Shown here one piece after another: positions 1 to 64,000 of a stretch of 64,000 nucleotides of DNA. The stretch lies in the NCBI RefSeq assembly GCF_002252635.1, contig NZ_NQKX01000001.1, positions 62,001-126,000 on the forward strand. The letters run 5' to 3'. Source of the stretch: Synechococcus sp. MW101C3 (lineage in GTDB: Bacteria > Cyanobacteriota > Cyanobacteriia > PCC-6307 > Cyanobiaceae). The notes under the pieces were generated by a model, which made no database searches, was not told the DNA's origin, and saw only the letters and a program-made list of their open reading frames with translations. The position numbers and the translations under genes are program-made. Within the stretch, counting starts at the first letter, position 1. Every line of letters begins with the position of its first letter.

Positions 1-408
1 CACGATCTCCGCCGCCAGCGCGGGCTCGCGCAGCAGGCCGCTGCCGCCGCCTTTGCGCGCCACCTTGCGCACCGGGCAGCCCATGTTGATGTCGATCAGG
101 AAAGCGCCCGCCGCCTCCGCCCGCCGGGCGGCCTCGGCCAGGGCCTGGGGACGGTGGTCGAACAGCTGCACCGCGATCGGCCCGCTCTCGCCGGCCAGAG
201 CCTCGAACTTCTCACTGCCGTGGCCCCGCTCCAGGCAGGTGGCGTGCACCATCTCCGTATAGAGGAGGGCGTCGGGAGCCCAACGGCGCACGAAGCCCCG
301 AAAGATCTGGTCGCTCACCCCCGCCAGGGGCGACTGGAACACCCGGCAGCGCAGCTGGCGCGGCTGGCCGCGGCCCTGAAGCTGAAGTGGAAGCGGTGGC
401 AGGGTCAT
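1..408 (-). CDS. dus: tRNA-dihydrouridine synthase, 3' part cut by window edge
   Basis: This is the N-terminal part (about 136 residues) of a flavin-dependent tRNA-dihydrouridine synthase, which reduces uridines in the D-loop of tRNA in the cytoplasm. The visible part shows the TIM-barrel start (QSPLAGVSD), the TEMV segment, AVQLF, and the active-site motif INMGCPVRKV, whose cysteine is the catalytic acid of the family, followed by GGGSGLL. The ATG lies at 408 on the minus strand. The C-terminal half lies outside the window, so the Dus subclass cannot be fixed. It is divergently placed from the DUF1823 gene. Confidence 0.93.
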   Translation of the reverse strand, partial: MTLPPLPLQLQGRGQPRQLRCRVFQSPLAGVSDQIFRGFVRRWAPDALLYTEMVHATCLERGHGSEKFEALAGESGPIAVQLFDHRPQALAEAARRAEAAGAFLIDINMGCPVRKVARKGGGSGLLREPALAAEIV

Positions 409-442
409 CAGAGGTTCATCTTCCCGCTGCCCAGCGCCGCGC

Positions 443-490
443 TGACCCGCCGAACAACTGCCTCGTTGACCCGCCCAACGACCGCCTCGC
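443..490. repeat. Imperfect 24-base tandem duplication, two copies
   Basis: Two adjacent 24-base units, both starting TGACCCGCC, differ at only a few positions and are followed by a partial third copy. They lie in the short divergent gap between dus and the DUF1823 gene, so they may influence promoter spacing, but no function can be assigned. Confidence 0.5.
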
Positions 491-515
491 TGACCTGCTG
501 ACCCGCCGCTTCGCC

Positions 516-1064
516 ATGACCGCCGCCTCCCCCCATCCGCTCAGTCGGCAGTTGCTGCAGCTGATCCTCGACGACCGCACCAGCGACCGCTTCGTCTGCG
601 AACTGGTCTGGCAGCGGCTGGGCTACGCACCCGCTGACGGGCTGGTGGATGGGCCTGCTGCTGAGGCGGAACCCACGGCAGAGGCCACCACCGCTGCCGT
701 GGGCGCCTCCGGCGCCGCACAGGGGCCAGCGCCGTGGCGCGCCACCACCGCCACACCGGACGACTGGGCCCTGGCCTACCCGCTGGCGCCGCCGCTGATC
801 GCGGAGCGTCCGGCCAGCGTGCGGCTCACCCGCTCGATTGCCGCCGCCCACAAGCAACTGCTCAAACACCAGCTGGGCTTCGCCGGCTACCGCATCGGCG
901 AGCTGTTTCCCCGCCGCACCCGCCGCGCCACGGCGGTGAACTGGCTGCTGGCTCACCTGGCCGAGCGGGGCGAACCGCTGCCGGACACAGGGCCGCTGCC
1001 ACCGCTGCTGCCGCAGCCGGCCGATCCGGTGGCGGGGCACCCTGGAGATCTGCCGGTGCAGTAG
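516..1064 (+). CDS. DUF1823 family protein
   Basis: A 182-residue cytoplasmic protein of the cyanobacterial/plastid DUF1823 family, whose function is unknown. The diagnostic C-terminal part is present: RPASVRLTRSI, then KQLLKHQLGFAGYRIGEL, then PRRTRRATAVNWLLAHL. The N-terminal part (LDDRTSDRFVCELVWQRLGY) also fits the family. A 50-residue stretch of Ala, Thr and Glu (about 48-80) separates the two conserved parts and is probably a low-complexity insertion. I chose ATG 516, where similarity begins; the frame stays open upstream to 387 but that part is low-complexity and runs through the short tandem repeat. Confidence 0.85.
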   Translation: MTAASPHPLSRQLLQLILDDRTSDRFVCELVWQRLGYAPADGLVDGPAAEAEPTAEATTAAVGASGAAQGPAPWRATTATPDDWALAYPLAPPLIAERPASVRLTRSIAAAHKQLLKHQLGFAGYRIGELFPRRTRRATAVNWLLAHLAERGEPLPDTGPLPPLLPQPADPVAGHPGDLPVQ

Positions 1065-1102
1065 CCGGTGGACCGCCCCCGAGCCACGCAGGCCCCCCCC
1101 GT

Positions 1103-2719
1103 TCAAATCCCCATGGCCACCCCATCGAGCCGGTGATCCACGCCGGCCTCCAGGCTGGTGCAGTGGCCGGAGTCGTCGCGATGGAGGCGCACCATCTGGG
1201 CACCCCCCTTGAAACCCACGAAGCCATAGGAATCGCCGAGCTGATGGCCGCGGGCCACCAGCTCGTGGCCCACGTCTGGATTGAACTGCGGATCGATGTG
1301 AACCGCACCGCTCTGCATGACCAGCTTGAAGCGCGGGGCATCTACGGCCTGCTGGGGATTCATGCCCAGATCGAGGGCGTTCACCAGGATCTGGGTGAGC
1401 CCCTGGGGGTGGGCGTTGCCGCCGATCACCCCCATCACGAATTCAGGCAGCCCATCGCGCAGCACCATCGCCGGCAGGATCGAATGACGCGGCCGGTGGC
1501 CGGGTGCCAGGGCATTGGGATGGCCCGGCTGGCTGGAGAACTGGGCCGCCCGGTTGTTGAGCAGCACGCCCGTGTCGCCCGCCACCAGCCCGGAGCCGAA
1601 CAGTCCGCTGATGCTGGTCATCAACGACACGGCATTGCCGTTGCCGTCCACGGCGCACACGTAGCTGGTGTCGCCCGAATGGCCGCCCTGGGGCCGGGTG
1701 GCCGGCCGGGCCAGGGCCGTGATGCGGCTGCGGGCGGCGGCCAGTCCGTCCGGGCTGAGCTGCTGCCGCACCAGTTCGAGCATCGATGGGGTGGGCTCCC
1801 CCACCCCATCGATCGCCAGCTCAAAGCCGAGGCGGATCGCTTCGATCTCATGGTGCAGACGCTCCGCCTCGCCCATCGCGGCGAGGGGCAGGCCGTCGAG
1901 GATGCCCAGAGCATGCAGAGCCACCACCCCCTGGGAATTGGGTGGCAGGCCCAGCACCTCCCGGCCGCGGTAGCCCACGCTCAGGGGCTCCACCCATGCG
2001 GAGCGGTGCTGCTGGGCGGCCACGTCGGCTGTGGTGGTGGGCACACCGCCCGCGCTGATCGTGGTGGCGATCGCCGCGGCCACGGGCCCTTCGTAGAAGC
2101 CCTGGCGGCCCTCCCGGGCCACGCGCTCCAGGGTGTCGGCCAGCTGCGGCAGGCGCATCAGCTGGCCCGGCTGCGGGGCGCTGCCATGGGGCAGAAACAC
2201 CTCGCGAAGCTCTGATGAGGCGCTCTGCCCCAGCAGCGCGGCGCCAACGGCCCAGAACCCCGCGATCGATTCGCCCACCGGGTAGCCCTGGCGCGCATAG
2301 GCGATCACCGGTTCCCACAGCTGCTGCAGCGACTGGGTGCCGAACCGCTCCAGCAAGGTGCACCAGCCATCCACGGCGCCTGGAATGGTGACCGAGGCCG
2401 CGCCGTGCTCCGGCATCAAGGGGCGCGCTCCGATGCGCTCGAGGCTGGCGCCGCTCGGGGCCATGCCGCTGCCATTGAGACCCAGCACCCGCTGGTCCTG
2501 CGCCGACCACACCAGCACCATGGTGTCGCCGCCGAGGCCGCTCATCATCGGCTCGGCCAGCGCCAGCATCCCGGCCATGGCTACCGCGGCATCGGCGGCG
2601 TTGCCGCCCTGCTCCAGCACCCGCAGGCCCACGCGGGTCACCAGCGGCGAGCTGGAGGTGACCATCGCATGCCCGGCAAACACGGGCGAGCGGCGATGAA
2701 GAAAGGCAGGGTTGGCCAT
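1103..2719 (-). CDS. ggt: Gamma-glutamyltransferase family protein
   Basis: A 538-residue Ntn-hydrolase of the gamma-glutamyltransferase family, which cleaves or transfers the gamma-glutamyl group of glutathione and related compounds. The precursor cuts itself before a threonine that becomes the nucleophile; this is Thr351 in the motif GGHSGDTSYVCAVD. The N-terminal signature (GGNAADAAVAMAGMLALAEP, then SGLGGDTMVLVW) and the oxyanion-type GG pair near the C-terminus (VIGGNAHPQG) are in place. No signal peptide is visible, unlike the periplasmic E. coli enzyme, so this member looks cytosolic and may act on another gamma-glutamyl or acyl substrate. It is a single gene, divergent from der. Confidence 0.9.
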   Translation of the reverse strand: MANPAFLHRRSPVFAGHAMVTSSSPLVTRVGLRVLEQGGNAADAAVAMAGMLALAEPMMSGLGGDTMVLVWSAQDQRVLGLNGSGMAPSGASLERIGARPLMPEHGAASVTIPGAVDGWCTLLERFGTQSLQQLWEPVIAYARQGYPVGESIAGFWAVGAALLGQSASSELREVFLPHGSAPQPGQLMRLPQLADTLERVAREGRQGFYEGPVAAAIATTISAGGVPTTTADVAAQQHRSAWVEPLSVGYRGREVLGLPPNSQGVVALHALGILDGLPLAAMGEAERLHHEIEAIRLGFELAIDGVGEPTPSMLELVRQQLSPDGLAAARSRITALARPATRPQGGHSGDTSYVCAVDGNGNAVSLMTSISGLFGSGLVAGDTGVLLNNRAAQFSSQPGHPNALAPGHRPRHSILPAMVLRDGLPEFVMGVIGGNAHPQGLTQILVNALDLGMNPQQAVDAPRFKLVMQSGAVHIDPQFNPDVGHELVARGHQLGDSYGFVGFKGGAQMVRLHRDDSGHCTSLEAGVDHRLDGVAMGI

Positions 2720-2930
2720 GGCAGCGCGCGGCTCTGGCGGTCAGGCCGCAGTCTGGTGTGGGTGGCGCCTCCGCCACAGCGGCTCAACGGTGTTGAAAGG
2801 TTCGAACGTGCAAGGTTCCCGCTTCCAGGGCTCGGAGTTGCGGGGTGACGCCGCCAACACTTCTCCAGGCCGGCCACAGCTGAGCCAGCCTGTAAGGTCG
2901 AAAAGAGATCGTTGATCGGGATATTACGTT

Positions 2931-4301
2931 TTGGCGCTACCAGTCGTCGCCGTCATCGGGCGCCCCAACGTGGGCAAATCCACTCTGGTGAACCGGCTGT
3001 GCCGCAGCCGGGAGGCAATCGTCCACGACGAGCCCGGTGTCACGCGTGACCGCACCTACCAGGAAGGGTTCTGGGGCGATCGGACCTTCAAGGTGGTCGA
3101 CACCGGCGGCCTGGTGTTCGACGACGACAGTGAGTTTCTCCCGGAGATCCGCGAACAGGCCAACCTTGCTTTAGCTGAAGCGGTGGTGGCCGTGGTGATC
3201 GTCGATGGCCAGGCGGGGGTCACGGCGGCAGATGAATCGATCGCCGAATGGTTGCGCGGCCAGAACCGGCCGGTGCTGCTGGCGGTGAACAAGTGCGAGT
3301 CGCCCGATCAGGGCCTGGCGATGGCCGCCGACTTCTGGGGCCTGGGCCTGGGTGAGCCGTTTCCGATCTCGGCCATCCACGGTGCCGGCACCGGCGATCT
3401 GCTCGACAAGGTGATCGAATTCCTGCCTCCCGCTGACGCAGAGCAAACGGAGGAGCCGATCCAGCTGGCGATCATCGGCCGGCCGAATGTGGGCAAATCC
3501 AGCCTGCTCAATGCCATCTGCGGTGAGCCTCGGGCGATCGTCAGCCCGATCCGCGGCACCACCCGCGACACGATTGACACCACGATCGAGCGGGAGGGTC
3601 GTCTCTGGAAACTGCTCGACACCGCCGGCATCCGCCGCCGCCGCAGTGTCAGCTACGGGCCCGAATACTTCGGCATCACCCGCAGCTTCAAGGCGGTGGA
3701 ACGCAGCGACGTCTGTGTGCTGGTGATCGACGCGCTTGATGGGGTGACCGAACAGGATCAACGCGTGGCGGGCCGCATCGAGGAAGACGGCCGCGCCTGC
3801 GTGATCGTGGTGAACAAGTGGGATGCGATCGAGAAGGATTCGCACACCATGACCGCGATGGAAAAGGATCTGCGGGCCAAGCTCTACTTCCTCGACTGGG
3901 CACCGATGCTGTTCACCTCCGCCCTCAGCGGCCAGCGGGTGGAGAGCATCTTCTCGCTGGCGCTGCTGGCGGTCGAGCAGCACCGGCGCCGCGTCACCAC
4001 CTCGGTGGTGAATGAAGTGCTGCAGGAGGCCGTGAGCTGGCGCTCGCCGCCCACCAGCCGCGGTGGCCGCCAGGGCCGTATCTATTACGGCACCCAGGTG
4101 GCGGTGCGGCCGCCGAGTTTCACCCTGTTCGTGAACGATCCCAAGCTGTTCGGCGACACCTACCGCCGCTACGTGGAGCGGCAGATCCGGCAGGGTCTGG
4201 GCTTCGATGGCTCGCCGATCAAGCTGTTCTGGCGCGGCAAGCAACAGCGCGACGCCGAGAAGGAACAGGCGCGTCAGCAGGCTCGTTCCGCCACCCCGTG
4301 A
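2931..4301 (+). CDS. der: Ribosome-assembly GTPase Der (EngA)
   Basis: A 456-residue double GTPase needed for maturation of the 50S ribosomal subunit. Two G domains in tandem are visible: first Walker [10 protein letters not shown] at residues 10-18 with DTGG and NKCE, second GRPNVGKSS at 183-191 with DTAG and NKWD, followed by a KH-like domain ending in a basic tail. The start is TTG 2931, since [10 protein letters not shown] aligns with the family start and no ATG or GTG is available nearby. It heads a plus-strand run with ecfT, pipX, pipY, sepF and proC. Confidence 0.97.
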
Positions 4302-4327
4302 AGCGGCTCCACTTCCTGCAGCACTGA

Positions 4328-5260
4328 ATGGACTGGCTGAAGCAGCTCCCGATCGGCCAGTACGTCGATGGTGACAGCGGCTGGCTGCGCCGCGTCGATG
4401 CGCGCCTCAAGCTCGCCTGGACCCTGGCGTTCCTTATCACACCGATCCTGGCCGGCCCCGTTTGGCGGCTGGCGCTGGTGGGGGCGTTGCTGCTGATCAC
4501 GGCGCTCTGCGGGCTGCCGTGGCGGCTGTGGCGCCGCAACCTGCCTCTCCTGCTCGCCCTCAGCCTGCTGGTGGGGCTGCTCTCTGCCTTGCTGCCGGCC
4601 GGTGGCGCGGGCACTGCTCAGCTCTCGCGCGATCCGGCTGAGCTGCGCCTGGCGCCGGCGCCGCCGGGGGCACCGCCGCTCGAACGCAGCGGTGAGCCCT
4701 GGGAGGTGCTGCGCTGGGGGCCCGTGCAGCTGGGGCCGCTGCCGCTGGGCCCACTGGTGATCAACCGCCGCTCGGCGGAACTCGGCCTCAACAGCGCCAC
4801 CCTTCTGTTCACCCTCATCCACAGCGCCAACCTGCTGCTGCTCACCACGCCGCCGGAAGAGCTGGTATGGGCACTCAGCTGGGGCCTCACCCCTTTGGGC
4901 CGGTTGGGGCTGCCGGTGGAGCGGCTCGGCTTCATCCTGCTGCTGGCGTTGCGCTTCCTGCCCCTGGTGCAGGAGGAACTGCAGAACCTGCTGCGCTCGA
5001 TCGCCACCCGGGCACTCAACCTGCGGCGACTGGGCTGGAAGGGAGTGCTGGGGCTGGGGTTGGCGGTGGCGGAACGGCTGCTGGCCAACGTGTTGCTGCG
5101 TGCCGAGCAGGGGGCCGATGCGCTGGTGGCCAGGGGCGGCCGCTGGGTGCCGCCGCAGCAGCTGCGGCTGGGGGTGCCCGTGGCCCGACGTCTGAATCTC
5201 ATGGCCTGCCTGCTGCTGCTCCTGCTGCTTGGGCTGCGGTGGCAGTACGGTGCGCTGTGA
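4328..5260 (+). CDS. ECF/CbiQ-type transporter transmembrane protein
   Basis: A 310-residue integral membrane protein of the CbiQ/EcfT family, the energy-coupling T component that links a substrate-binding S protein to ABC ATPases for vitamin or metal uptake. It begins with the typical cytoplasmic segment containing VDARLKLAWTLAF, followed by several hydrophobic helices; a central loop is Pro/Ala-rich (about residues 100-140). Conserved Arg/Ala-rich coupling segments near ALRFLPLVQEEL and EQGADALVARGG support the family. No S component or ATPase gene is adjacent, so it probably works with partners encoded elsewhere. It lies 26 bases after der and 22 before pipX, which suggests co-transcription. 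Confidence 0.88.
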   Translation: MDWLKQLPIGQYVDGDSGWLRRVDARLKLAWTLAFLITPILAGPVWRLALVGALLLITALCGLPWRLWRRNLPLLLALSLLVGLLSALLPAGGAGTAQLSRDPAELRLAPAPPGAPPLERSGEPWEVLRWGPVQLGPLPLGPLVINRRSAELGLNSATLLFTLIHSANLLLLTTPPEELVWALSWGLTPLGRLGLPVERLGFILLLALRFLPLVQEELQNLLRSIATRALNLRRLGWKGVLGLGLAVAERLLANVLLRAEQGADALVARGGRWVPPQQLRLGVPVARRLNLMACLLLLLLLGLRWQYGAL

Positions 5261-5282
5261 TTGGTAGCCGAACAAACCATCA

Positions 5283-5561
5283 GTGAGCGCTGAGTCGAGT
5301 ACCGAGCGATATCTCAACCATCCCACCTTCGGGCTCCTTTACTGGGTGGCACCGGCCGGAGAGGGCCGCGATCTGTTCGCCACCCTTTACGCCCAGCGGA
5401 TGTTCTTCCTGGTCACGGCGCAGCCGCGCGGCGCCCATTTCGAGGTGATTCCGCTGATGGATGCCCGCCACTACGCCGAGCAGAACCTGGCGCGGGCCCG
5501 GCGTGACCGCAGCGAAAAACTCGGCCACTGGCGCCAGCTGTTCGACCAGACCTTCATCTGA
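5283..5561 (+). CDS. pipX: PII-interacting protein PipX
   Basis: A 92-residue protein matching PipX (DUF3539), the small cyanobacterial protein that swaps partners between PII (GlnB) and the transcription factor NtcA according to 2-oxoglutarate and ATP/ADP. The Tudor-like N-terminal region is clear: YLNHPTFGLLY, LFATLYAQRMFFLVT, followed by two C-terminal helices ending LFDQTFI. The start is GTG 5283. The stop is one base before the pipY start, so the two are almost certainly cotranslated, as known for pipX-pipY in other cyanobacteria. Confidence 0.95.
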   Translation: MSAESSTERYLNHPTFGLLYWVAPAGEGRDLFATLYAQRMFFLVTAQPRGAHFEVIPLMDARHYAEQNLARARRDRSEKLGHWRQLFDQTFI

Positions 5562-5562
5562 A

Positions 5563-6222
5563 ATGGGCGCTGACGCTCCAGCGGCCCTGGCGGTGCGGTG
5601 GCAGGCCCTGCAGGAGCAGCTGCCGTCCGGTTCCCGCCTGCTGGCGGTGAGCAAGGGGCAGACGGCCGAGCGCATCCGCGACCTGGCCGCGCTCGGGCAG
5701 CGCAGCTTCGGCGAAAGCCGCCTGCAGGAGGCCGAGGCCAAGCAGCTGGAGCTGGCGGATCTTCCCCCCCTGGATTGGCACTTCATCGGTCGCCTGCAGG
5801 CCAACAAAGCCCGTGGGGTGCTGCGCCACTTCGGCACCATCCACTCGCTCGACAACCTGCCGCTGGCGCTTCGCCTGCAGCGCATCGCCGCCGAGGAGGG
5901 CCTGCAGCCGCGGGTGTTCCTGCAGGTGAAGCTGCTGCCCGATCCAACCAAGGCCGGGTTCGAGCCCGAGGAGCTCGACCAGCTCTGGCCCCAGCTGCAG
6001 GCGCTGGCGCCGTTGCAGGTGGTCGGCCTGATGACGATCGCGCCGCTTGGCTTGGATGCAGCCGGTAGCCGTGCCCTGTTCAGCTCCTGCGCCGCGCTGG
6101 CGGCCCGGCTGGGGTTGCCGGAGCTGTCCATGGGCATGAGCGGCGACTGGCGCGAGGCCGTGGCGGCCGGCAGCACCTGGGTGCGGCTCGGCTCGGTGTT
6201 GTTCGGCCCCCGCGGGGCCTGA
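5563..6222 (+). CDS. pipY: PLP homeostasis protein PipY (YggS/COG0325 family)
   Basis: A 219-residue pyridoxal-phosphate-binding protein of the YggS/PLPBP family, thought to buffer PLP and affect amino-acid and keto-acid balance. The PLP-binding lysine lies in LLAVSKGQT, and the family motifs FGESRLQEA, WHFIGRLQANKA, SLDNL, GLMTIAP and LSMGMSGDW follow. ATG 5563 is one base downstream of the pipX stop. The next gene is sepF; a yggS-sepF link is also found in division clusters of Gram-positive bacteria. Confidence 0.95.
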   Translation: MGADAPAALAVRWQALQEQLPSGSRLLAVSKGQTAERIRDLAALGQRSFGESRLQEAEAKQLELADLPPLDWHFIGRLQANKARGVLRHFGTIHSLDNLPLALRLQRIAAEEGLQPRVFLQVKLLPDPTKAGFEPEELDQLWPQLQALAPLQVVGLMTIAPLGLDAAGSRALFSSCAALAARLGLPELSMGMSGDWREAVAAGSTWVRLGSVLFGPRGA

Positions 6223-6378
6223 CCGGGGCCCCACGGGGACTTCTGGGCCGCCCCGGGCCTGCGCAACGCGCTTGCCCCGGCCAATCACGGCGGGGGCCTG
6301 AGGTCGCCTTCGCTGGGGGGCGGTGGGGGCGTTCGCCACCCGGCGGAAGCATGAATCCAGTGATTTCAAGGGTTGCGA

Positions 6379-6411
6379 CCAGTTGCAACTGGGAGCGTGG
6401 GACGCTATTCA
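6379..6411 (+). promoter_or_regulatory. Candidate sepF promoter overlapped by a 14-base palindrome
   Basis: A perfect palindrome CCAGTTGCAACTGG lies at 6379-6392. Inside it, TTGCAA (6383-6388) can serve as a -35 element, with TATTCA (6406-6411) as -10 at 17 bases spacing. Transcription would start near 6418, just before the GAAGGA ribosome site at 6426-6431. A palindrome over the -35 box would suit a repressor operator. This is inference from sequence only. Confidence 0.4.
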
Positions 6412-6438
6412 GGTACTGACCTCACGAAGGAACCAAAG

Positions 6439-7011
6439 GTGTCGTTGTTCTCCCGCCTCCGTGCCGTCGTCTCCGGTGACGACTATCTCGATGGCGAGTA
6501 CGACGAACTCGACTACGACCCCGGTGACGACCAGGCCCAGACCGCCCAGTCGCGCGCCACGCAGGTCGGCAGCGGCAGTGCCCTGGCCCTGTCCTCCCCC
6601 TTCGGCTCCGACGACCTCTTCCCCGGCAGCAATGTGATCGGCATGCCGGGCCTGTCGGCAACGGCCGCGGAGGTGACCCTGATGGAGCCCCGCAGCTTCG
6701 ATGAGATGCCCCGTGCCATCCAGGCCCTGCGTGACCGCAAGACCGTGATCCTCAACCTCACGATGATGGAGCCGGATCAGGCCCAGAGGGCCGTGGATTT
6801 CGTGGCAGGCGGCACTTTCGCCATCGACGGCCACCAGGAGCGGGTGGGCGAAAGCATCTTCCTGTTCGCGCCCAGCTGCGTCACGGTCACCACCGCCTCG
6901 ATGGAGGAGCCCTCCTCTCCCACCATCGTTTCCACCCGCGACACCGGCTCCGATGCCGATGCGGCCCCCAGTCCGGCCTGGGGCCGCTCCGACTTCGCCG
7001 TCGGCGGCTGA
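6439..7011 (+). CDS. sepF: Cell division protein SepF
   Basis: A 190-residue cytoplasmic division protein that anchors and bundles FtsZ at the membrane. The N-terminal segment [15 protein letters not shown] can form the membrane-binding amphipathic helix; an acidic, low-complexity linker follows (about 20-75), and then the SepF core with [39 protein letters not shown] and [13 protein letters not shown] place the start at GTG 6439 because a good ribosome site (GAAGGA) sits 7 bases upstream and the amphipathic helix begins there; the frame is open upstream to 6373. A Ser/Thr-rich tail of about 40 residues extends past the core. Confidence 0.93.
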
Positions 7012-7052
7012 GCACGTCTTCTGAGCACGTTTCCCGCCACCGCCACCGGTCC

Positions 7053-8060
7053 ATGACCGAGCACGCCGGGGCCTCTGAGCCCCTCCTGTCGGGCCTCGGG
7101 ATCATTGGCCTGGGGCAGATGGCCCAGGCCTTGCTGCTGCCGCTGCTGGAGCAGGGGGATGTTCGTCCTGCTGCCGTGCGGGCGGTGGTGGCCAGCCCTG
7201 CCTCCGCCGAGCGGCTCCAGCAGCAGTTGCAGGTGGCTGTCTGTGCCGCCGCCGATGGGCAGGCGGCTGCGGCCTGGCAGGCGCCGGTGGTGCTGCTGGC
7301 CGTCAAGCCGCAACAGCTCGCGGCGGCAGCCACGGCGGCTGCAGATGCGGCGGCTGCAGCTCGAGCGGAACACAGCCGATCAGGGGCGTCCGCCGCAGCA
7401 TCGGCCACACCCCCAGCTTCTGGTTCAGCAGCCTCCGCCTCACCAGCAGCGCCCGCTGAGCACGGCGACGCCTCCGCAGCCTCCTCCTCAGAGGACAGCT
7501 CCACATCCCAAGGGCACCGCTACGAGTGCCCCCTGCTGATTTCCGTGCTGGCGGGGGTCAGCCTGGCTCGCCTGCAGGCGTCATTTCCCGGCTGGCGCGT
7601 GGTGCGGGCGGTGCCGAACACTCCCTGCCTGGTGCGGGCCGGGATCACTGGACTGGCCTGGGGAGAGCAGCTCAGCGATGGGCAACGTCACTGCGTGCGC
7701 CAGCTGTTCGGCCGGGTGGGGCAGGTGCTGGAGCTGCCGGAGCCTCAGCTCGATGGGCTGCTGGCGGTGGCCTCCTCCGGGCCGGCGCTGATGGCGGTGG
7801 TGATCGAAGCCCTCGCCGATGGCGGCGTGGCCGCCGGCCTGCCGCGGGCGCTGGCTCAGCAGCTGGCGCTCGCCATGACCGGCGGCACCGTGGCGCTGCT
7901 GCAGCAGAAGGGCCTGCATCCCGGCCAGCTCAAGGACATGGTGAGCAGCCCGGCCGGCACCACGATCACGGCCCTGCGTCAGCTGGAGCGGGGCGCCGTG
8001 CGTTCGGCTTTGATCGAGGCGGTGCTGGCGGCTGCTGAACGCAGCCGGGCGCTGGGCTGA
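7053..8060 (+). CDS. proC: Pyrroline-5-carboxylate reductase with Ala/Ser insertion
   Basis: A 335-residue protein whose two ends match ProC, the NAD(P)H enzyme making proline from pyrroline-5-carboxylate. The Rossmann start is GLGIIGLGQMAQAL, then VVLLAVKPQQL. The family then expects a short helix before SVLAGVSLARLQ, but here about 60 residues of Ala, Ser, Pro and Glu (roughly 90-155) are inserted. The C-terminal half is normal: VVRAVPNTPCLVRAGITGL, ASSGPALMAVVIEALADGGV and SSPAGTTITALRQLE. Usual ProC length is about 270, so the insertion explains the excess. It lies 41 bases after sepF on the same strand. Confidence 0.92.
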   Translation: MTEHAGASEPLLSGLGIIGLGQMAQALLLPLLEQGDVRPAAVRAVVASPASAERLQQQLQVAVCAAADGQAAAAWQAPVVLLAVKPQQLAAAATAAADAAAAARAEHSRSGASAAASATPPASGSAASASPAAPAEHGDASAASSSEDSSTSQGHRYECPLLISVLAGVSLARLQASFPGWRVVRAVPNTPCLVRAGITGLAWGEQLSDGQRHCVRQLFGRVGQVLELPEPQLDGLLAVASSGPALMAVVIEALADGGVAAGLPRALAQQLALAMTGGTVALLQQKGLHPGQLKDMVSSPAGTTITALRQLERGAVRSALIEAVLAAAERSRALG

Positions 8061-8101
8061 AGCGGCGCCCGGTTCTCGGCTCCAGGCTCTCAGCTCCCGC
8101 C

Positions 8102-8755
8102 TCAGGTCGGGGTGTTGGGTTTGTCTGCGCCGATGCGTGGCTCGGTGCCGTCCATGATCCGGGCCAGGTTGCTGCGATGGCGCCACAGCACCAGCACGGT
8201 GGTGAGCAGGGCAAGGGCCAGATAGGCGGGCCGCAGCCCGATGCCGGCGCTCTGGAAGGATCCCAGCATCAGCAGCGGCAGGCCCACCGCCGCCACCACG
8301 CTGGAGAGCGACACGATGCGGGTGAGGGTGAGGGTGACGAGGAACAGCCCGAAGCTGGCCAGCCCCACCGCGGGCACCAGACCGAGCAGCACGCCCAGCC
8401 CGGTGGCCACGGCCTTGCCACCCCGCCAGCCCAGCCACACCGGCCAGATGTGGCCGGCAAGAGCCGCCAGCCCCGCCGCCACCACCCAGGCATCGCCAGC
8501 GGCGGAGACGCCGAGTGGCTCCACCACCGCCTTGGCCAGCAGCACGGCGGCCGTTCCCTTCAGCACATCCACCAGGAACACCACCAGCGCCGGGCCCTTC
8601 CCCACCTGGCGCAGCACGTTGGTGGCGCCGGTGGAGCCGGAGCCCAGCTGGCGCAGATCGACGCCGGCGCACCATCGCCCCGCCAGCCAGCCGCTGGGGA
8701 TCGAGCCGAGCAGGTAGCCCGCCAGCAGCACGGACAGGATCAGCAGGGGATTCAC
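8102..8755 (-). CDS. plsY: Acyl-phosphate glycerol-3-phosphate acyltransferase PlsY
   Basis: A 217-residue inner-membrane enzyme that transfers an acyl group from acyl-phosphate to glycerol-3-phosphate, the first step of phospholipid synthesis. Hydrophobic helices surround the family motifs: LLGSIPSGWLAGR, LGSGSTGATNVLRQVGK, AGHIWPVWLGWRGGKAVATG and the later LALLTTVLVLWRHRSNL. It is the last gene of a minus-strand operon; its ATG overlaps the stop of the DUF3086 gene by 4 bases. Confidence 0.95.
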   Translation of the reverse strand: MNPLLILSVLLAGYLLGSIPSGWLAGRWCAGVDLRQLGSGSTGATNVLRQVGKGPALVVFLVDVLKGTAAVLLAKAVVEPLGVSAAGDAWVVAAGLAALAGHIWPVWLGWRGGKAVATGLGVLLGLVPAVGLASFGLFLVTLTLTRIVSLSSVVAAVGLPLLMLGSFQSAGIGLRPAYLALALLTTVLVLWRHRSNLARIMDGTEPRIGADKPNTPT

Positions 8756-9720
8756 AGCAGCTCCTCGTCGATGGCCAGTTCCGCTGGAGTGGCGGCGAAG
8801 GCGAGCCAGAGCGGGAACTGCAGCACCGGGACGTCGACCACCTGTTCGGCCGCATCGATCACGATGAACGGCAGCTCACCGCGCTCCTCGAGCCGGTCGG
8901 CGCGCTCGATCAGGGCATCAGGCCGCTCGAACAGCACCACGCCGCTGTTAGGCCCGAAATCTTCACGGCTGAGCCCGAGGCAATCCTGCAGGCCGCGGCG
9001 CCATTCCCCCAGCCGCTCCGGCTGGCCGGCCAGCACCAGGGTCTGGAAGCGCTCGCCGTAGAGCTCGCCGAGGATCGCCACCGCCGCCGCCACCGTGAGC
9101 GCATTGCGGCTGCGGCTGCCAGCGCTGGCGTGGGCGCCACGCCCGCCCTGATAGAGGAACCACTCCTCCAGCAGAGCCGCGGCAGGGGCTTCCAGGCTGC
9201 GGCGCAGCTTCCAGGGATCGGCGTAGAAATCGGGCTGGCCCTGGAAGCGCTCCAGCTGGCTGCGGATCAGGTCTTCGTCCTCGCTGAACAGCCCCGCCGC
9301 CGCCGGTGCGGCAGGGGCAGCCGCGGCGGCCACTTCCGCCGGCTGATCCAGTGGCGAGGGCTGCACCACCACCGGCTGCACCACCAGCTCCATCTGCTCG
9401 GCCTGGCCGGCCAGATCCTGCAGCGCCACCACCAGGTAGTCCTGGAAGCCCTTCAGGCGCCGGGCGATCGCATCGGCCTGACCATCAAAGCTGCTCACCA
9501 GGCTCTTCTGCAGCTGGTTGCGGCGGGTTTCCAGCTCCTGGATCTCCGCCTCCAGTGCCGCGCGCCGCTCCTGCAGCTCCTTGAGGGCGAGCGCCTGCCA
9601 GGGCTCGAATGGCTTGGCTACAGGGGCCGGGTCGGCCGCAGGCGAGGGCTCGGCCGCAGGCGGTTCAGGCACGCTCAGGGGCGGCGGGGATTGGTCCGGC
9701 GGCACGCTGGGATCGGTCAT
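8752..9720 (-). CDS. DUF3086 domain protein with coiled coil
   Basis: A 322-residue cyanobacterial protein of the DUF3086 family, function unknown. The N-terminal 40 residues are Pro/Ala-rich. A heptad-patterned helix follows (KELQERRAALEAEIQELETR, about 46-70), then QKSLVSSFDGQADAIARRLKGF, and a conserved C-terminal half (DEDLIRSQLERFQGQPDFYADPW onward, beginning near 155) ending VLQFPLWLAFAATP. It is soluble by sequence. It overlaps plsY and the DUF3119 gene by 4 bases each, so the three are translationally coupled, which links it by context to lipid metabolism. Confidence 0.85.
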   Translation of the reverse strand: MTDPSVPPDQSPPPLSVPEPPAAEPSPAADPAPVAKPFEPWQALALKELQERRAALEAEIQELETRRNQLQKSLVSSFDGQADAIARRLKGFQDYLVVALQDLAGQAEQMELVVQPVVVQPSPLDQPAEVAAAAAPAAPAAAGLFSEDEDLIRSQLERFQGQPDFYADPWKLRRSLEAPAAALLEEWFLYQGGRGAHASAGSRSRNALTVAAAVAILGELYGERFQTLVLAGQPERLGEWRRGLQDCLGLSREDFGPNSGVVLFERPDALIERADRLEERGELPFIVIDAAEQVVDVPVLQFPLWLAFAATPAELAIDEELL

Positions 9721-10157
9721 GGCGAGGTGCTGACGTGCAGCTCCAGTTGTTGGCGCAAGGTGGTGGCATCAAACAACACCGGCAGCAGGTGAATGCTGCG
9801 CTGTTCACGGAAATAGAACAGCACCGGCACCGGGTTCCAGAACACGGTCCAGGCGATCCATTCGTCGTAGGGGAAGCGGCGCAGCAGCGTCGACTGACGC
9901 CACACCAGCAGGGCATCGCCGCTGAACTGCAGGCGCAGCAGCACGGCCTGCAGCAGCAGGAACAGCCCGAACAGCACCACCACGCCGCTGAGCCACAGCG
10001 CCCCCGACCACAGCGGCAGCAGGGCCAGGCCGGCCAGCCCCAGCACCACAACCCCCAGCGGCACCCCGTAGCGGGGTGCGAGCACCGTTCCGGCGGCGGG
10101 ATCGAGCGTGGCGGCGGGGGAGGTCATGGTGGCGGCGGCGAGAGGCGGAGGTTCCAT
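9717..10157 (-). CDS. DUF3119 family membrane protein
   Basis: A protein of about 146 residues from ATG 10157 (136 if ATG 10127 is used) belonging to the DUF3119 family of cyanobacteria, function unknown. Two adjacent hydrophobic helices (GVPLGVVVLGLAGLALLPLW and LSGVVVLFGLFLLLQAVLL) are followed by a soluble part with the conserved sequences RRFPYDEWIAWTVFW and VPVLFYFREQRSIHLLPVLF. The pattern resembles a small membrane-anchored PH-like fold, which is inference. It starts 17 bases after the mlaE stop and overlaps the DUF3086 gene by 4 bases. Confidence 0.82.
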   Translation of the reverse strand: MEPPPLAAATMTSPAATLDPAAGTVLAPRYGVPLGVVVLGLAGLALLPLWSGALWLSGVVVLFGLFLLLQAVLLRLQFSGDALLVWRQSTLLRRFPYDEWIAWTVFWNPVPVLFYFREQRSIHLLPVLFDATTLRQQLELHVSTSP

Positions 10158-10174
10158 GCTGGGCAGCCGGCGGC

Positions 10175-10924
10175 CTAAGCGCCGAACAGCAGCTGGGTCA
10201 GCAGCACATCCATCAGGCTGACCGTGACCAGAATCATCACCACGGCGCCGGTGGTGCTGGTGCCCACCTCCTTGGGGCCGCCGCGGGTGGTGAGGCCCCA
10301 GCCGCAGGCGATCACGGCGATCTGCAGGCCGAACACCACCGCCTTGACCAGCATCGAGGGCAGGTCGCTGGCGGTCATCCAGCTGCGCACGGAATTCCAG
10401 AACACGGTGGGCGGGATCGAGAAGAGAAAGGTGCTGCTCACCTGGCCCGACCAGACCCCCACCACGAAGAACACCAGGCACTGCACCGGGGCCATCACCA
10501 CCATCGCCAGCACCCGGGGCACCACCAGGTACTCCACCGGATCGGTCCGCAGCATGGTGATGGCGTCGATCTGCTCGGTCACCTTCATGGTGCCGATCTG
10601 GGCGGCGTAAGAGGTGGCCACCTTCCCGGTAAGCAGGGTGGCGGTGAGCAGCGGTGCGATCTCGCGCGCCAGCCCCACCGAAAGGATGCCTCCCACGGCC
10701 ACGCTGGCCCCCTGCTTGGTGAGCTCTGCCGCCACCTGGATGTTGAACACGGTGCCTGCCGCCAGCGCCGTGATGAACACGATCAGAAAGCTGCCGGGCC
10801 CTGCCTCCAGCAGATGCTCGAACAGGTCGTTGACGTTGATGCGCCCCCTGCCGATCGCCGCCACGGTCTGGCCGCCGATCAGGCAACTGCTGCCGAGGCG
10901 GTTGAGCCAGCGCGGTGACTTCAT
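10175..10924 (-). CDS. mlaE: MlaE-family lipid ABC transporter permease (Ycf63-like)
   Basis: A 249-residue membrane permease of the MlaE/Ycf63 family, which with an ATPase and an MCE substrate-binding protein moves lipids between membranes. Family motifs include the stretch beginning FITALAAGTVFNIQVAAELT, VGLAREIAPLLTATLLTGKV, AAQIGTMKVTEQIDAITML and a C-terminal part with SMDVLLTQLLF. The plastid counterpart (TGD1) takes part in lipid import. No ATPase or MCE gene is in this window, so partners must lie elsewhere. Its start overlaps the MFS stop by 4 bases. Confidence 0.92.
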   Translation of the reverse strand: MKSPRWLNRLGSSCLIGGQTVAAIGRGRINVNDLFEHLLEAGPGSFLIVFITALAAGTVFNIQVAAELTKQGASVAVGGILSVGLAREIAPLLTATLLTGKVATSYAAQIGTMKVTEQIDAITMLRTDPVEYLVVPRVLAMVVMAPVQCLVFFVVGVWSGQVSSTFLFSIPPTVFWNSVRSWMTASDLPSMLVKAVVFGLQIAVIACGWGLTTRGGPKEVGTSTTGAVVMILVTVSLMDVLLTQLLFGA

Positions 10925-12312
10925 GGCTGGGCCTGAAGCAGGTGGGCGCCACGCTCAGGCCAGCGCCGCATCACGATCAGCCCCAGCACCACCAGCGTGG
11001 CGGGGATCAGCCCCATGCACAGGCGGATCGCGATCAGGGCCGTGTCGGGTTGGACGATGCCCCTGGCCGCCACGTAGCCACTCAGGCTCATCAGGTTGCC
11101 GAAGAAGAACAACGCCAGGCTGATGCAGATCTTCTGGGTGAACACCATCCAGGCGCTGTAGAGGCCGGCGGGCTTTTCAGGATCGGCGTCGATGGCATCC
11201 GGCAGCAGCGCCCAGGGGATCAGGTAGGCGGTGGAGGCGCCCAGACCCACCACCAGGATGGCCACCAGCAGCGCCACCAGCCGCAGCCCGTTCATCCAGG
11301 AGCCCACGGGCGAGAGGTCGGGATCGAGGGGGATCAGCAACATGGCGAGCAGGCAGCCGCCGATCCAGAGCGCCGTGCCCCGGTGCAGCGCCTGGATGCG
11401 GCCGTAGCGGTGGGAGAAGCGGTTCCAGATCTGCAGCCCCACGAGGGTGCTGATCTGAAAGGGCAGCAGGATCCAGTTGCTCCAGCTCTCCGGCAGCCGC
11501 ATCACCACCGGCAGGTAGATGAGGGCGGCGGTCTGCATGATCTGCAGCGCGCACCAGAGCATCAGGTAGAGGCCGAGCACCTTGATGAAGCGACCGTTCT
11601 CGCGCACCCGGCGCAGCATGCGGCGGGTGGAGCCTTGCTGGCTGTTGGGCCGCTGGCAGTTGCGGGCCGCCGGGGCGATGCCCCAGGCGCAGACCAGGGT
11701 GAACACCGCGATGATGCTGCCCGACAGCACGCCCACCTTGAAGTAACTGCCGGGGTCCTGGTGGTTCTGGAGCAGCAGCCCTCCCAGCACGATGCCCACC
11801 AGCCCGGCGATGATCGAGCCGGTGAACCGCGCCGTGTTCAGGCGGGTGCGCAGGCCGGTGTCGGTGGTGAGCTCGGCCGCCAGGGCGGAGTAGGGCAGGT
11901 TGACGCAGGTGTAAAGGCTGTTGGCCACCACCGAGATGGCCAGGAAGATGCCGAACTTCACCCAGAGGCTTCCGGGCGGAAGCCACCACATCATCGCCAT
12001 GGCGATCCCGAGCGGAATGGCGCTCCAGAGGATCCAGGGCAGGCGCGGGCCCCAGGGGCTGCGGGTCTTATCGCTGAGCCAGCCCACCACCGGATCGTTG
12101 ATGGCATCCCAGAGGCGGGCCAGCATCAGCACCAGCCCCGCCATCCAGGCGGGCAGCCCGGCGGCGGCGGTATAGAAGATGAACAGGTAGAAGCCGATCA
12201 GCGACGCCGCCATGCCGGTGCCCGCATCGCCAAGGCCATAGGCCACCAACATGCGGCGCTGGAACCCCCTGGGTGCATCGATGGCGTCACTGACGCCGGT
12301 GGTGGAGCTCAT
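10921..12312 (-). CDS. MFS transporter of the GPH (MelB-like) type
   Basis: A 463-residue membrane protein with about 12 hydrophobic helices, resembling glycoside-pentoside-hexuronide:cation symporters. The clearest markers are YGLGDAGTGMAASLIGFYL near the start, RLWDAINDPVVGWLSDKTRS containing the conserved acidic pair of helix 2, and WGPRLPWILWSAIPLG. Its substrate cannot be read from sequence; related cyanobacterial genes are annotated only as MFS. I chose ATG 12312; a TTG at 12360 would add 16 residues of low-complexity sequence. It is the first gene of the operon leading through mlaE to plsY, an unusual partner for lipid genes. Confidence 0.85.
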   Translation of the reverse strand: MSSTTGVSDAIDAPRGFQRRMLVAYGLGDAGTGMAASLIGFYLFIFYTAAAGLPAWMAGLVLMLARLWDAINDPVVGWLSDKTRSPWGPRLPWILWSAIPLGIAMAMMWWLPPGSLWVKFGIFLAISVVANSLYTCVNLPYSALAAELTTDTGLRTRLNTARFTGSIIAGLVGIVLGGLLLQNHQDPGSYFKVGVLSGSIIAVFTLVCAWGIAPAARNCQRPNSQQGSTRRMLRRVRENGRFIKVLGLYLMLWCALQIMQTAALIYLPVVMRLPESWSNWILLPFQISTLVGLQIWNRFSHRYGRIQALHRGTALWIGGCLLAMLLIPLDPDLSPVGSWMNGLRLVALLVAILVVGLGASTAYLIPWALLPDAIDADPEKPAGLYSAWMVFTQKICISLALFFFGNLMSLSGYVAARGIVQPDTALIAIRLCMGLIPATLVVLGLIVMRRWPERGAHLLQAQP

Positions 12313-12459
12313 GGCCGCAGGGTTGGCGGAAGGGACGACCGGATCAGGAACAACGGTCAACGGCCGGTGGCTTCACGCAGGCCATAATGCTTCAGCCGCA
12401 AAGGCAGTGGCACCGCGGGCCACACCAGCACGGCAACCGAGTGATACACCTGTATCCCT

Positions 12460-12530
<71 letters not shown>

Positions 12531-12576
12531 TTCTTTTCACCAAGCTTCTTCGCTGTTCAGCAGGCTTCCTGGCTGC

Positions 12577-13779
12577 TCAGCAGAACGCCGGGCTGTTTTC
12601 CCCTTCCTCCGCCAGGCCCGGCGATGGGGAAAGGGACGGCGCGGGCAGGGCGGCCAGGGGCGGCGCGGAATTGTTGTCTTTGAAGGTGGCGGCGATGGTG
12701 GCGAAGCGATCGGCTACCTGGCGGAAGGCTTCCACGATCACAGGATCGAATTTTCGGCCGACCTGGCTTTCGATGAAGCGGGTGGCTTCCTCATGGGAGA
12801 AGGCCTGCTTGTAGAAGCGTTTGGAGATGAGGGCGTCATACACATCGGCCACGGCCATCAGACGGGCGGACAGGGGGATGGCTTCTCCTTGCAGCCCCTC
12901 GGGATAGCCGCTGCCGTCCCAGTTCTCGTGGTGGTAGTGGGCGATCTCGCGGGCAAAGCGCAGAAAGCTGCTGGGGGCATCCAGCAGACCTTCTGCTTGC
13001 GCAATGATGTGGGAACCCAGCTCCGAATGCTTCTTCATCACCATGAACTCTTCAGGGGTGAGCTTGCCTGGCTTCAGCAGGATGTGATCAGGAATGCCCA
13101 CTTTGCCGATGTCATGAAGCGGCGTGGATTTATAGAGCAGCTCGATTGCCTCTGCGTCGAGCTGGCTGGCGTAAGGGGAGTGCCGGTGTAAGTGATCAGC
13201 CAGAAGCTTCATGTAGTTCTGGGTGCGGCGCAGGTGCATTCCGGTTTCGTTGTCGCGGGTTTCCGCCAGTGATGCCATCGCCAGGATCGTGACGTCCTGA
13301 ACCTTCTGGACCTCGCGGGTCTGGCGCTCCACTTCCTCGCGCAGGTAACGGTTGTGATCAGAGAGGAGGTCGCTGGCGCGCTTCAGGGCCACATGGGTGG
13401 CCACTCTGGCCAGCACGATGTCGGGGGAGAAGGGCTTGGTGATGTAATCCACGCAGCCATCAAGAAAGCCTCGCTTCTGATCAACTTCCTGGTTCAGCGC
13501 TGTGAGGAAGATCACAGGAATGTTCTGAGTGGCGGGGTCGGCCTTGAGCCGTATGCACACCTCATGGCCATCAAGATCCGGCATCATGATGTCCAACAGA
13601 ATCAGATCCGGCTGGGGCGTCTGCAGGGCCAACTCCAAGGCAAGTCCGCCACTGGTGGCCAGGCGCACTTTGTACAGCCCACGCAGCAGGCCGTTCATCA
13701 CCTGCAGGTTTTCCGGCGTGTCATCCACCACCAGCACGGTGGGCTTGCTTTGCCCAAGGCTGTCGGCGAGATGGGTCAT
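12577..13779 (-). CDS. Response regulator with HD-GYP phosphodiesterase domain
   Basis: A 400-residue two-domain output protein. Residues 13-125 form a receiver domain with the acidic pair in VLVVDD, the phosphoacceptor Asp63 in LLDIMMPD and the conserved Lys in TKPF. A helical linker (about 135-165) leads to an HD-GYP domain with the HD pair at 222-223 in LHDIGKVGIPDH, HYHHENWDGSGYPEGL (GYP at 291-293) and a C-terminal RKFDPVIVEAF. Active HD-GYP proteins hydrolyse cyclic di-GMP, so phosphorylation by the adjacent kinase would be expected to change c-di-GMP level. It starts 3 bases after the kinase stop. Confidence 0.95.
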   Translation of the reverse strand: MTHLADSLGQSKPTVLVVDDTPENLQVMNGLLRGLYKVRLATSGGLALELALQTPQPDLILLDIMMPDLDGHEVCIRLKADPATQNIPVIFLTALNQEVDQKRGFLDGCVDYITKPFSPDIVLARVATHVALKRASDLLSDHNRYLREEVERQTREVQKVQDVTILAMASLAETRDNETGMHLRRTQNYMKLLADHLHRHSPYASQLDAEAIELLYKSTPLHDIGKVGIPDHILLKPGKLTPEEFMVMKKHSELGSHIIAQAEGLLDAPSSFLRFAREIAHYHHENWDGSGYPEGLQGEAIPLSARLMAVADVYDALISKRFYKQAFSHEEATRFIESQVGRKFDPVIVEAFRQVADRFATIAATFKDNNSAPPLAALPAPSLSPSPGLAEEGENSPAFC

Positions 13780-13782
13780 GGA

Positions 13783-16700
13783 TCAGGCCTGCAGCAAGGG
13801 AGGAACGCGTAGCTGCACGGCCCTGCGCGCCTCTGAGAAATCAAAGCGCATCAGCTCAGCGGCCATGCGCTCAAAGCCCGCCGATCCCAGGGTCGTGATC
13901 AGGGCCTCGCGGTGCTGGCTGATGAAGTCCAGGGCTTCCCCATCAAAGGCGGCCAGCAGAGTATCGAGCTTCCCCAGCAGGTGCTGCTGCTCCAGGCTCA
14001 GCACTGCTGTTCCCGTCCCTTCCTGTGAGGGGGCGGTGCCCTCTGCCGACTCCATCGCGAAGGCCGCGCGGATGCACGCCATGGTGAGCTGCAGCTGAAC
14101 CTCAAAGGTCTGCCTGGTGTGGCTGTGGCAGAGCTGCTGGTTGAGTTCGAGCTCCAGCCGCGTGGCGGCCTCCGCCAGGGAGGTGGCCCCCAGATTGGCG
14201 GACACCCCTCTGAGGGCGTGCACGATCAGTGCCGCCTCCTTCAGATTGTTGCTCTTAAGGGCGGCCTCCAGCCGCTGGGCCGCATCCGCCTGGGTGTGCA
14301 CCAGGCTCTGCAGCAGCTGACAGTAAAGAGCGCGGTTGCCAGCCACCCGCCTGAGCGCTCCTGGCAGATCAAAGCCTTCCAGGGCCAGACTATTCAGCTC
14401 CGAATCTCCCTGCTCCGCACCATTCAGCTCCGAGCTATCCAGTCCCGGATGCTGCGGCGGTGATTCTTCATCGGTTGGCGCGGGCTGGGGGATGGCCGGC
14501 TGGGCAGAGGCTGGAGCTGGTTCGCCTGGGCCCTGACAGTGGCGGCCGCTCCAGTGGTGCAGCCGTTCGTAGAGGTGGTCCGGATCGATCGGTTTGGTGA
14601 TGAGGTCCTGCATGCCGATGCGCATGCAACGGTCGCGCTCCGGCTGCATGGCGTGGGCGGTCATGGCGAGCACGGGCAGCTGCTGCCAGCGGGCATCGGC
14701 ACGGAGGCGACGGGTGCATTCCCAGCCATCCATTTCGGGCATGTTCAGATCCATCAGCACCAGGTCGCAGGGGGGAAGCGGCTGCTGCTCCAGCCAGGCG
14801 AGAGCCTCCACGCCATTGCGGGCCGTGCTCACCTGCACGCCGGCGATGGTGAGCAACTCTGCGGCGATCTGCTGATTGATCGGATTGTCTTCCACCACCA
14901 GCATCTTCAGGCCCTGCAGGCCCCACGCCAGCTCCTGGCCCTGTGTGTAGGCGGCCGCCGCCGCCGATCCCGCGCTGTCGCCGCCGCCGAACATGGCAGT
15001 GAGATGGTCCATCAGCTCAGAGGAGCGGACCGGCTTGCACAGGATTCCATCCAGCAGCCCCGGAGGGGTGAGCTGGCAGGTGTCTTCGCCGCCGTAGGCC
15101 GTGATCAGCAAGATCCTCGGCTGCTGGATCACCGGGTTGGCGCGGATGTCTGCGGCCACCTGCAGGCCATCCAACTGATCGCCGAGTTGCCAATCCAGCA
15201 GGACCAGGCCATAGGGCTGCTGGTGGGCGGTGGCTTGGTGCACCATGGCCAGGGCTTCGGCGCCGCTGCCAGTGGCATCGCAGCACAGGGTGAGCGGGTG
15301 CAGCAGTTGTGTGATCACCTCGCGGGCTACGGGGTTGTCATCCACCACCAGCACGCGCACCTGGCTCAGGGCCTCCGGCAACGCCCGCGGGGTGGCGCAA
15401 GCACCGAGGTGAAAACGGCAGCGGGCAGTGAAACAGGACCCCTCACCAGGCACGCTGCTCACCGTGATGGAGCCGTCCATCAGCTCCAGCAACCGCTGGC
15501 AGATGCTCAGGCCCAGGCCGGTGCCGCCGTACCGGCGCGTGGTGGACGGCTCTGCCTGGGTGAAGGCCTGGAACAGGTTGCCCATCTGGGCTTCGGTCAT
15601 GCCGATGCCGGTGTCCTGCACGCGGAACACCAGCTCCACCTCCACCTGCTGAGGTTGCTGCTCGCCGACGCTCACCTGCAGCTGGATCTGGCCCTGCTCG
15701 GTGAACTTGGCGGCATTGGAGAGCAGGTTGAGCAGCACCTGGGTGAGGCGCAGCGGATCGCCGTTGAGGCAGGTGGGCACGTCGTCGTCGACGCGGAAGA
15801 GGAGTTCAACGCCCTTGGCGAAGATCCTGTCGGCGATCAGGGTGGCCACATCGGAGAGCACCGCATCGAGCTGGAAATCGACGGCCTCAAGCGTGAGTTT
15901 GCCGGCCTCGATCTTGGAGAAATCAAGGATGTCGTTGATGATCCCCAGCAACCCCTGGCCTGCGTTGCTGATTTTCTGCAGGTAGTCGCGCTGGTGCGGG
16001 TTGAGCCCCGTTCGCAGCGCCAGATGCGACAAGCCGATGATCGCGTTCATGGGGGTGCGCAACTCATGGCTCATGCGTGAGAGGAACTCGCTCTTGGCCC
16101 TGTTCGCTTCCTCCGCCTCCTGGCGCGCCTGCTCCAGCTGGATTTTCTGGGCGCGCAGGCGGGTGATGTCTTCCCCGGAGCCCAGAAGGGCAATCGGTTG
16201 GCCGTCGGCGCCATCGAGCAGGCTCAGGTGCCAACGCATGAAGCGGGTGCCGCGTTGGTTGGTGCAGACGCGGTACTCCAACGCTCCCTCGGGGGGCAGC
16301 CTGGAGGCGGCCGCCTCGTTGAGCCAGCGGCGCAGCAACGGCTGATCCGCGGGATCCACCACATCGGTGAGCCAGTTGAGGCCGCTCCAGGAATCGGAGG
16401 CGATGCCGATCAGCTCACAGCCGCTGCTGTTGAGCAGGGTGACGCGGCCCTCGAAATCAAGCGCCAGCAGGGTGGTTTGCGCCGTCTGGATGTAAGCGTG
16501 CAGTTGCTCCTTGGTTTCGCGCAGGTTGCTGGTGCGCTCCTTGATGCGCAGGGCCAACGCATTGATGGTGCTGGCCAGGGAGGCGATCTCATCGTGGCCG
16601 CTCACCACCACTGGGGTGAGGCTGGCTTCATCGGCAGGATCGAACCCCTGAATCGCCTGGTGCAGCTTCTGGATCGGGCCCGCCAGGCGCCGGCCGAGCC

Positions 16701-17685
16701 CCACGCCGGCCATCGTCACCAGGATGGCAGTGGCCGCCAGCACCATCAGCAACTGCTGGGTGAGCAACTGGCTGTCGAGCCGTGGTTCTTCCTCGGGGAT
16801 GGTGACGAGCACCGCCACATCACTCTGCGGGATCTGCCGCCAGGCACCGAGCTTCAATGTGCCGCTGCCGGTGCGCAGGTAGCCGGCCCCGCCGTTGCCC
16901 AGTTGGCGCTCCGAAAACGTCAGACCACCGCTCAAAGTCGGTCGGTAGTTCAGGGCCTCGGAGTCCTCGGTGGCCTGCCCCATCGGCACGGAGAGGAACT
17001 GCCACCCGTCGCCCCGGCGTTGTTCGATCACCAGATGCGCCTCAGCGCCGTGACTCAGTCGCTCATAACGCCTGTTGATCACCTCGCGGAAGGACGCCGC
17101 CTCCAACCGCCCCAGCAGCAGCAGATTCTGATTGGCGCGGTCCTTCAGCGGCACGGCCATCCAGGTGGCTGTTCCCTCCGTGCAGGGATCGTGCTTGAAG
17201 GGCAGCACCGTCAGGTGGCTCCAGGTGCCCATTCCTTCCACCACCTTGTTGAAGCCGCAGTCGCGCAGGAGCCGGTCCGCTGGGGATTCGCCGATCAGGG
17301 CGAGATCCACCGCTGCGCCGATGACCTGGCCTGAGCGGCGATCGATCAGCAACAGTTCATCAAAACCGAGCCGTGCAGACTGCTGTGCCAAATTCCGCTG
17401 GAGCGTTGCAGGCTGCCTATGGAGTTCCATGGCCAACTCATCAAGCTCGAGGCCCTTGCTGGTGAGCATGGCCTGCAACTGCTCCACCTTGCCGTTGGCC
17501 ATCTGCTCGGTGGCATCCAGATGCTGGCTGAGGATGCGCTCCCGGTAGGCGTTGAGCGCTACCACCTGGGAGAACACCATCGGGGTGAGCCCCACACCCA
17601 GCAGCAGCACGGTGAGCCGGCTGGAGAGCGTAAGAGCGCTCAACCGCTCACGCCAGGTCTGGATGGTGGGCTCCGGGCGTGTCAT
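13783..17685 (-). CDS. Hybrid sensor histidine kinase (sensor-HAMP-PAS-HK-REC-REC-HPt)
   Basis: A 1300-residue membrane phosphorelay kinase. In order: a transmembrane helix near 22-44, an extracytoplasmic sensor part to about 310 (Cache-like by its length and position), a second helix near 315-335 (LMVLAATAILVTMAGVGLG), HAMP, PAS (about 400-515), HisKA with SHELRTPMNAIIG near 536, HATPase with DTGIGM and GGTGLGLSIC, a first receiver (LLDWQLGD near 825), a second receiver (LMDLNMPEMDG near 972) and an HPt domain with the phosphorylatable His in IVHALRG near 1150. All phosphotransfer residues appear intact. It overlaps the binding-protein gene by 4 bases and lies 3 bases before the HD-GYP gene, its likely output. 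Confidence 0.95.
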   Translation of the reverse strand: MTRPEPTIQTWRERLSALTLSSRLTVLLLGVGLTPMVFSQVVALNAYRERILSQHLDATEQMANGKVEQLQAMLTSKGLELDELAMELHRQPATLQRNLAQQSARLGFDELLLIDRRSGQVIGAAVDLALIGESPADRLLRDCGFNKVVEGMGTWSHLTVLPFKHDPCTEGTATWMAVPLKDRANQNLLLLGRLEAASFREVINRRYERLSHGAEAHLVIEQRRGDGWQFLSVPMGQATEDSEALNYRPTLSGGLTFSERQLGNGGAGYLRTGSGTLKLGAWRQIPQSDVAVLVTIPEEEPRLDSQLLTQQLLMVLAATAILVTMAGVGLGRRLAGPIQKLHQAIQGFDPADEASLTPVVVSGHDEIASLASTINALALRIKERTSNLRETKEQLHAYIQTAQTTLLALDFEGRVTLLNSSGCELIGIASDSWSGLNWLTDVVDPADQPLLRRWLNEAAASRLPPEGALEYRVCTNQRGTRFMRWHLSLLDGADGQPIALLGSGEDITRLRAQKIQLEQARQEAEEANRAKSEFLSRMSHELRTPMNAIIGLSHLALRTGLNPHQRDYLQKISNAGQGLLGIINDILDFSKIEAGKLTLEAVDFQLDAVLSDVATLIADRIFAKGVELLFRVDDDVPTCLNGDPLRLTQVLLNLLSNAAKFTEQGQIQLQVSVGEQQPQQVEVELVFRVQDTGIGMTEAQMGNLFQAFTQAEPSTTRRYGGTGLGLSICQRLLELMDGSITVSSVPGEGSCFTARCRFHLGACATPRALPEALSQVRVLVVDDNPVAREVITQLLHPLTLCCDATGSGAEALAMVHQATAHQQPYGLVLLDWQLGDQLDGLQVAADIRANPVIQQPRILLITAYGGEDTCQLTPPGLLDGILCKPVRSSELMDHLTAMFGGGDSAGSAAAAAYTQGQELAWGLQGLKMLVVEDNPINQQIAAELLTIAGVQVSTARNGVEALAWLEQQPLPPCDLVLMDLNMPEMDGWECTRRLRADARWQQLPVLAMTAHAMQPERDRCMRIGMQDLITKPIDPDHLYERLHHWSGRHCQGPGEPAPASAQPAIPQPAPTDEESPPQHPGLDSSELNGAEQGDSELNSLALEGFDLPGALRRVAGNRALYCQLLQSLVHTQADAAQRLEAALKSNNLKEAALIVHALRGVSANLGATSLAEAATRLELELNQQLCHSHTRQTFEVQLQLTMACIRAAFAMESAEGTAPSQEGTGTAVLSLEQQHLLGKLDTLLAAFDGEALDFISQHREALITTLGSAGFERMAAELMRFDFSEARRAVQLRVPPLLQA

Positions 17686-18644
17686 TTCAGGGCGAGATCG
17701 AGCGGCTCCGTGCTCACCCTCGGCAGGGGCACGCGACCACGAATCAAACCCAGCTGCTTCTGCACGGCGAGGACGCCGGCGAGGTTGCGTTCAAGCTTGC
17801 CGCCAGGCAACAGCATGGGCCGCTGCTCCAACAGTGAGCGATAGAGCAGGCCTTTTTCCGTTTGCCTGAACATCTCCACGCTCACATTATCCCGACTGGC
17901 CATGATGTCCTTCGCTTCTGGATCGCGAGCCGCCAGGTCGTGGGCCTGCTGCCACACCCGCACCAGGCGCCCCAGCACGTGCAGGTTGGTGCGGTAGTAC
18001 TGCGGATCCACCACCAGCACATCAAAAATCTCGCCGGGAATCTCCGCACTGGAGAAGGCCGTCACCGCCTCACCACTGGCCAGCACCGCATCGCTGAAGG
18101 GAGGAAAGAAGGCCGCCCCATCGATCTGCCCGTTCACCAGACGGCGCCCCATGTCGGCCAGGGGCACGGCCACGATGCGCACATCCGCCAGGCTCATGCC
18201 ATGACGGGCCAACGCCCTGCTCAGCACAAACGGGCCGAGGGTGCTGGGGGTGACGGCCACGCGTTTGCCCCGCAGGGCAGGGATCGTGCCGACTGAGCGG
18301 CGCACCGCCACCTTGTCAGCGCCGTTGGATTCATCGAGGATCAGCACCACCACCGGGCAGCGTTTCGGCTGGCGGCTGCAGATGTCCACAGCTTCCACTG
18401 TGGTGAGCTGCGCGATGGGGAAGCGGCCCTCTTCAAAGGCCTTGACGATGTCCTGAGGGTCAGGGAAGCCCAGGGTGTTGAGTTCGAGCCCCGCTTTCTG
18501 ATCCAGCTGCTTCACATGGGCAAGGTGGAAATACTCAAACCCGGGCCAACTGGCGATTGGAATCGTGACCAACTCGGGCTTCTGGCAGCCCATCACAACG
18601 AGCGCAAAGGCTGCCGGTGCCGCGAGCGCTCGACGCTGGAACAT
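17682..18644 (-). CDS. ABC-type substrate-binding lipoprotein (NMT1/SsuA-like)
   Basis: A 320-residue exported binding protein of the NMT1/THI5-SsuA type. The N-terminus is a lipoprotein signal: basic start, hydrophobic core AAPAAFALVVMG and Cys20 as lipid attachment site. Mature features include ASWPGFEYFHLA near the start, AQLTTVEAVDIC and RGKRVAVTPSTLGPFVLSRAL, the usual order for this fold. No permease or ATPase gene is nearby; the gene instead overlaps the sensor kinase by 4 bases, so its likely role is to present a ligand to the kinase rather than to a transporter. The ligand (sulfonate-, nitrate- or pyrimidine-like in the family) is not predictable. Confidence 0.88.
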   Translation of the reverse strand: MFQRRALAAPAAFALVVMGCQKPELVTIPIASWPGFEYFHLAHVKQLDQKAGLELNTLGFPDPQDIVKAFEEGRFPIAQLTTVEAVDICSRQPKRCPVVVLILDESNGADKVAVRRSVGTIPALRGKRVAVTPSTLGPFVLSRALARHGMSLADVRIVAVPLADMGRRLVNGQIDGAAFFPPFSDAVLASGEAVTAFSSAEIPGEIFDVLVVDPQYYRTNLHVLGRLVRVWQQAHDLAARDPEAKDIMASRDNVSVEMFRQTEKGLLYRSLLEQRPMLLPGGKLERNLAGVLAVQKQLGLIRGRVPLPRVSTEPLDLALK

Positions 18645-18777
18645 GAGTGCAGCCAGGGGATGAATTGAACCTATGCGGTCGCGGCCTCAGAGATTGTTCA
18701 ACCGCCGTGCAAACGGTTCACGGCCGGCAGCCATTCGCCCAGCTCCCATAGGCTCAGCCGCAGTGTGCGCTTCCCCG

Positions 18778-18993
18778 ATGGCTCCCGACTCCTTCCAGTA
18801 TGAGCCGCTCGAGCGCTTCGGCGAGGGGCTCACCACCCGCCGGCCCTGGAACACAGCGGCCCTGGCCGGGGTGGAACTGCTCAATGGCCGCGTGGCCATG
18901 CTCGGCTTCGCGGCGGCCCTGATCGGTGAGGCGATCACCGGCCTGGGGCCCGCCGGCCAGTTGCTGGCGCTGCTGCGCTGGTATCTGCGCTGA
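18778..18993 (+). CDS. High-light-inducible / chlorophyll a/b-binding-like protein
   Basis: A 71-residue single-helix thylakoid protein of the HLIP family. The chlorophyll-binding helix is ELLNGRVAMLGFAAALIGEA (about 30-49), carrying the conserved E/N/R residues that bind pigment, followed by ITGLGPAGQL. Such proteins protect photosystems and chlorophyll synthesis under excess light. ATG 18778 is preferred over an in-frame GTG five codons upstream. It is divergent from the binding-lipoprotein gene. Confidence 0.92.
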   Translation: MAPDSFQYEPLERFGEGLTTRRPWNTAALAGVELLNGRVAMLGFAAALIGEAITGLGPAGQLLALLRWYLR

Positions 18994-18999
18994 GGCGCG

Positions 19000-19296
19000 T
19001 CAGCCGTCCTGGCGCACCCGCTTCACGGCCAAGCCCGCCTCGGTGGCGGTGACCCCAGCCAGCAGCACGAGACCCAGCAGCCCCACCAGCTGGTTCTGGG
19101 CTTCTGCGGCCGCTGCGGCGTCCTGCGCCAGTACGGCCCCGGCCACGAACCAGGCGGTGGCCAGCGCCGAGGTGATCCAGTAGGCCTTCCAGCGGCGCTG
19201 GTAGAGGTAGCCGGCGCCCAGCCCCGGCACCACGTTCAGCACCACCGCCACCCAGCCGGCGGAGGCGGCCAGGATCTGCTCGCGGGTGGGGGCCAT
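19000..19296 (-). CDS. Small membrane protein, conserved hypothetical
   Basis: A 98-residue protein with three hydrophobic segments: GWVAVVLNVVPGLGAGYLYQ, WITSALATAWFVAGAVLAQ and LVGLLGLVLLAGVTATEAGL. The first two have the GLGAGYLYQRRWKAYW pattern also seen in TM2-like and small membrane proteins of cyanobacteria, but no function is known to me. ATG 19296 is preferred because sequence upstream contains a short tandem repeat and lacks protein-like character. It is convergent with the HLIP gene, 6 bases apart. Confidence 0.7.
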   Translation of the reverse strand: MAPTREQILAASAGWVAVVLNVVPGLGAGYLYQRRWKAYWITSALATAWFVAGAVLAQDAAAAAEAQNQLVGLLGLVLLAGVTATEAGLAVKRVRQDG

Positions 19297-19645
19297 GGGA
19301 GGGGAAGTGAATGAACCCACTCTGGCGCTTGTGGAGGGGAGTGGGGATGCGGAGGTGATGCGGAGGTGATGGGAGTGGTGCAGTCGGGCGGGGTTCGGCG
19401 AAAAGGATTCCCACACTTTCAGCCTGAAGGATCTCCTGGTGATGCGCACAAGCCCTGCTTTGCGACTTCGCTTTGGATCCTGCTGCTGTGATTTCCAGCT
19501 AATAGGGAAAAATGTCTGGTGATCCGTTGCTTTGCTTGAATCGGTTGGCTGGATTGGTGATGCTGGCCAGGGCTTTTGAAGAGCAGTGCAGAAAGCGCCT
19601 CGCTGGACCTGGGGCTCCTATTCATGGCAATAGGTACTCGCACGA
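19297..19645. other. Intergenic region, no gene recognised
   Basis: A 349-base stretch with lower GC than its surroundings. It contains two tandem copies of GATGCGGAGGT near 19346-19367. Open frames in it show no protein-like pattern. It probably carries the promoter for the small membrane protein gene at its left end; nothing else can be supported. Confidence 0.5.
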
Positions 19646-20278
19646 CTAACTCGACGGCTTTCCTTTCTTCGGTTTTGGCTCAGGTATCACCTTCCACCAG
19701 ACCGATACGCCTACTTTGCGGCGCTCCAGCATGAAGCCAGGGCGAGGGCTATGGCTGGTGCTCCAGCTGGAAACAGTGCTGCGAGATAGGCCGAGCAGGT
19801 GAGCCAGTTCATCGCTGGTGATCCAGGCTCCCAGCTTGGCCGCTTCAGCTAAGCCACGGGCGACCGCCAGGGGATTCAACCTGGGCGCCGGCTGTATGGC
19901 TGCCACCAAGGCGGCTAGGGCCAGGATGCTTTCGCTGCCAGCTGTTGCTGGCGGCAACGTTAGGGCTTTACGCTGATCATTGGTGCCGGTTGATGGCATC
20001 ACTGACAGGGCCTCAATGCTCACACTGGTGGTAGCTGCTGGCTGCGCTGAGGCCAAGAAATTGGAGAGGGTGCAGCCCTTCCTCTGCAAGTGCTGGTGCA
20101 GCTGATCGCCCAGGGGGATGAGATCACCGGGCCAGACCGTACGTGTGCTCGATTCCCTGATCAGATCCACCCCCAAGGCGGAAGCACGGGATTTGACGGC
20201 CTTTCGGCTAATCCCCCAGCGGCTGCAGCAGTCGTCGAGAGGGAGATCAATACTGGCTTCGCTTGTCACTGATGGCAC
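19646..20278 (-). CDS. Putative DNA-binding protein with two helix-turn-helix segments
   Basis: A 210-residue protein not assigned to a named family. The N-terminal part (about 10-50: LPLDDCCSRWGISRKAVKSR) reads like a helix-turn-helix of the MerR/excisionase style, and a second is near 150-172 (ITSDELAHLLGLSRSTVSSW). The middle is Ala/Pro/Thr-rich, and the end is basic (PKPKKGKPSS). Single HTH proteins of this kind occur in Synechococcus/Cyanobium but their targets are unknown. Its base composition is lower in GC than the flanking genes, which suggests a younger or faster-evolving gene. Confidence 0.7.
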   Translation of the reverse strand: MPSVTSEASIDLPLDDCCSRWGISRKAVKSRASALGVDLIRESSTRTVWPGDLIPLGDQLHQHLQRKGCTLSNFLASAQPAATTSVSIEALSVMPSTGTNDQRKALTLPPATAGSESILALAALVAAIQPAPRLNPLAVARGLAEAAKLGAWITSDELAHLLGLSRSTVSSWSTSHSPRPGFMLERRKVGVSVWWKVIPEPKPKKGKPSS

Positions 20279-20623
20279 CAGTTGACATTGTTGATCGCTC
20301 CATCATGCCGGTCCGCGGGAGGTTCGCCATCGACCGGGGATCTATTCGGCCCTTGCTGCAAAGGACGAGCAGCCAGCTGGACGTCACTGCATGGATTCGA
20401 TCAGCAAGTAGGAGCAATCGTCCAACCAAGCGGCAGTTGCACAGGCAGAAGAGGAAAGCACTCGATGCGGAGCAGGCAACTGCCTGATTGACGAGAACGG
20501 GCATGAGGCGCCATCGCCCAGGCTTGATCTGGGCAGCCATTGTTTGGCACTGCTGCGATCAAGCTGACCTCGGCCAGCCGAAATGAATTCAGCCCGTCAA
20601 CCGAGATGGGCGTTCGTTCCCGT
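20279..20623. other. Intergenic region, no gene recognised
   Basis: A 345-base stretch of reduced GC between two minus-strand genes. Short overlapping frames exist on both strands but none has a ribosome site, hydrophobic pattern or recognisable motif. It may contain the promoter of the HTH gene to its left. I see no tRNA fold or clear terminator. Confidence 0.45.
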
Positions 20624-20938
20624 TCAGCGGGGGACGGGACAGCCCTTGGGCCCTAACTCTTCGGCAAGATGCTGCTTGGCTGATTCCATGGCGGCACTGG
20701 GGATATCGGATCTTTGCTTGAAAATCTCGGTTAACCAATCAGTGGTGTCGTTGCGGGAGAGCAAGCCGATATCCAACAGCGCACATACCGTGATGCCGCT
20801 TCCGACAAGAAAGCCATACCAGTAACTTTGCTTGTCCCGAATGTCGGCGCGAACATGCAGTGGCAGCAACATGCTCGATGTCGCGACTAGGCTGATTGTT
20901 ACTCGCTTTAGGTTTCTGGTCAGGTTGGCTGAGTCCAA
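20624..20938 (-). CDS. Small secreted hypothetical protein
   Basis: A 104-residue protein with a plausible signal peptide: basic start NLTRNLKRV, hydrophobic ISLVATSSMLLPLHVRA, with cleavage likely after Ala near residue 31. The mature part contains YWYGFLVGSGITVCALLDIG and a C-terminal helix. It resembles small exported proteins seen in marine and freshwater Synechococcus, with no assigned function. Its GC is low for the window. The start ATG 20938 gives the signal peptide and is preferred. Confidence 0.55.
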   Translation of the reverse strand: MDSANLTRNLKRVTISLVATSSMLLPLHVRADIRDKQSYWYGFLVGSGITVCALLDIGLLSRNDTTDWLTEIFKQRSDIPSAAMESAKQHLAEELGPKGCPVPR

Positions 20939-21132
20939 GGCGACCTAAAATCATCTGCTCTTTGGCTGCCAGAGTAGGCGGCTGGATTCTGCAGTTGCCA
21001 CCTGCCCCGCCAGCGACCAGGCTGTACCACTGAGGTGCCAAGATTTAGAACTTGTCTGTCGGATGTAGCGCCTCACACCACGCCTGCCATCCTTCTGTGG
21101 GTTGCAGCACAAAGGCGCAACTGTCCAGCCTT

Positions 21133-22326
21133 TTACCGATCTGATGGCAGCGCCGGCAGCGGGCGTTCCAGCCGGTTGGGGATGCCCTTCACGCCACCGG
21201 GCAGGGTTTTGCGGGAACGGGGGCCGCTCCAGGAGGCGAGGTAGATCCGCGCCTCGTCGCCCAGTTGGCGCAGGTCGGAGAAGTTGGCATTGATCACCTG
21301 GGCCCCCGAGCCTTCGCCCGTCTCCAGGTTCAGGGCCCATTGGCCGTCGGTGGGGGTGGCGCTGGCCGGCTGGCCGAAGAAGAAGCGGGTGCCCTCCACC
21401 TTTGCGCCGTCGAGATTGGCGCCGCACAGATTGGTGCCGGCCAGATTCGCCTCGCTCAGATCGCAGTTGCTCAGGTTGGTGCCGCGCAGGTCGGCGCCGT
21501 TGAAATCAATGCCGCGCAGGTCGGTGTCGGAAAGGTCCACGCCCCGCAGCACCTGGTGCAGGTTGATCACCGGCACCCCGCTGAGCCGGTCTTCCTCGTA
21601 GTTGCCCTCGCCATCGAGGATGGCCCGGCCGAGGCGGTGGTCGCGGCGCAGGGGCGTGAGCAGGCGGGCGTGGGAGAGGAAGCGCAGGATGCGGGCCTTG
21701 CCCTGGCTTTCGATGCTGCCAAGCACCGCCGCCAGCCGCCCCTCCGCCAGCATCCGCTCCAACGGCCAGTCCTCCAGGAGTCCGTCTTCATCGCTGATCA
21801 GCTCGGAGATGCCCTGGATGAAGCTGTCGATCGTCTGCCCCTGGGTGATCCGGTTCTGCTGGGTGGTGAGCCGTTGATCCACCTGGAACTGGCGCCAGGC
21901 GATCACCAGGGCCACGAACGCCACCAGGATCTGCCCGAAGGCGCCGATCACCCCCTCCCCGATGGCGCCGATCGCCTCCCAGTCACCGCTGCGGTAGACC
22001 CGCACCAACGGATCCCACCAGCCGAACAGCACCGACAGCACCACCAGCGCCAGCACCAGCGTCAGCAGCGCCACGGTCTGAACCGTGGCCTCGTCGTCGA
22101 GGCGGGCGCGCAGCTGGCTCCATAGAGGAGGCGCCAATCGCACCAGCGCCAACACCAGGCTCACCAGCGCCGCCGCCAGGGCCAGCCAGGAGAAGCCCAG
22201 CACCAGGGCCAGCAGGGTGATCCCCGCGGCGATCAGCAGCTGCAACGCCGGCAGATCTCTCACGCCCGCCCAGAAGGCATGGCTGTGGAAGGGCATCGCT
22301 GGGCGTTCATCAGCCGGCGGGGTCAT
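21133..22326 (-). CDS. Membrane protein with pentapeptide repeats
   Basis: A 397-residue protein with four hydrophobic segments in the first 150 residues (LPALQLLIAAGITLLALVLG, LALAAALVSLVLALVRLA, TVALLTLVLALVVLSVLFGW and GAFGQILVAFVALVIAW). A soluble middle part follows, and then about 12 pentapeptide repeats of A(D/N)LXX type at roughly 270-330 (VDLSDTDLRGIDFNGADLRG and onward), which form a right-handed beta-helix. Function unknown; pentapeptide proteins often act in protein-protein contacts. It starts 4 bases after the cax stop in the minus direction, so the two may be cotranscribed with cax downstream. Confidence 0.85.
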   Translation of the reverse strand: MTPPADERPAMPFHSHAFWAGVRDLPALQLLIAAGITLLALVLGFSWLALAAALVSLVLALVRLAPPLWSQLRARLDDEATVQTVALLTLVLALVVLSVLFGWWDPLVRVYRSGDWEAIGAIGEGVIGAFGQILVAFVALVIAWRQFQVDQRLTTQQNRITQGQTIDSFIQGISELISDEDGLLEDWPLERMLAEGRLAAVLGSIESQGKARILRFLSHARLLTPLRRDHRLGRAILDGEGNYEEDRLSGVPVINLHQVLRGVDLSDTDLRGIDFNGADLRGTNLSNCDLSEANLAGTNLCGANLDGAKVEGTRFFFGQPASATPTDGQWALNLETGEGSGAQVINANFSDLRQLGDEARIYLASWSGPRSRKTLPGGVKGIPNRLERPLPALPSDR

Positions 22327-22330
22327 CGGA

Positions 22331-23398
22331 TCAGGCCGACTGGAAGTAGAAGCCGGCCGCCAGGATCAGGTAGGCCGCCAGCAGCAGCACGCCTTCCAGC
22401 CAGTCGGAGCGACCATCGATGGTTACCAGGTTGCTCACCACCACCGCCGTGATCACCGCCACCAACTCGTAGACATCAAAGCTCAGAGGCAGGGGGTGGC
22501 CCAGCAGGGGTCCGATCAGCACCAGCGCCGGCACCACCAGCAGCGCCACCAGCAGGGTGGAGCCCAGCGCCACCGACACCGACAGATCCATCTTGTTCTT
22601 GCGGGCCATCGAAACGGCCGTGAGGTATTCGGCCGTGCCCCCCAGCAGCGGCAGCAGCACCACCCCCGTGAACAGGGCGGAGAGGCCGAAGCCTTCGGTG
22701 ACGGTTTCGATCACGCCCACGAACAGCTCAGATTCGTAGGCCAGGGCGACGGTGGCCGCCACCAGCACCGTCAGCCATACCCACGGATTCGGGGCATGGA
22801 GCTGGTCTTCGCCCAGCTCTGCCTCCGCCACCTCATAGAGGCCACGGTGCGTGCGCAGCGAGAACAGCAGGGTGAGGGCGTACACGCCCAGCAGCACCCA
22901 GGCCACGAAGGCCCCGAACGGTTCGGTGCTCTCCGCCTCCTGGCCGCCCGAGAGCACCGCCAGGCTTGGAATCAGGATTGCCAGCACCGCCAGGGTCATG
23001 GCGGAGCCGTTCACCCGGGCCACCACCGGCTTGAACTCCTGCTCCTGCCGTCCGATGCCCCCCACCAGCATCGAGAGGCCCAGCGCCAGCAGCAGGTTGG
23101 CCATCACCGTGCCGGTGATGCTGGCCTTGACGATGTCCACCAGGCCGGCCTTGAGCGCCACCAGGGCAATGATCAGCTCGGTGGCGTTGCCGAAGACGGC
23201 ATTGAGCAGGGCCCCGATCGAGGGGCCGAACACCAGCGAGAGCTCTTCGGTGGCGGTGCTCAGCCAGATGGCCAGGGGCAGAATCGCCACCGCCGAGGTG
23301 ACGAACACCGCCAGGTCACCCCAGTGCAGCGCTTCCGCCGCGATCGAGACCGGCACCATCGCCAGCAACCCGATCGAGGCAACCCGGCGGATGGTCAT
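22331..23398 (-). CDS. cax: Calcium/proton exchanger
   Basis: A 355-residue antiporter of the CaCA superfamily that exports Ca2+ from the cytosol in exchange for protons. About 11 hydrophobic helices are present. The two alpha-repeat motifs are clear: GALLNAVFGNATELIIALVA in the first half and LGGTAEYLTAVSMARKNKMD in the second, each with the conserved ion-coordinating Glu. An acidic loop (GGQEAESTEPFG) separates the halves. I use ATG 23398; a TTG at 23413 would add five residues. Confidence 0.93.
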   Translation of the reverse strand: MTIRRVASIGLLAMVPVSIAAEALHWGDLAVFVTSAVAILPLAIWLSTATEELSLVFGPSIGALLNAVFGNATELIIALVALKAGLVDIVKASITGTVMANLLLALGLSMLVGGIGRQEQEFKPVVARVNGSAMTLAVLAILIPSLAVLSGGQEAESTEPFGAFVAWVLLGVYALTLLFSLRTHRGLYEVAEAELGEDQLHAPNPWVWLTVLVAATVALAYESELFVGVIETVTEGFGLSALFTGVVLLPLLGGTAEYLTAVSMARKNKMDLSVSVALGSTLLVALLVVPALVLIGPLLGHPLPLSFDVYELVAVITAVVVSNLVTIDGRSDWLEGVLLLAAYLILAAGFYFQSA

Positions 23399-23515
23399 GG
23401 GGACAGCGCTCAAGCGGGCAGACAGAAGTTAGGTGGAGGTTGGTGCTGCCGCACTCCAGGCCTGGGTGCGCTCACCCAGGCACTGCGCAGCGATGCGCTT
23501 CCCGCCTGCGCCGGT

Positions 23516-24274
23516 TCAGGCCATGGCCACCAGGGGGCGAGCCTCCTGGTGGCGCTCCCCTGAGGCGGCAGCCGCCTTGCGCAGTTGCTCGCAGAGCCGA
23601 TCAGGATCGGCGATGGCCTGGATGCCCCGGCCGGCGGTGGCCAGCAGCTGGGGGTTGGCGCAGAGGTTTTCGAGCATCTCGGCCAAGAAAATGTCCGGGT
23701 TCTGCACCAGCCCCGCCGCGATGCGCCCGCAGTGGCCGCCAATGCTCCAGCGGATCACACCTGCCGGATCGGTGACCAGCACCGCCGGGCGGTGCGCCAG
23801 CCGCTCCTTGATGCGCTCGGGATCACGGCTGAAGAAGAAGGCCTCCGCCTCCTGCGACGTGCAGCGGATCAAGGCGGCGGCCTCCGCCAGCGGCTGGAAG
23901 CGCCGCAGCACCTCCGCCGTGGGCCCCGCTTCAGGGGGCAGACCCCAGTGCTCCGCCTGCCAGTTCACATCCAGCGCTACCAGCACGCTGCTGGGTGCCG
24001 TGCGGTTGAGCACCATCTGCAGCACCTGGTGCTGGCTGGCGCCGAGCAGGGCGTCGCTGGTGATCAGCAGCCAGAACGATTCGTTGATCTCCGGCAGCAT
24101 CGCTTCGGTGAGGCCGGCCGGCGTGTGGCCACCCGCGCCGGGAGCGTCCTGGTCGCGGGTGTCTTCGTTGTCAGCGTCTTCGTTGTGGGCCTGTGGGGTG
24201 TGGGCCGCTGCGGCTTTGGCGTCTGCGGTGGGGGCCTCCTCTGCGTCATGGAGTGCCTGGGAGAAGGCCACCAC
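23516..24274 (-). CDS. Degenerate PfkB-like sugar kinase, probably inactive
   Basis: A protein of about 252 residues from GTG 24274 (the frame is open to 24439). The C-terminal two thirds resemble cyanobacterial PfkB-family fructokinases: SFWLLITSDALLGASQHQVL, VLVALDVNWQAEHWG, an AALIRCTSQEAEAFFFSRDP segment and RPAVLVTDPAGVIRWSIGG. However, the N-terminal part that holds the sugar-binding GG motifs is replaced by Ala/His/Asp-rich low-complexity sequence, and the expected catalytic GAGD is absent; the aligned place reads VQNPDIFLAEMLENL. It lies downstream of a coiled-coil stress-type gene on the same strand. I infer a pseudoenzyme or decaying gene; the start is uncertain. Confidence 0.6.
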   Translation of the reverse strand: MVAFSQALHDAEEAPTADAKAAAAHTPQAHNEDADNEDTRDQDAPGAGGHTPAGLTEAMLPEINESFWLLITSDALLGASQHQVLQMVLNRTAPSSVLVALDVNWQAEHWGLPPEAGPTAEVLRRFQPLAEAAALIRCTSQEAEAFFFSRDPERIKERLAHRPAVLVTDPAGVIRWSIGGHCGRIAAGLVQNPDIFLAEMLENLCANPQLLATAGRGIQAIADPDRLCEQLRKAAAASGERHQEARPLVAMA

Positions 24275-24380
24275 GTCGGTGTGAGCGTGAGGACGTTGGG
24301 GTGTGGTGAGGGTCAAGGCTGGGTGTGGGTGAAGGGAGGGGACTGTGGTCGTGGCGTGGGCGGCTGGCTGTGCGCCGGGG

Positions 24381-24773
24381 TCAGTCGTTCTTGCTGGCGA
24401 AGCGATGGAAGCGATCGGCCAGGTCGTGAAAGAAGGCATCGCTTTGCTGCAGCAGTGCGTCCCAGTTCTCCTGGCTGCTCTGCTGCAGTTGCTCCAGCTG
24501 GGCCGTGGCCTGGTTGCGGGCGTTGCTGAGATCGTCGAGGCGTTGCCGGGTGGTGCTGCGCACGGCGTCGGCCAGGCCGCTCAGGCCCTCCTGCAGCTGC
24601 TCGATCTGCGCCGACCAGGCCTCGATCTGCACGCGTTTCTTGTTCAGAACCGCTTCCTTGAGTTGAGCATTGGCCCGGTCCTGGTCGTTGCGGCTGTCGT
24701 TGCTCAACGGTGCGTTGTTCAGCAGGGCTTTGTTCACCGGTGCGTTGTTCATCGGTGCGTTGGTGGTCGTCAT
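24381..24773 (-). CDS. Coiled-coil protein, sll1863-like
   Basis: A 130-residue soluble protein, almost all helical after an Asn-rich start with the repeat NNAPxxxA. From about residue 45, heptads run through QIEAWSAQIEQLQEG, then RQRLDDLSNARNQATAQLEQ and SSQENWDALLQQSDAFFHDL. This order (two long helices, then a Trp-containing amphipathic end) matches small cyanobacterial proteins like sll1863 that are strongly induced by high light and osmotic stress. The match is by pattern only. ATG 24773 is chosen because sequence upstream loses protein character. Confidence 0.68.
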   Translation of the reverse strand: MTTTNAPMNNAPVNKALLNNAPLSNDSRNDQDRANAQLKEAVLNKKRVQIEAWSAQIEQLQEGLSGLADAVRSTTRQRLDDLSNARNQATAQLEQLQQSSQENWDALLQQSDAFFHDLADRFHRFASKND

Positions 24774-25149
24774 GGTGCATGTCTCCGTGATGGCAACATC
24801 GAACGCGCTGCTCCGCTGGCTGCACCCGAAGTGCTGCGGCTTGGCGGAATCGGAGGGGAGATCCTTTCCGCCGTTCAGTGACACCGGCCCCTGTGGGGCT
24901 CGGCGCATGAGGGGCGCAACAGGGCGGGGCCGTTGGTTCAGGTGCTCAGGCGATGGTTGTCAGACCATTCGGCGAGCACGGAACTGATGAAAGGGAACGA
25001 AGCCTTTGAAACGGCGGAAGCGCTTGGCGCGCTCGTTACCTTCAACCTATTCGTTGTGGCTGAGACGTCAACATCTCGCTGCTGCGCTGCCGCGCGCGTT
25101 TGCCATCGTGGTGCTGTTCAGCTGCACCCCACGCCTGCGAGCCCCGCCG
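24774..25149. other. Divergent intergenic region
   Basis: A 376-base region between the minus-strand coiled-coil gene and the plus-strand hydrolase gene. It must carry the promoters of both, but I cannot fix -10/-35 boxes with confidence. The hydrolase frame is open upstream through this region to 25006 without typical coding character. No RNA gene is visible. Confidence 0.45.
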
Positions 25150-25878
25150 ATGCCCCTTCCCCGCCAACCGATCCTGCTGCTCGGCGGCTTTCTGATCAGC
25201 GCCGAGGCCTATGCGCCGATGGTGGCCCGGTTGCAGGAGCTGAGCGGTCAGCCCGTGCAGCTGGTGGCGGTGGGCAAGCCCGAATGGCTGCTCACCGTGT
25301 TCGCCTTCGCCTGGGCGCGCATTCTCGATCGGGTCGCCGCCGCCGCTGCGGAGCTGGCGCAGCAATCCCCCACCGGCAGGGTCACCCTGATCGGCCACAG
25401 CTCCGGCGGCATCATGCTGCGCCTCTTCCTCGATCACGCCCCCTTCCAGGGCCGCACCTACGACGGCAAGGCCCTGGCCGACACGCTCGTGATGCTGGGC
25501 AGTCCCCACACCGCCCTCAAGGCCACGGTGCTGCGTGAGCTGGTGCAGCAGCGCCTGCCCGGGTCGCCCTTCGCCGATCGGGTGCAGTACGTGTCGGTGG
25601 CGGGAGATCTGGATCTGGCCACCGCCAGCCCGCTGGCCCAGCGCCTGGCCCCCACGGCTTACCGCAACAGCACCGGTGATGCCGCCGATCGCGGCGACGG
25701 TCTGGTGCCGGTGGCCTCCGCCCTGCTGGCCGGCTCCACCCCGCTGGTGCTGGCGGGCGTGGCCCATGGCGGTGCCTTCGGGCCGTGCTGGTACGGCAGC
25801 CCGGAGGTGGTGGAGTGCTGGTGGGAGCTGGCTCAGCCCGCCGCCTCCAGCAGCTCCGCCAGCGGCACGAAGCTGTAG
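25150..25878 (+). CDS. Alpha/beta hydrolase (lipase/esterase-like)
   Basis: A 242-residue cytoplasmic-type alpha/beta hydrolase. The start PILLLGGFLISAEAYAPMVA matches the first strand and oxyanion loop, and VTLIGHSSGGIMLRLFL carries the nucleophile serine in GHSSGG. Later come LVMLGSPHTALKA and a candidate acid in DRGDGLVPVASALL, with a His in GVAHGGAFG completing a likely triad. This arrangement is common in cyanobacterial lipase-like genes of unknown substrate. Its last 46 bases overlap the 3' end of the convergent deacetylase gene. Confidence 0.85.
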   Translation: MPLPRQPILLLGGFLISAEAYAPMVARLQELSGQPVQLVAVGKPEWLLTVFAFAWARILDRVAAAAAELAQQSPTGRVTLIGHSSGGIMLRLFLDHAPFQGRTYDGKALADTLVMLGSPHTALKATVLRELVQQRLPGSPFADRVQYVSVAGDLDLATASPLAQRLAPTAYRNSTGDAADRGDGLVPVASALLAGSTPLVLAGVAHGGAFGPCWYGSPEVVECWWELAQPAASSSSASGTKL

Positions 25879-26560
25879 CCGCGCCGGCGCAGCGCGGGAA
25901 CGATCCAGCGCAGGCTGGCCTGGGTGCGCGGGCTCAGCTCCGGTGTGTCGTGCAGCACCAGGATGCCGCCGGGGTGGACGTTGAGCCGCACGAAGGCCTG
26001 CACGAACCACAGCGGTGGTTGATAGGTGTCCCAGGGAAAGATCGAGCCCAGCACCAGCCGGTAGCCGCGTTCCGCCAGCCAGCCCAGCATCGCCGCGTGG
26101 AACCAACCCCGCCCCGGGCGGCACCAGCGCCAGCGCAGCGTCTGCGGCGCCGCAGCCCGCTCCACGCCGCTTCGGTGTCACCCAGCTGGCCCAGGAACGC
26201 CGCCTGATCGAGCCCGGCGGAGCGCACATCGCGCCAGAGGTGGTTGCCGATGGCATGCCCCTGCTCCAGGGCCCGACGGGAAAAGTGCGGGTCGTTGGGC
26301 AGATGGGAGCCGATCAGGAAAAAGGTGGCCGGCACCTCCAGCTCCCGCAGCAGCTCCAGCAGCGCCTGTGAGCCGGCGCCACTTGGCCCGTCATCGATCG
26401 TGAGCGCCAGCCGCCGCTGCCGGCCCCCGCCACAGAACACCACCGCCGGGTTGAGCGGCGCCAGCAGCGTGCGGATCACCAGCGACGGCAGCAGCACGAT
26501 CAGGGCCAGAAGGATCAGGGCCAGCGCAATGAGAGCCAGGATCAACGGCCGCTCAACCAA
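25833..26560 (-). pseudogene. Polysaccharide deacetylase, broken by a frameshift near 26162
   Basis: Two overlapping minus-strand frames together make one NodB-type polysaccharide deacetylase. The 5' part (from TTG 26560) has a membrane anchor (ILALIALALILLALIVLLP), the catalytic motif LTIDDGP and the metal-site region HAIGNHLWRD. The 3' part in another frame gives WCRPGRGWFHAAMLGWLAER, GSIFPWDTYQPP and a C-terminal GGILVLHDTPE. Adding one G in the codon area TGG-AG (plus-strand 26161-26164) joins them smoothly. All active-site motifs are kept, so the break is either very recent or a sequencing error in a G run. It overlaps the WD40 gene by 8 bases. Confidence 0.8.
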
Positions 26561-27653
26561 ACCCGGTTCCGCCCGAGCGTCGCTGACGTGGCCTGTCGGG
26601 CAGGGTCACCGGCCACAGCCACCAGCGGCCCTGGTCGCCGCCGGCCGCCAGGTGCAGGCCGTCGGGGCGCCAGGCCAGCGCCTGGAAGCCCTGGCCTTCC
26701 CCTTCCAGTGCCTGCAGCAGACGGCCGCGGCCATCCCAGAGGCCCACGCTGCCGTCAGCGGAGGCACTGGCCAGCAGGCGGCTGCCGGGCGCGAAGGCCA
26801 GGGCCGTGACGCGTTGCTGGTGCCACAGCAGCGGTTCGGGCTGCCAGCCCTGTTCGCTGCGGTCGCGCTGCTCCCACAGCACCACGTGGTCGGCGGCGGC
26901 CACCGCCAGCGCAGGTGCCAGCTTCCCGGGCTGATCGCTCCAGGCCAGTGCGCGCACCTTGGCCGGGAAGCCGCTGAACTGCCACGGCCGCCCCTCGCCT
27001 GCCTCGGGCCAGAGCAGCAGGGAGCGGTCCATCTGGCCGCAGGCCAGCAGCTCGCCCACCGGCGAGAAGGCCAGGGACAGCCCCACCGATTCGGTGGGGG
27101 CGCGCCGGGGAGCCGGTGTGGCCGGATCGAGCGGTTGCCACAGCGCCAGCTCGCCGTGGCAGCTGGCCGCCAGCCGCCTGCCGTCGGCACTCCAGGCCAG
27201 GCATTGGGCGGTGCCGGGCAGCTCGAGGCTGTCGGGGCGCCACTGGCGCAGCGCCCCATCCCAGAGCCGTACCCGGCGGCCGGCGGCCACTGCCAGCAGC
27301 AGCCCCCTGGGCTGCCACGCCGCCGCATCCAGCCAGCCGGCGCCGAGCGGCTGCGGCGCGAAGGCGATCGGCCGCACCCCGGAGCCGCCCAGCTCCCACA
27401 GCAACAGCTCGCCGGCCTGGCCCACCGCCATCAGGAACTGCCCGTCGGCGCTGAAGCCGATCGCATCGAGGCTGGTGTCGCTCAGGCCCTGCAGCAGCTC
27501 TTCGCAGCCGGCGCGGAAATCAAGCAGCAGCAGTTCGCCGCCGGCCGTGGCGATCGCCAGAAACTCGCCATCCGCCGACCAGCTCAGCGCCGTGATCGCC
27601 TGCTGCAGCTCCCCGCAGAGCCGCTCCCGCACCAGGGGCTGCGTTGAGGTCAT
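26553..27653 (-). CDS. WD40 repeat protein
   Basis: A 366-residue cytoplasmic beta-propeller. About seven repeats can be followed by their ends: ELLLLDFRAG, GELLLWELGG, RRVRLWDGAL, GELALWQPLD, RSLLLWPEAG, DHVVLWEQRD, GSVGLWDGRG and a final GRWWLWPVTL. Such propellers serve as binding platforms. It lies 13 bases downstream of the CobW-family GTPase gene on the same strand, an arrangement repeated in related cyanobacteria as far as I know, so it may serve the same metal-related process. ATG 27653 is chosen where the first blade begins. Confidence 0.88.
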   Translation of the reverse strand: MTSTQPLVRERLCGELQQAITALSWSADGEFLAIATAGGELLLLDFRAGCEELLQGLSDTSLDAIGFSADGQFLMAVGQAGELLLWELGGSGVRPIAFAPQPLGAGWLDAAAWQPRGLLLAVAAGRRVRLWDGALRQWRPDSLELPGTAQCLAWSADGRRLAASCHGELALWQPLDPATPAPRRAPTESVGLSLAFSPVGELLACGQMDRSLLLWPEAGEGRPWQFSGFPAKVRALAWSDQPGKLAPALAVAAADHVVLWEQRDRSEQGWQPEPLLWHQQRVTALAFAPGSRLLASASADGSVGLWDGRGRLLQALEGEGQGFQALAWRPDGLHLAAGGDQGRWWLWPVTLPDRPRQRRSGGTGFG

Positions 27654-27666
27654 GGCGCTTTGCCGC

Positions 27667-28650
27667 TCAGGCCACGCAGGCGGTGAAGCCCGCCCGCAGG
27701 CCCTCGGCATCGAGATCGCGGCCGATGATCACGAATTCGGTGCAGCGCCGCTCGCCTTCTTTCCAGGGGCGATCGAAATCGCCATCCAGCAGCATGTGCA
27801 CCGCCTGGAACACATAGCGCTCATCCTTGCCTTCCAGCTGGATGATGCCCTTCATCCGGAACAGATCCGGCCCCCGCTCGGCCACCAGATCCGACAGCCA
27901 GGTGCCCAGCTTGTCGAGATCCATCGGCCGCTCCTCCACGAACGCCACCGAGCCCACAGCGTCGTCGTGCTCATGGGCATGCTCCTCGGCCAGGAAGCCG
28001 GGATCGAGGCTCAGGGCCCGCTCCAGCTCGAACGCCCCCACGCCGAGAAGCTGATCGATCGGGGCATCGGCGTTGCGGGTGGTGAGCAGCCGCGCCATCG
28101 GGTTGATCGCCCGCACCCGTTGCTCGATCGCCTGACGTTCGCCCTCCTCCACCAGATCCGCCTTGTTGAGCAGCAGCACATCAGCGAAGGCCAGCTGTTC
28201 CTGCACCTCCTCCGCCTCCCAGTGCTGCTGCACGTGCACCAGATCCACCAGGGTGATCACGGCATCCAGCCGCAGCTCATCCCGCAGGTCTTCATCCACG
28301 AAGAAGGTCTGGATGACAGGGGCGGGATCGGCCAGGCCGGTGGTTTCGATCACCAGGTGATCGAAGCGATCCCGCCGTTTCATCAGATTGCCGATGATGC
28401 GGATCAGATCGCCACGCACGGTGCAGCAGATGCACCCATTGTTCATCTCGAAGATCTCTTCGTCGGCATCGATCACGAGCTGATTGTCGATGCCTACCTC
28501 CCCGAATTCGTTCACGATCACCGCCACCTTGAGGCCGTGTTCGTGGGTGAGGATCCGGTTCAGCAGGGTGGTTTTGCCGGCACCGAGATAACCGGTGAGC
28601 ACGGTCACCGGCAGGCGATCGGCGGCTGGAACGGCGCTGGTGAAGGCCAT
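27667..28650 (-). CDS. CobW/G3E-family metal chaperone GTPase
   Basis: A 327-residue GTPase of the G3E family (COG0523). Walker A is [11 protein letters not shown] starting at residue 20, the metal-binding CICC motif is at 73-76, and [11 protein letters not shown] and [12 protein letters not shown] (NKAD) follow. A His-containing acidic loop (EEHAHEHDD) near 230 could hold zinc. The C-terminal CobW domain ends near [13 protein letters not shown]. Members under zinc control deliver zinc to client enzymes. The Fur/Zur-like box 47 bases upstream supports a zinc role here rather than cobalamin synthesis. Confidence 0.92.
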
Positions 28651-28696
28651 GGCGAGGGCGGGGGCGCGGCGGGTACCGCAGAGTCCCCATCGGAGT

Positions 28697-28715
28697 GAGA
28701 ATCGTTGTCGTTCTA
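28697..28715 (-). promoter_or_regulatory. Fur/Zur-like operator upstream of the CobW gene
   Basis: The 19-base sequence GAGAATCGTTGTCGTTCTA is an imperfect inverted repeat with the spacing of a Fur-family box and agrees with the classic 19-base Fur consensus at 11 positions by my count. It lies 47 bases upstream of the CobW ATG. With the zinc-chaperone neighbour, Zur is the likeliest regulator. This is a pattern match, not shown binding. Confidence 0.5.
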
Positions 28716-28805
28716 GCAGCGGTGCTGCCGGCTGGGTGGGGATGGCTGACCTGGTGATCGCCGGCGGCGAACCAGCGCCCTTGGCGCACCCGCCAGCCGC
28801 ACAAC

Positions 28806-30905
28806 TCAGAGCGCCTTCCCGTTCAGCAGGTGGGGCGCGAGCATCAGCATCAGGCTGCGGCTCTCCAGCGGCGCGCCGTCGTGCATCCAGCGGCTGGGCT
28901 CATGGGGAATGTCCTGACCGGCCGGCAGGGCCGTGTCGATCACCCGCAGCCAGCCTTCCGGCGCCGTGGGCAGCTCGAAGTGCATGGGCTTGCTGTAGGC
29001 GTTCATCCCGCACCAGAGCAGGGGGCCGTGGGCGTGGTCGTTCAGGCTCCAGGCCAGCGTGTGCGACCAGCTGGCCCAGTCGGGTTGCTGCAGTGCCACG
29101 CCGTGCCACTCCCGCCACAGGTGATCGCCGGGCACGCCGGCCCCCTGTGCCCCTTCGGCGTAGGGGGTTTCCGGATTCAGCAGGCTGAACAGATGGGTGC
29201 GCAGATGCACCAGCCGTTGCAGGAAGAGTCTGAGGCCGAGGTCTTCGCCATCGGGGCGCCAGTTCATCCAGCCGAGTGGATTGTTCTGGCACCAAGTGTT
29301 GTTGTTGCCCCCCTGGCTGCGGCGCACTTCATCGCCCATCAGCAGCATCGGCACGCCCGGGGCCAGCAGCAGGGTGGCGAGCAGGTTGCGCAGCTGGCGG
29401 TTGCGCAGATCGTTCACCCCGTGGTCGGTGGTGGGACCCTCCACGCCGTGGTTCCAGCTGTTGTTGTGGTTGTCGCCGTCGCGGTTGTCTTCGCCGTTGG
29501 CGAGGTTGTGCTTGCCGTTGTAACTGACCAGATCCGCCAGGGTGAAGCCGTCGTGGGCGGTGATGAAGGTGATGCTGCGCCCCACCGCCGGTGGACGGCC
29601 GCCGTAGAGATCGGGGCTGCCGGACAGGCGCTGGGCCATCGCCCAGCAGCAGCTCTCGTCGCCCTTCCAGAAACGGCGCACGTCGTCGCGGAAGCGTCCG
29701 TTCCAGGTGCCCATGCGCCGCGCCGGGAAATCGTGGAGGCGGTAGAGGCCGCCGCAATCCCACGGCTCGCTCACCATCTTCAGATCGCTCAACCGCGGAT
29801 CCGCCTCCAGTTCCTCGAACAGGGGCGGCTGGTCGAGCGGCGCCAGGTTCTCGCCGCGTGACAGGGCGATGCCCAGGTCGAAGCGGAAGCCATCGATGCC
29901 GAGTTCCAGCGCCCAGCAGCGCAGCGCTTCCATCATCAGCTGCCGCACCAGCGGGCGGTTGGCCGCCACCGTGTTGCCGCAGCCGGTCACATCGAGGTAG
30001 TCACCTTCGGGGTTCTGGTGGTAGTAGAGGCGATCGGCGAAGCCGCGCCAGCTGAGCGTGGGGCCATCCTGGTTGCCTTCGCTGGTGTGGTTCAGCACCA
30101 CATCGAGCACCACCTCCAGGCCGGCCTGGTGGCAGGCCATCACCAGCGCCCGCACCTGGTTGCGGGCCTGCAGCGGGTCGTCGCCCAGCAGGTAGCCGTG
30201 ATGGGGGGCCATCCAGCTGATCGGGCTGTAGCCCCAGTAGTTGTGGCGGCCGGGCGGGGCATCCTGCGGGTCGAAGGCCATCACCGGCAGCAGCTCCAGG
30301 GTGGTGACCCCGAGGCTCTTGAGATAGGGGATGGTGTCGATCAGGCCCAGCAGGCTGCCGCGCCGCTCCGGTGCCACCGGGCTGCTCTCGCCCTGGCTGA
30401 AGCCGGCCACGTGCAGCTCATAAACAACGGTGCGCTGCCAGCTGTGGCGCGGGCGGGGCCCGGCGTTGAAGTCGAACAGGTCGCGTTCTGTGACCACCCC
30501 CTTCAGGCAGGAGGCGGTGTTGGGCGCGGTGCCGGTGGCGTCGGCGCGGCGGTACCGCGACCAGCCGCTGATCGCCCGCGCGCAGGGATCCAGCAGCACC
30601 TTGGAGGGGTTGAAGCCGTGTGCCCCCGGCTGCAGCGGCCCGTACACGCGATAGCCGTAGCAGCAGCCGATGCCCACCCCCACCACTTCCACGTGCCAGT
30701 GATCGCCGGAGCGATGGCGGGCATCGAGCGGAATGATGCGGAAGGGTTCGGGCGCGTCGCCGTCGGCGAAGAGCAGCAGCTCCACCCGGGTGGCCAGCGG
30801 TGCCACCACTGAGAAGTTCACTCCCCGCACAGTGACGGCGGCGCCGAGGGGCCAGGGGTGTCCCAGGTGGGTCGAGGACACGGGCTGTGAAGTGCTGCGG
30901 TTCAA
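28806..30905 (-). CDS. glgX: Glycogen debranching enzyme (isoamylase type)
   Basis: A 699-residue GH13 enzyme that cleaves alpha-1,6 branches of glycogen. It starts with a CBM48-like domain (GVNFSVVAPLATRVELLLF), then YELHVAGFSQGE, the barrel with GHN-type YWGYSPISWMAPHHGYL, DVVLNHTSEGNQ, the nucleophile region LGIDGFRFDLGIAL, the acid in KMVSEPWDCGG, and FITAHDGFTLADLVSYN with GEDNRDGDNHNNSWN. Length matches GlgX. The start is TTG 30905; only 29 bases separate it from the divergent plus-strand start, so promoters of the two must overlap or lie within genes. Confidence 0.96.
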   Translation of the reverse strand: MNRSTSQPVSSTHLGHPWPLGAAVTVRGVNFSVVAPLATRVELLLFADGDAPEPFRIIPLDARHRSGDHWHVEVVGVGIGCCYGYRVYGPLQPGAHGFNPSKVLLDPCARAISGWSRYRRADATGTAPNTASCLKGVVTERDLFDFNAGPRPRHSWQRTVVYELHVAGFSQGESSPVAPERRGSLLGLIDTIPYLKSLGVTTLELLPVMAFDPQDAPPGRHNYWGYSPISWMAPHHGYLLGDDPLQARNQVRALVMACHQAGLEVVLDVVLNHTSEGNQDGPTLSWRGFADRLYYHQNPEGDYLDVTGCGNTVAANRPLVRQLMMEALRCWALELGIDGFRFDLGIALSRGENLAPLDQPPLFEELEADPRLSDLKMVSEPWDCGGLYRLHDFPARRMGTWNGRFRDDVRRFWKGDESCCWAMAQRLSGSPDLYGGRPPAVGRSITFITAHDGFTLADLVSYNGKHNLANGEDNRDGDNHNNSWNHGVEGPTTDHGVNDLRNRQLRNLLATLLLAPGVPMLLMGDEVRRSQGGNNNTWCQNNPLGWMNWRPDGEDLGLRLFLQRLVHLRTHLFSLLNPETPYAEGAQGAGVPGDHLWREWHGVALQQPDWASWSHTLAWSLNDHAHGPLLWCGMNAYSKPMHFELPTAPEGWLRVIDTALPAGQDIPHEPSRWMHDGAPLESRSLMLMLAPHLLNGKAL

Positions 30906-30934
30906 GCTAGTCGTGTGTTGGCCCTCTGGTGCGG

Positions 30935-31579
30935 ATGTCGGCGTTCTTGCCCGCGGCGTTGGAGGAGGGGCGGCCGCCGCAGCAGGTGCTGCCCGGGCTG
31001 TGGGTGTTTCCCCCCAACCGCGACACCCAGGGGGGCACCGCCTGGCTGCTGTCGTTGCCGCAGCGCCCGCCCGTGCTGATCGACTGCCCGGCGCTGACGG
31101 CGGCGAACCTGGCCGCGCTGGCGGGGCCGCCGGGTGTGATCGTGCTCACCGGCCGCGCCGGCCACGGCCGCTGCCGCCGCCTGCAGGAGGCGATCGGCTG
31201 GCCGGTGCTGGTGCAGGAGCAGGAGGCCTACCTGCTGCCGGGGCTGCTGGAGCTGCGGCCCTTCGGTGCCGCCCACGACCTGGCTGACGACCTGCGACTG
31301 CTGTGGACCCCGGGCCCCTCGCCCGGGGCCTGCGTGCTGCATGCCACCGGAGCCCACGACCTGCTGTTCTGCGGACGGCTGCTGGTGCCCCTCGCTCCCG
31401 GACGCCTGGGGCCGCTGCGCACCGCCCACACGTTCCACTGGCCGCGGCAGCAGCGCAGCCTGGAGCGCCTGCAGCACTGGTTGCCGGCGGGGTCGCCCCG
31501 CTGGATCGCCACCGGTGCCGGCCTGGGTGCCCTGCGCGGCGAGAAGTTGGTGCCCGGCACCGCTCAAGCGGCACAATGA
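30935..31579 (+). CDS. MBL-fold-like protein lacking the metal motif
   Basis: A 214-residue protein that reads like the shell of a metallo-beta-lactamase fold hydrolase: an N-terminal LPGLWVFPPNRDTQGGTAWL, LIDCPALTAANLAAL, VIVLTGRAGHG, PVLVQEQEAYLLPGL and a later TGAHDLLFCGRLLVP. The usual HxHxDH loop is replaced by LTGRAGHGR, so metal-dependent hydrolysis is unlikely. Homologs of this kind occur in cyanobacteria and have no known function. I use ATG 30935; GTG 30929 two codons upstream is also possible. Confidence 0.7.
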   Translation: MSAFLPAALEEGRPPQQVLPGLWVFPPNRDTQGGTAWLLSLPQRPPVLIDCPALTAANLAALAGPPGVIVLTGRAGHGRCRRLQEAIGWPVLVQEQEAYLLPGLLELRPFGAAHDLADDLRLLWTPGPSPGACVLHATGAHDLLFCGRLLVPLAPGRLGPLRTAHTFHWPRQQRSLERLQHWLPAGSPRWIATGAGLGALRGEKLVPGTAQAAQ

Positions 31580-31634
31580 GGGGTGATCAGGGGCGGAAAA
31601 TCGGGAAAAACCTTGGCCAAGCAAGCGGTTTCGG

Positions 31635-31663
31635 TTGCCCAGGTCGCCCTTCCCCCATACGAT
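31635..31663 (+). promoter_or_regulatory. Candidate promoter of the HU gene
   Basis: TTGCCC (31635-31640) and TACGAT (31658-31663) are spaced by 17 bases, a good sigma-70 layout. Transcription would begin near 31670 and leave a leader of about 138 bases before the HU start. No terminator or other gene lies between. Inference from sequence. Confidence 0.4.
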
Positions 31664-31807
31664 TAGCCCGCCAGGTGATCCGGCCGAGCGTCCAGCCGTT
31701 GGTTGGTCTCCGTGGTCGGTTCGTTTTCACCGCATGGCGGGAACGGCTTCTTCCGCTCCGCCCCACTCCCGCCCCTCTCCAGATTTCTGCCCCCAGATTC
31801 CCGCCCA

Positions 31808-32083
31808 ATGAACAAAGCTGACCTCGTCAACCTCGTTGCGGCTCGCACCGAGCTCACCAAGACCGAAGTGTCGAAGGTCGTCGACGCCGCCATCGAAACC
31901 ATCATTGATTCGGTGGTCGAAGGCAAGAAGGTATCCATCCTCGGCTTCGGTTCCTTTGAAGCCCGTGAGCGTTCCGCCCGTCAGGGTCTGAACCCCAAGA
32001 CCGGCGAGAAAATCGCCATCCCCGCCAAGCGCGTGCCCGCCTTCACGGCCGGCAAGCAGTTCAAGGATCAGGTTCAGGGCTGA
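31808..32083 (+). CDS. hup: DNA-binding protein HU
   Basis: A 91-residue histone-like protein that bends and compacts DNA. The full HU pattern is seen: MNKADLVNLVAARTELTKTE, the dimer core VSILGFGSFEARER, the DNA-binding arm with GLNPKTGEKIAIPAKRVPAF and the end GKQFKDQVQG. ATG 31808 is clear. It stands alone with a long leader. Confidence 0.98.
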   Translation: MNKADLVNLVAARTELTKTEVSKVVDAAIETIIDSVVEGKKVSILGFGSFEARERSARQGLNPKTGEKIAIPAKRVPAFTAGKQFKDQVQG

Positions 32084-32103
32084 TTCCTCCCGCCTCCACC
32101 GGT

Positions 32104-33051
32104 CTGCCCTCACACCTTCAGGGGCTGATCGCAACGGGAGAGCAACAGCGAAGCCGCCACCACCGCGGGCGCTTCGCTCCGTCTCCCACGGGCCCCCTGC
32201 ACCGCGGCAATCTGCGCACCGCCCTCGTGGCCTGGCTGGAAGCCCGGCTTCAGGGGGGTGAGCTCCTGCTCCGCATCGATGATCTCGACACCCCGCGCAA
32301 CCGCGCCGGTGCCGAAGAGGCGATCCTGGCCGACCTCCGCTGGCTGGGCCTTCACTGGGATGGCCCGCCGGTGCGCCAGAGCGAGCGCACCGGCCTCTAC
32401 GCCACGGTGCTCTCCGCTCTGCGCCGCCGGGGTCTGCTCTATCCCTGCCGCTGCAGCCGCCGCTTGCTGGCGGATGTGTCTGCGCCGCAGGGGGCGGTGT
32501 CGGTGTATCCGGGCTTCTGCCGCACGCGCGCCCACAGCTGGGGCGTGGAGAACGGCCGCCTGCCCAGCTGGCGCCTGCGTCTTCAGGACGCTCCGCTCTG
32601 TTGGCCGGAGGCGATCGCCGCTCCCGGCCGGCTGGAGGCGGCGCGCCAGGTGGGGGATGTGGTGCTGCGCCGCGCGGATGGCTTCCTGGCGTATCACCTG
32701 GCCACCGCCGTCGATGAGCTGGCGCTGGGCATCACCACGGTGGTGCGCGGCGAAGACCTCTGGGCCGCGACGGCGCCGCAGGTGGCCGTGATGCAGTGCC
32801 TGGGTGCCACGCCCCCGACCTACTGGCATGTGCCGCTGTGGCGCGACGACCGCGGCGAACGGCTGGCCAAGCGGTCGGGAGCGGAAGGGGTGGCGGGGCT
32901 GCGCGCGCAGGGGCTCGATGCGGCGGCGGTGATCGGCCTGCTGGCCGCCAGCCTGGGCCTGGTGCCGGCGGGAAGCCGCCTGAGTGCCGCGGAGTTGCTG
33001 CAGAACCTGAGCAACGCGGCGTTGAAACGGCGTTTATGCGGGAAGGCTTAA
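32104..33051 (+). CDS. gluQRS: Glutamyl-Q tRNA(Asp) synthetase, no standard start codon
   Basis: A protein of about 315 residues that attaches glutamate to queuosine in the anticodon of tRNA-Asp. Class I synthetase signatures are present: GRFAPSPTGPLHRGNLRTAL (HIGH-type), LLLRIDDLDTPRN, and a KMSKS-type region RGERLAKRSGAEGV; a Cys-containing segment YPCRCSRRLLA fits the zinc region. The frame runs in from upstream without ATG, GTG or TTG before GTG 32227, yet the HIGH motif lies upstream of that codon, so 32227 cannot be the start. CTG 32104, beginning LPSHLQGLI, fits related proteins best. Either a rare CTG/ATT start is used or the sequence has an error. Confidence 0.85.
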   Translation: MPSHLQGLIATGEQQRSRHHRGRFAPSPTGPLHRGNLRTALVAWLEARLQGGELLLRIDDLDTPRNRAGAEEAILADLRWLGLHWDGPPVRQSERTGLYATVLSALRRRGLLYPCRCSRRLLADVSAPQGAVSVYPGFCRTRAHSWGVENGRLPSWRLRLQDAPLCWPEAIAAPGRLEAARQVGDVVLRRADGFLAYHLATAVDELALGITTVVRGEDLWAATAPQVAVMQCLGATPPTYWHVPLWRDDRGERLAKRSGAEGVAGLRAQGLDAAAVIGLLAASLGLVPAGSRLSAAELLQNLSNAALKRRLCGKA

Positions 33052-33115
33052 GGAAGTGGCGTCAATCCGGGGGGTCTGGCCGACCACACTGAAATCAACA
33101 CCAAAACGGGGATTG

Positions 33116-33373
33116 ATGGGCGAACCCACACAGGCGGGCCTGCCACAGGGGGTACTGCCGTCAGCGCGGCGAGAGACGGAGGCGCAGCGATGCCCGCGTT
33201 GCGGCGGCAGCGGCGTGCTGCGCCTCAGCGACCAGAAATTCCGCACCTGCCTGGATTGCCTCGGCCAGGGCCGACTGCCCCAGTTCAGCGTCGAGCCCTC
33301 GCTGGAGTACAGGCTGCGCCGTCAGGATGCCCGGGCGCTCAACGCCGACCCGCTGTCTTCTGGCGCCAGATGA
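33116..33373 (+). CDS. Small zinc-ribbon protein, DnaJ-cysteine-rich-like
   Basis: An 85-residue protein with two CxxC pairs: CPRCGGSGVLRLSDQKFRTC and LDCLGQG, reminiscent of one half of the DnaJ zinc region (CxxCxGxG). Similar small proteins occur in cyanobacteria and plastids, where a few act as chaperones for photosynthetic complexes; this one is unassigned. ATG 33116 is chosen; the frame is open to GTG 33056. Its last 35 bases overlap the convergent 38-codon gene. Confidence 0.65.
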   Translation: MGEPTQAGLPQGVLPSARRETEAQRCPRCGGSGVLRLSDQKFRTCLDCLGQGRLPQFSVEPSLEYRLRRQDARALNADPLSSGAR

Positions 33374-33455
33374 AGAAAGCGGCAGTGGCCACCACAACGG
33401 CCAACGGCGCTGCGGTGAGCAGGAGCAGGATGACGGCGGTCCAATCGGTATACAT
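33339..33455 (-). CDS. 38-residue single-helix membrane protein
   Basis: A short frame with ATG at 33455 and TGA at 33339 encodes 38 residues: a short polar start (MYTDWTA), one hydrophobic helix (VILLLLTAAPLAVVVATAAF) and a basic end (WRQKTAGRR), the layout of small photosynthetic or bioenergetic complex subunits. It does not match psbM, psbX, psbY, petN, petL, petM, psaM or ycf12 as I know them. The real status rests on topology alone; it overlaps the 3' end of the convergent zinc-ribbon gene. Confidence 0.5.
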   Translation of the reverse strand: MYTDWTAVILLLLTAAPLAVVVATAAFFIWRQKTAGRR

Positions 33456-33522
33456 CGCTGCAGGACGAACGTTGATCCATCATTCCAGTCGCCCTGCCAC
33501 GCGGCGGTCGCAGGCCGTTGTG

Positions 33523-33804
33523 ATGGCTGCTACCCGCCGCCTGGGCCGGACGGCGCTGCTGCTGGGTCTGGGCGCCGGGCTGCTCCTGCCCGCCGCGGTC
33601 CGGGCTGATGTGCGCTTCGACGACTGCGTGACCGGCAGCGACGGCAGCGTCACCTGCGACACCCGGCCGGAGGGCAACACCTTGATGGATGACGAAGCCG
33701 CCCGCTTCGGTCTGCTTGACGGCGGCGATCCGGGCTGGCCTGAGTTCGACCCGGCGGGCGACGGTGGCATGGGCGATGGCTTCGGCGACGGCTACTGGCC
33801 CTGA
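33523..33804 (+). CDS. Small exported hypothetical protein
   Basis: A 93-residue protein with a clear signal peptide (RRLGRTALLLGLGAGLLLPAAVRA, likely cut after ADVRF-preceding Ala at about 28). The mature part has two Cys in DDCVTGSDGSVTCDT and an acidic, Gly-rich end (GDGGMGDGFGDGYWP). Function unknown. ATG 33523 gives the signal peptide. Confidence 0.6.
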   Translation: MAATRRLGRTALLLGLGAGLLLPAAVRADVRFDDCVTGSDGSVTCDTRPEGNTLMDDEAARFGLLDGGDPGWPEFDPAGDGGMGDGFGDGYWP

Positions 33805-33887
33805 GCCGCAGCCGGTTTTCCGGGAAGGGCAGAACGCAAGGGTTGAAACCCAGCGCCGCCCCTAGGCCCGCGCCCCTTGCCTGGCAC

Positions 33888-34970
33888 TCAGCAGATGCGC
33901 GGCAGCTGCTCGCCCTGGCCCAGAGTCAGCCGCCGCTGCACGCCATAGGCGTTCCGCAGCAGCACTGTCCCCCTGGCGATGGCGGGCAACAGGCGGTTGC
34001 CAGCCCCGGACTCGCTGTCTCCAGGCATCCCGGCGTCAGCCACCGCGCCGATGATCGCGGCCTCGGGCTGGAAGCCCTGCAGCACGGCCAGGGCCTGCGC
34101 CGCCTCAGCGGCGGGCAGGAACAGCACCAACCGCCCTTCGTTGGCCATCGCCAGCGGATCCAGGCCCAGCAGCTCGCAGGCGCTCGTCACCGCCGGCGCG
34201 ATCGGCACCGCCTCCTCCTCGATCTGCAGGAGAAGGCCGGTGTCGCGGGCGATCTCAAACAGGGCGCTGGCCAGCCCACCGCGGGTGAGATCCCGCAGGG
34301 CGTGCACCTCCAGCCCCTGCCCCAGCAGCGCCTGCACTGATGGCAGCAGCGAGGCCAGGTCGCTGCAGAGGTCCGTGCGGAAGCCCAGTTCGTGGCGTGC
34401 CGCCAGGATCGCCACCCCATGGCGTCCCAGATCGCCGCTCACCAGGATGGCGTCGCCCGGCCGCACCGCCGGCGGGCCGATGGCCGGACCCGGCCCCAGG
34501 CTGCCCACACCGCTGGTGGTGATGTACAGGCCGTCGCCCTTGCCCCGTTCCACCACCTTGGTGTCGCCGGTCAGCACCGGCACACCGCAGGCGGCGGCGG
34601 CCGTGCGGATCGAGGCGACCACCTGCCGCAGCGTGCCCATCGCCAGGCCTTCTTCCAGGATCAGGGCCAGGCTGAGCGCCAGCGGCCGGGCCCCCACCAT
34701 GGCCAGATCGTTCACGGTGCCGATCACCGCCAGCCGGCCGATGTCGCCGCCGGGGAAGATCAGCGGCCGCACCACGTAGGCATCGGTGCTGAAGGCCAGC
34801 GGACCCGGGTCGGCCTTGAACGTGGCCGCGTCATGCAACACCCCATCGCCCGGCCCGAAGGCCGGCACCAGCAGCTCGGCGATCAGCTGCTGGCTGAGGC
34901 TGCCGCCGCCGCCATGACCCAGCTGCACCCGCTCGATGGCCTCGCTGTCGCCGGGGCTGGCGCTGGCCAT
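33888..34970 (-). CDS. hypE: Hydrogenase maturation protein HypE
   Basis: A 360-residue ATP-dependent dehydratase that turns the carbamoyl group placed on its C-terminal Cys by HypF into a cyano ligand for the NiFe site. The start shows VQLGHGGGGSLSQQLIAELL; the PurM-like core has DAYVVRPLIFPGGDIGRLAV and GTVNDLAMVGARPLAL, LTGDTKVVERGKGDGLYITT and LRDLTRGGLASALFEIA. The final residues PRIC end in the required cysteine. It is the last gene of the hyp-nifJ operon, 3 bases after hypD. Confidence 0.97.
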   Translation of the reverse strand: MASASPGDSEAIERVQLGHGGGGSLSQQLIAELLVPAFGPGDGVLHDAATFKADPGPLAFSTDAYVVRPLIFPGGDIGRLAVIGTVNDLAMVGARPLALSLALILEEGLAMGTLRQVVASIRTAAAACGVPVLTGDTKVVERGKGDGLYITTSGVGSLGPGPAIGPPAVRPGDAILVSGDLGRHGVAILAARHELGFRTDLCSDLASLLPSVQALLGQGLEVHALRDLTRGGLASALFEIARDTGLLLQIEEEAVPIAPAVTSACELLGLDPLAMANEGRLVLFLPAAEAAQALAVLQGFQPEAAIIGAVADAGMPGDSESGAGNRLLPAIARGTVLLRNAYGVQRRLTLGQGEQLPRIC

Positions 34971-34973
34971 GGG

Positions 34974-36146
34974 TCAGGGCTCCGCCTTGTCGGACAGGCT
35001 GCTGGCCTCCGCCGCACGGACCAGGGGCCTGGCTGCTGCAGAGTTTTCCGCCCGATCGCCGTGGTGCCAGTAGGCGGCACACGCCCCTTCCGATGACACC
35101 ATCGGCGCTCCGAGCGGTCGCTCCGGCGTGCAGGTCCGGCCGAAGGCCGGGCAGGCGGTGGGTCGGGCCAGGCCCTGCAGCACCTGGCCGCTGATGCAGG
35201 CCGCGGCAGCATCGGGCCCAGGCCGATGCTCGGTGGCCTGGCCGGGCAGCCGGGCGGCGTCGAGAGCGGCGTAGGGGGGGCGCAGCCGCAGGCCGCTGGC
35301 GGGAAACACGCCCAGGCCGCGCCACAACTGATCCACCGGCTCGAACACCCGGGCGATCAGGGCCCGGGCTGCCGCGTTGCCCTCTGGGCGGCAGGCACGG
35401 CCATAGGCGTTCTCCACCCGGCCCTCGCCCCGCTCCAGCTGACGCACGCAGCGCAGCAGCCCCTCCAGCAGATCCACCGGCTCGAAGCCCGTGACCACCA
35501 CCGGAACGTGGAAGCGTGCGCTGAGCGGCTCCAGCTCCTCGCTGCCCATCACCGCACAGACATGGCCGGCGGCCAGGAAGCCCTGCACGCGGTTGTGCGG
35601 GGAGGCCAGCAGGGCCTCCATCGCCGGAGCGATCCGCACGTGGCCCACCAGCAGCGCCAGGTTGCTGCTGCCACAGCACCAGGCCTGATGGGCCAGCAGC
35701 GCCGTGGCCGGTGCGGTGGTTTCAAAGCCCACTGCGAAGAACACCACCTGCTGCCCTGGGGAATCGCGGGCGATCGCCAGCGCATCGAGGGGCGAGGTGA
35801 CGACCCGGACGCAGGCCCCCGCCGCCCGCAGATCCAGCAGGCTGCGGCCATCGGAACCGGGTACCCGCAGCATGTCCCCGTAGGAGCAGAGGATCACCCC
35901 CGGGCGGGCTGCCAGCTCCAGGGCGCGATCGATCGTGGCCGCCGGGGTGACGCACACCGGGCAGCCGGGGCCGTGGATCAGCTCCAACCCCTCGGGCAGC
36001 AGCCGGTCGAGGCCATGGCGCAGCAGCGCGTGGGTCTGCCCGCCGCAGACCTCCATCAGAGTCCAGGGGCGGCTGATGGCCTGCTGCAACTGCCCCACCA
36101 GCTGCTGCACCGCCTCCGGCCGGCGGTAGGGGGCGAGTGGGTTCAC
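34974..36146 (-). CDS. hypD: Hydrogenase maturation protein HypD
   Basis: A 390-residue iron-sulfur scaffold on which, with HypC, the Fe(CN)2CO unit is built. Conserved cysteines are seen in MEVCGGQTHALLRHGL (Cys34) and IHGPGCPVCVTP (Cys62, Cys65); FFAVGFETTAPATALL and the C-terminal cluster ligands in CISGQVLQGLARPTACPAFG with a later Cys in EGACAAY complete the set. It overlaps the end of nifJ by 4 bases, so its translation is probably coupled to the oxidoreductase gene. Confidence 0.97.
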   Translation of the reverse strand: MNPLAPYRRPEAVQQLVGQLQQAISRPWTLMEVCGGQTHALLRHGLDRLLPEGLELIHGPGCPVCVTPAATIDRALELAARPGVILCSYGDMLRVPGSDGRSLLDLRAAGACVRVVTSPLDALAIARDSPGQQVVFFAVGFETTAPATALLAHQAWCCGSSNLALLVGHVRIAPAMEALLASPHNRVQGFLAAGHVCAVMGSEELEPLSARFHVPVVVTGFEPVDLLEGLLRCVRQLERGEGRVENAYGRACRPEGNAAARALIARVFEPVDQLWRGLGVFPASGLRLRPPYAALDAARLPGQATEHRPGPDAAAACISGQVLQGLARPTACPAFGRTCTPERPLGAPMVSSEGACAAYWHHGDRAENSAAARPLVRAAEASSLSDKAEP

Positions 36147-39100
36147 CCGGCCCCGGGCGCCGGCAGGGCGGCCAGCTGGCGGTAGTGCTCCCAGCGGGCG
36201 TCCACCTGCTGCTGGGCCAGCAGCGCCAGGCGCTCTGCCTGCTCCGGATCGCTGTCGCTGAGGCTGCGAAAGCGGTTCTCGCGGGCCATTGCTTCAGCCA
36301 CCGGCAGCGAGGGGGTGCGGCAATCGAGCACCAGGGGGTTTAGGCCCGCAGCGCTGCGGCGCGGGTCGTGGCGGTAGAGCAGCCAGCGGCCCGACTCCAC
36401 GGCCTGCCGTTGCTGGCTCATGCCCTTGGCCATGTCGATGCCGTGGGCGATGCAGTGGGAGTAGGCCAGGATCAGCGAAGGCCCCGCAAACGCCTCGGCC
36501 TCCAGGAAGGCCCGCAGGGTGTGCTCGTCGCGGGCGCCCATCGCCACGCTGGCCACGTAGACGTTGCCATAGCTCATCGCCATCAGGCCCAGATCCTTCT
36601 TGGCGGTGCGCTTGCCGCCACTGGCGAACTTGGCGACGGCACCGATCGGGGTGGCCTTCGACATCTGCCCGCCGGTGTTGGAGTAGAGCTCGGTGTCGAG
36701 CACCAGCAGGTTCACGTCCTGGCCGCTGGCGAGCACCTGGTCGATACCGCCCGCGTCGATGTCGTAGGCCCAGCCGTCGCCGCCGATCATCCACACGCTG
36801 CGCTTGGTCAGATCGTCGGCCAGGGCGAGCAGCGCCTCGATCTCCGCCTGCCGCTCCGGCTCTTGCTGCCCTTGCACCTGTCCCTGCTCCAGCCGCCGGC
36901 GCAGCTCCACAACCCGCTGCCGCTGCTCGAAGATCCCCGCTTCCCCGCTCTGATCCGCCTGGATCAGCGCCTGCGCCAGCTCCGGCGGCACCGGCGCCTC
37001 GCTGCCCCCGTCGCCGGGTTCGGCCAGGCGACGCAGCAGGCGCACGGCGGTGGTGTGCCGCTGGTCGTAGGCCACGCGGAAGCCCAGCCCGAACTCGGCG
37101 TTGTCTTCGAACAGGGAGTTGGACCAGGCCGGCCCGCGGCCGTCGCCGTTGCAGCTCCAGGGGGTGGTGGGCAGGTTGCCGCCATAGATCGACGAGCAGC
37201 CGGTGGCGTTGGCCACCACCATCCGGTCGCCGAACAGCTGGGTGGCGAGCTTGATGTACGGCGTTTCGCCGCAGCCGGCGCAGGCGCCGGAAAATTCGAA
37301 CAGCGGCTCCTGCAGCTGCTGCTGGCCGATGTGGCGCAGGTTCAGCTGGCTGCGCTCGGTGTCGGGCAGTTGCAGGAAGAACTCCCAGGCGCCGCGGGCC
37401 TGCTCGCGCAGCGGCCGCTGCGGCGCCATGTTGATGGCCTTGTGGCTGGGCGTGTCCCGCTCGCGTGCCGGGCAGACCTCTACGCAGAGGGCGCAGCCGG
37501 TGCAGTCCTCAACCGCCACCTGCAGGGTGAAGCGATTGGCGCTGCCGTGCGGTTCGCGGGCCGGTGCGCTCAGGAAGCCCTGCGGTGCCGCCGCCAGCGC
37601 GGCTGGCTCCACCACCTTGGCGCGGATCACGGCATGGGGGCACACCATCACGCATTTGCCGCACTGCACGCACAGCTGCTCCGCCCAGACCGGCACGCTG
37701 TCGGCGATGTTGCGCTTCTCCCAGCGGGCGGTGCCGCAGGGGTAGGTGCCATCGGCGGGCAGGGCACTCACCGGCAGCCGGTCGCCCTGACGGGCCAGCT
37801 GGGGCACGATCACGCTGCGCACGAAGGTGGGGGCGGCGGCGAAGCGATCGGCCTCCGGCTCTGGTGGGCCGGCTGGGTCCTCCGCTGGAATCGGCACCGG
37901 CAGCAGCCGTGCCAGGGCGGCATCGACGGCCTGCAGGTTGCGCTGCACCACCGGCTCTCCCTTGTGGCCGTAGCTGTGGCGGATCGCGACGCGGATCGCG
38001 TCCAGTGCCTGCTCCAGCGGCATCACCCCGGCGAGCGAGAAGAAGCAGGTCTGCATCACGGTGTTGATGCGCCCGCCCAGCTCGAAGTCGCGCGCGATCG
38101 CGGCGGCATGGATGGCGAACACGCGCAGCTGCCTGGCGCGGATCTGGGCGCGCACCGCCGCCGGCAGCAGCTCCCAGATCTGCCCGGCCTCCCAGGGGCT
38201 GTTCAGCAGCAGGGTGGCGCCGGGGCGCGCCGTGCTCAGCAGGTCGAAGCGGCTGAGGAAATCCCACTGGTGGCAAGCCACCAGATCGGCCCGCCCCACC
38301 AGGTGGGTGGCGTGGATCGGCCGTGGGCCGAAGCGCAGATGCGACTCCGTGACCGAACCGGATTTCTTCGAGTCGTAGACGAAGTAGCCCTGGGCGTGCA
38401 GGTCCGTGCCTGCGCCGATGATCTTGATCGTGTTCTTGCTGGCGCCCACGCTGCCGTCGGCGCCGAGCCCGTAGATCACGGCCTGGAATTCCCCCTCCGT
38501 TTCGGCGCGGAAGCTGGTGTCCACCGGCAGGGAGCGGTGGGTGAGGTCGTCCTCGATGCCGACGCTGAAGGAATGGGGCGCCGCGTGGCCGCGCAGGGCC
38601 TCCAGCACCGCCTTCACCATCGCCGGGTTGAACTCCTTGGAGGCCAGGCCGTAGCGCCCGCCCACCACCCGGGGCTGCGGTCTGGCGTCGGTGGCGGCCG
38701 TCCGCCCCCAGCAGCGCCGCACCGCATCGCTCACGTCGAGGTAGAGCGGGTCGCCGCCGGCGCCCGGTTCCTTGCAGCGATCCAGCACGGCGATCGCGCG
38801 CACGCTGGCCGGCAGCGCCGCCACCAGCCGCTCGGCGCTGAACGGCCGGTAGAGCCGCACCTTCAGCACCCCCACCCGCTCGCCGCTGGCGATGAGGGCA
38901 TCGACCGTGAGCTGGGCCGTCTCGCAGCCTGAGCCCATCAGCACCAGCACCCGCTCCGCCAGCGGATCGCCGTGATACTCGAACAGCCGGTAGGCGCGCC
39001 CGGTGAGCGCGGCGAAGCGGTCCATCGCCTGCTGCACCAGCGCCGGGGCGGCGTCGTGAAAGGGATTGGCCGCTTCACGGGCCTGAAAGGCCACGTCCGG

Positions 39101-39775
39101 GTTGTGGCTGGTGCCGCGGATCACGGGATGGTCGGGGCTCAGCCCCCGGGCGCGGTGGGCGGCGATCAGCCCCGCCGGAATCAGGGCGGCGAGGGTCGCG
39201 TCAGACAGCGGCGCCACCGTGTGCAGCTCGTGGGAGGTGCGAAAGCCGTCGAAGAAATGCAGGAAGGGCAGGCGGGCGTTCAGGCTGGCCAGGGTGGCGA
39301 TGGCGGCGAAGTCGCCGGCCTCCTGCACCGACGCCGAGCAGAGCAGGGCGCAGCCGCTGCCGCGGGTGGCCATCACGTCGCTGTGGTCCCCGAAGATCGA
39401 GAGCGCCTGGCCCGCCAGGGCCCGGGCGGCCACGTGCACCACCGTGCTGGTGAGTTCACCGGCGATCTTGTAGAGGTTGGGCAGCATCAGCAGCAGCCCC
39501 TGGGACGCCGTGAAGGTGGTGGCGAGCGCTCCGGCCTGCAGGGCGCCATGCAGCACCCCGGCGGCGCCCCCCTCGCTCTGCATCTCCACCACGGTGGGCA
39601 CGCTGCCCCAGAGGTTGGGGCGGCCGGCCGCGGCCCAGCCATCGGCCCATTCCCCCATCGGCGTGGCCGGGGTGATCGGGTAGATCGCCATCACCTCATT
39701 CAGCCGGTAGGCCACGCGCGCCACCGCTTCATTGCCATCGACGGTGATGCGGCCATCGGCGCGGGAGGGGCTCAT
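36143..39775 (-). CDS. nifJ: Pyruvate:ferredoxin (flavodoxin) oxidoreductase
   Basis: A 1210-residue single-chain PFOR that oxidises pyruvate to acetyl-CoA and CO2 and reduces ferredoxin or flavodoxin. Domain I begins GRITVDGNEAVARVAYRLNE; the gamma-like part follows; the ferredoxin-like domain holds two [4Fe-4S] motifs, CVQCGKCVMVCPH near 701 and CTGCALCVEVCP near 755; a further Cys pair (GACAGCGETPYIKL) lies near 835, and the thiamine-diphosphate site includes MIGGDGWAYDIDAGG near 997. All expected motifs look intact and the length is typical. It sits between hypC and hypD with 4-base overlaps on both sides, which places it in the hydrogenase maturation operon and suggests joint fermentative expression. 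Confidence 0.97.
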   Translation of the reverse strand: MSPSRADGRITVDGNEAVARVAYRLNEVMAIYPITPATPMGEWADGWAAAGRPNLWGSVPTVVEMQSEGGAAGVLHGALQAGALATTFTASQGLLLMLPNLYKIAGELTSTVVHVAARALAGQALSIFGDHSDVMATRGSGCALLCSASVQEAGDFAAIATLASLNARLPFLHFFDGFRTSHELHTVAPLSDATLAALIPAGLIAAHRARGLSPDHPVIRGTSHNPDVAFQAREAANPFHDAAPALVQQAMDRFAALTGRAYRLFEYHGDPLAERVLVLMGSGCETAQLTVDALIASGERVGVLKVRLYRPFSAERLVAALPASVRAIAVLDRCKEPGAGGDPLYLDVSDAVRRCWGRTAATDARPQPRVVGGRYGLASKEFNPAMVKAVLEALRGHAAPHSFSVGIEDDLTHRSLPVDTSFRAETEGEFQAVIYGLGADGSVGASKNTIKIIGAGTDLHAQGYFVYDSKKSGSVTESHLRFGPRPIHATHLVGRADLVACHQWDFLSRFDLLSTARPGATLLLNSPWEAGQIWELLPAAVRAQIRARQLRVFAIHAAAIARDFELGGRINTVMQTCFFSLAGVMPLEQALDAIRVAIRHSYGHKGEPVVQRNLQAVDAALARLLPVPIPAEDPAGPPEPEADRFAAAPTFVRSVIVPQLARQGDRLPVSALPADGTYPCGTARWEKRNIADSVPVWAEQLCVQCGKCVMVCPHAVIRAKVVEPAALAAAPQGFLSAPAREPHGSANRFTLQVAVEDCTGCALCVEVCPARERDTPSHKAINMAPQRPLREQARGAWEFFLQLPDTERSQLNLRHIGQQQLQEPLFEFSGACAGCGETPYIKLATQLFGDRMVVANATGCSSIYGGNLPTTPWSCNGDGRGPAWSNSLFEDNAEFGLGFRVAYDQRHTTAVRLLRRLAEPGDGGSEAPVPPELAQALIQADQSGEAGIFEQRQRVVELRRRLEQGQVQGQQEPERQAEIEALLALADDLTKRSVWMIGGDGWAYDIDAGGIDQVLASGQDVNLLVLDTELYSNTGGQMSKATPIGAVAKFASGGKRTAKKDLGLMAMSYGNVYVASVAMGARDEHTLRAFLEAEAFAGPSLILAYSHCIAHGIDMAKGMSQQRQAVESGRWLLYRHDPRRSAAGLNPLVLDCRTPSLPVAEAMARENRFRSLSDSDPEQAERLALLAQQQVDARWEHYRQLAALPAPGAG

Positions 39776-40008
39776 GACTCCACCACCACGCTGAGCGCGA
39801 AACCCACGTGCACCAGCAGCAGATCGCCGGGGCGGGCCTCCGGCACGCAGGCCAGGCTCACCTCCCGTTGCACGCCGGAGAACTCCACCACCCCCACCCG
39901 CCAGAGCGCGTCGTCGTTGTCTTCGCCGTCGCCGCCAGCGTCCGGCGCGAGGTCGGCCGGGCGGCGGTGCTCGATCCGGATCAGCTCACCCGGCACAGCC
40001 AGACACAT
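39772..40008 (-). CDS. hypC: Hydrogenase maturation chaperone HypC
   Basis: A 78-residue HypC/HupF-family chaperone that carries the iron unit to the large subunit. The essential Cys follows the start (MCLAVPGEL), and VGVVEFSGVQREVSLACVPE and GDLLLVHVGFALSVV match the family. A GTG at 40011 precedes the ATG, but ATG 40008 puts Cys at position 2 as required. An acidic insert (DAGGDGEDNDD) lies in the middle. Its stop overlaps the nifJ start by 4 bases. Confidence 0.95.
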   Translation of the reverse strand: MCLAVPGELIRIEHRRPADLAPDAGGDGEDNDDALWRVGVVEFSGVQREVSLACVPEARPGDLLLVHVGFALSVVVES

Positions 40009-40056
40009 CACGCTCCTCCGCCGCCAGCGGCGGCCTCCGCAGGGCCTGCCTCTCCT

Positions 40057-42588
40057 CTATAGGGCGAGAAGCGGCGCCTGAACCCCCGGCTCTGTGCCTT
40101 CCTCACATGCCGACCAGGCCAGCGCCAGCAGCTGGCCGAGGGCCAGGCCGCCGTCGTTGCAGGGCACCCGCTGGGGCCACACCGCTTCAACGCCGGCCGC
40201 CGCCAGCGCCGTCACGGTCAGTTCCAACAGCAGGCGGTTCTGGAAGCAGCCGCCGCTCAGCAGCAGGCGGTGCAGCTGCAACCGCTGCGCCAGCTCCACC
40301 AGCAGGGCCGCCAGGGCGCGGTGAAAGGCCAGCGCGATCGACGGCACGGGGCGGCCGCGGGCCAGATCGTCGAGCACGGAAGTCAGCAGGGGGTGCCAAT
40401 CGAGCAGCCACGGTGCGGCCACGCCGCTGGCAGCGGCAGCAGGTGCTGCGGCGCAGATGGGGAGGCGATAGGCCGGCCAGCCCTGCGGCTCCGGCGCGTC
40501 CAGCGCGGCCTGGGCCGCCGCCTGCAGCCGCAGTGCCCCCTGCCCTTCGAAGCTGCAGCGCTGCACCAGACCGAGCAGCGAGGCGAGGGCGTCGAACAGG
40601 CGGCCCATGCTCGTGCAGAGCGGCGCCTTCAGGCCTGTCTCCATGAGGCGCTCCAGCAGTTGCTGCTCCCCGTCGCCGAAGGCGGCCCGGGTGGCCGGCG
40701 GGGTGTGGGCCTGGCTGTCCGCCCCGAAGGCGGCGACCAGCAGCCCGAGCGCGGCGCGGCGCGGTTCCCGTAGGGCCCGTTCGCCGCCGGGCAGGGGGAA
40801 GGGCCGCAGCCGCGCCAGGTGCGTGAAGCCGAGCGCGGCGCCCGCCCGCGGGGGCTCCAGCCGCAGGCACTCGCCGCCCCAGAGCAGACCGTCGGGGCCG
40901 AAGCCGGCGCCATCCCAGGCCACCCCTGTGGCCGGCAGCTGTAGACCGTGCTCCGCCAGGCAGGCCAGCAGGTGGGCGTGATGGTGCTGCACGGCGAGCA
41001 CCGGCAGACCGCCCCAGGCCTCCGCCAGCTCGCGGCCGAGGCGGTGCGCGCTGTAGCCGGGGTGCAGGTCGACGGCGAGCCGCGACGGGCGCAGCTGCTG
41101 GCGCTCCAGCCAGCTGAGCAGGCTGCCGGTCAGCCGCCGTTCGCCGGCCAGCGTGCCGAGATCGCCGAGATGGGGCCCCAGCAGTGCGCGCCTGCCCTGG
41201 CTAATGGCGATGGCACTTTTCACCTGGCCGCCCATGGCCAGCAGCACGTCGGCCTGTCGGGGCATTGCGGCCGGCGGGGGCGCCGGATCCGGCAGGGTGA
41301 TGGCGGTGGGCGCGGTGCCACGTGCCTGGCGCAGCACCATCACTGCTCCGGCCACCACCTGGGCCACGCCGTCGTCGACGGGGTTGGCGATCGGCCGGTT
41401 GTGGCTCAGCAGACCATCGGCGAGGTCCGTGAGCAGGTCCAGCCCATCGGCCTCGCTGAAGCCCAGCGGTTCGCCTGAGCGGTTGCCGCTGGTGGCCACG
41501 AGCGGCTCCCCCACCGCCTCCAGCAGCAGGGCGTGCAGGGGCGAGGCCGGCAGCATCACCCCCAGCCAGGGGGTGTGAGGGGCCACACCGTCGGCGAGGG
41601 GGGCGGCGCGCCGCCGCAGCAGCACGATCGGTGCCGCCGGCCCCACCAGCAGCCGTGCCTCCGCCGCCGACACCTGGCAGTGACGCCGCACCCAGGCCAG
41701 GTGGGGAACCAGCACGGCAAAGGGTTGCTCTGGGCGCCCCTTGCGGCGCCGCAGCACAGCGACGGCCGCCGCTGAAGCAGCCCGCACCAGCAGCTGAAAG
41801 CCCCCCACCCCCTGCAGGGCCACCACCTGGTCGCGCTGCAACGCCGCCGCCGCTGCCGCCAGCGCGGCGGCGCCAGGCCCGCCGTCGCTGCCAATCCCGC
41901 CGGCGTCCCGCTGCCGCCAGCGCAGCTGCGGTCCGCAGGCGGGGCAGCCGATCGTCTGGGCGTGAAAGCGGCGGTCGCCCGGATCGTGGAATTCGCGGTG
42001 GCAGGCGGCGCAGAGTTCAAATCCGGCCAGGGTGGTGTGGGCCCGCTCGAACGGCAGGGCGCGCAGCAGGCTGTAGCGCGGCCCGCAATGGGCGCAGCTG
42101 TTGAAGGCATACCCATAGCGGCGGTTGCGTGGATCACGCAGTTCGGCGCGGCAGGCGCCGCAGGGGGCCAGATCGGCCGGAACCAGGCCCGTGAGCGCGC
42201 TGGTGGGGTCGGGGCCACAAGCGGAATCCGGGTGCGGCCCGCTGGCGGGGGCTGCCGGCAGGATCCTGAACACGTCCGGCTCTTCCCCCAGCATCTCGCG
42301 CTGCTCCTCTCTCGGCGCCCCCGCAGGCGCAGCCAGGGGCGCCAACCAGCGACGCGCCAGGCGGTCGATGCGGCTGTGCGGCGGGCGGCGGGTCTCCAGC
42401 GCCTGCAGGAAGGCTTCCAGCGCGGCGGCGTTTCCCTCCACTTCGATCAACACCCCGCCTGGGGTGTTGGTGACCCAGCCGGCCAGTTGCTGCTGCGACG
42501 CCAGCCGATGCACGAACGGCCGGAAGCCCACGCCTTGCACGACCCCCTCAATGTCGAGCCTCAGGCGCCGCCGGGGGGCGCCGCTCAT
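40057..42588 (-). CDS. hypF: Carbamoyltransferase HypF
   Basis: An 843-residue protein that makes the carbamoyl group later converted to cyanide on HypE. In order: an acylphosphatase domain (EGVVQGVGFRPFVHRLA, 14-30), two zinc fingers (CGACRAELRDPRNRRYGY, then CAHCGPRYSLL, CAACHREF and CPACGPQLRW), a YrdC-like domain (LQGVGGFQLLVRAAS onward, with PIANPVDDGVAQV) and a Kae1-like domain (LLAMGGQVKSAIAIS, VQHHHAHLLACLAE, WDGAGFGPDGLLWGGE, LLSGGCFQNRLLLE). I chose ATG 42588, which overlaps hypB by 4 bases. Confidence 0.97.
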   Translation of the reverse strand: MSGAPRRRLRLDIEGVVQGVGFRPFVHRLASQQQLAGWVTNTPGGVLIEVEGNAAALEAFLQALETRRPPHSRIDRLARRWLAPLAAPAGAPREEQREMLGEEPDVFRILPAAPASGPHPDSACGPDPTSALTGLVPADLAPCGACRAELRDPRNRRYGYAFNSCAHCGPRYSLLRALPFERAHTTLAGFELCAACHREFHDPGDRRFHAQTIGCPACGPQLRWRQRDAGGIGSDGGPGAAALAAAAAALQRDQVVALQGVGGFQLLVRAASAAAVAVLRRRKGRPEQPFAVLVPHLAWVRRHCQVSAAEARLLVGPAAPIVLLRRRAAPLADGVAPHTPWLGVMLPASPLHALLLEAVGEPLVATSGNRSGEPLGFSEADGLDLLTDLADGLLSHNRPIANPVDDGVAQVVAGAVMVLRQARGTAPTAITLPDPAPPPAAMPRQADVLLAMGGQVKSAIAISQGRRALLGPHLGDLGTLAGERRLTGSLLSWLERQQLRPSRLAVDLHPGYSAHRLGRELAEAWGGLPVLAVQHHHAHLLACLAEHGLQLPATGVAWDGAGFGPDGLLWGGECLRLEPPRAGAALGFTHLARLRPFPLPGGERALREPRRAALGLLVAAFGADSQAHTPPATRAAFGDGEQQLLERLMETGLKAPLCTSMGRLFDALASLLGLVQRCSFEGQGALRLQAAAQAALDAPEPQGWPAYRLPICAAAPAAAASGVAAPWLLDWHPLLTSVLDDLARGRPVPSIALAFHRALAALLVELAQRLQLHRLLLSGGCFQNRLLLELTVTALAAAGVEAVWPQRVPCNDGGLALGQLLALAWSACEEGTEPGVQAPLLAL

Positions 42589-43307
42589 GCGCAGGCCGGG
42601 ACTGCACCCTGGCGCTGGTGCTCCAGCCAGTGCAGCAGCGCCTCGAGGCCGGCACCGGTGCGAGCCGAGAGTTCGAAGAGGCGGGCGTGGGGCGCCACCG
42701 CTGCCAGGTGGGCCAGAGCGGCGGCGCGATCGAAGCCCACGGCCGCGGCGAGATCGGTTTTGTTGATCACCACCGCATCGGCGGAGTGGAACAGGGCCGG
42801 GTATTTGAGCGGCTTGTCTTCCCCTTCGGTCACCGAGAGCACGGCGATCCGCAGCTGCTCGCCCAGATCGAAGGCGGTGGGGCACACCAGGTTGCCCACG
42901 TTCTCGATCACCAGCAGCTCCATGTCGCCGGTGTCGAGCTGATCAAAGGCTCCCGCCACCAGCGACGCTTCCAGGTGGCACAGGTCGCCTGTCTGGATCT
43001 GCACGGCGCGGGCGCCGGCGGCCTGCAGGCGGCGGGCGTCATTGTCGGTGGCGAGATCGCCCACGATCACCCCCACCGGGCCGTGCCGCCACTGGCGCGC
43101 GACAGCTTCGAGCAGGGCGGTTTTGCCGGCGCCGGGGGCCGAGAGCACATTCACCACCAGCAGGCCGGCGGCCGCGAAGCGCTCGCGGTTGCGCGCGGCG
43201 TTGCTGTCGTTGCGCTCCAGCAGGTTGTGGCGCAGCAGCAGGGTTCGCGGCGCGGGGGCTGCCGCCACGCTGGCCATCGGCTGGCCGCAGGAGCAGTGGG
43301 AGCACAT
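42585..43307 (-). CDS. hypB: Hydrogenase nickel-incorporation GTPase HypB
   Basis: A 240-residue GTPase that works with HypA to load nickel. The start CSHCSCGQP gives a possible metal site; Walker A is SAPGAGKTALL (56-66), followed by VGVIVGDLATDNDARRL, the metal-binding switch region TGDLCHLEASLV, and NKTDLAAAVGFD. No His-rich tract is present, so nickel storage is unlikely. It lies 90 bases downstream of a small membrane ORF and overlaps hypF by 4 bases. Confidence 0.97.
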   Translation of the reverse strand: MCSHCSCGQPMASVAAAPAPRTLLLRHNLLERNDSNAARNRERFAAAGLLVVNVLSAPGAGKTALLEAVARQWRHGPVGVIVGDLATDNDARRLQAAGARAVQIQTGDLCHLEASLVAGAFDQLDTGDMELLVIENVGNLVCPTAFDLGEQLRIAVLSVTEGEDKPLKYPALFHSADAVVINKTDLAAAVGFDRAAALAHLAAVAPHARLFELSARTGAGLEALLHWLEHQRQGAVPACA

Positions 43308-43397
43308 GGCGCAGCCGGCGGCGATGGTTCCAGTCTGGGGAGAGGGCAGGAGCCATGCCCACCGGCGTAGCCCTTCCTCACCGTGGACCGGCGCCGG

Positions 43398-43649
43398 TCA
43401 GCGGTTCGGGCCGGCGGCCCTCAGGCTTTCCTCCAGCTTGATCGCCGGCAGAAACAGCGCATACTCCCACCCTTCTCCAGCCGGCCGATCTTTTTTGGCG
43501 ATCACGTCCTGGCGCGGCGGGCCTTTGCCTTCAGCGCCTGAATAGCGCTCCACGGCATGAAAGACCACCACTCTGGCATAGGCATAACCAAGCAGGTAGA
43601 GCGTCAAGGTTCCAACCAGAACGGCCGGGAGTTTGCTGAACTGAGCCAT
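43398..43649 (-). CDS. Small membrane-anchored hypothetical protein
   Basis: An 83-residue protein with one hydrophobic helix near the start (LPAVLVGTLTLYLLGYAYAR) and a polar remainder (KGPPRQDVIAKKDRPAGEGW, then FLPAIKLEESLR). It is not assigned to a family I know. It lies between a terminator hairpin (its start is 20 bases beyond the T tract) and hypB (90 bases), so it is the first gene after the structured region and may begin the hyp-nifJ transcript. Confidence 0.65.
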   Translation of the reverse strand: MAQFSKLPAVLVGTLTLYLLGYAYARVVVFHAVERYSGAEGKGPPRQDVIAKKDRPAGEGWEYALFLPAIKLEESLRAAGPNR

Positions 43650-43668
43650 GGGGGCTGGGCGAACACAT

Positions 43669-43708
43669 GAAAAAGCGAGGCCTGGCACCTACGCGTGCTG
43701 GCCTCGCT
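43669..43708 (-). terminator. Rho-independent terminator hairpin
   Basis: AGCGAGGCC (43674-43682) pairs perfectly with GGCCTCGCT (43700-43708), continued by GGCAC/GTGCT after one bulged base and closed by a 6-base loop. Read on the minus strand, the stem is followed by a run of five T. It lies 245 bases beyond the sbtB stop and 20 bases before the next start codon, so it could end the sbtA-sbtB message or serve as an attenuator for the next operon. Confidence 0.75.
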
Positions 43709-43734
43709 GATGCAGCGAACCTGCCGGTGACGCA

Positions 43735-43908
43735 TCTCCCCAGAATTGAGTGAAACCAGGGATTCAGCAACCCTGGGGAGACATAGGAATCAGGGGGCAA
43801 GAACCCCCGTGAATCCCATGGGCGCTTGAGTGAGCAGGAATCCTGTGCCGAATCTGGAGGCTTGAAGGGCAAAGCCTCGCCGATCGCGCCGCTGAACTGG
43901 CACAGGAT
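43735..43908 (-). ncRNA. Candidate structured RNA element with exclusive stems
   Basis: Several strong inverted repeats lie here. A 10-base stem (43840-43849 with 43899-43908) encloses a 7-base hairpin (43857-43863 with 43872-43878). GGGGG/CCCCC (43793-43797, 43804-43808) makes a small hairpin. TCTCCCCAG (43735-43743) can pair with CTGGGGAGA (43773-43781), but the hairpin CCAGGG/CCCTGG (43756-43761, 43771-43776) uses part of the same arm, so the two are mutually exclusive. A terminator follows on the minus strand. This resembles an attenuator, riboswitch or small RNA; the identity is unknown. The open frame across it has no protein-like character. Confidence 0.45.
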
Positions 43909-43952
43909 GAACTGACACGGATTCCACGGCAGCCAGCCGCATCATTCCTGAA

Positions 43953-44267
43953 TCAGAACTTGTGATCGCGCAGGGCTTCCACCGGGTAGATGTAGGTGAT
44001 GATCGAGTAGTCCGCGTAATACTTTGCTGCGATGTCGCTTGTGATCTTGTCGGCCAGTTCGCGGGTGCCGGTGAGCACCTCGATTTTCACGTTGGAGAGG
44101 GTGTGCGACACGCTTGGCTCTCCCGTGGAGCGAACATTGCGGCTTCCTTCACCACCGGCTGCATTGACGGTATAACCGGTGGCGCCTGACGCCTTGATGA
44201 GCTTGGTGAGTTTCTTGGAGAGGACTTCCTCTGCAACGATCACCAGCTTCCAGACCTGTTGACTCAT
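43953..44267 (-). CDS. sbtB: PII-like carbon-signalling protein SbtB
   Basis: A 104-residue trimeric PII-like protein that senses adenine nucleotides (cAMP, AMP, ADP) and controls the bicarbonate transporter Sbt[21 protein letters not shown], the T-loop region [20 protein letters not shown] and [20 protein letters not shown] match. It ends [11 protein letters not shown], so the C-terminal CGPxGC redox loop found in Synechocystis SbtB is absent, as known for Cyanobium-type SbtB. It lies 52 bases after sbtA on the same strand. Confidence 0.96.
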
Positions 44268-44319
44268 GGGTATGACCTCAAAGAATAGTAGTGAGAAATT
44301 GGATCAATGGGTTGCGAAT

Positions 44320-45327
44320 TTACTTGCCGAGCAGCACCTCTGCAATCCCGATGAACAGAGGGATGCAGATGGCGATCGCCACTGGCGTGCCGATGGCTGT
44401 GGAAGCACCGATGTAGGCCGAGGGGTTTGCTGAAGGGATGCCGGCACGAAGGGTGGGTGGGCCCGAGATATCCGAGCTGGAGGCGGCGATCACCGCCAGC
44501 ACAACCGCACCACCGATGCTGAAGCCGGTGAACTTGTGGATGAGCAGACCGACGCCGAAGGCCAGGAAGCCATGCACGATGGGGGAAATGAAGGCGTAGA
44601 TGGCGAACCACTGGGCCACCTTGCGCAGCTCATTCATACGCTGAGCAGCTTCCATCCCCATGATGATCATCAGCACCGCCAGGAAGCCGCGGAACAGGGG
44701 GTCGAAGAAGCTCTCATAGACGGGCTCGGGCTTGGTGAGGATGCCGAGGGCCACGCCCAGAAGAAGAGATGTAACGGCAGAACTCTGGAGGCTGTCCTTG
44801 ATGATCGGCCAGACCTGCACTTTCTCGACGGTGTTGCCGGTCTTCTTGGAGAGGTAGACACTGGCCACCACGATGGCCGTCACCAGCGCCGGAATGTCCA
44901 TGAAGGGATACAGGGCCGCCGTCCAGGCCTCATAGGGGATCTTGGCGGAATCCAGCTGCGGCAGCACGGCCGCCAGCGTGGAGCCGCTCACCGCACCGAA
45001 CAGACCGCCGGTGGCCACGGCGTCAGGCACGCTGATGCCGGGCAGTTTCCCGAGGGTGTATCGAGCGATGAACACGATCACGATGCCTAGCCCCACGGCC
45101 GCGAGCGCCGGGAGAAAAATCTCCGTGGGGTTGGAGTTCCGAATGGCGATGCCGCCCGTCAGGCCGATCTTCATCAGCAGGAAGAAGCTGATGAACTTGT
45201 AGATCGAATCCGGAATGGCCAGCTGGCTGCCAAGTGCGGCAACGATGATCCCGCCGATCAGGAATCCGAGGGTCGGGGACTGAACCTGCTCCAGGAAGAG
45301 CGGAATGAAGTCAGAGAGGAATGTCAC
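44320..45327 (-). CDS. sbtA: Sodium-dependent bicarbonate transporter SbtA
   Basis: A 335-residue membrane transporter for high-affinity HCO3- uptake driven by Na+, part of the CO2-concentrating mechanism. It has about ten hydrophobic helices in two inverted halves. Family motifs include TLGFLIGGIIVAALGSQLAI, LTGGIAIRNSN, FGAVSGSTLAAVLPQLD, and in the second half AVIAASSSDISGPPTLRAG with PSAYIGASTAIGTPVAIAI. The start is GTG 45327. Expression is normally induced by low CO2; a TACAGT -10-like box preceded by TGC lies at 45366-45371 on the minus strand. Confidence 0.97.
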   Translation of the reverse strand: MTFLSDFIPLFLEQVQSPTLGFLIGGIIVAALGSQLAIPDSIYKFISFFLLMKIGLTGGIAIRNSNPTEIFLPALAAVGLGIVIVFIARYTLGKLPGISVPDAVATGGLFGAVSGSTLAAVLPQLDSAKIPYEAWTAALYPFMDIPALVTAIVVASVYLSKKTGNTVEKVQVWPIIKDSLQSSAVTSLLLGVALGILTKPEPVYESFFDPLFRGFLAVLMIIMGMEAAQRMNELRKVAQWFAIYAFISPIVHGFLAFGVGLLIHKFTGFSIGGAVVLAVIAASSSDISGPPTLRAGIPSANPSAYIGASTAIGTPVAIAICIPLFIGIAEVLLGK

Positions 45328-46243
45328 GTGGCGCTTTTCGTGATCTCAGAGAATTTGTCCGGCGGACTGTAGCAATTGGCACAGGGGATTGGGTCTTTGC
45401 CGAAAACCACGGTAATCACTGGGTTCTTGGCCCTCTGCCGCCATCTGATGGCCGGGTGGCTTGGCCCATTCGAGCCTGGGTTCTTGATGGCCTGGACGCC
45501 TGCTTGGCTTGATGGCCTGAGCAGCTTGCCCGTGGTGGGGATCGCGCCCGATTCCTGAAAGCGGGGCGGGGAAAGTCCGCGACCGACGAAGGAGATTCTG
45601 CGAGAGGAAGAAATGCATCATCCCGCTGCATTTCTTGGCCAGAGCTCTTCTGAGCCGGCGAGGTTCTCAGGCTTGCAAGGGGCTCGGGCGCTGAGGATTT
45701 GAGTCGTTGCGCTTTCTGGGCTCTTCCTTGATGGATGCTGCAGAGTCAGTGCGCAGGCTGAGCAATCGTTGGCACTGATCAGCTTTTGCTGCTGACACTC
45801 GGCCCTGCCTATGGCCTGCTTATGTCGCTGCTCGGGAGATGTCGCTATGCCGCTGAGCTGAAGGCGCCTCCGCCGGAAGATGCCTGGGATGCTGCGCTCC
45901 CGGCAGAGCCCACTGCGCCCCCAGAGCCTGAGCCCCCGTACAACCTCCCAGCCTCAATCCCCAATCCCCAATACCGAAACCCGTATACCGGAGTCGCAAG
46001 TCCTGAGTCCTGAGCCCGCGCCATTGCCGGCACCATCACCCGCCTTAACCTCCACCAGCTGATGAGCAAGTCAGTGGCCGCTTTCCTCGATCTTGAGCGG
46101 CCCTGGTTGTCGGTGCGGCTGGTGGCCTGGCTGATCCTCGCCAGCGGCGAGCTGCCGCGGGAGTCGGCGCTGAGCGTGCGGGCGTTCGCCCTGCCGGTGC
46201 GGGAGGGGGAGATTCCTCACGGCCCCGTCAGTGCGATGAAACC
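45328..46243. other. Long gap between sbtA and hypA, no gene recognised
   Basis: The 916-base stretch holds the sbtA promoter at its left end and no convincing gene. A plus-strand frame from ATG 46062 has a 55-residue start (MSKSVAAFLDLERPWLSVRL onward) that looks faintly protein-like but then runs into the antisense of hypA; it may be a gene remnant. Another frame near 45786-46013 is Pro/Glu-rich with short direct repeats (AATCCCC, CCTGAGT) and seems non-coding. The gap separates the hox-hypA operon from sbtAB. Confidence 0.5.
45609..45635. repeat. Perfect 9-base inverted repeat
   Basis: AGAAATGCA (45609-45617) and TGCATTTCT (45627-45635) flank a 9-base spacer. There is no T run on either side, so it is more like an operator or processed hairpin than a terminator. 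It lies about 280 bases upstream of sbtA. Confidence 0.5.
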
Positions 46244-46486
46244 TCACGACACGTCCAGTCCGATCAGCTCCAGCTCCCGGCCTGCGGACAGCTCCAGCTC
46301 CAGGCTGGCCCCCTCAGCGATACCACCGGCCATCACCACCTCAAAGGCGAAACGCAGCGCGTCGGGATCCACCCCGGCCCGTTGCCCCACCCGCAGGCGC
46401 AGCCCATGAATCCGCGCGGCCCCTTCAGCCGCGGCGGCCGCCAGGGCGATCCGGTGCACCTCCTCCATCAGCGCCAGTTCATGCAT
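46244..46486 (-). CDS. hypA: HypA lacking its zinc-ribbon domain
   Basis: An 80-residue HypA-like nickel chaperone. The N-terminal nickel site is intact ([10 protein letters not shown], with His2 and Glu3), as are LRLRVGQRAGVDPDALRFAF and AGGIAEGASLELEL. Normal HypA is about 113 residues and then carries a zinc domain with two CxxC pairs; here the sequence jumps directly to the usual C-terminal end SAGRELELIGLDVS, with no cysteine in the whole protein. The gap is in frame. It overlaps the hoxW 3' end by 8 bases and ends the hox operon. Function without the zinc domain, which normally contacts HypB or senses conditions, is doubtful or altered. Confidence 0.85.
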   Translation of the reverse strand: MHELALMEEVHRIALAAAAAEGAARIHGLRLRVGQRAGVDPDALRFAFEVVMAGGIAEGASLELELSAGRELELIGLDVS

Positions 46487-46970
46487 CGCCGCACCAGCGC
46501 CGCACCGCCGCCAGGGCCTCGGGCAGCAGGGCGGCGGTGGCCTGCGTGAGGTGGCTGCCCAGCCCGCAGCGGTGCGCGCGCACCAGCAGTTGCCAGGCCG
46601 GGGGGGTGCGGCCATAGAGCTGGCCGGCCAGCTGCAGCAGCGCGCCGGGGCTGGCGTGATGACTGAAGGGCGGGCCCCCGGCCGCCGTTGCTGCGGCATC
46701 AGCCGCCAAGCGCTCCAGCTGCCAGCCCGGCGGCGGACAGGCCGGCGCCAGAGCGGCATCCACGAACAGCACCCGGCGGGCCTCGGCCAGCAGCAGTGCC
46801 AGCTCCGGCGTGAGCTGCCGGGTGGCCAGCACGGTGAGCTGCCGCTGGTGCCAGCCCTGCACCGCAGCGGCGATGGCCAGGCCCACGCCGTCGTCCTGCC
46901 GCAGATCATTGCCCCAGCCGATCAGCAGATCGCGCCGCTGTGGTGCCGGCCCGCCCGGGGCGGCGATCAC
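46479..46970 (-). CDS. hoxW: Hydrogenase maturation protease HoxW
   Basis: A 163-residue endopeptidase of the HycI/HoxW family that removes the C-terminal tail of HoxH after nickel insertion. The key motif is [18 protein letters not shown] with the metal-binding acidic residues, followed by [18 protein letters not shown] and VLFVDAAL, and [17 protein letters not shown] with the second-site His. GTG 46970 is chosen because it overlaps the hoxH stop by 4 bases; GTG 46979 is an alternative. Confidence 0.93.
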
Positions 46971-48481
46971 GACCGCCACCGCTCCCGCAGCAGTTCCCCG
47001 CCGGGGCCGAGCAGTTGCACGTGCAGCGGCATTTCGCCGGCGGCATGGGTGGAGCACGACAGGCAGGGATCGAAGCAGCGGATGCCCGCCTCCACCCGGT
47101 TGAGCAGGGCCTCGGCGATCTCCGGCAGGGCGGTTTCAGCCCCGCCTTCCGCACCGGCGCTGGGGCCTGCCTGGATGTGGTGGCGCGCGATCTGGGTGAT
47201 CGTGCGGTTCATCGCCCGGTTGTTCTGCCCGGTGGCGATGACCAGGTTCACCGCCTCGATCAGCCCGTCGCCATCCACCCGGTAGTGGTGGAACAACGTG
47301 CCGCGCGGCGCCTCGCTCACCCCCACCGCCTCGAAGGCGTTGAGGTGGGCGCGAGCGCGCACATGGGAGTCGCCGAGGGCCGGATCATCGAGCAGGGCTT
47401 CGATCGCCTCCAGCGCCGCGAGGATCTCGATGAGCCGGGCCAGGTGGTAATGGAAGGAGCTGGTCACCACCCGCCCGCCGCGCTGGCGCAGCTCCAGCAG
47501 TTCGCTGTCGGCGCCGGTGGTGCCGATGTGATCGCACACGTTCAGCCGCGCCAGCGGCCCCACCCGGTAGCTGCCCGCTTCCGGCCCCAGCGGCTTGTAG
47601 TAGGGGAATTTCAGGTAGGTCCACGGTTCCACCGCCTCGGCCAGCAACGCGTCGAACGGCCCGGCACCCAGGCCATCGGCCGGCAGATCACCGCCCAGCG
47701 GCGTGCCGTCGCCATCGATCAGGCGCAGGCGGCCGCCGTAGTGCTCCCACGCGCCGCCTTCCCCCACCAACGCCATAAAAAGAGAAGGAAAGTCCCCGAA
47801 CACAGCGGCCTCCGCCGCCAGCGGCCCATCCAGCAGGTGTTTGAACAGCGCCAGGGCCGCGCGGGTGGTGGCGAAAGCCTCAGGCAGCCCCGCACGGATC
47901 GCGTCGCGGTCGGCGGCGGCGAGGGGGGTGCGCACCCCACCGGCCACCGCCCAGGCCGGATGGATCTTCCGCCCGCCCAGCCGTTCGATCACCGTCTGGC
48001 CAAACTGACGCAGCCGGATGCCGCCGCGGGCCAGCTCAGGATCGGCGGCGATCAGGCCGAACACGTTGCGCCGCGCCGGATCGCAGTCCCAGCCGAGCAG
48101 GAAATCCGGGCTGCTCAGGTGAAAGAACGACAGCGCATGCGACTGGATGATCTGGGCCAGGTTCATCAAGCGCCGCAACCGCTCGGCCGCCGGCGGGATC
48201 GTCACCGCCAGCAGCTGGTCGCCCGCCTTTGCGGAGGCCAGCAGGTGGCTCACCGGACAGATGCCGCAGATCCGCGCCGTGAGCGCCGGCATCTCCGTGA
48301 ACGGCCGCCCGGCGCAGAAGGCCTCGAAGCCGCGGAATTCGGTCACATGGAAGCGGGCGGCCGCCACGCTGCCGCTGGCATCGAGGTGGATCGTGATCTT
48401 GGCGTGGCCTTCGATGCGGGTGACCGGATCGATCAGGATCGTGCGTGGTGTCCCGGCCGGTGGGGTGGGGCTCTGGTCCAT
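46967..48481 (-). CDS. hoxH: Bidirectional NiFe hydrogenase large subunit HoxH
   Basis: A 504-residue catalytic subunit of the NAD(P)-linked bidirectional hydrogenase. The nickel ligands are in [11 protein letters not shown] (Cys72, Cys75) and [10 protein letters not shown] (Cys473, Cys476); the protease should cut after His479 and release 25 residues. [18 protein letters not shown] and [19 protein letters not shown] also fit. Unlike the uptake type, this is the Hox form, as its partners show. It lies 3 bases after hoxY. Confidence 0.98.
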
Positions 48482-48484
48482 GGG

Positions 48485-49030
48485 TCAGCCGAAGCGGATC
48501 AGCTCCGCCCCCTCCATCACTGGCGTCTCGCCCCGCAGCAGCGCCTCCAGCACGGCGCGGATGCGCGCGGCTGGTGGCGGGCAGCCGGGCAGATACACGT
48601 CCACCGGCACCACCGCCTGCACCGGCAGCACCTGCTCCAGCAGCTCCGGCACGATCCCGGGTGCCTGCGGCAGGCAGCCGCTGCTGTCTGACAGCTGCAG
48701 ATAGGCCCGCTCCAGCACGGTGTCAGCGCCGGGATGGGAATTGCGCAGGCCGGGCACGTTGCTGGTGATGGCGCAGTCGCCGAACGCCACCAGCACGCGC
48801 GTGTGCTGCCGCACCTGCCGGATCAGCGCCAGGTTGTCGCTGGTGCCCACACCCCCCTCCACCAGGGCCACATCCACGTGCTCCGGGTAGGTCTTCACGT
48901 CGGAGGCGATCGGTGAGAACACCACCTCCACCAGCGCGGCCAGCTCGATCAGCCATTCGTCCAGATCGAGAAACGACATGTGGCAGCCCGAGCAGCCCGT
49001 CAACCACACGGTGGCGAGACGCAGTTTCAT
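48485..49030 (-). CDS. hoxY: Hydrogenase small subunit HoxY
   Basis: A 181-residue iron-sulfur subunit that passes electrons between HoxH and the diaphorase. [17 protein letters not shown] gives the first cluster ligands; [35 protein letters not shown] and [15 protein letters not shown] contribute the rest of the proximal [4Fe-4S] site. ATG 49030 overlaps hoxU by 4 bases. Confidence 0.97.
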
Positions 49031-49736
49031 GGCGCCGTCCCCGCACGATGGGCCCGCAGGATCACGGCCAGCCGCCAGGCCTCCTCGTGTTTCTCCTCGG
49101 CGCCGTCGCCCTTGTGGAACAGGGCGCCGGTGGGGCAGGCCATCACGCATTTGCCGCAGTCGGTGCAGGCGTCCACCGCGCCCCAGGGCTGATTCAGCCC
49201 GGCGACGATCCGGCAGTGCTCACCCCGCCAGCCCACGTCCCACACATGGGCCCCCTCCACCTCATCGCACACACGCACGCAGCGGGTGCAGAGGATGCAG
49301 CGGTTGTGGTCGAGCCCGAAGCGGTGGTGGGAGAGGTCCACCGAGCGCTGGGGGTGGCGGTAGGGCAGACGCGTGTGGTCCATGCCCACCGCCACGGCCA
49401 GGTCCTGCAGTTCGCAGTGGCCGTTGGCCACGCACACGGCACACACGTGGTTGCCCTCGGTGAACAGCAGCTCGATCAAGGTGCGCCGGTGATCGCGCAG
49501 GCGTGGCGTGGCGCTGTGCACCACCTGCCCTTCCGCCACGGCGGTGACGCAGGCGGGCTGCAGCCTGTCGCTGCCGGCGATCTCCACCAGGCAGAGGCGG
49601 CAGGCCGCCACCGGGCTCAGGCCCTCCAGGTGGCAGAGGGTGGGGATGGTGATCCCCGCCTGCTGCGCCGCCTGCAGCACGGTGGTGCCGGCGGCGGCGG
49701 CCACCGCCTGGCCGTCGATCGTGAGCGTGCAGACGC

Positions 49737-49740
<4 letters not shown>
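49027..49740 (-). CDS. hoxU: Hydrogenase diaphorase subunit HoxU
   Basis: A 237-residue iron-sulfur protein related to the N-terminal part of NuoG. The [2Fe-2S] part has IPTLCHLEGLSPVAACRLC, a His/Cys cluster region follows (HHRF, CAVCVANGHCELQDLA), and two [4Fe-4S] sets are CILCTRCVRVCDEVEG and CTDCGKCVMACPTGAL. It wires the flavin subunit HoxF to HoxY. It overlaps hoxF and hoxY by 4 bases each. Confidence 0.97.
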
Positions 49741-51382
<1,642 letters not shown>

Positions 51383-51386
<4 letters not shown>

Positions 51387-51907
51387 GGCGTCAGCGCTTG
51401 CAGGGCCGTTAGGGCGCGGGCCGGGCTCTGGTGCGGCAACGCCACGCCATCGATCACCAGCACCGGCGCGGCGCCGCAGGTGCCCAGGCAGCGCACGCCC
51501 TCCAGGCTCACCAGCCCGTCGCCGCTGCGTCCACCGAGGCGGAGCCGCAGGGCGCCCTCCAAGGCCGCCACCAGCTCAGACGCGCCATTCACTTCACAGG
51601 CCGTACCGGTGCACACCACGCAGCTGTGACGCGCCGGGGGCTGGAAGCGGAACAGGTGGTAGAAGCTTGCGGTGCCGAACACCTGGCTGTCCGGCAACGC
51701 CAGGCTGCGGGCCACATGGCGCAGCAGCGGCTCGCTGAGGTGGCCGTAGATCTCCTGCGCCCAGTTCAGCACCTCGATCAGGCCACCGGCGCTGTGGTGA
51801 TGGCGACGCAGCAGCGGCTCCAGCGCGGCGAACGGCTGCGGGGGCTGGTCGACTTGCCCTGAACCGGGTTCGAGCCGGTTGCCCTCAGGCCCGGGTGCTG
51901 GGCTCAT
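51383..51907 (-). CDS. hoxE: Hydrogenase diaphorase subunit HoxE
   Basis: A 174-residue NuoE-like protein with a [2Fe-2S] cluster. The helical start (FAALEPLLRRHHHSAGGLIE) leads to EPLLRHVARSLALPDSQVFG and the ligands CVVCTGTACEVNGASELV and VRCLGTCGAAPVLVIDG. It is the first gene of the hox operon. Its promoter should lie between 51908 and 52010; I cannot fix the boxes. Confidence 0.97.
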
Positions 51908-52031
51908 GGGACCACCGCTCCGCCGGCTTCAACGTAGGCAGCCCCGGCCCGGTGGCCCACGGCTGGGGGATTTCTTCGCGAACAGCGCGCAAGGGCGCCC
52001 ACTAGCTTGAAGCCAGCGCTCACCTTTCCTT

Positions 52032-52907
52032 CTGAACTCCGGCCTGCACCGTTCCCTGTACCTGCTGGGACCGATCTTCATTGTTTCCTTTCACATCGGT
52101 TGCCTGCTGCTGCTGGTCACGGGCCTGAGCCTCGGAGCCCTGCTCTGGGCGGTGGGGCTGTATCTGGTGCGCATGCTGGCGATCACGTCGGTGTATCACC
52201 GCCTGCTGGTGCACCGCAGCTACCGCGCCCCGCGTGCCGTGCTCTGGATCGGCTGCGCTGTGGCGGCTTCTGCCGGCCAGATGGGCCCGAGCTGGTGGAA
52301 GGCCCACCACCTGCAGCATCACAGCCACGTGGACACCGCCGCCGACCCCCACACCCCGCTGATGCCGCTGCAGGGCTGGCGGGGGCTGTGGAACTCCCAG
52401 GCCGGCTGGTTGCTGCGCTCGAGCTTCTTCCCCGATGAGCTGCCGGCGGACGTGGAAGCGGATCCGGTGCTGCGCGGCCTCGATCGGCTCCATTTCCTGC
52501 CCCTGCTGGCCCTGGCCGGGCTGTCGTATCTGGTGGGCGGCTGGATGTATCTGGGCGCCTTCTTCCTCAGCACCATCGTGCTGTTCCACGGCGTGGCCAC
52601 GGTGAACTCGGTGGCGCATGTGTGGGGCGATCAGCCCTTCCGCACCGACGACCACAGCCGCAACAACGCCCTGGTGGCACTGATCACGCTCGGTGAGGGC
52701 TGGCACAACCTGCACCACGCCTTCCCCTTCGCGGTGCGTCAGGGCTACACCGTGCGCGACGGCCAGCTGCAGCTGCGGCCCGACCCCACCTTCCGCTTCA
52801 TCCGGCTGCTGCAACGCTTCGGCCTCGCCGACCAGCTGCGCCAGCCTTCCGACGACACCCTGCTGCAGCGCGCCCGCGGCGGCGCTCCGCTGGCCGTTGC
52901 GACTTAA
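52032..52907 (+). CDS. Acyl-lipid/acyl-CoA fatty acid desaturase, start unclear
   Basis: A protein of about 291 residues from CTG 52032. It is a membrane desaturase of the delta-9 type with three histidine boxes: HRLLVHRSY, HHLQHHSHVD and EGWHNLHHAFP, and four hydrophobic segments. The frame is open from 52011 and the first membrane helix (GPIFIVSFHIGCLLLLVTG) precedes the first standard start, GTG 52152, so that codon would cut a needed part. A TTG at 52007 in another frame would give a natural start (MKPALTF) if one C near 52028 were absent. I infer a small sequence error or a non-standard start. Confidence 0.82.
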   Translation: MNSGLHRSLYLLGPIFIVSFHIGCLLLLVTGLSLGALLWAVGLYLVRMLAITSVYHRLLVHRSYRAPRAVLWIGCAVAASAGQMGPSWWKAHHLQHHSHVDTAADPHTPLMPLQGWRGLWNSQAGWLLRSSFFPDELPADVEADPVLRGLDRLHFLPLLALAGLSYLVGGWMYLGAFFLSTIVLFHGVATVNSVAHVWGDQPFRTDDHSRNNALVALITLGEGWHNLHHAFPFAVRQGYTVRDGQLQLRPDPTFRFIRLLQRFGLADQLRQPSDDTLLQRARGGAPLAVAT

Positions 52908-52966
52908 GCGCGACACACTGCTCGCCGTTGCCCCCTGAGCTCAGGAGTCGGCGAACGGCGGACAAA

Positions 52967-53040
52967 CGGGCCGTGCTGGATTCGAACCAGCGACCGTGCG
53001 ATTAGAAGTCGCATGCTCTATCCAACTGAGCTAACGGCCC
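52967..53040 (-). tRNA. trnR-UCU: tRNA-Arg (anticodon UCU)
   Basis: A 74-base cloverleaf on the minus strand. Acceptor GGGCCGT pairs with ACGGCCC, the D arm is AGCTCAGTTGGATAGAGC, the anticodon loop CTTCTAA holds TCT, and the T arm is CTGGTTCGAATCCAG. The discriminator is G, normal for Arg. No CCA is encoded. Confidence 0.97.
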
Positions 53041-53080
53041 ACCGGCACAGCCTAAGGTGGTCTGCTGTGAAACCTTCCCA

Positions 53081-54034
53081 ATGGCGTCCACCCGGCTCAG
53101 CGACGCTCATCGGCAGGAGCTCGTCGCCCGCTATCAGCAGGGGGACACTGCCCAGGCGCTGGCCGCTGCCTTCGGCTGCAGCGCCGCCACCGCCACCCGG
53201 GTGGTGAAGGCCGCCATCGGCGCCGAGCGCTACGAGCAGATCAAGCTGGAGCGCGGCAAGGGGCCGGCAATGCGCAGGGCCGCCATTGCTCACCCGCTCG
53301 ACGCCACCGCGATCCCCGCCGGGCCCCTGTTCGAGCAGGCCGAGGTCCAGGCTGAAGGGCCAGCCGCAGAGCCTGCCGCCAGCGGCGACGCCGCAGACCA
53401 GGCCGGCGCCACTGCCTGCGTTGCGGACGCCGGGGATGTCCTTCCCCAAGCCTCAGATACTGCGGAGCCCGGCAGTGAGCCCCTTGCTCCCTTCGGCTCC
53501 GGATTCGCCCCTGCCACCCTTGGCGATCCCGCCGGGCAGGATCCGGCCGCCGACGGCGATGACGATGACGATGCCCAGGTGCTGGCGATTGACGATGCGG
53601 ATGATTTCGGCGATGACGCCGACGACAACGATGCCGACAGCGACAGCGAAGACGCTGACGATGAGCCCGACCTGTTCACGCCCGTGCCGATCGGCGAAAC
53701 CCTGCTCGACCGCCCTGCCGCCACCTGCCTGCCGTTCGAGGCGGCGCCCCTGCCTGACAGCCTCTACATGCTGGTCGACAAAACCGTGGAGCTGCAGGAC
53801 CGGCCCCTCAGCGATTTCCCCGAACTCGGCCTGCTGCCGGAGGAGGAATCCCGGCGCCGTGCCCTGGTGGTGTTCAGCAACCCACGCCAGGCCAAACGCC
53901 ACTGTGGCCGCACCCAGCGGGTGATCCAGGTGCCTGACAGCCAGGTGATCCGCCGCACCGCCCCCTACCTGCTGCGCAAGGGCATCACCCGTGTGGTGCT
54001 CGAAGGGGCGCTTTACTCCCTGCCCGGATCCTGA
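53081..54034 (+). CDS. Cyanobacterial HTH protein with long acidic linker
   Basis: A 317-residue protein. The first 60 residues form a helix-turn-helix of homeodomain/resolvase style (ELVARYQQGDTAQALAAAFG, then CSAATATRVVKAAIG). Residues about 75-210 are disordered, Ala/Pro-rich and then strongly acidic (DGDDDDDAQVL, DDADDNDADSDSEDADDEP). The C-terminal 100 residues are conserved in cyanobacteria (PDSLYMLVDKTVELQDRPLS, then FSNPRQAKRHCGRTQRVIQV). Function unknown; DNA binding is inferred. It ends 22 bases inside the convergent small membrane gene. Confidence 0.78.
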   Translation: MASTRLSDAHRQELVARYQQGDTAQALAAAFGCSAATATRVVKAAIGAERYEQIKLERGKGPAMRRAAIAHPLDATAIPAGPLFEQAEVQAEGPAAEPAASGDAADQAGATACVADAGDVLPQASDTAEPGSEPLAPFGSGFAPATLGDPAGQDPAADGDDDDDAQVLAIDDADDFGDDADDNDADSDSEDADDEPDLFTPVPIGETLLDRPAATCLPFEAAPLPDSLYMLVDKTVELQDRPLSDFPELGLLPEEESRRRALVVFSNPRQAKRHCGRTQRVIQVPDSQVIRRTAPYLLRKGITRVVLEGALYSLPGS

Positions 54035-54255
54035 TCATCGCCCGGCATCAGCAGCGCCGTGGCGGCCCCGCCGCTGATCACCCCCACCACCAGCGCCAGG
54101 CCCACCAGAAAGCCGCTGGGTAGCGGGGCGCTGCGTCCAAAGCCGAGCCGCAGCTGGGGCCGGTCGTTGAGGTTCTGCCCGCCCAGGCACAGCACCACAA
54201 GCAGCAGCAGGCCGCCGGCCACACTGCCGGCCAGGAGTCGAAGGCGCACCAGCAT
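54013..54255 (-). CDS. Small two-helix membrane protein (LapA-like)
   Basis: An 80-residue protein with two hydrophobic helices: LRLLAGSVAGGLLLLVVLCL and SGFLVGLALVVGVISGGAAT, separated by GGQNLNDRPQLRLGFGRSAP. The QN…PxxLxxxF pattern resembles LapA-domain (DUF1049) proteins. Function unknown. It lies 69 bases after rsmI on the same strand and is convergent with the HTH gene. Confidence 0.7.
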   Translation of the reverse strand: MLVRLRLLAGSVAGGLLLLVVLCLGGQNLNDRPQLRLGFGRSAPLPSGFLVGLALVVGVISGGAATALLMPGDDQDPGRE

Positions 54256-54324
54256 GGCGGCGGCGGTGGTTGAAAGGGTCGCCCCCTGAGTGTGACGCGC
54301 CGGCAGCCTGAGGGTCAGCAGCGC

Positions 54325-55302
54325 TCAGGCGTGCGAGCTCCCTTCGTGGTCGCCACTGGCGCTGTCGCGCTCCTCGGCTTCCGGTCCGTCGCGGTGCAGC
54401 AGGGCGTAGAGGTCGCGGCGGCTGTGACCGGTGCGTTCTGCCAGGTTGCGGGCGGCTTCCCGCTTGCTGAGCCCATCCACCAGCAGGCTCTCCAGCTCGG
54501 CCCGCAGCGCAGCCTCGTTCCAGGCGGGTTGCGCCGCTGGGGGCGCGCCGCCCAGCACCAAGGTGCACTCCCCGAGCGGGGGCACCCGGCGGAAGTGCTC
54601 GAGGGCGGCGGCCACCGTGGGCCCCACCTGCTGCTCATGCCGCTTGGTGAGCTCCCGTGCCACCCGCAGGGGGCGATCGCCCAGCAGCTCCAGCAGATCC
54701 TCCAGCAGGGCGATCAGCCGGTGGGGCGCCTCGAACAGCACCAGGGTGCGCGGCTCGGCCGCCAGTTCCTGCAGCTGACGCCGGCGCTGGCTGGGCTTGG
54801 CGGCCAGAAATCCCTCGAAGCAGAAGCGGCCACTGGGCAGGCCGCTGCTCACCAGCGCGGTGGTGACGGCGCAGGGGCCAGGAATGCACACCACCTCCAG
54901 CCCCGCCTGCCGCGCGGCGGCCACCAGCGGTTCGCCGGGATCGGAAATGCCTGGCAGGCCGGCGTCGCTGATCACTGCCAGCCGCTCACCGCGCTGCAGC
55001 GCCTGCAGCAGTTCGGGCAGGCGGGTGGCCTGGTTGTGCTGGTGAAAGCTCAGCAGCGGCCGGCGAATGCCAAGCCGCGCCAGCAACTGACCGCTGTGGC
55101 GGGTGTCTTCACAGGCGATGCGATCGACCTGCTCCAGCACCAGCCGGGCCCGGGGGGAGAGATCAGCGAGGTTGCCGATCGGCGTGCCCACCAGATAGAG
55201 CACGCCCGCCGCAGGTTCGGCGCCAAGCGCGCCCCTTGAGGATGCCGCCATTGCCTCAGGAGCGCCGAGAGGAAGCGGTTCATCACCCGATGGTGCGGCC
55301 AT
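54325..55302 (-). CDS. rsmI: 16S rRNA (cytidine-1402-2'-O)-methyltransferase RsmI
   Basis: A 325-residue SAM-dependent enzyme that methylates C1402 in the ribosome decoding centre. The class III fold is clear: GVLYLVGTPIGNLADLSPRA, IACEDTRHSGQLL, LLSFHQHN, AVISDAGLPGISDPGEPLV, CIPGPCAVTTALVSSGLPSG, FCFEGFLA and LVLFEAPHRL. The first 30 residues are low-complexity. A GCCTGAG/CTCAGGC inverted repeat spans the 3' end (54306-54330), but it has no T tract. Confidence 0.95.
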   Translation of the reverse strand: MAAPSGDEPLPLGAPEAMAASSRGALGAEPAAGVLYLVGTPIGNLADLSPRARLVLEQVDRIACEDTRHSGQLLARLGIRRPLLSFHQHNQATRLPELLQALQRGERLAVISDAGLPGISDPGEPLVAAARQAGLEVVCIPGPCAVTTALVSSGLPSGRFCFEGFLAAKPSQRRRQLQELAAEPRTLVLFEAPHRLIALLEDLLELLGDRPLRVARELTKRHEQQVGPTVAAALEHFRRVPPLGECTLVLGGAPPAAQPAWNEAALRAELESLLVDGLSKREAARNLAERTGHSRRDLYALLHRDGPEAEERDSASGDHEGSSHA

Positions 55303-55353
55303 GGCTGGCGGTGGGTTGGGGGCAGTGGGCTGCCAGGGGCAGCCGCGTTGACC

Positions 55354-57474
55354 TCAGACCGCCACCGGTTCCTGGGACACGCCCCGCAGGGTGAGGTTGA
55401 TGCGGCCGCGGTTGTCGATCTCACGCACGCGCACGGTGACGGGATCACCCACCTTCACCACGTCTTCGACCTTCTCGACCCGGGCTTCCGAGAGCTGGGA
55501 GATGTGGATCATGCCTTCCTTGCCGGGAAGGATCTCCACGAAGGCGCCGATCGGGATGATGCGGGTGACGGTGCCACTGAACTGCTCCCCTTCGCTGATG
55601 CGACGGGTGAGACCTTCCACGATGCGCTGGGCCTCTTCGGCGGCGGCGCCGTCATGGCTGGCGATCGTGACGATGCCGCCGTCCTCGATGTCGATCTTGG
55701 TGTTGGTGCGCTCGGTGATGCCCTTGATGGTGCGGCCGCCAGGACCGATCACGGTGCCGATCAGTTCCGGATCGATGCGGAAGCTGAGCAGGCGGGGCGC
55801 ATGGGGCGACATGGTGTCGCGGGGCTTCTCGATCGCCTCCAGCATCTTCTCGAGGATGTGCAGACGGGCGGGGCGAGCCTGGTTCACGGCCTCGGCCACG
55901 GTGGTCACCGCCAGGCCGGTGATCTTCATGTCCATCTGCAGGGCGGTGATGCCCTTCTCGGTGCCGGCCACCTTGAAGTCCATGTCGCCGAGGAAATCCT
56001 CGATGCCCTGGATATCGGTGAGGATCCGCACCTCATCGCCTTCCTTGATCAGGCCCATGGCGGCGCCGCTCACGGGAGCCTGCAGCGGCACGCCGGCATC
56101 CATCAGCGCCAGGGTGCTGCCGCACACCGAGCCCATCGAGGTGGAGCCGTTGGAGCTGAGGCACTCCGACACCACCCGCAGCACGTACGGGAATTTCTCT
56201 TTCGGGGGCAGCACGGGGGTGATGGCCCGTTCCGCCAGGGCGCCATGGCCGATCTCGCGGCGACCGGGGGAGCGCATCGGCCGGGTCTCGCCCACCGAGT
56301 AGGGGGGGAAGTTGTAGTGGTGCAGGTAGGTCTTCTCGCTCGACGGGTTGAGGTCGTCGAGCTCCTGGGCATCGCTGGGGGTGCCGAGGGTGGCGCAGGA
56401 GAGCACCTGGGTGAGCCCACGCTGGAACAGGCCCGAGCCATGCACCCGCTTGGGCAGCACACCCACAGCGGCGGTGATCGGGCGCACCTCGTCGAGGTTG
56501 CGGCCATCCACCCGCTTGCCTTCGCTGAGAATCTGGGCGCGCATCAGCTTCTTGGTGATGCCCTTGTAGGTGTTGCCCAGGGCCTTGCCGGCGGCGGCCA
56601 CGCGGATCGGGTCGTCGTCGCTGAGGGCGCCGATCTTGACGGCCACCTCCGCCTTGATGGCATCGAGATGGGCATCACGCTCCGCCTTGGTGAGCGTGAA
56701 CTGCTTGAGCACCTCACCGATGCCCTTGCCGCATTCCTGCTCGAGGAAGGCCGGCAGGGCGGGATCTTCCACCTTCGGCTCGGGGATCACCTGCTCGATG
56801 CCCAGGTCGCTCAGCAGGGTGAGCTGGGCCTTGATCAATTCACCCACCGCTTCGTAGCCGAAGTCGATGGCCTCGATCACATCCTGTTCGGGCAGCTGGT
56901 TGGCGCCCGCTTCCACCATCACCACACCGGCAGGGGTGCCGGCCACCACCAGATCGAGGTCGCTGCGTTCGATCTCGCGGAAGCTGGGGTTCAGCACGAA
57001 ATCGTCGCCCAGCAGGCCCACGCGCACAGCCGCCATCGGGCCGTAGAAGGGCATGCGCGCCAGCAGGGTGGCGATCGAAGCGCCCGTGACTGCCAGCACA
57101 TCGGGCGGCACCCGCTCATCCAGCGAGAGGGTGGTGGCCACCACCTGAATGTCGTCGCGCAGCCAGGAGGGGAACAGGGGCCGCAGCGGGCGGTCGATCA
57201 GGCGGGTGGTGAGGATGGCCCGCTCGGGGGGGCGTGCTTCCCGGCGAAAGAAGCTGCCGGGGATGCGCCCGGCGGCATACAGCCGTTCTTCGTAATCGCA
57301 GGTGAGGGGCAGGAAATCGATGCCTTCGCGGCCTTTGGCGCGGGTGGCCGTGACCAGCACGGACGTATCACCGCATTCAATCAACACCGATCCCCCAGCT
57401 TGGGGGGCATACAGCCCTGTGGTCAGCCGGATCTCCCGACCATCGAAGGAGACCGACTGAATTTTTCCTGGCAC
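55354..57474 (-). CDS. pnp: Polynucleotide phosphorylase
   Basis: A 706-residue trimeric 3'-5' phosphorolytic exoribonuclease central to mRNA decay. Two RNase PH domains are visible ([20 protein letters not shown]; later [12 protein letters not shown] and [19 protein letters not shown], with the active-site DEVRIL and [19 protein letters not shown]), then a KH domain ([20 protein letters not shown]) and an S1 domain ([34 protein letters not shown]). The start is GTG 57474. It follows rpsN by about 100 bases. Confidence 0.98.
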
Positions 57475-57576
57475 GTCGTCTTATGTCCGTTTTGTTGTCG
57501 AAAGGCAGTCTCGCATCCGGCCCTCCCTTAACCCCGTGGAGCGGGGGTGCAGGAGAGCCGGCGCAGGTTCAGCGGC

Positions 57577-57879
57577 TCACCAGCTGGACTTGGTGACACC
57601 CGGCAGCAGGCCCTTGTGGGCGCGCTCGCGCAGCTGGTTGCGGCACAGGCCGAAATCGCGGTAGTAGCCGCGGGGCTTGCCGGTGGCCCAGCAGCGGTTG
57701 CGCACCCGGTTGGGGGCGCTGTTGCGGGGCAGGCCCTGGATCTGGCGGTGAATCTCCAGCCGTTCCATGGGATCGGCGGCGGCTTCAAACGCGGCCTTCA
57801 GAGCGGCGCGCTTGACAGCGAAACGAGCCACGATTTTTTTGCGCTTCACGTCACGCGCGATCATCGACTTCTTCGCCAT
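57577..57879 (-). CDS. rpsN: 30S ribosomal protein S14
   Basis: A 100-residue S14 of the long, zinc-independent type. [60 protein letters not shown] and the end [10 protein letters not shown] are typical. It stands between nth and pnp, a placement common in cyanobacteria, where rpsN lies outside the main ribosomal cluster. Confidence 0.98.
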
Positions 57880-57913
57880 GCGGCTGCTTTGCTGTTGCGG
57901 ATGAGGACCAACC

Positions 57914-58597
57914 CTACCCTGCGGCAGGAACGGTGCGTCTGCCGCCCGGTCCGTGGTCGGGATGGCTGGGGCAGAGATCAGCCATCGGGCAGCTGCCGCA
58001 GCCGGGGTTGCGGGCCCGGCACACGGCGCGGCCATGGAAGATCAGCCGGATTGAGAGGTTTTCCCACTCCGGTTGCGGAAACAGCTTCATCAAGTCGGGC
58101 TCGATCTTCACCGGTTCGCTCTGGCGGGTGAGGCCGAGCCGGTTGCTGAGGCGCCGCACATGGGTGTCCACCGTGACGCCGGCGTGAATGCCGAAGGCAT
58201 GGGCCAGCACCACGTTGGCCGTCTTACGGGCCACGCCCGGCAGCTCCAGCAGCTCCGGCATCGAGGCCGGCACCTGGCCGCCGTGGCGTTCCAGCAGCAG
58301 CCGGGAGGCGGCCACGATGTTCTTGGCCTTGTTGCGGAAGAAGCCGGTGGATTTCACGTAGGGCTCCACCGCCTCGCTGTCCACGGCTGCAGCGGCGGCC
58401 GCGTCGGGGAAGCGCTCAAACAAGGCCGGCGTCACCTTGTTGACTCGCTCGTCGGTGCACTGGGCCGAGAGCATGGTGGCCACCAGCAGCTCCCAGGGGG
58501 TGCGCCAGTCGAGCGAGCAGGTGGCTTCCGGGTAAAGCGTGGCCAGGCGCTCCAGGATCAGTGGCGCCCGCTGGCGGGCGGTGGGGAAGCGGGGCAC
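57914..58597 (-). CDS. nth: Endonuclease III
   Basis: A 227-residue DNA glycosylase/AP lyase that removes oxidised pyrimidines. The helix-hairpin-helix with catalytic Lys is [20 protein letters not shown], the catalytic Asp is in [10 protein letters not shown], and the [4Fe-4S] ligands are in [33 protein letters not shown] is also typical. The start is GTG 58597, one base after the rseP stop. Confidence 0.97.
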
Positions 58598-58598
58598 G

Positions 58599-59714
58599 TC
58601 AGCGGCCCAGCAGCTGCTGCACCGCGGAGAGCTGGCTGGTGTCCTTGACGATCAGCACCAGGCTGAGGCCTACCAGCAGCAGGAAGCCCGACTGCATGAA
58701 GGCCAGTTGCAGGCGCTGCGGCAGCGGCCGGCCGCGCAGGCCCTCCAGCAGCAGCAGCACGAACTGGCCGCCATCGAGCAGGGGCAGCGGCAGGGCGTTG
58801 AGCACGGCCAGGTTGATCGAGATCAGCGCCGTGAACAGAAAAAGGCTGCCGCCGCCGTCGCGGGCGAGGGAGGCGCCCATCTCCACGATCTTCACCGGCC
58901 CCGATACCTGGGGTGCCGTCTCACCGAAGTGGGTGACGAGGGAAACGAAGCCATCCACGGTGCGGCGGATCAGCTTGAGGCAGGTGCGGTTGGCATGGCC
59001 GATCACCTCCAGCGGGCTGCGGGCAGGCCGGAAGGCCTCGCTGCCGCTGGGTTGCAGTTGGGCGCCGATGCGCCCGATGCCGTTCTGGGCATCGGGCGTG
59101 AGCGTGAGCGTCACGGTGCTGCCGGCGCGTTCAGCCACCAGCTGCAGCGAGCGCTGTGGAGCGGCCTTGATGTCGGCCACCAGGCCCTCCACGGCGCTCT
59201 GGCCGCCGCCCAGGGAGGTGCCCGCCAGGCTGAGGATGCGGTCGCCGGGGCGCAGGCCGGAGGCCGCCGCCGGCAGGCCGGGTTGCACCGCCGCCACCAC
59301 CACACCGGGGGTGGCGCTGAAGCCGGCGGGGATGCCGACCACGGCCCCCTGGGCCACCAGCACGGCCCAGGCCACCAGCAGGTTGGCCAGCACGCCGGCG
59401 GCGATCACCAGGGCCCGCTGCGGCAGCGGGCGGTTGCGCAGCAGATCCGGATCGTCGGCCGGGATGTCACTGTCTTCGTCGTCGTCGGGAAAGGCCACGT
59501 AGCCGCCCAGGGGGATGGCCCGCAGGGCGAACTGCACGCCACGGCGTCGCCGCTCCACCAGCACCGGGCCGAAGCCGATCGAGAAGCCGCTGACCCTGAT
59601 CCCTTGCCAGGTGGCTGCAAAGAAGTGCCCCGCTTCGTGGACGACGATCAGGCCGGCAAGGATGGCCAGGGCCGCGAGGACACCCATTCCGTTGGCTTCA
59701 GGCAATTTGTCCAT
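58599..59714 (-). CDS. rseP: Site-2 protease RseP-like zinc metalloprotease
   Basis: A 371-residue intramembrane protease with zinc motif HEAGH at 26-30 in the first helix, then RVSGFSIGFGPVL and IPLGGYVAF. A PDZ domain lies around 140-230 (VVAAVQPGLPAAASGLRPGD). The second metal motif is NLAVLNALPLPLLDGGQ in the third helix. It should cut membrane-bound regulators. An acidic loop (DDDEDSDIPADDPD) is at about 75-90. ATG 59714 is used; ATG 59687 is possible. Confidence 0.94.
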   Translation of the reverse strand: MDKLPEANGMGVLAALAILAGLIVVHEAGHFFAATWQGIRVSGFSIGFGPVLVERRRRGVQFALRAIPLGGYVAFPDDDEDSDIPADDPDLLRNRPLPQRALVIAAGVLANLLVAWAVLVAQGAVVGIPAGFSATPGVVVAAVQPGLPAAASGLRPGDRILSLAGTSLGGGQSAVEGLVADIKAAPQRSLQLVAERAGSTVTLTLTPDAQNGIGRIGAQLQPSGSEAFRPARSPLEVIGHANRTCLKLIRRTVDGFVSLVTHFGETAPQVSGPVKIVEMGASLARDGGGSLFLFTALISINLAVLNALPLPLLDGGQFVLLLLEGLRGRPLPQRLQLAFMQSGFLLLVGLSLVLIVKDTSQLSAVQQLLGR

Positions 59715-59925
59715 TGTGCGGGGTGCGCCGGGCTGCGTGCGTGCCGGAAACCCCTCCCCCGGCTCCCCCCACACCCTCTTGATCCCCTACGCCTGCCCAC
59801 CAGTTCCAAGGCGGCTGTCGGGCTTGTGGACCAGGGAACAGACTGTGTTGCGGGCGATCTTATGAAATGGTGAGAGATCCCCCAGAGCTTTGCTAGAGTT
59901 TTTCGATTGAGTCGGTCGTTACGGG

Positions 59926-62900
59926 ATGCCAGGTAGGAATTCGCGCTGCGGCGTGCGTACTGTCATCCCCCCCCATGCTCGGGTTCTCAAGGCCCGCTTG
60001 CTGTTTCATCTCCTCAGTGGCTCCGCCCGGGCGGAGAGGCAAACGGGCTCCGTCATGGTGGCGGGGATGCTTGTGATCCTGGCGCTTATGGTGGGTTCGC
60101 TGGGTCTTGTGGCGGTGGTCACCGGCTCCAATCTGGCGTCATTGGGGAGTGGTGAAAGCCGAGATGCCCAGCAGGTGGCGGAGGCAGGCGCCGATCAGAT
60201 CATTGCCACCTTCAACCAACCGGAAAACCGTCAGTTGCTGGTGGCGGGGAGCACGCCTCCGAACCAATGGACCACAACCAACGCGGCCCTTCAAAGCCCC
60301 TGCATCTCCACCAGCAATGCGCGCCCCGGTGGCACCGGCTTTCCCTCTGCCCGAGCGGTTGGATTGGCCAATGGCCAGTTCCGCAACCTTGAAGACCTTG
60401 CCCAGGTGAATCAGGGCAATCGCCGCTTTGCCCTTCAGTCGGTTCGTTACTCCGCTGGTAACGCTGGCAGCACCGACCGCCGCGGCGTTTTCCGCACATT
60501 CACCGCCAATGGAACGGCCTTGAGCCAAGGCGGAATCATTCCTGCGGGAACCACCTTCAACTCTTTGTTGAATCTGGATGATCCCGATGGGGGCGGCGCA
60601 CTGCGGCCGGGAACGAACACGGGTTTCATTGCGGTGACAGTGGAAGGCCGTTTGTACCGTCCAGATGGCACTTTTTCCACCTCTACCATCACAAAAGAGT
60701 TTGAGGTGGTGCCGAAGTGCTGCGGGGGGTCGTTCGGGAGCAATGCCTCCGGCGGATCCACATCAGGCACGGCTACGCCAGGCGACCTTGGTGCGGATAG
60801 CCGCTTCTGTGGCATTGATTTCGGCATGATTACTGGAATCAACAATGGCAGGATCTACTCCTATGCCGCTAACGATCGCTACACCAGGAGAAATCTGCAA
60901 GGACAAGTGGTTGATATCAGGTCAATTTTGGGGGTAATCAATGATCAGAGCTATGTTTGGGACCGCACTACTAATCGAGTCGTTGGCGGTATACAAGTGG
61001 GGTGCCGCACAATCCCCAGCGCTTGTAATACCGATACAGAATTGGAACCCCAGACTGCAAACAGCCTAAGGGGGCAATATCTTTCACTTGGCACCCCGCA
61101 AGCATGCTTGGGAGGAAACGGCGACGCTGCTTCGATTGCGGGCAGAGCTGCCTCATGCGTTCCGATCGTCCCGCTCTTCCTTTCCACAGGGCTCCCTAGT
61201 ATTGCAAGTAGATACACTTATAATTGGACATCAGGGCAAAATACGGACACGGTCAGTAAGCAGACTGTTTCTTCAGGGAATGAACAAGGTTATCCAATCA
61301 TCCGTGCTTCATCGGGAGAGAATGTTAATGTTTGGCTTCGCGCAAATGGGGCTACGGGAGTTAACCAAGTTACGACTGGGCCATTTCTGGAGTACTGCAA
61401 CACACGCTATCTGCCTGGCAATGTCTGCGGATCAGTGTTCAATGGATCGCAGATCCATACATGGGCAGTGGTATCTGAGCCCGGCCCTGTAACCGGGGGA
61501 ATTGGCGATGATTTCTCGCAATATGCAAATTTCTCCCAATTCACCACGAGGGGTGGCTTTAGGCCAAATAGCACTCCTCGATGGCCGTCACTCTGGACGA
61601 CATCAGGAAGTTCCGGTACCATAGAACGTATATCCACTGGACCAGCCACTGGACGGATAAGATTTTTCCACCCCGGCAACGGCAATGCCAACTGGGGCAA
61701 TGGGCTTGAAAATGCTCCGGCCGTCGCAAGGGCTGTCAATCTTCATGCACTGAAAAATCCAGTCTTGGAGTTTCAGTTCACCAGAAATCTCCGAAACGGT
61801 GCTACCGCAGGCAATAGCCCTGCCCTGGCTCTTGATTATAGTTTCGCTGCTGGCGTTACCACCGACGCAGCAGTTGGAACCAATGGTGGTGATTGGACTC
61901 GGCTATCAACAATTTCAGCCAATGGAGTTGTAACTGCTCTTTCCGGCGGTGCGACTGGTCTCAATTGCGAGCCAAATACACCGACAACAGGGGTCTATAG
62001 ATGTCGCATCGGCTTCCCTCCCGGTGCGTATGGCTCTTCCAATAGGTTTAATCATTACGTTAAATTCAGGCTAAAGGCTAATAGTAACTTCAGCAACAAT
62101 ACAAATGCCAATGCGATTCAGGACGTTACCTTGAACAACGTCTCGATCCTCTCTGGTCAAGCAACCCCACCTACTAATCCATCAACGGCTGCTGCTAGCG
62201 CTCCCGAATACCTGAATACGTGCGAGTACAGCGGAACCTTTCCGGCTACGGCCTCGTTTACTGGCGGGTTCCATTGCTTGGGCCCCACCGTTGATATGCG
62301 TGGGCTCGGCAACAATCTCTGGATTGACACTACCGATCATTCCGTCACCTTTTACTACAACCGCTCAACGGACTCACGGGGTATAAGTATTAACAGTCCA
62401 TTGATCAATCTGACTCAAGGTGGGTTGATGGCCAACGTGTCTTGCCCAAGAGGTGCGAATCCCCTGGGCACGGTGCCAGCGGAAAACTGCAAGACCCTAG
62501 TATCAGAAAACATCTTTAATCCTGTAGGCGAATACGATCGTTTCAATATCTTCGGAAGGGATACTACTCCTGCGAATACATGCTTTGATTCCGGTCTAAG
62601 CAACCAGCCTTGCAATCAGTTCATTGCGATTGGCGCTGACGCATCCGCTACGGCCGCCAATCGTTCCCGTATTGCGGGTGCATGGTTCTACTTGCCTTGG
62701 GGCTATGTTTCCATCTGCGCCAATGGTTGCGGGGACATTCCAAATGCCGGTTTCGATATTAGCCAGAATGACAGTTGGAACTTTGGTGGGCGCATTTGGG
62801 TTAGAACCATTCATAACGGTGGCCAAACCCATTTCAGAGTTCCACCTTCGACATCATCAACCCTGACCCAATTGGTTGGAGCGGCGAACTCGGCTGAAGT

Positions 62901-62976
62901 TTCTTACATCGGCTGGGAAGGAGTCGACTGGGTGGCGCGTTCCTCAACGGCTGCACGCAAAGGATCCCTGGATTGA
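59926..62976 (+). CDS. Very large PilX-like minor pilin / pilus-associated protein
   Basis: A 1016-residue protein. Near residue 40 a prepilin-type site is followed by a hydrophobic helix: RQTGSVMVAGMLVILALMVG and SLGLVAVVTGSN, then AQQVAEAGADQIIATF, as in PilX N-terminal regions. The remaining 900 residues are Asn/Gly/Thr-rich with scattered Cys, and lack a domain I can name; this is far longer than usual PilX (about 200). From about 60800 the coding sequence becomes visibly AT-richer, with codons avoided elsewhere in the window, which suggests a transferred or fast-changing adhesin-like body. It is followed by two more pilin-like genes. ATG 59926 is uncertain. Confidence 0.78.
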   Translation: MPGRNSRCGVRTVIPPHARVLKARLLFHLLSGSARAERQTGSVMVAGMLVILALMVGSLGLVAVVTGSNLASLGSGESRDAQQVAEAGADQIIATFNQPENRQLLVAGSTPPNQWTTTNAALQSPCISTSNARPGGTGFPSARAVGLANGQFRNLEDLAQVNQGNRRFALQSVRYSAGNAGSTDRRGVFRTFTANGTALSQGGIIPAGTTFNSLLNLDDPDGGGALRPGTNTGFIAVTVEGRLYRPDGTFSTSTITKEFEVVPKCCGGSFGSNASGGSTSGTATPGDLGADSRFCGIDFGMITGINNGRIYSYAANDRYTRRNLQGQVVDIRSILGVINDQSYVWDRTTNRVVGGIQVGCRTIPSACNTDTELEPQTANSLRGQYLSLGTPQACLGGNGDAASIAGRAASCVPIVPLFLSTGLPSIASRYTYNWTSGQNTDTVSKQTVSSGNEQGYPIIRASSGENVNVWLRANGATGVNQVTTGPFLEYCNTRYLPGNVCGSVFNGSQIHTWAVVSEPGPVTGGIGDDFSQYANFSQFTTRGGFRPNSTPRWPSLWTTSGSSGTIERISTGPATGRIRFFHPGNGNANWGNGLENAPAVARAVNLHALKNPVLEFQFTRNLRNGATAGNSPALALDYSFAAGVTTDAAVGTNGGDWTRLSTISANGVVTALSGGATGLNCEPNTPTTGVYRCRIGFPPGAYGSSNRFNHYVKFRLKANSNFSNNTNANAIQDVTLNNVSILSGQATPPTNPSTAAASAPEYLNTCEYSGTFPATASFTGGFHCLGPTVDMRGLGNNLWIDTTDHSVTFYYNRSTDSRGISINSPLINLTQGGLMANVSCPRGANPLGTVPAENCKTLVSENIFNPVGEYDRFNIFGRDTTPANTCFDSGLSNQPCNQFIAIGADASATAANRSRIAGAWFYLPWGYVSICANGCGDIPNAGFDISQNDSWNFGGRIWVRTIHNGGQTHFRVPPSTSSTLTQLVGAANSAEVSYIGWEGVDWVARSSTAARKGSLD

Positions 62977-62980
62977 GCTG

Positions 62981-63613
62981 ATGCGCAAACTACTCAATCA
63001 CAGAGGCCATCGCCCAAGCCATGGCCCTTCATCTGCAGCACAGGGATCCGCCATCGTGGAGGTGTTGGTTTTCACCGTGATGATCACGATTGTGTTGGTC
63101 TCCACGGGTGCCATCTTCAACGGCATCAGCCGCAGAACCGTTTCCACGCGGCAGCAGGTGGTGATGCAATCGAGAATCGACGACAACCTGCGTGAAATCA
63201 AGACATTGGCCCGTCGCTACACCTGCTGTTCTGGTGTTTGCACCACGACCTCCCCCACCACCTTTGGGGTGATCTCGGGAGTGACCCAGCCCTGTGCCAC
63301 CAACAATCCTTTGGATGATCGTTACTACTTCCCTCAGGTTGATCTCGCTTCCACCACCGCAAACTTTCCGAATACCACTACCCCTTCTGAACCCATCGCT
63401 GTGGAGCAGCTCTGTGCGGCGAACAACAACACAGCCTTCTTGACCCCGTTTCAAACGGCGGTGAACGCTCTGCCGCAGCCTGCTAACGCCACCCGCACCA
63501 CATCCATCCAACCCGAGCGCATCTTGCGGGTTACCTTTACAGATAACAACCTCAACAACCGCGTTGTTCGTGTTGAAAACATCATCCCCCAGATGGCGTA
63601 TTTCTGCCCATGA
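62981..63613 (+). CDS. Minor pilin-like protein (PilW/PilV type)
   Basis: A 210-residue protein with a pilin-like N-terminus after a 25-residue leader: AAQGSAIVEVLVFTVMITIV followed by LVSTGAIFNGISR, including a Glu five residues after the likely cut (G-S-A-I-V-E). The mature body has Cys pairs (YTCCSGVCTTT and later Cys residues) that probably form disulfides. It lies 4 bases after the large protein and overlaps the next pilin gene by 4 bases, so the three form an operon. Confidence 0.78.
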   Translation: MRKLLNHRGHRPSHGPSSAAQGSAIVEVLVFTVMITIVLVSTGAIFNGISRRTVSTRQQVVMQSRIDDNLREIKTLARRYTCCSGVCTTTSPTTFGVISGVTQPCATNNPLDDRYYFPQVDLASTTANFPNTTTPSEPIAVEQLCAANNNTAFLTPFQTAVNALPQPANATRTTSIQPERILRVTFTDNNLNNRVVRVENIIPQMAYFCP

Positions 63614-64000
63614 AGTTCAACGTTGCTGGTTCCCACCGTAAATCCCGCAGGCAGGCCTTTACGCTCGCCGAGCTGATGATCACCGTGGCAGTGATCGGTG
63701 TGATCGCCTTGGGTGGTGTGTATGCCTCCTCCCAGGTGATCGCCCGCCGGGATTTTGCCAACACAGCCGCCGCAGAGTTGGTTGGCTGGTTGGAGGCCAT
63801 TTCTGCACGCTCGGGATCCGTTGGGCCCTGCCGCGTGCAATTCACAACGGGCAATGCGCTAGAACCAGGAGCCACGTTTGCTTCCCTACAGACCAGCGAT
63901 GCCAGGTGCACCCCAGAGCCGAACCTGAGGCTTCCCTCCGTCTACGGCAATCGCGTCTACGACGTTGCCGTTACCTACACTCCCGTAGGCACAACATCGT
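63610..64000 (+). CDS. Type IV pilin-like protein, cut by window edge
   Basis: The N-terminal 130 residues of a pilin-like protein. The leader SHRKSRRQA is followed by FTLAELMITVAVIGVIALGG, the classical prepilin motif with phenylalanine at +1 and glutamate at +5, though the residue before the cut is Ala rather than the usual Gly. The body has Cys at GPCRVQF and DARCTPE. ATG 63610 overlaps the preceding stop as ATGA. The end lies beyond the window. Confidence 0.88.
   Translation, partial: MKFNVAGSHRKSRRQAFTLAELMITVAVIGVIALGGVYASSQVIARRDFANTAAAELVGWLEAISARSGSVGPCRVQFTTGNALEPGATFASLQTSDARCTPEPNLRLPSVYGNRVYDVAVTYTPVGTTS

Follow-up and report, generated by a model that had tools for sequence, protein, structure and literature searches.

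What kind of element occupies the approximately 303 bases that, on the minus strand, separate the stop codon of sbtB (43953-43955) from the start codon of the next gene (ATG, 43647-43649)? On the upstream side lie sbtA (44320-45327, minus strand), encoding a Na+-dependent bicarbonate transporter (Pfam PF05982, E = 2e-87), and sbtB itself (43953-44267, minus strand), encoding a PII-like regulator (Pfam PF00543, E = 3e-13) whose orthologues adjoining sbtA reach identities of up to 94%. On the downstream side, and on the same strand, a gene for an 83-residue protein with a hydrophobic N-terminal segment (43398-43649) is followed by hypB (42585-43307) and then by hypF, hypC and nifJ. The initial annotation had proposed that mutually exclusive stems in this region form an attenuator or riboswitch, coupling carbon status or redox to hydrogenase maturation and PFOR, and had also entertained a more modest reading, in which the region is the terminator-ended 3' portion of sbtAB and perhaps a small RNA. 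Our analysis of the region within its window (the whole 64,000-nucleotide stretch of DNA that was analysed) fits the modest reading: with good though incomplete confidence, we interpret the region as a structured 3' untranslated region (UTR) of the sbtAB mRNA, closed by an intrinsic terminator and situated at a rearranged gene junction.

The terminator (43670-43708, minus strand) consists of a 9-bp GC-rich stem (43674-43682/43700-43708) with an inner 4-bp stem, followed by TTTTT (43670-43674); 20 bases separate this T run from the ATG, as had been noted from the sequence at the outset. The hairpin has a computed energy of approximately -24 to -25 kcal/mol, was found in the sbtAB direction only, and occurs in the predicted ensemble with a probability of ~1 and without a competitor. 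In Synechococcus elongatus, where terminators of this kind function, intrinsic terminators are recognised by a stable GC-rich hairpin that runs directly into a U tract containing 4 or more U within 8 nt, and the present sequence agrees with this criterion (PMC13289151). Canonical ends account for only 22% of the S. elongatus transcription units (PMC13289151), so the presence of a terminator sequence is not in itself proof of its use; termination in the cell is what we infer here, and some read-through is likely, T5 being a modest U tract. A consensus terminator scan did not list the site, probably because loops were limited to 3-8 bases in that scan and the perfect arms are 17 bases apart. According to a cruder scan, a hairpin-plus-T site occurs within 300 nt past sbtB in 29 of 38 relatives, at a median first distance of 70 nt, and a terminator after sbtB is therefore the normal arrangement. 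Most of these terminators lie approximately 70 nt past sbtB, without the 235-nt domain that is found here.

This domain (43709-43943, minus strand; delineated from the minimum free energy structure and base-pair probabilities) comprises all of the predicted fold except the terminator, which it abuts, and is present in a single genomic copy. It is closed by a long-range helix, overlooked in the initial annotation, in which 43925-43943 pair with 43709-43734 (predicted probability of the outer 8 pairs, ~1.0), and which encloses three hairpins. Hairpin 1 (43840-43908) has a perfect 10-bp base (43840-43849/43899-43908), a helix probability of ~0.85 and a z-score of -3.4; the inner 7-bp stem GAGGCTT/AAGCCTC is likewise present. 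Hairpin 2 (43782-43820) is built around a G5/C5 core and, taken alone, gives a z-score of -5.6, a value to be read as that of a segment chosen after the fact. Hairpin 3 (43735-43781) is a 14-bp helix with a perfect 9-bp core (43735-43743/43773-43781), an energy of -25 kcal/mol and a probability of ~1. All of the stems originally described, namely those of 9 bp, 6 bp, 10 bp with its inner 7 bp, and G5/C5, lie exactly where they had been placed. Of the 9-base and 6-base stems proposed to exclude one another, both sequences exist, the former as the core of the 14-bp helix, but the 6-bp alternative (43756-43761/43771-43776), which sits inside hairpin 3, has a predicted probability of ~0.

The computed folding of the region as a whole is strong. 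Its minimum free energy is -142.6 kcal/mol, against -113 +/- 5 kcal/mol in dinucleotide shuffles (z = -5.8; 0 of 100 shuffles reached it), and a second estimate gave -5.0 for the whole region and -5.5 without the terminator, for an overall z of about -5 to -6. This was the lowest value among 194 stretches of 303 nt, the 193 others having been sampled from the minus strand of the window, and folding of the plus strand was less extreme (z = -3.6). A 51-codon frame (43790-43945) beginning 8 bases past sbtB has relatives at chance level only. Seven GAATC/GATTC (GANTC) sites fall within 194 bp (43761-43954), and the window overall holds fewer of them than expected (110 found versus 184).

Within the fold predictions there was no antiterminator of comparable stability that would be exclusive with the terminator. 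Forbidding the terminator helix raised the energy by 19.2 kcal/mol and left the rest of the fold unchanged, and the 6-bp alternative hairpin does not overlap the terminator. When the transcript was folded at growing chain lengths, a TCGCTG/CAGCGA hairpin (~43706-43720) formed just before the 3' arm of the terminator emerged, at which point it would occupy part of the 5' arm, and then yielded; in this model it is the main geometry resembling a competition with the terminator, and a faint resemblance at that. A near-copy of the terminator 5' arm is also found upstream (43874-43884), but by our estimate an 11-base near-copy is expected by chance about once per three such regions.

Searches for relatives of the region covered several collections. 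BLAST against its own genome, the genus, 300 and then 400 sampled family genomes, phages and plasmids returned short chance matches only, several of which fall on a stretch with the HIP1-like GCGATCG. One 20-base match recurred among the family genomes of the second search, and the single copy inspected in detail lies inside an apparently unrelated coding frame. A single-sequence covariance model found only itself in its own genome and 240 family genomes, and in 60 sources gave weak, chance-level matches apart from the reverse strand of the region itself. The exact hairpin string did not occur in viral contigs, and the Rfam search that the initial annotation had recommended, carried out with Rfam 15, gave no covariance model match, either at the gathering score or with E values allowed to rise to 1. 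From these comparisons, in which the family collections are sampled with one genome per species and strain-level copies could escape, the folded domain is most likely lineage-specific.

The gene order surrounding the domain is also peculiar to this genome among those compared. Relatives have the order hoxY-hoxH-hoxW-hypA-hypB, with hypA beside hypB or near it and with nothing or unrelated inserts in between. In the present genome hypA and hypB are separated by sbtA, sbtB and the small gene, so that sbtAB is nested in the hydrogenase cluster (43398-49150 of the window), an order absent from all of the relatives examined. Of the 56 sbtB loci compared in other genomes, not one has hypB or the small gene within its flank (up to 3 kb), and in a congener sbtAB is followed by a short terminator and then by a different gene; the junction is therefore best regarded as a local rearrangement. 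The hypA-hypB gap is an insertion hotspot, with differing inserts in different genomes, which, judging from their translations, we take to include an antisense cytochrome b561-like gene, a truncated-haemoglobin-like gene and others.

Directly upstream of hypB, a conserved segment (43308-43343, minus strand) that contains CCCCAGACTGGAACCATCGCCGCCGGCTGCGCC / CAGACTGGA represents a probable promoter or leader. It has 22-28 identities out of 36 in 9 of 12 relatives, versus 4-14 out of 36 further upstream, and is common to relatives whose upstream genes are unrelated to one another. Since this leader has been conserved despite differing upstream genes, hypB and the genes behind it are probably independent of read-through. 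The alignment thus suggests, and we infer, that hypB has a promoter or leader of its own and depends little on read-through, although the segment could be a translation feature instead of a promoter.

Of the downstream genes, that of the 83-residue protein alone has a clear link to read-through, which may be of importance for it. Its start codon follows the terminator at a distance of only 20 bases, and its transcription would require either read-through or a promoter within the region that has escaped recognition; a scan of the minus strand from 43000 to 44800 gave no sigma-70-like promoter. The protein has no Pfam or NCBIfam match, and relatives that are 61-67% identical occur in 7 family genomes. 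In 6 of these 7, a palindrome, TGTACA-N3-TGTACA, is found ~110-180 bases ahead of the segment that matched and is, by its sequence, a possible operator; one of the six loci carries it at two positions. The palindrome is absent from the 64-kb window, and this copy of the gene therefore seems to have been parted from the upstream region that usually accompanies it. The upstream regions of the relatives bear no similarity to the 303-base region.

If the region is a structured 3' UTR with an intrinsic terminator, the 235-nt domain would be followed in the sbtAB transcript by a terminator that would release RNA polymerase before the next gene, and thus would insulate the hydrogenase-maturation genes from sbtAB transcription. 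Stem-loops can block exonucleases and, by analogy, the hairpins probably protect the 3' end of the sbtAB mRNA. Besides the modest T5 tract, the low share of canonical ends in S. elongatus and the possible translational role of the hypB leader, two points tell against this interpretation: a plain terminator needs no 235-nt folded domain upstream, and the 83-residue protein gene has almost no room for a promoter, so that control by read-through is conceivable.

Among the alternatives, the one that survives best, improbable as it is, holds that the sbtAB 3' end gives rise to a small RNA of approximately 230-280 nt, either through cleavage of the mRNA or from a promoter inside it; this RNA would end at the sbtAB terminator and act on other mRNAs, as ApcZ does in Synechocystis. 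The domain is independent, stable and ends in an intrinsic terminator, and 3'-end-derived small RNAs exist in cyanobacteria (PMC8136909), but neither the genome nor the sampled family yielded a homologue, whereas ApcZ is conserved, and no promoter-like site was seen on the minus strand between 43000 and 44800. A related and distinctly speculative idea is that the folded domain became fixed when sbtAB came between hypA and hypB, and now acts as a regulatory small RNA or a controller of read-through, connecting the uptake of inorganic carbon with the small gene and with hydrogenase maturation.

A palindromic insertion, whether MITE-like or the decayed remnant of a mobile element, arriving with the sbtAB rearrangement would account for the folding as a by-product of inverted repeats. 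In keeping with such an origin are the imperfect inverted repeats with which the domain begins and ends (GATGCRGC...CTGCCG), the GAATC/GATTC cluster in an otherwise depleted window and the differing inserts at the hypA-hypB site, yet the domain is single-copy, its flanks display no target-site duplication, plasmid and phage records gave no match, and elsewhere the half-repeat pattern turns up only in isolated matches; we consider this quite unlikely. Least likely of all is an attenuator or riboswitch whose alternative folds would set how far transcription reads through into the small gene and on into hypB, hypF, hypC and nifJ, since, for all that the terminator immediately precedes a gene without a visible promoter of its own and has a transient competitor and an upstream near-copy, no antiterminator was found, forbidding the terminator is costly in the fold predictions, the stems originally named do not overlap the terminator, Rfam and the homologue searches returned nothing, and hypB has its own conserved leader, so that the proposed coupling of hydrogenase maturation and PFOR to the carbon or redox state was not borne out.

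Should the region prove ordinary, the message for annotators is that sbtAB has a terminator of its own, the hydrogenase-maturation genes probably being unconnected to sbtAB. Should the folded domain be functional, it would represent an evolutionarily young RNA element, placed where carbon uptake and hydrogen metabolism have recently come to adjoin, and a useful case of 3' UTRs turning into regulators.

With attenuators and riboswitches the region shares a terminator just ahead of a gene start but, unlike them, it has no competing antiterminator, conserved aptamer or Rfam match. ApcZ, a 3'-end-derived small RNA of Synechocystis, resembles it in being the structured 3' end of an operon, with hairpins and a terminator; ApcZ, however, is ~140 nt long, its promoter has been mapped, and it has a target as well as homologues (PMC8136909), whereas none of the three is known for the sbtAB region. 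There is also a likeness to the bacterial intrinsic terminator with a structured 3' UTR, of which there are cyanobacterial examples (PMC13289151): the same GC-rich hairpin and T run follow the last gene of the operon, preceded in this case by an unusually large and stable domain of 235 nt, where the corresponding site of most relatives is reached ~70 nt past sbtB.
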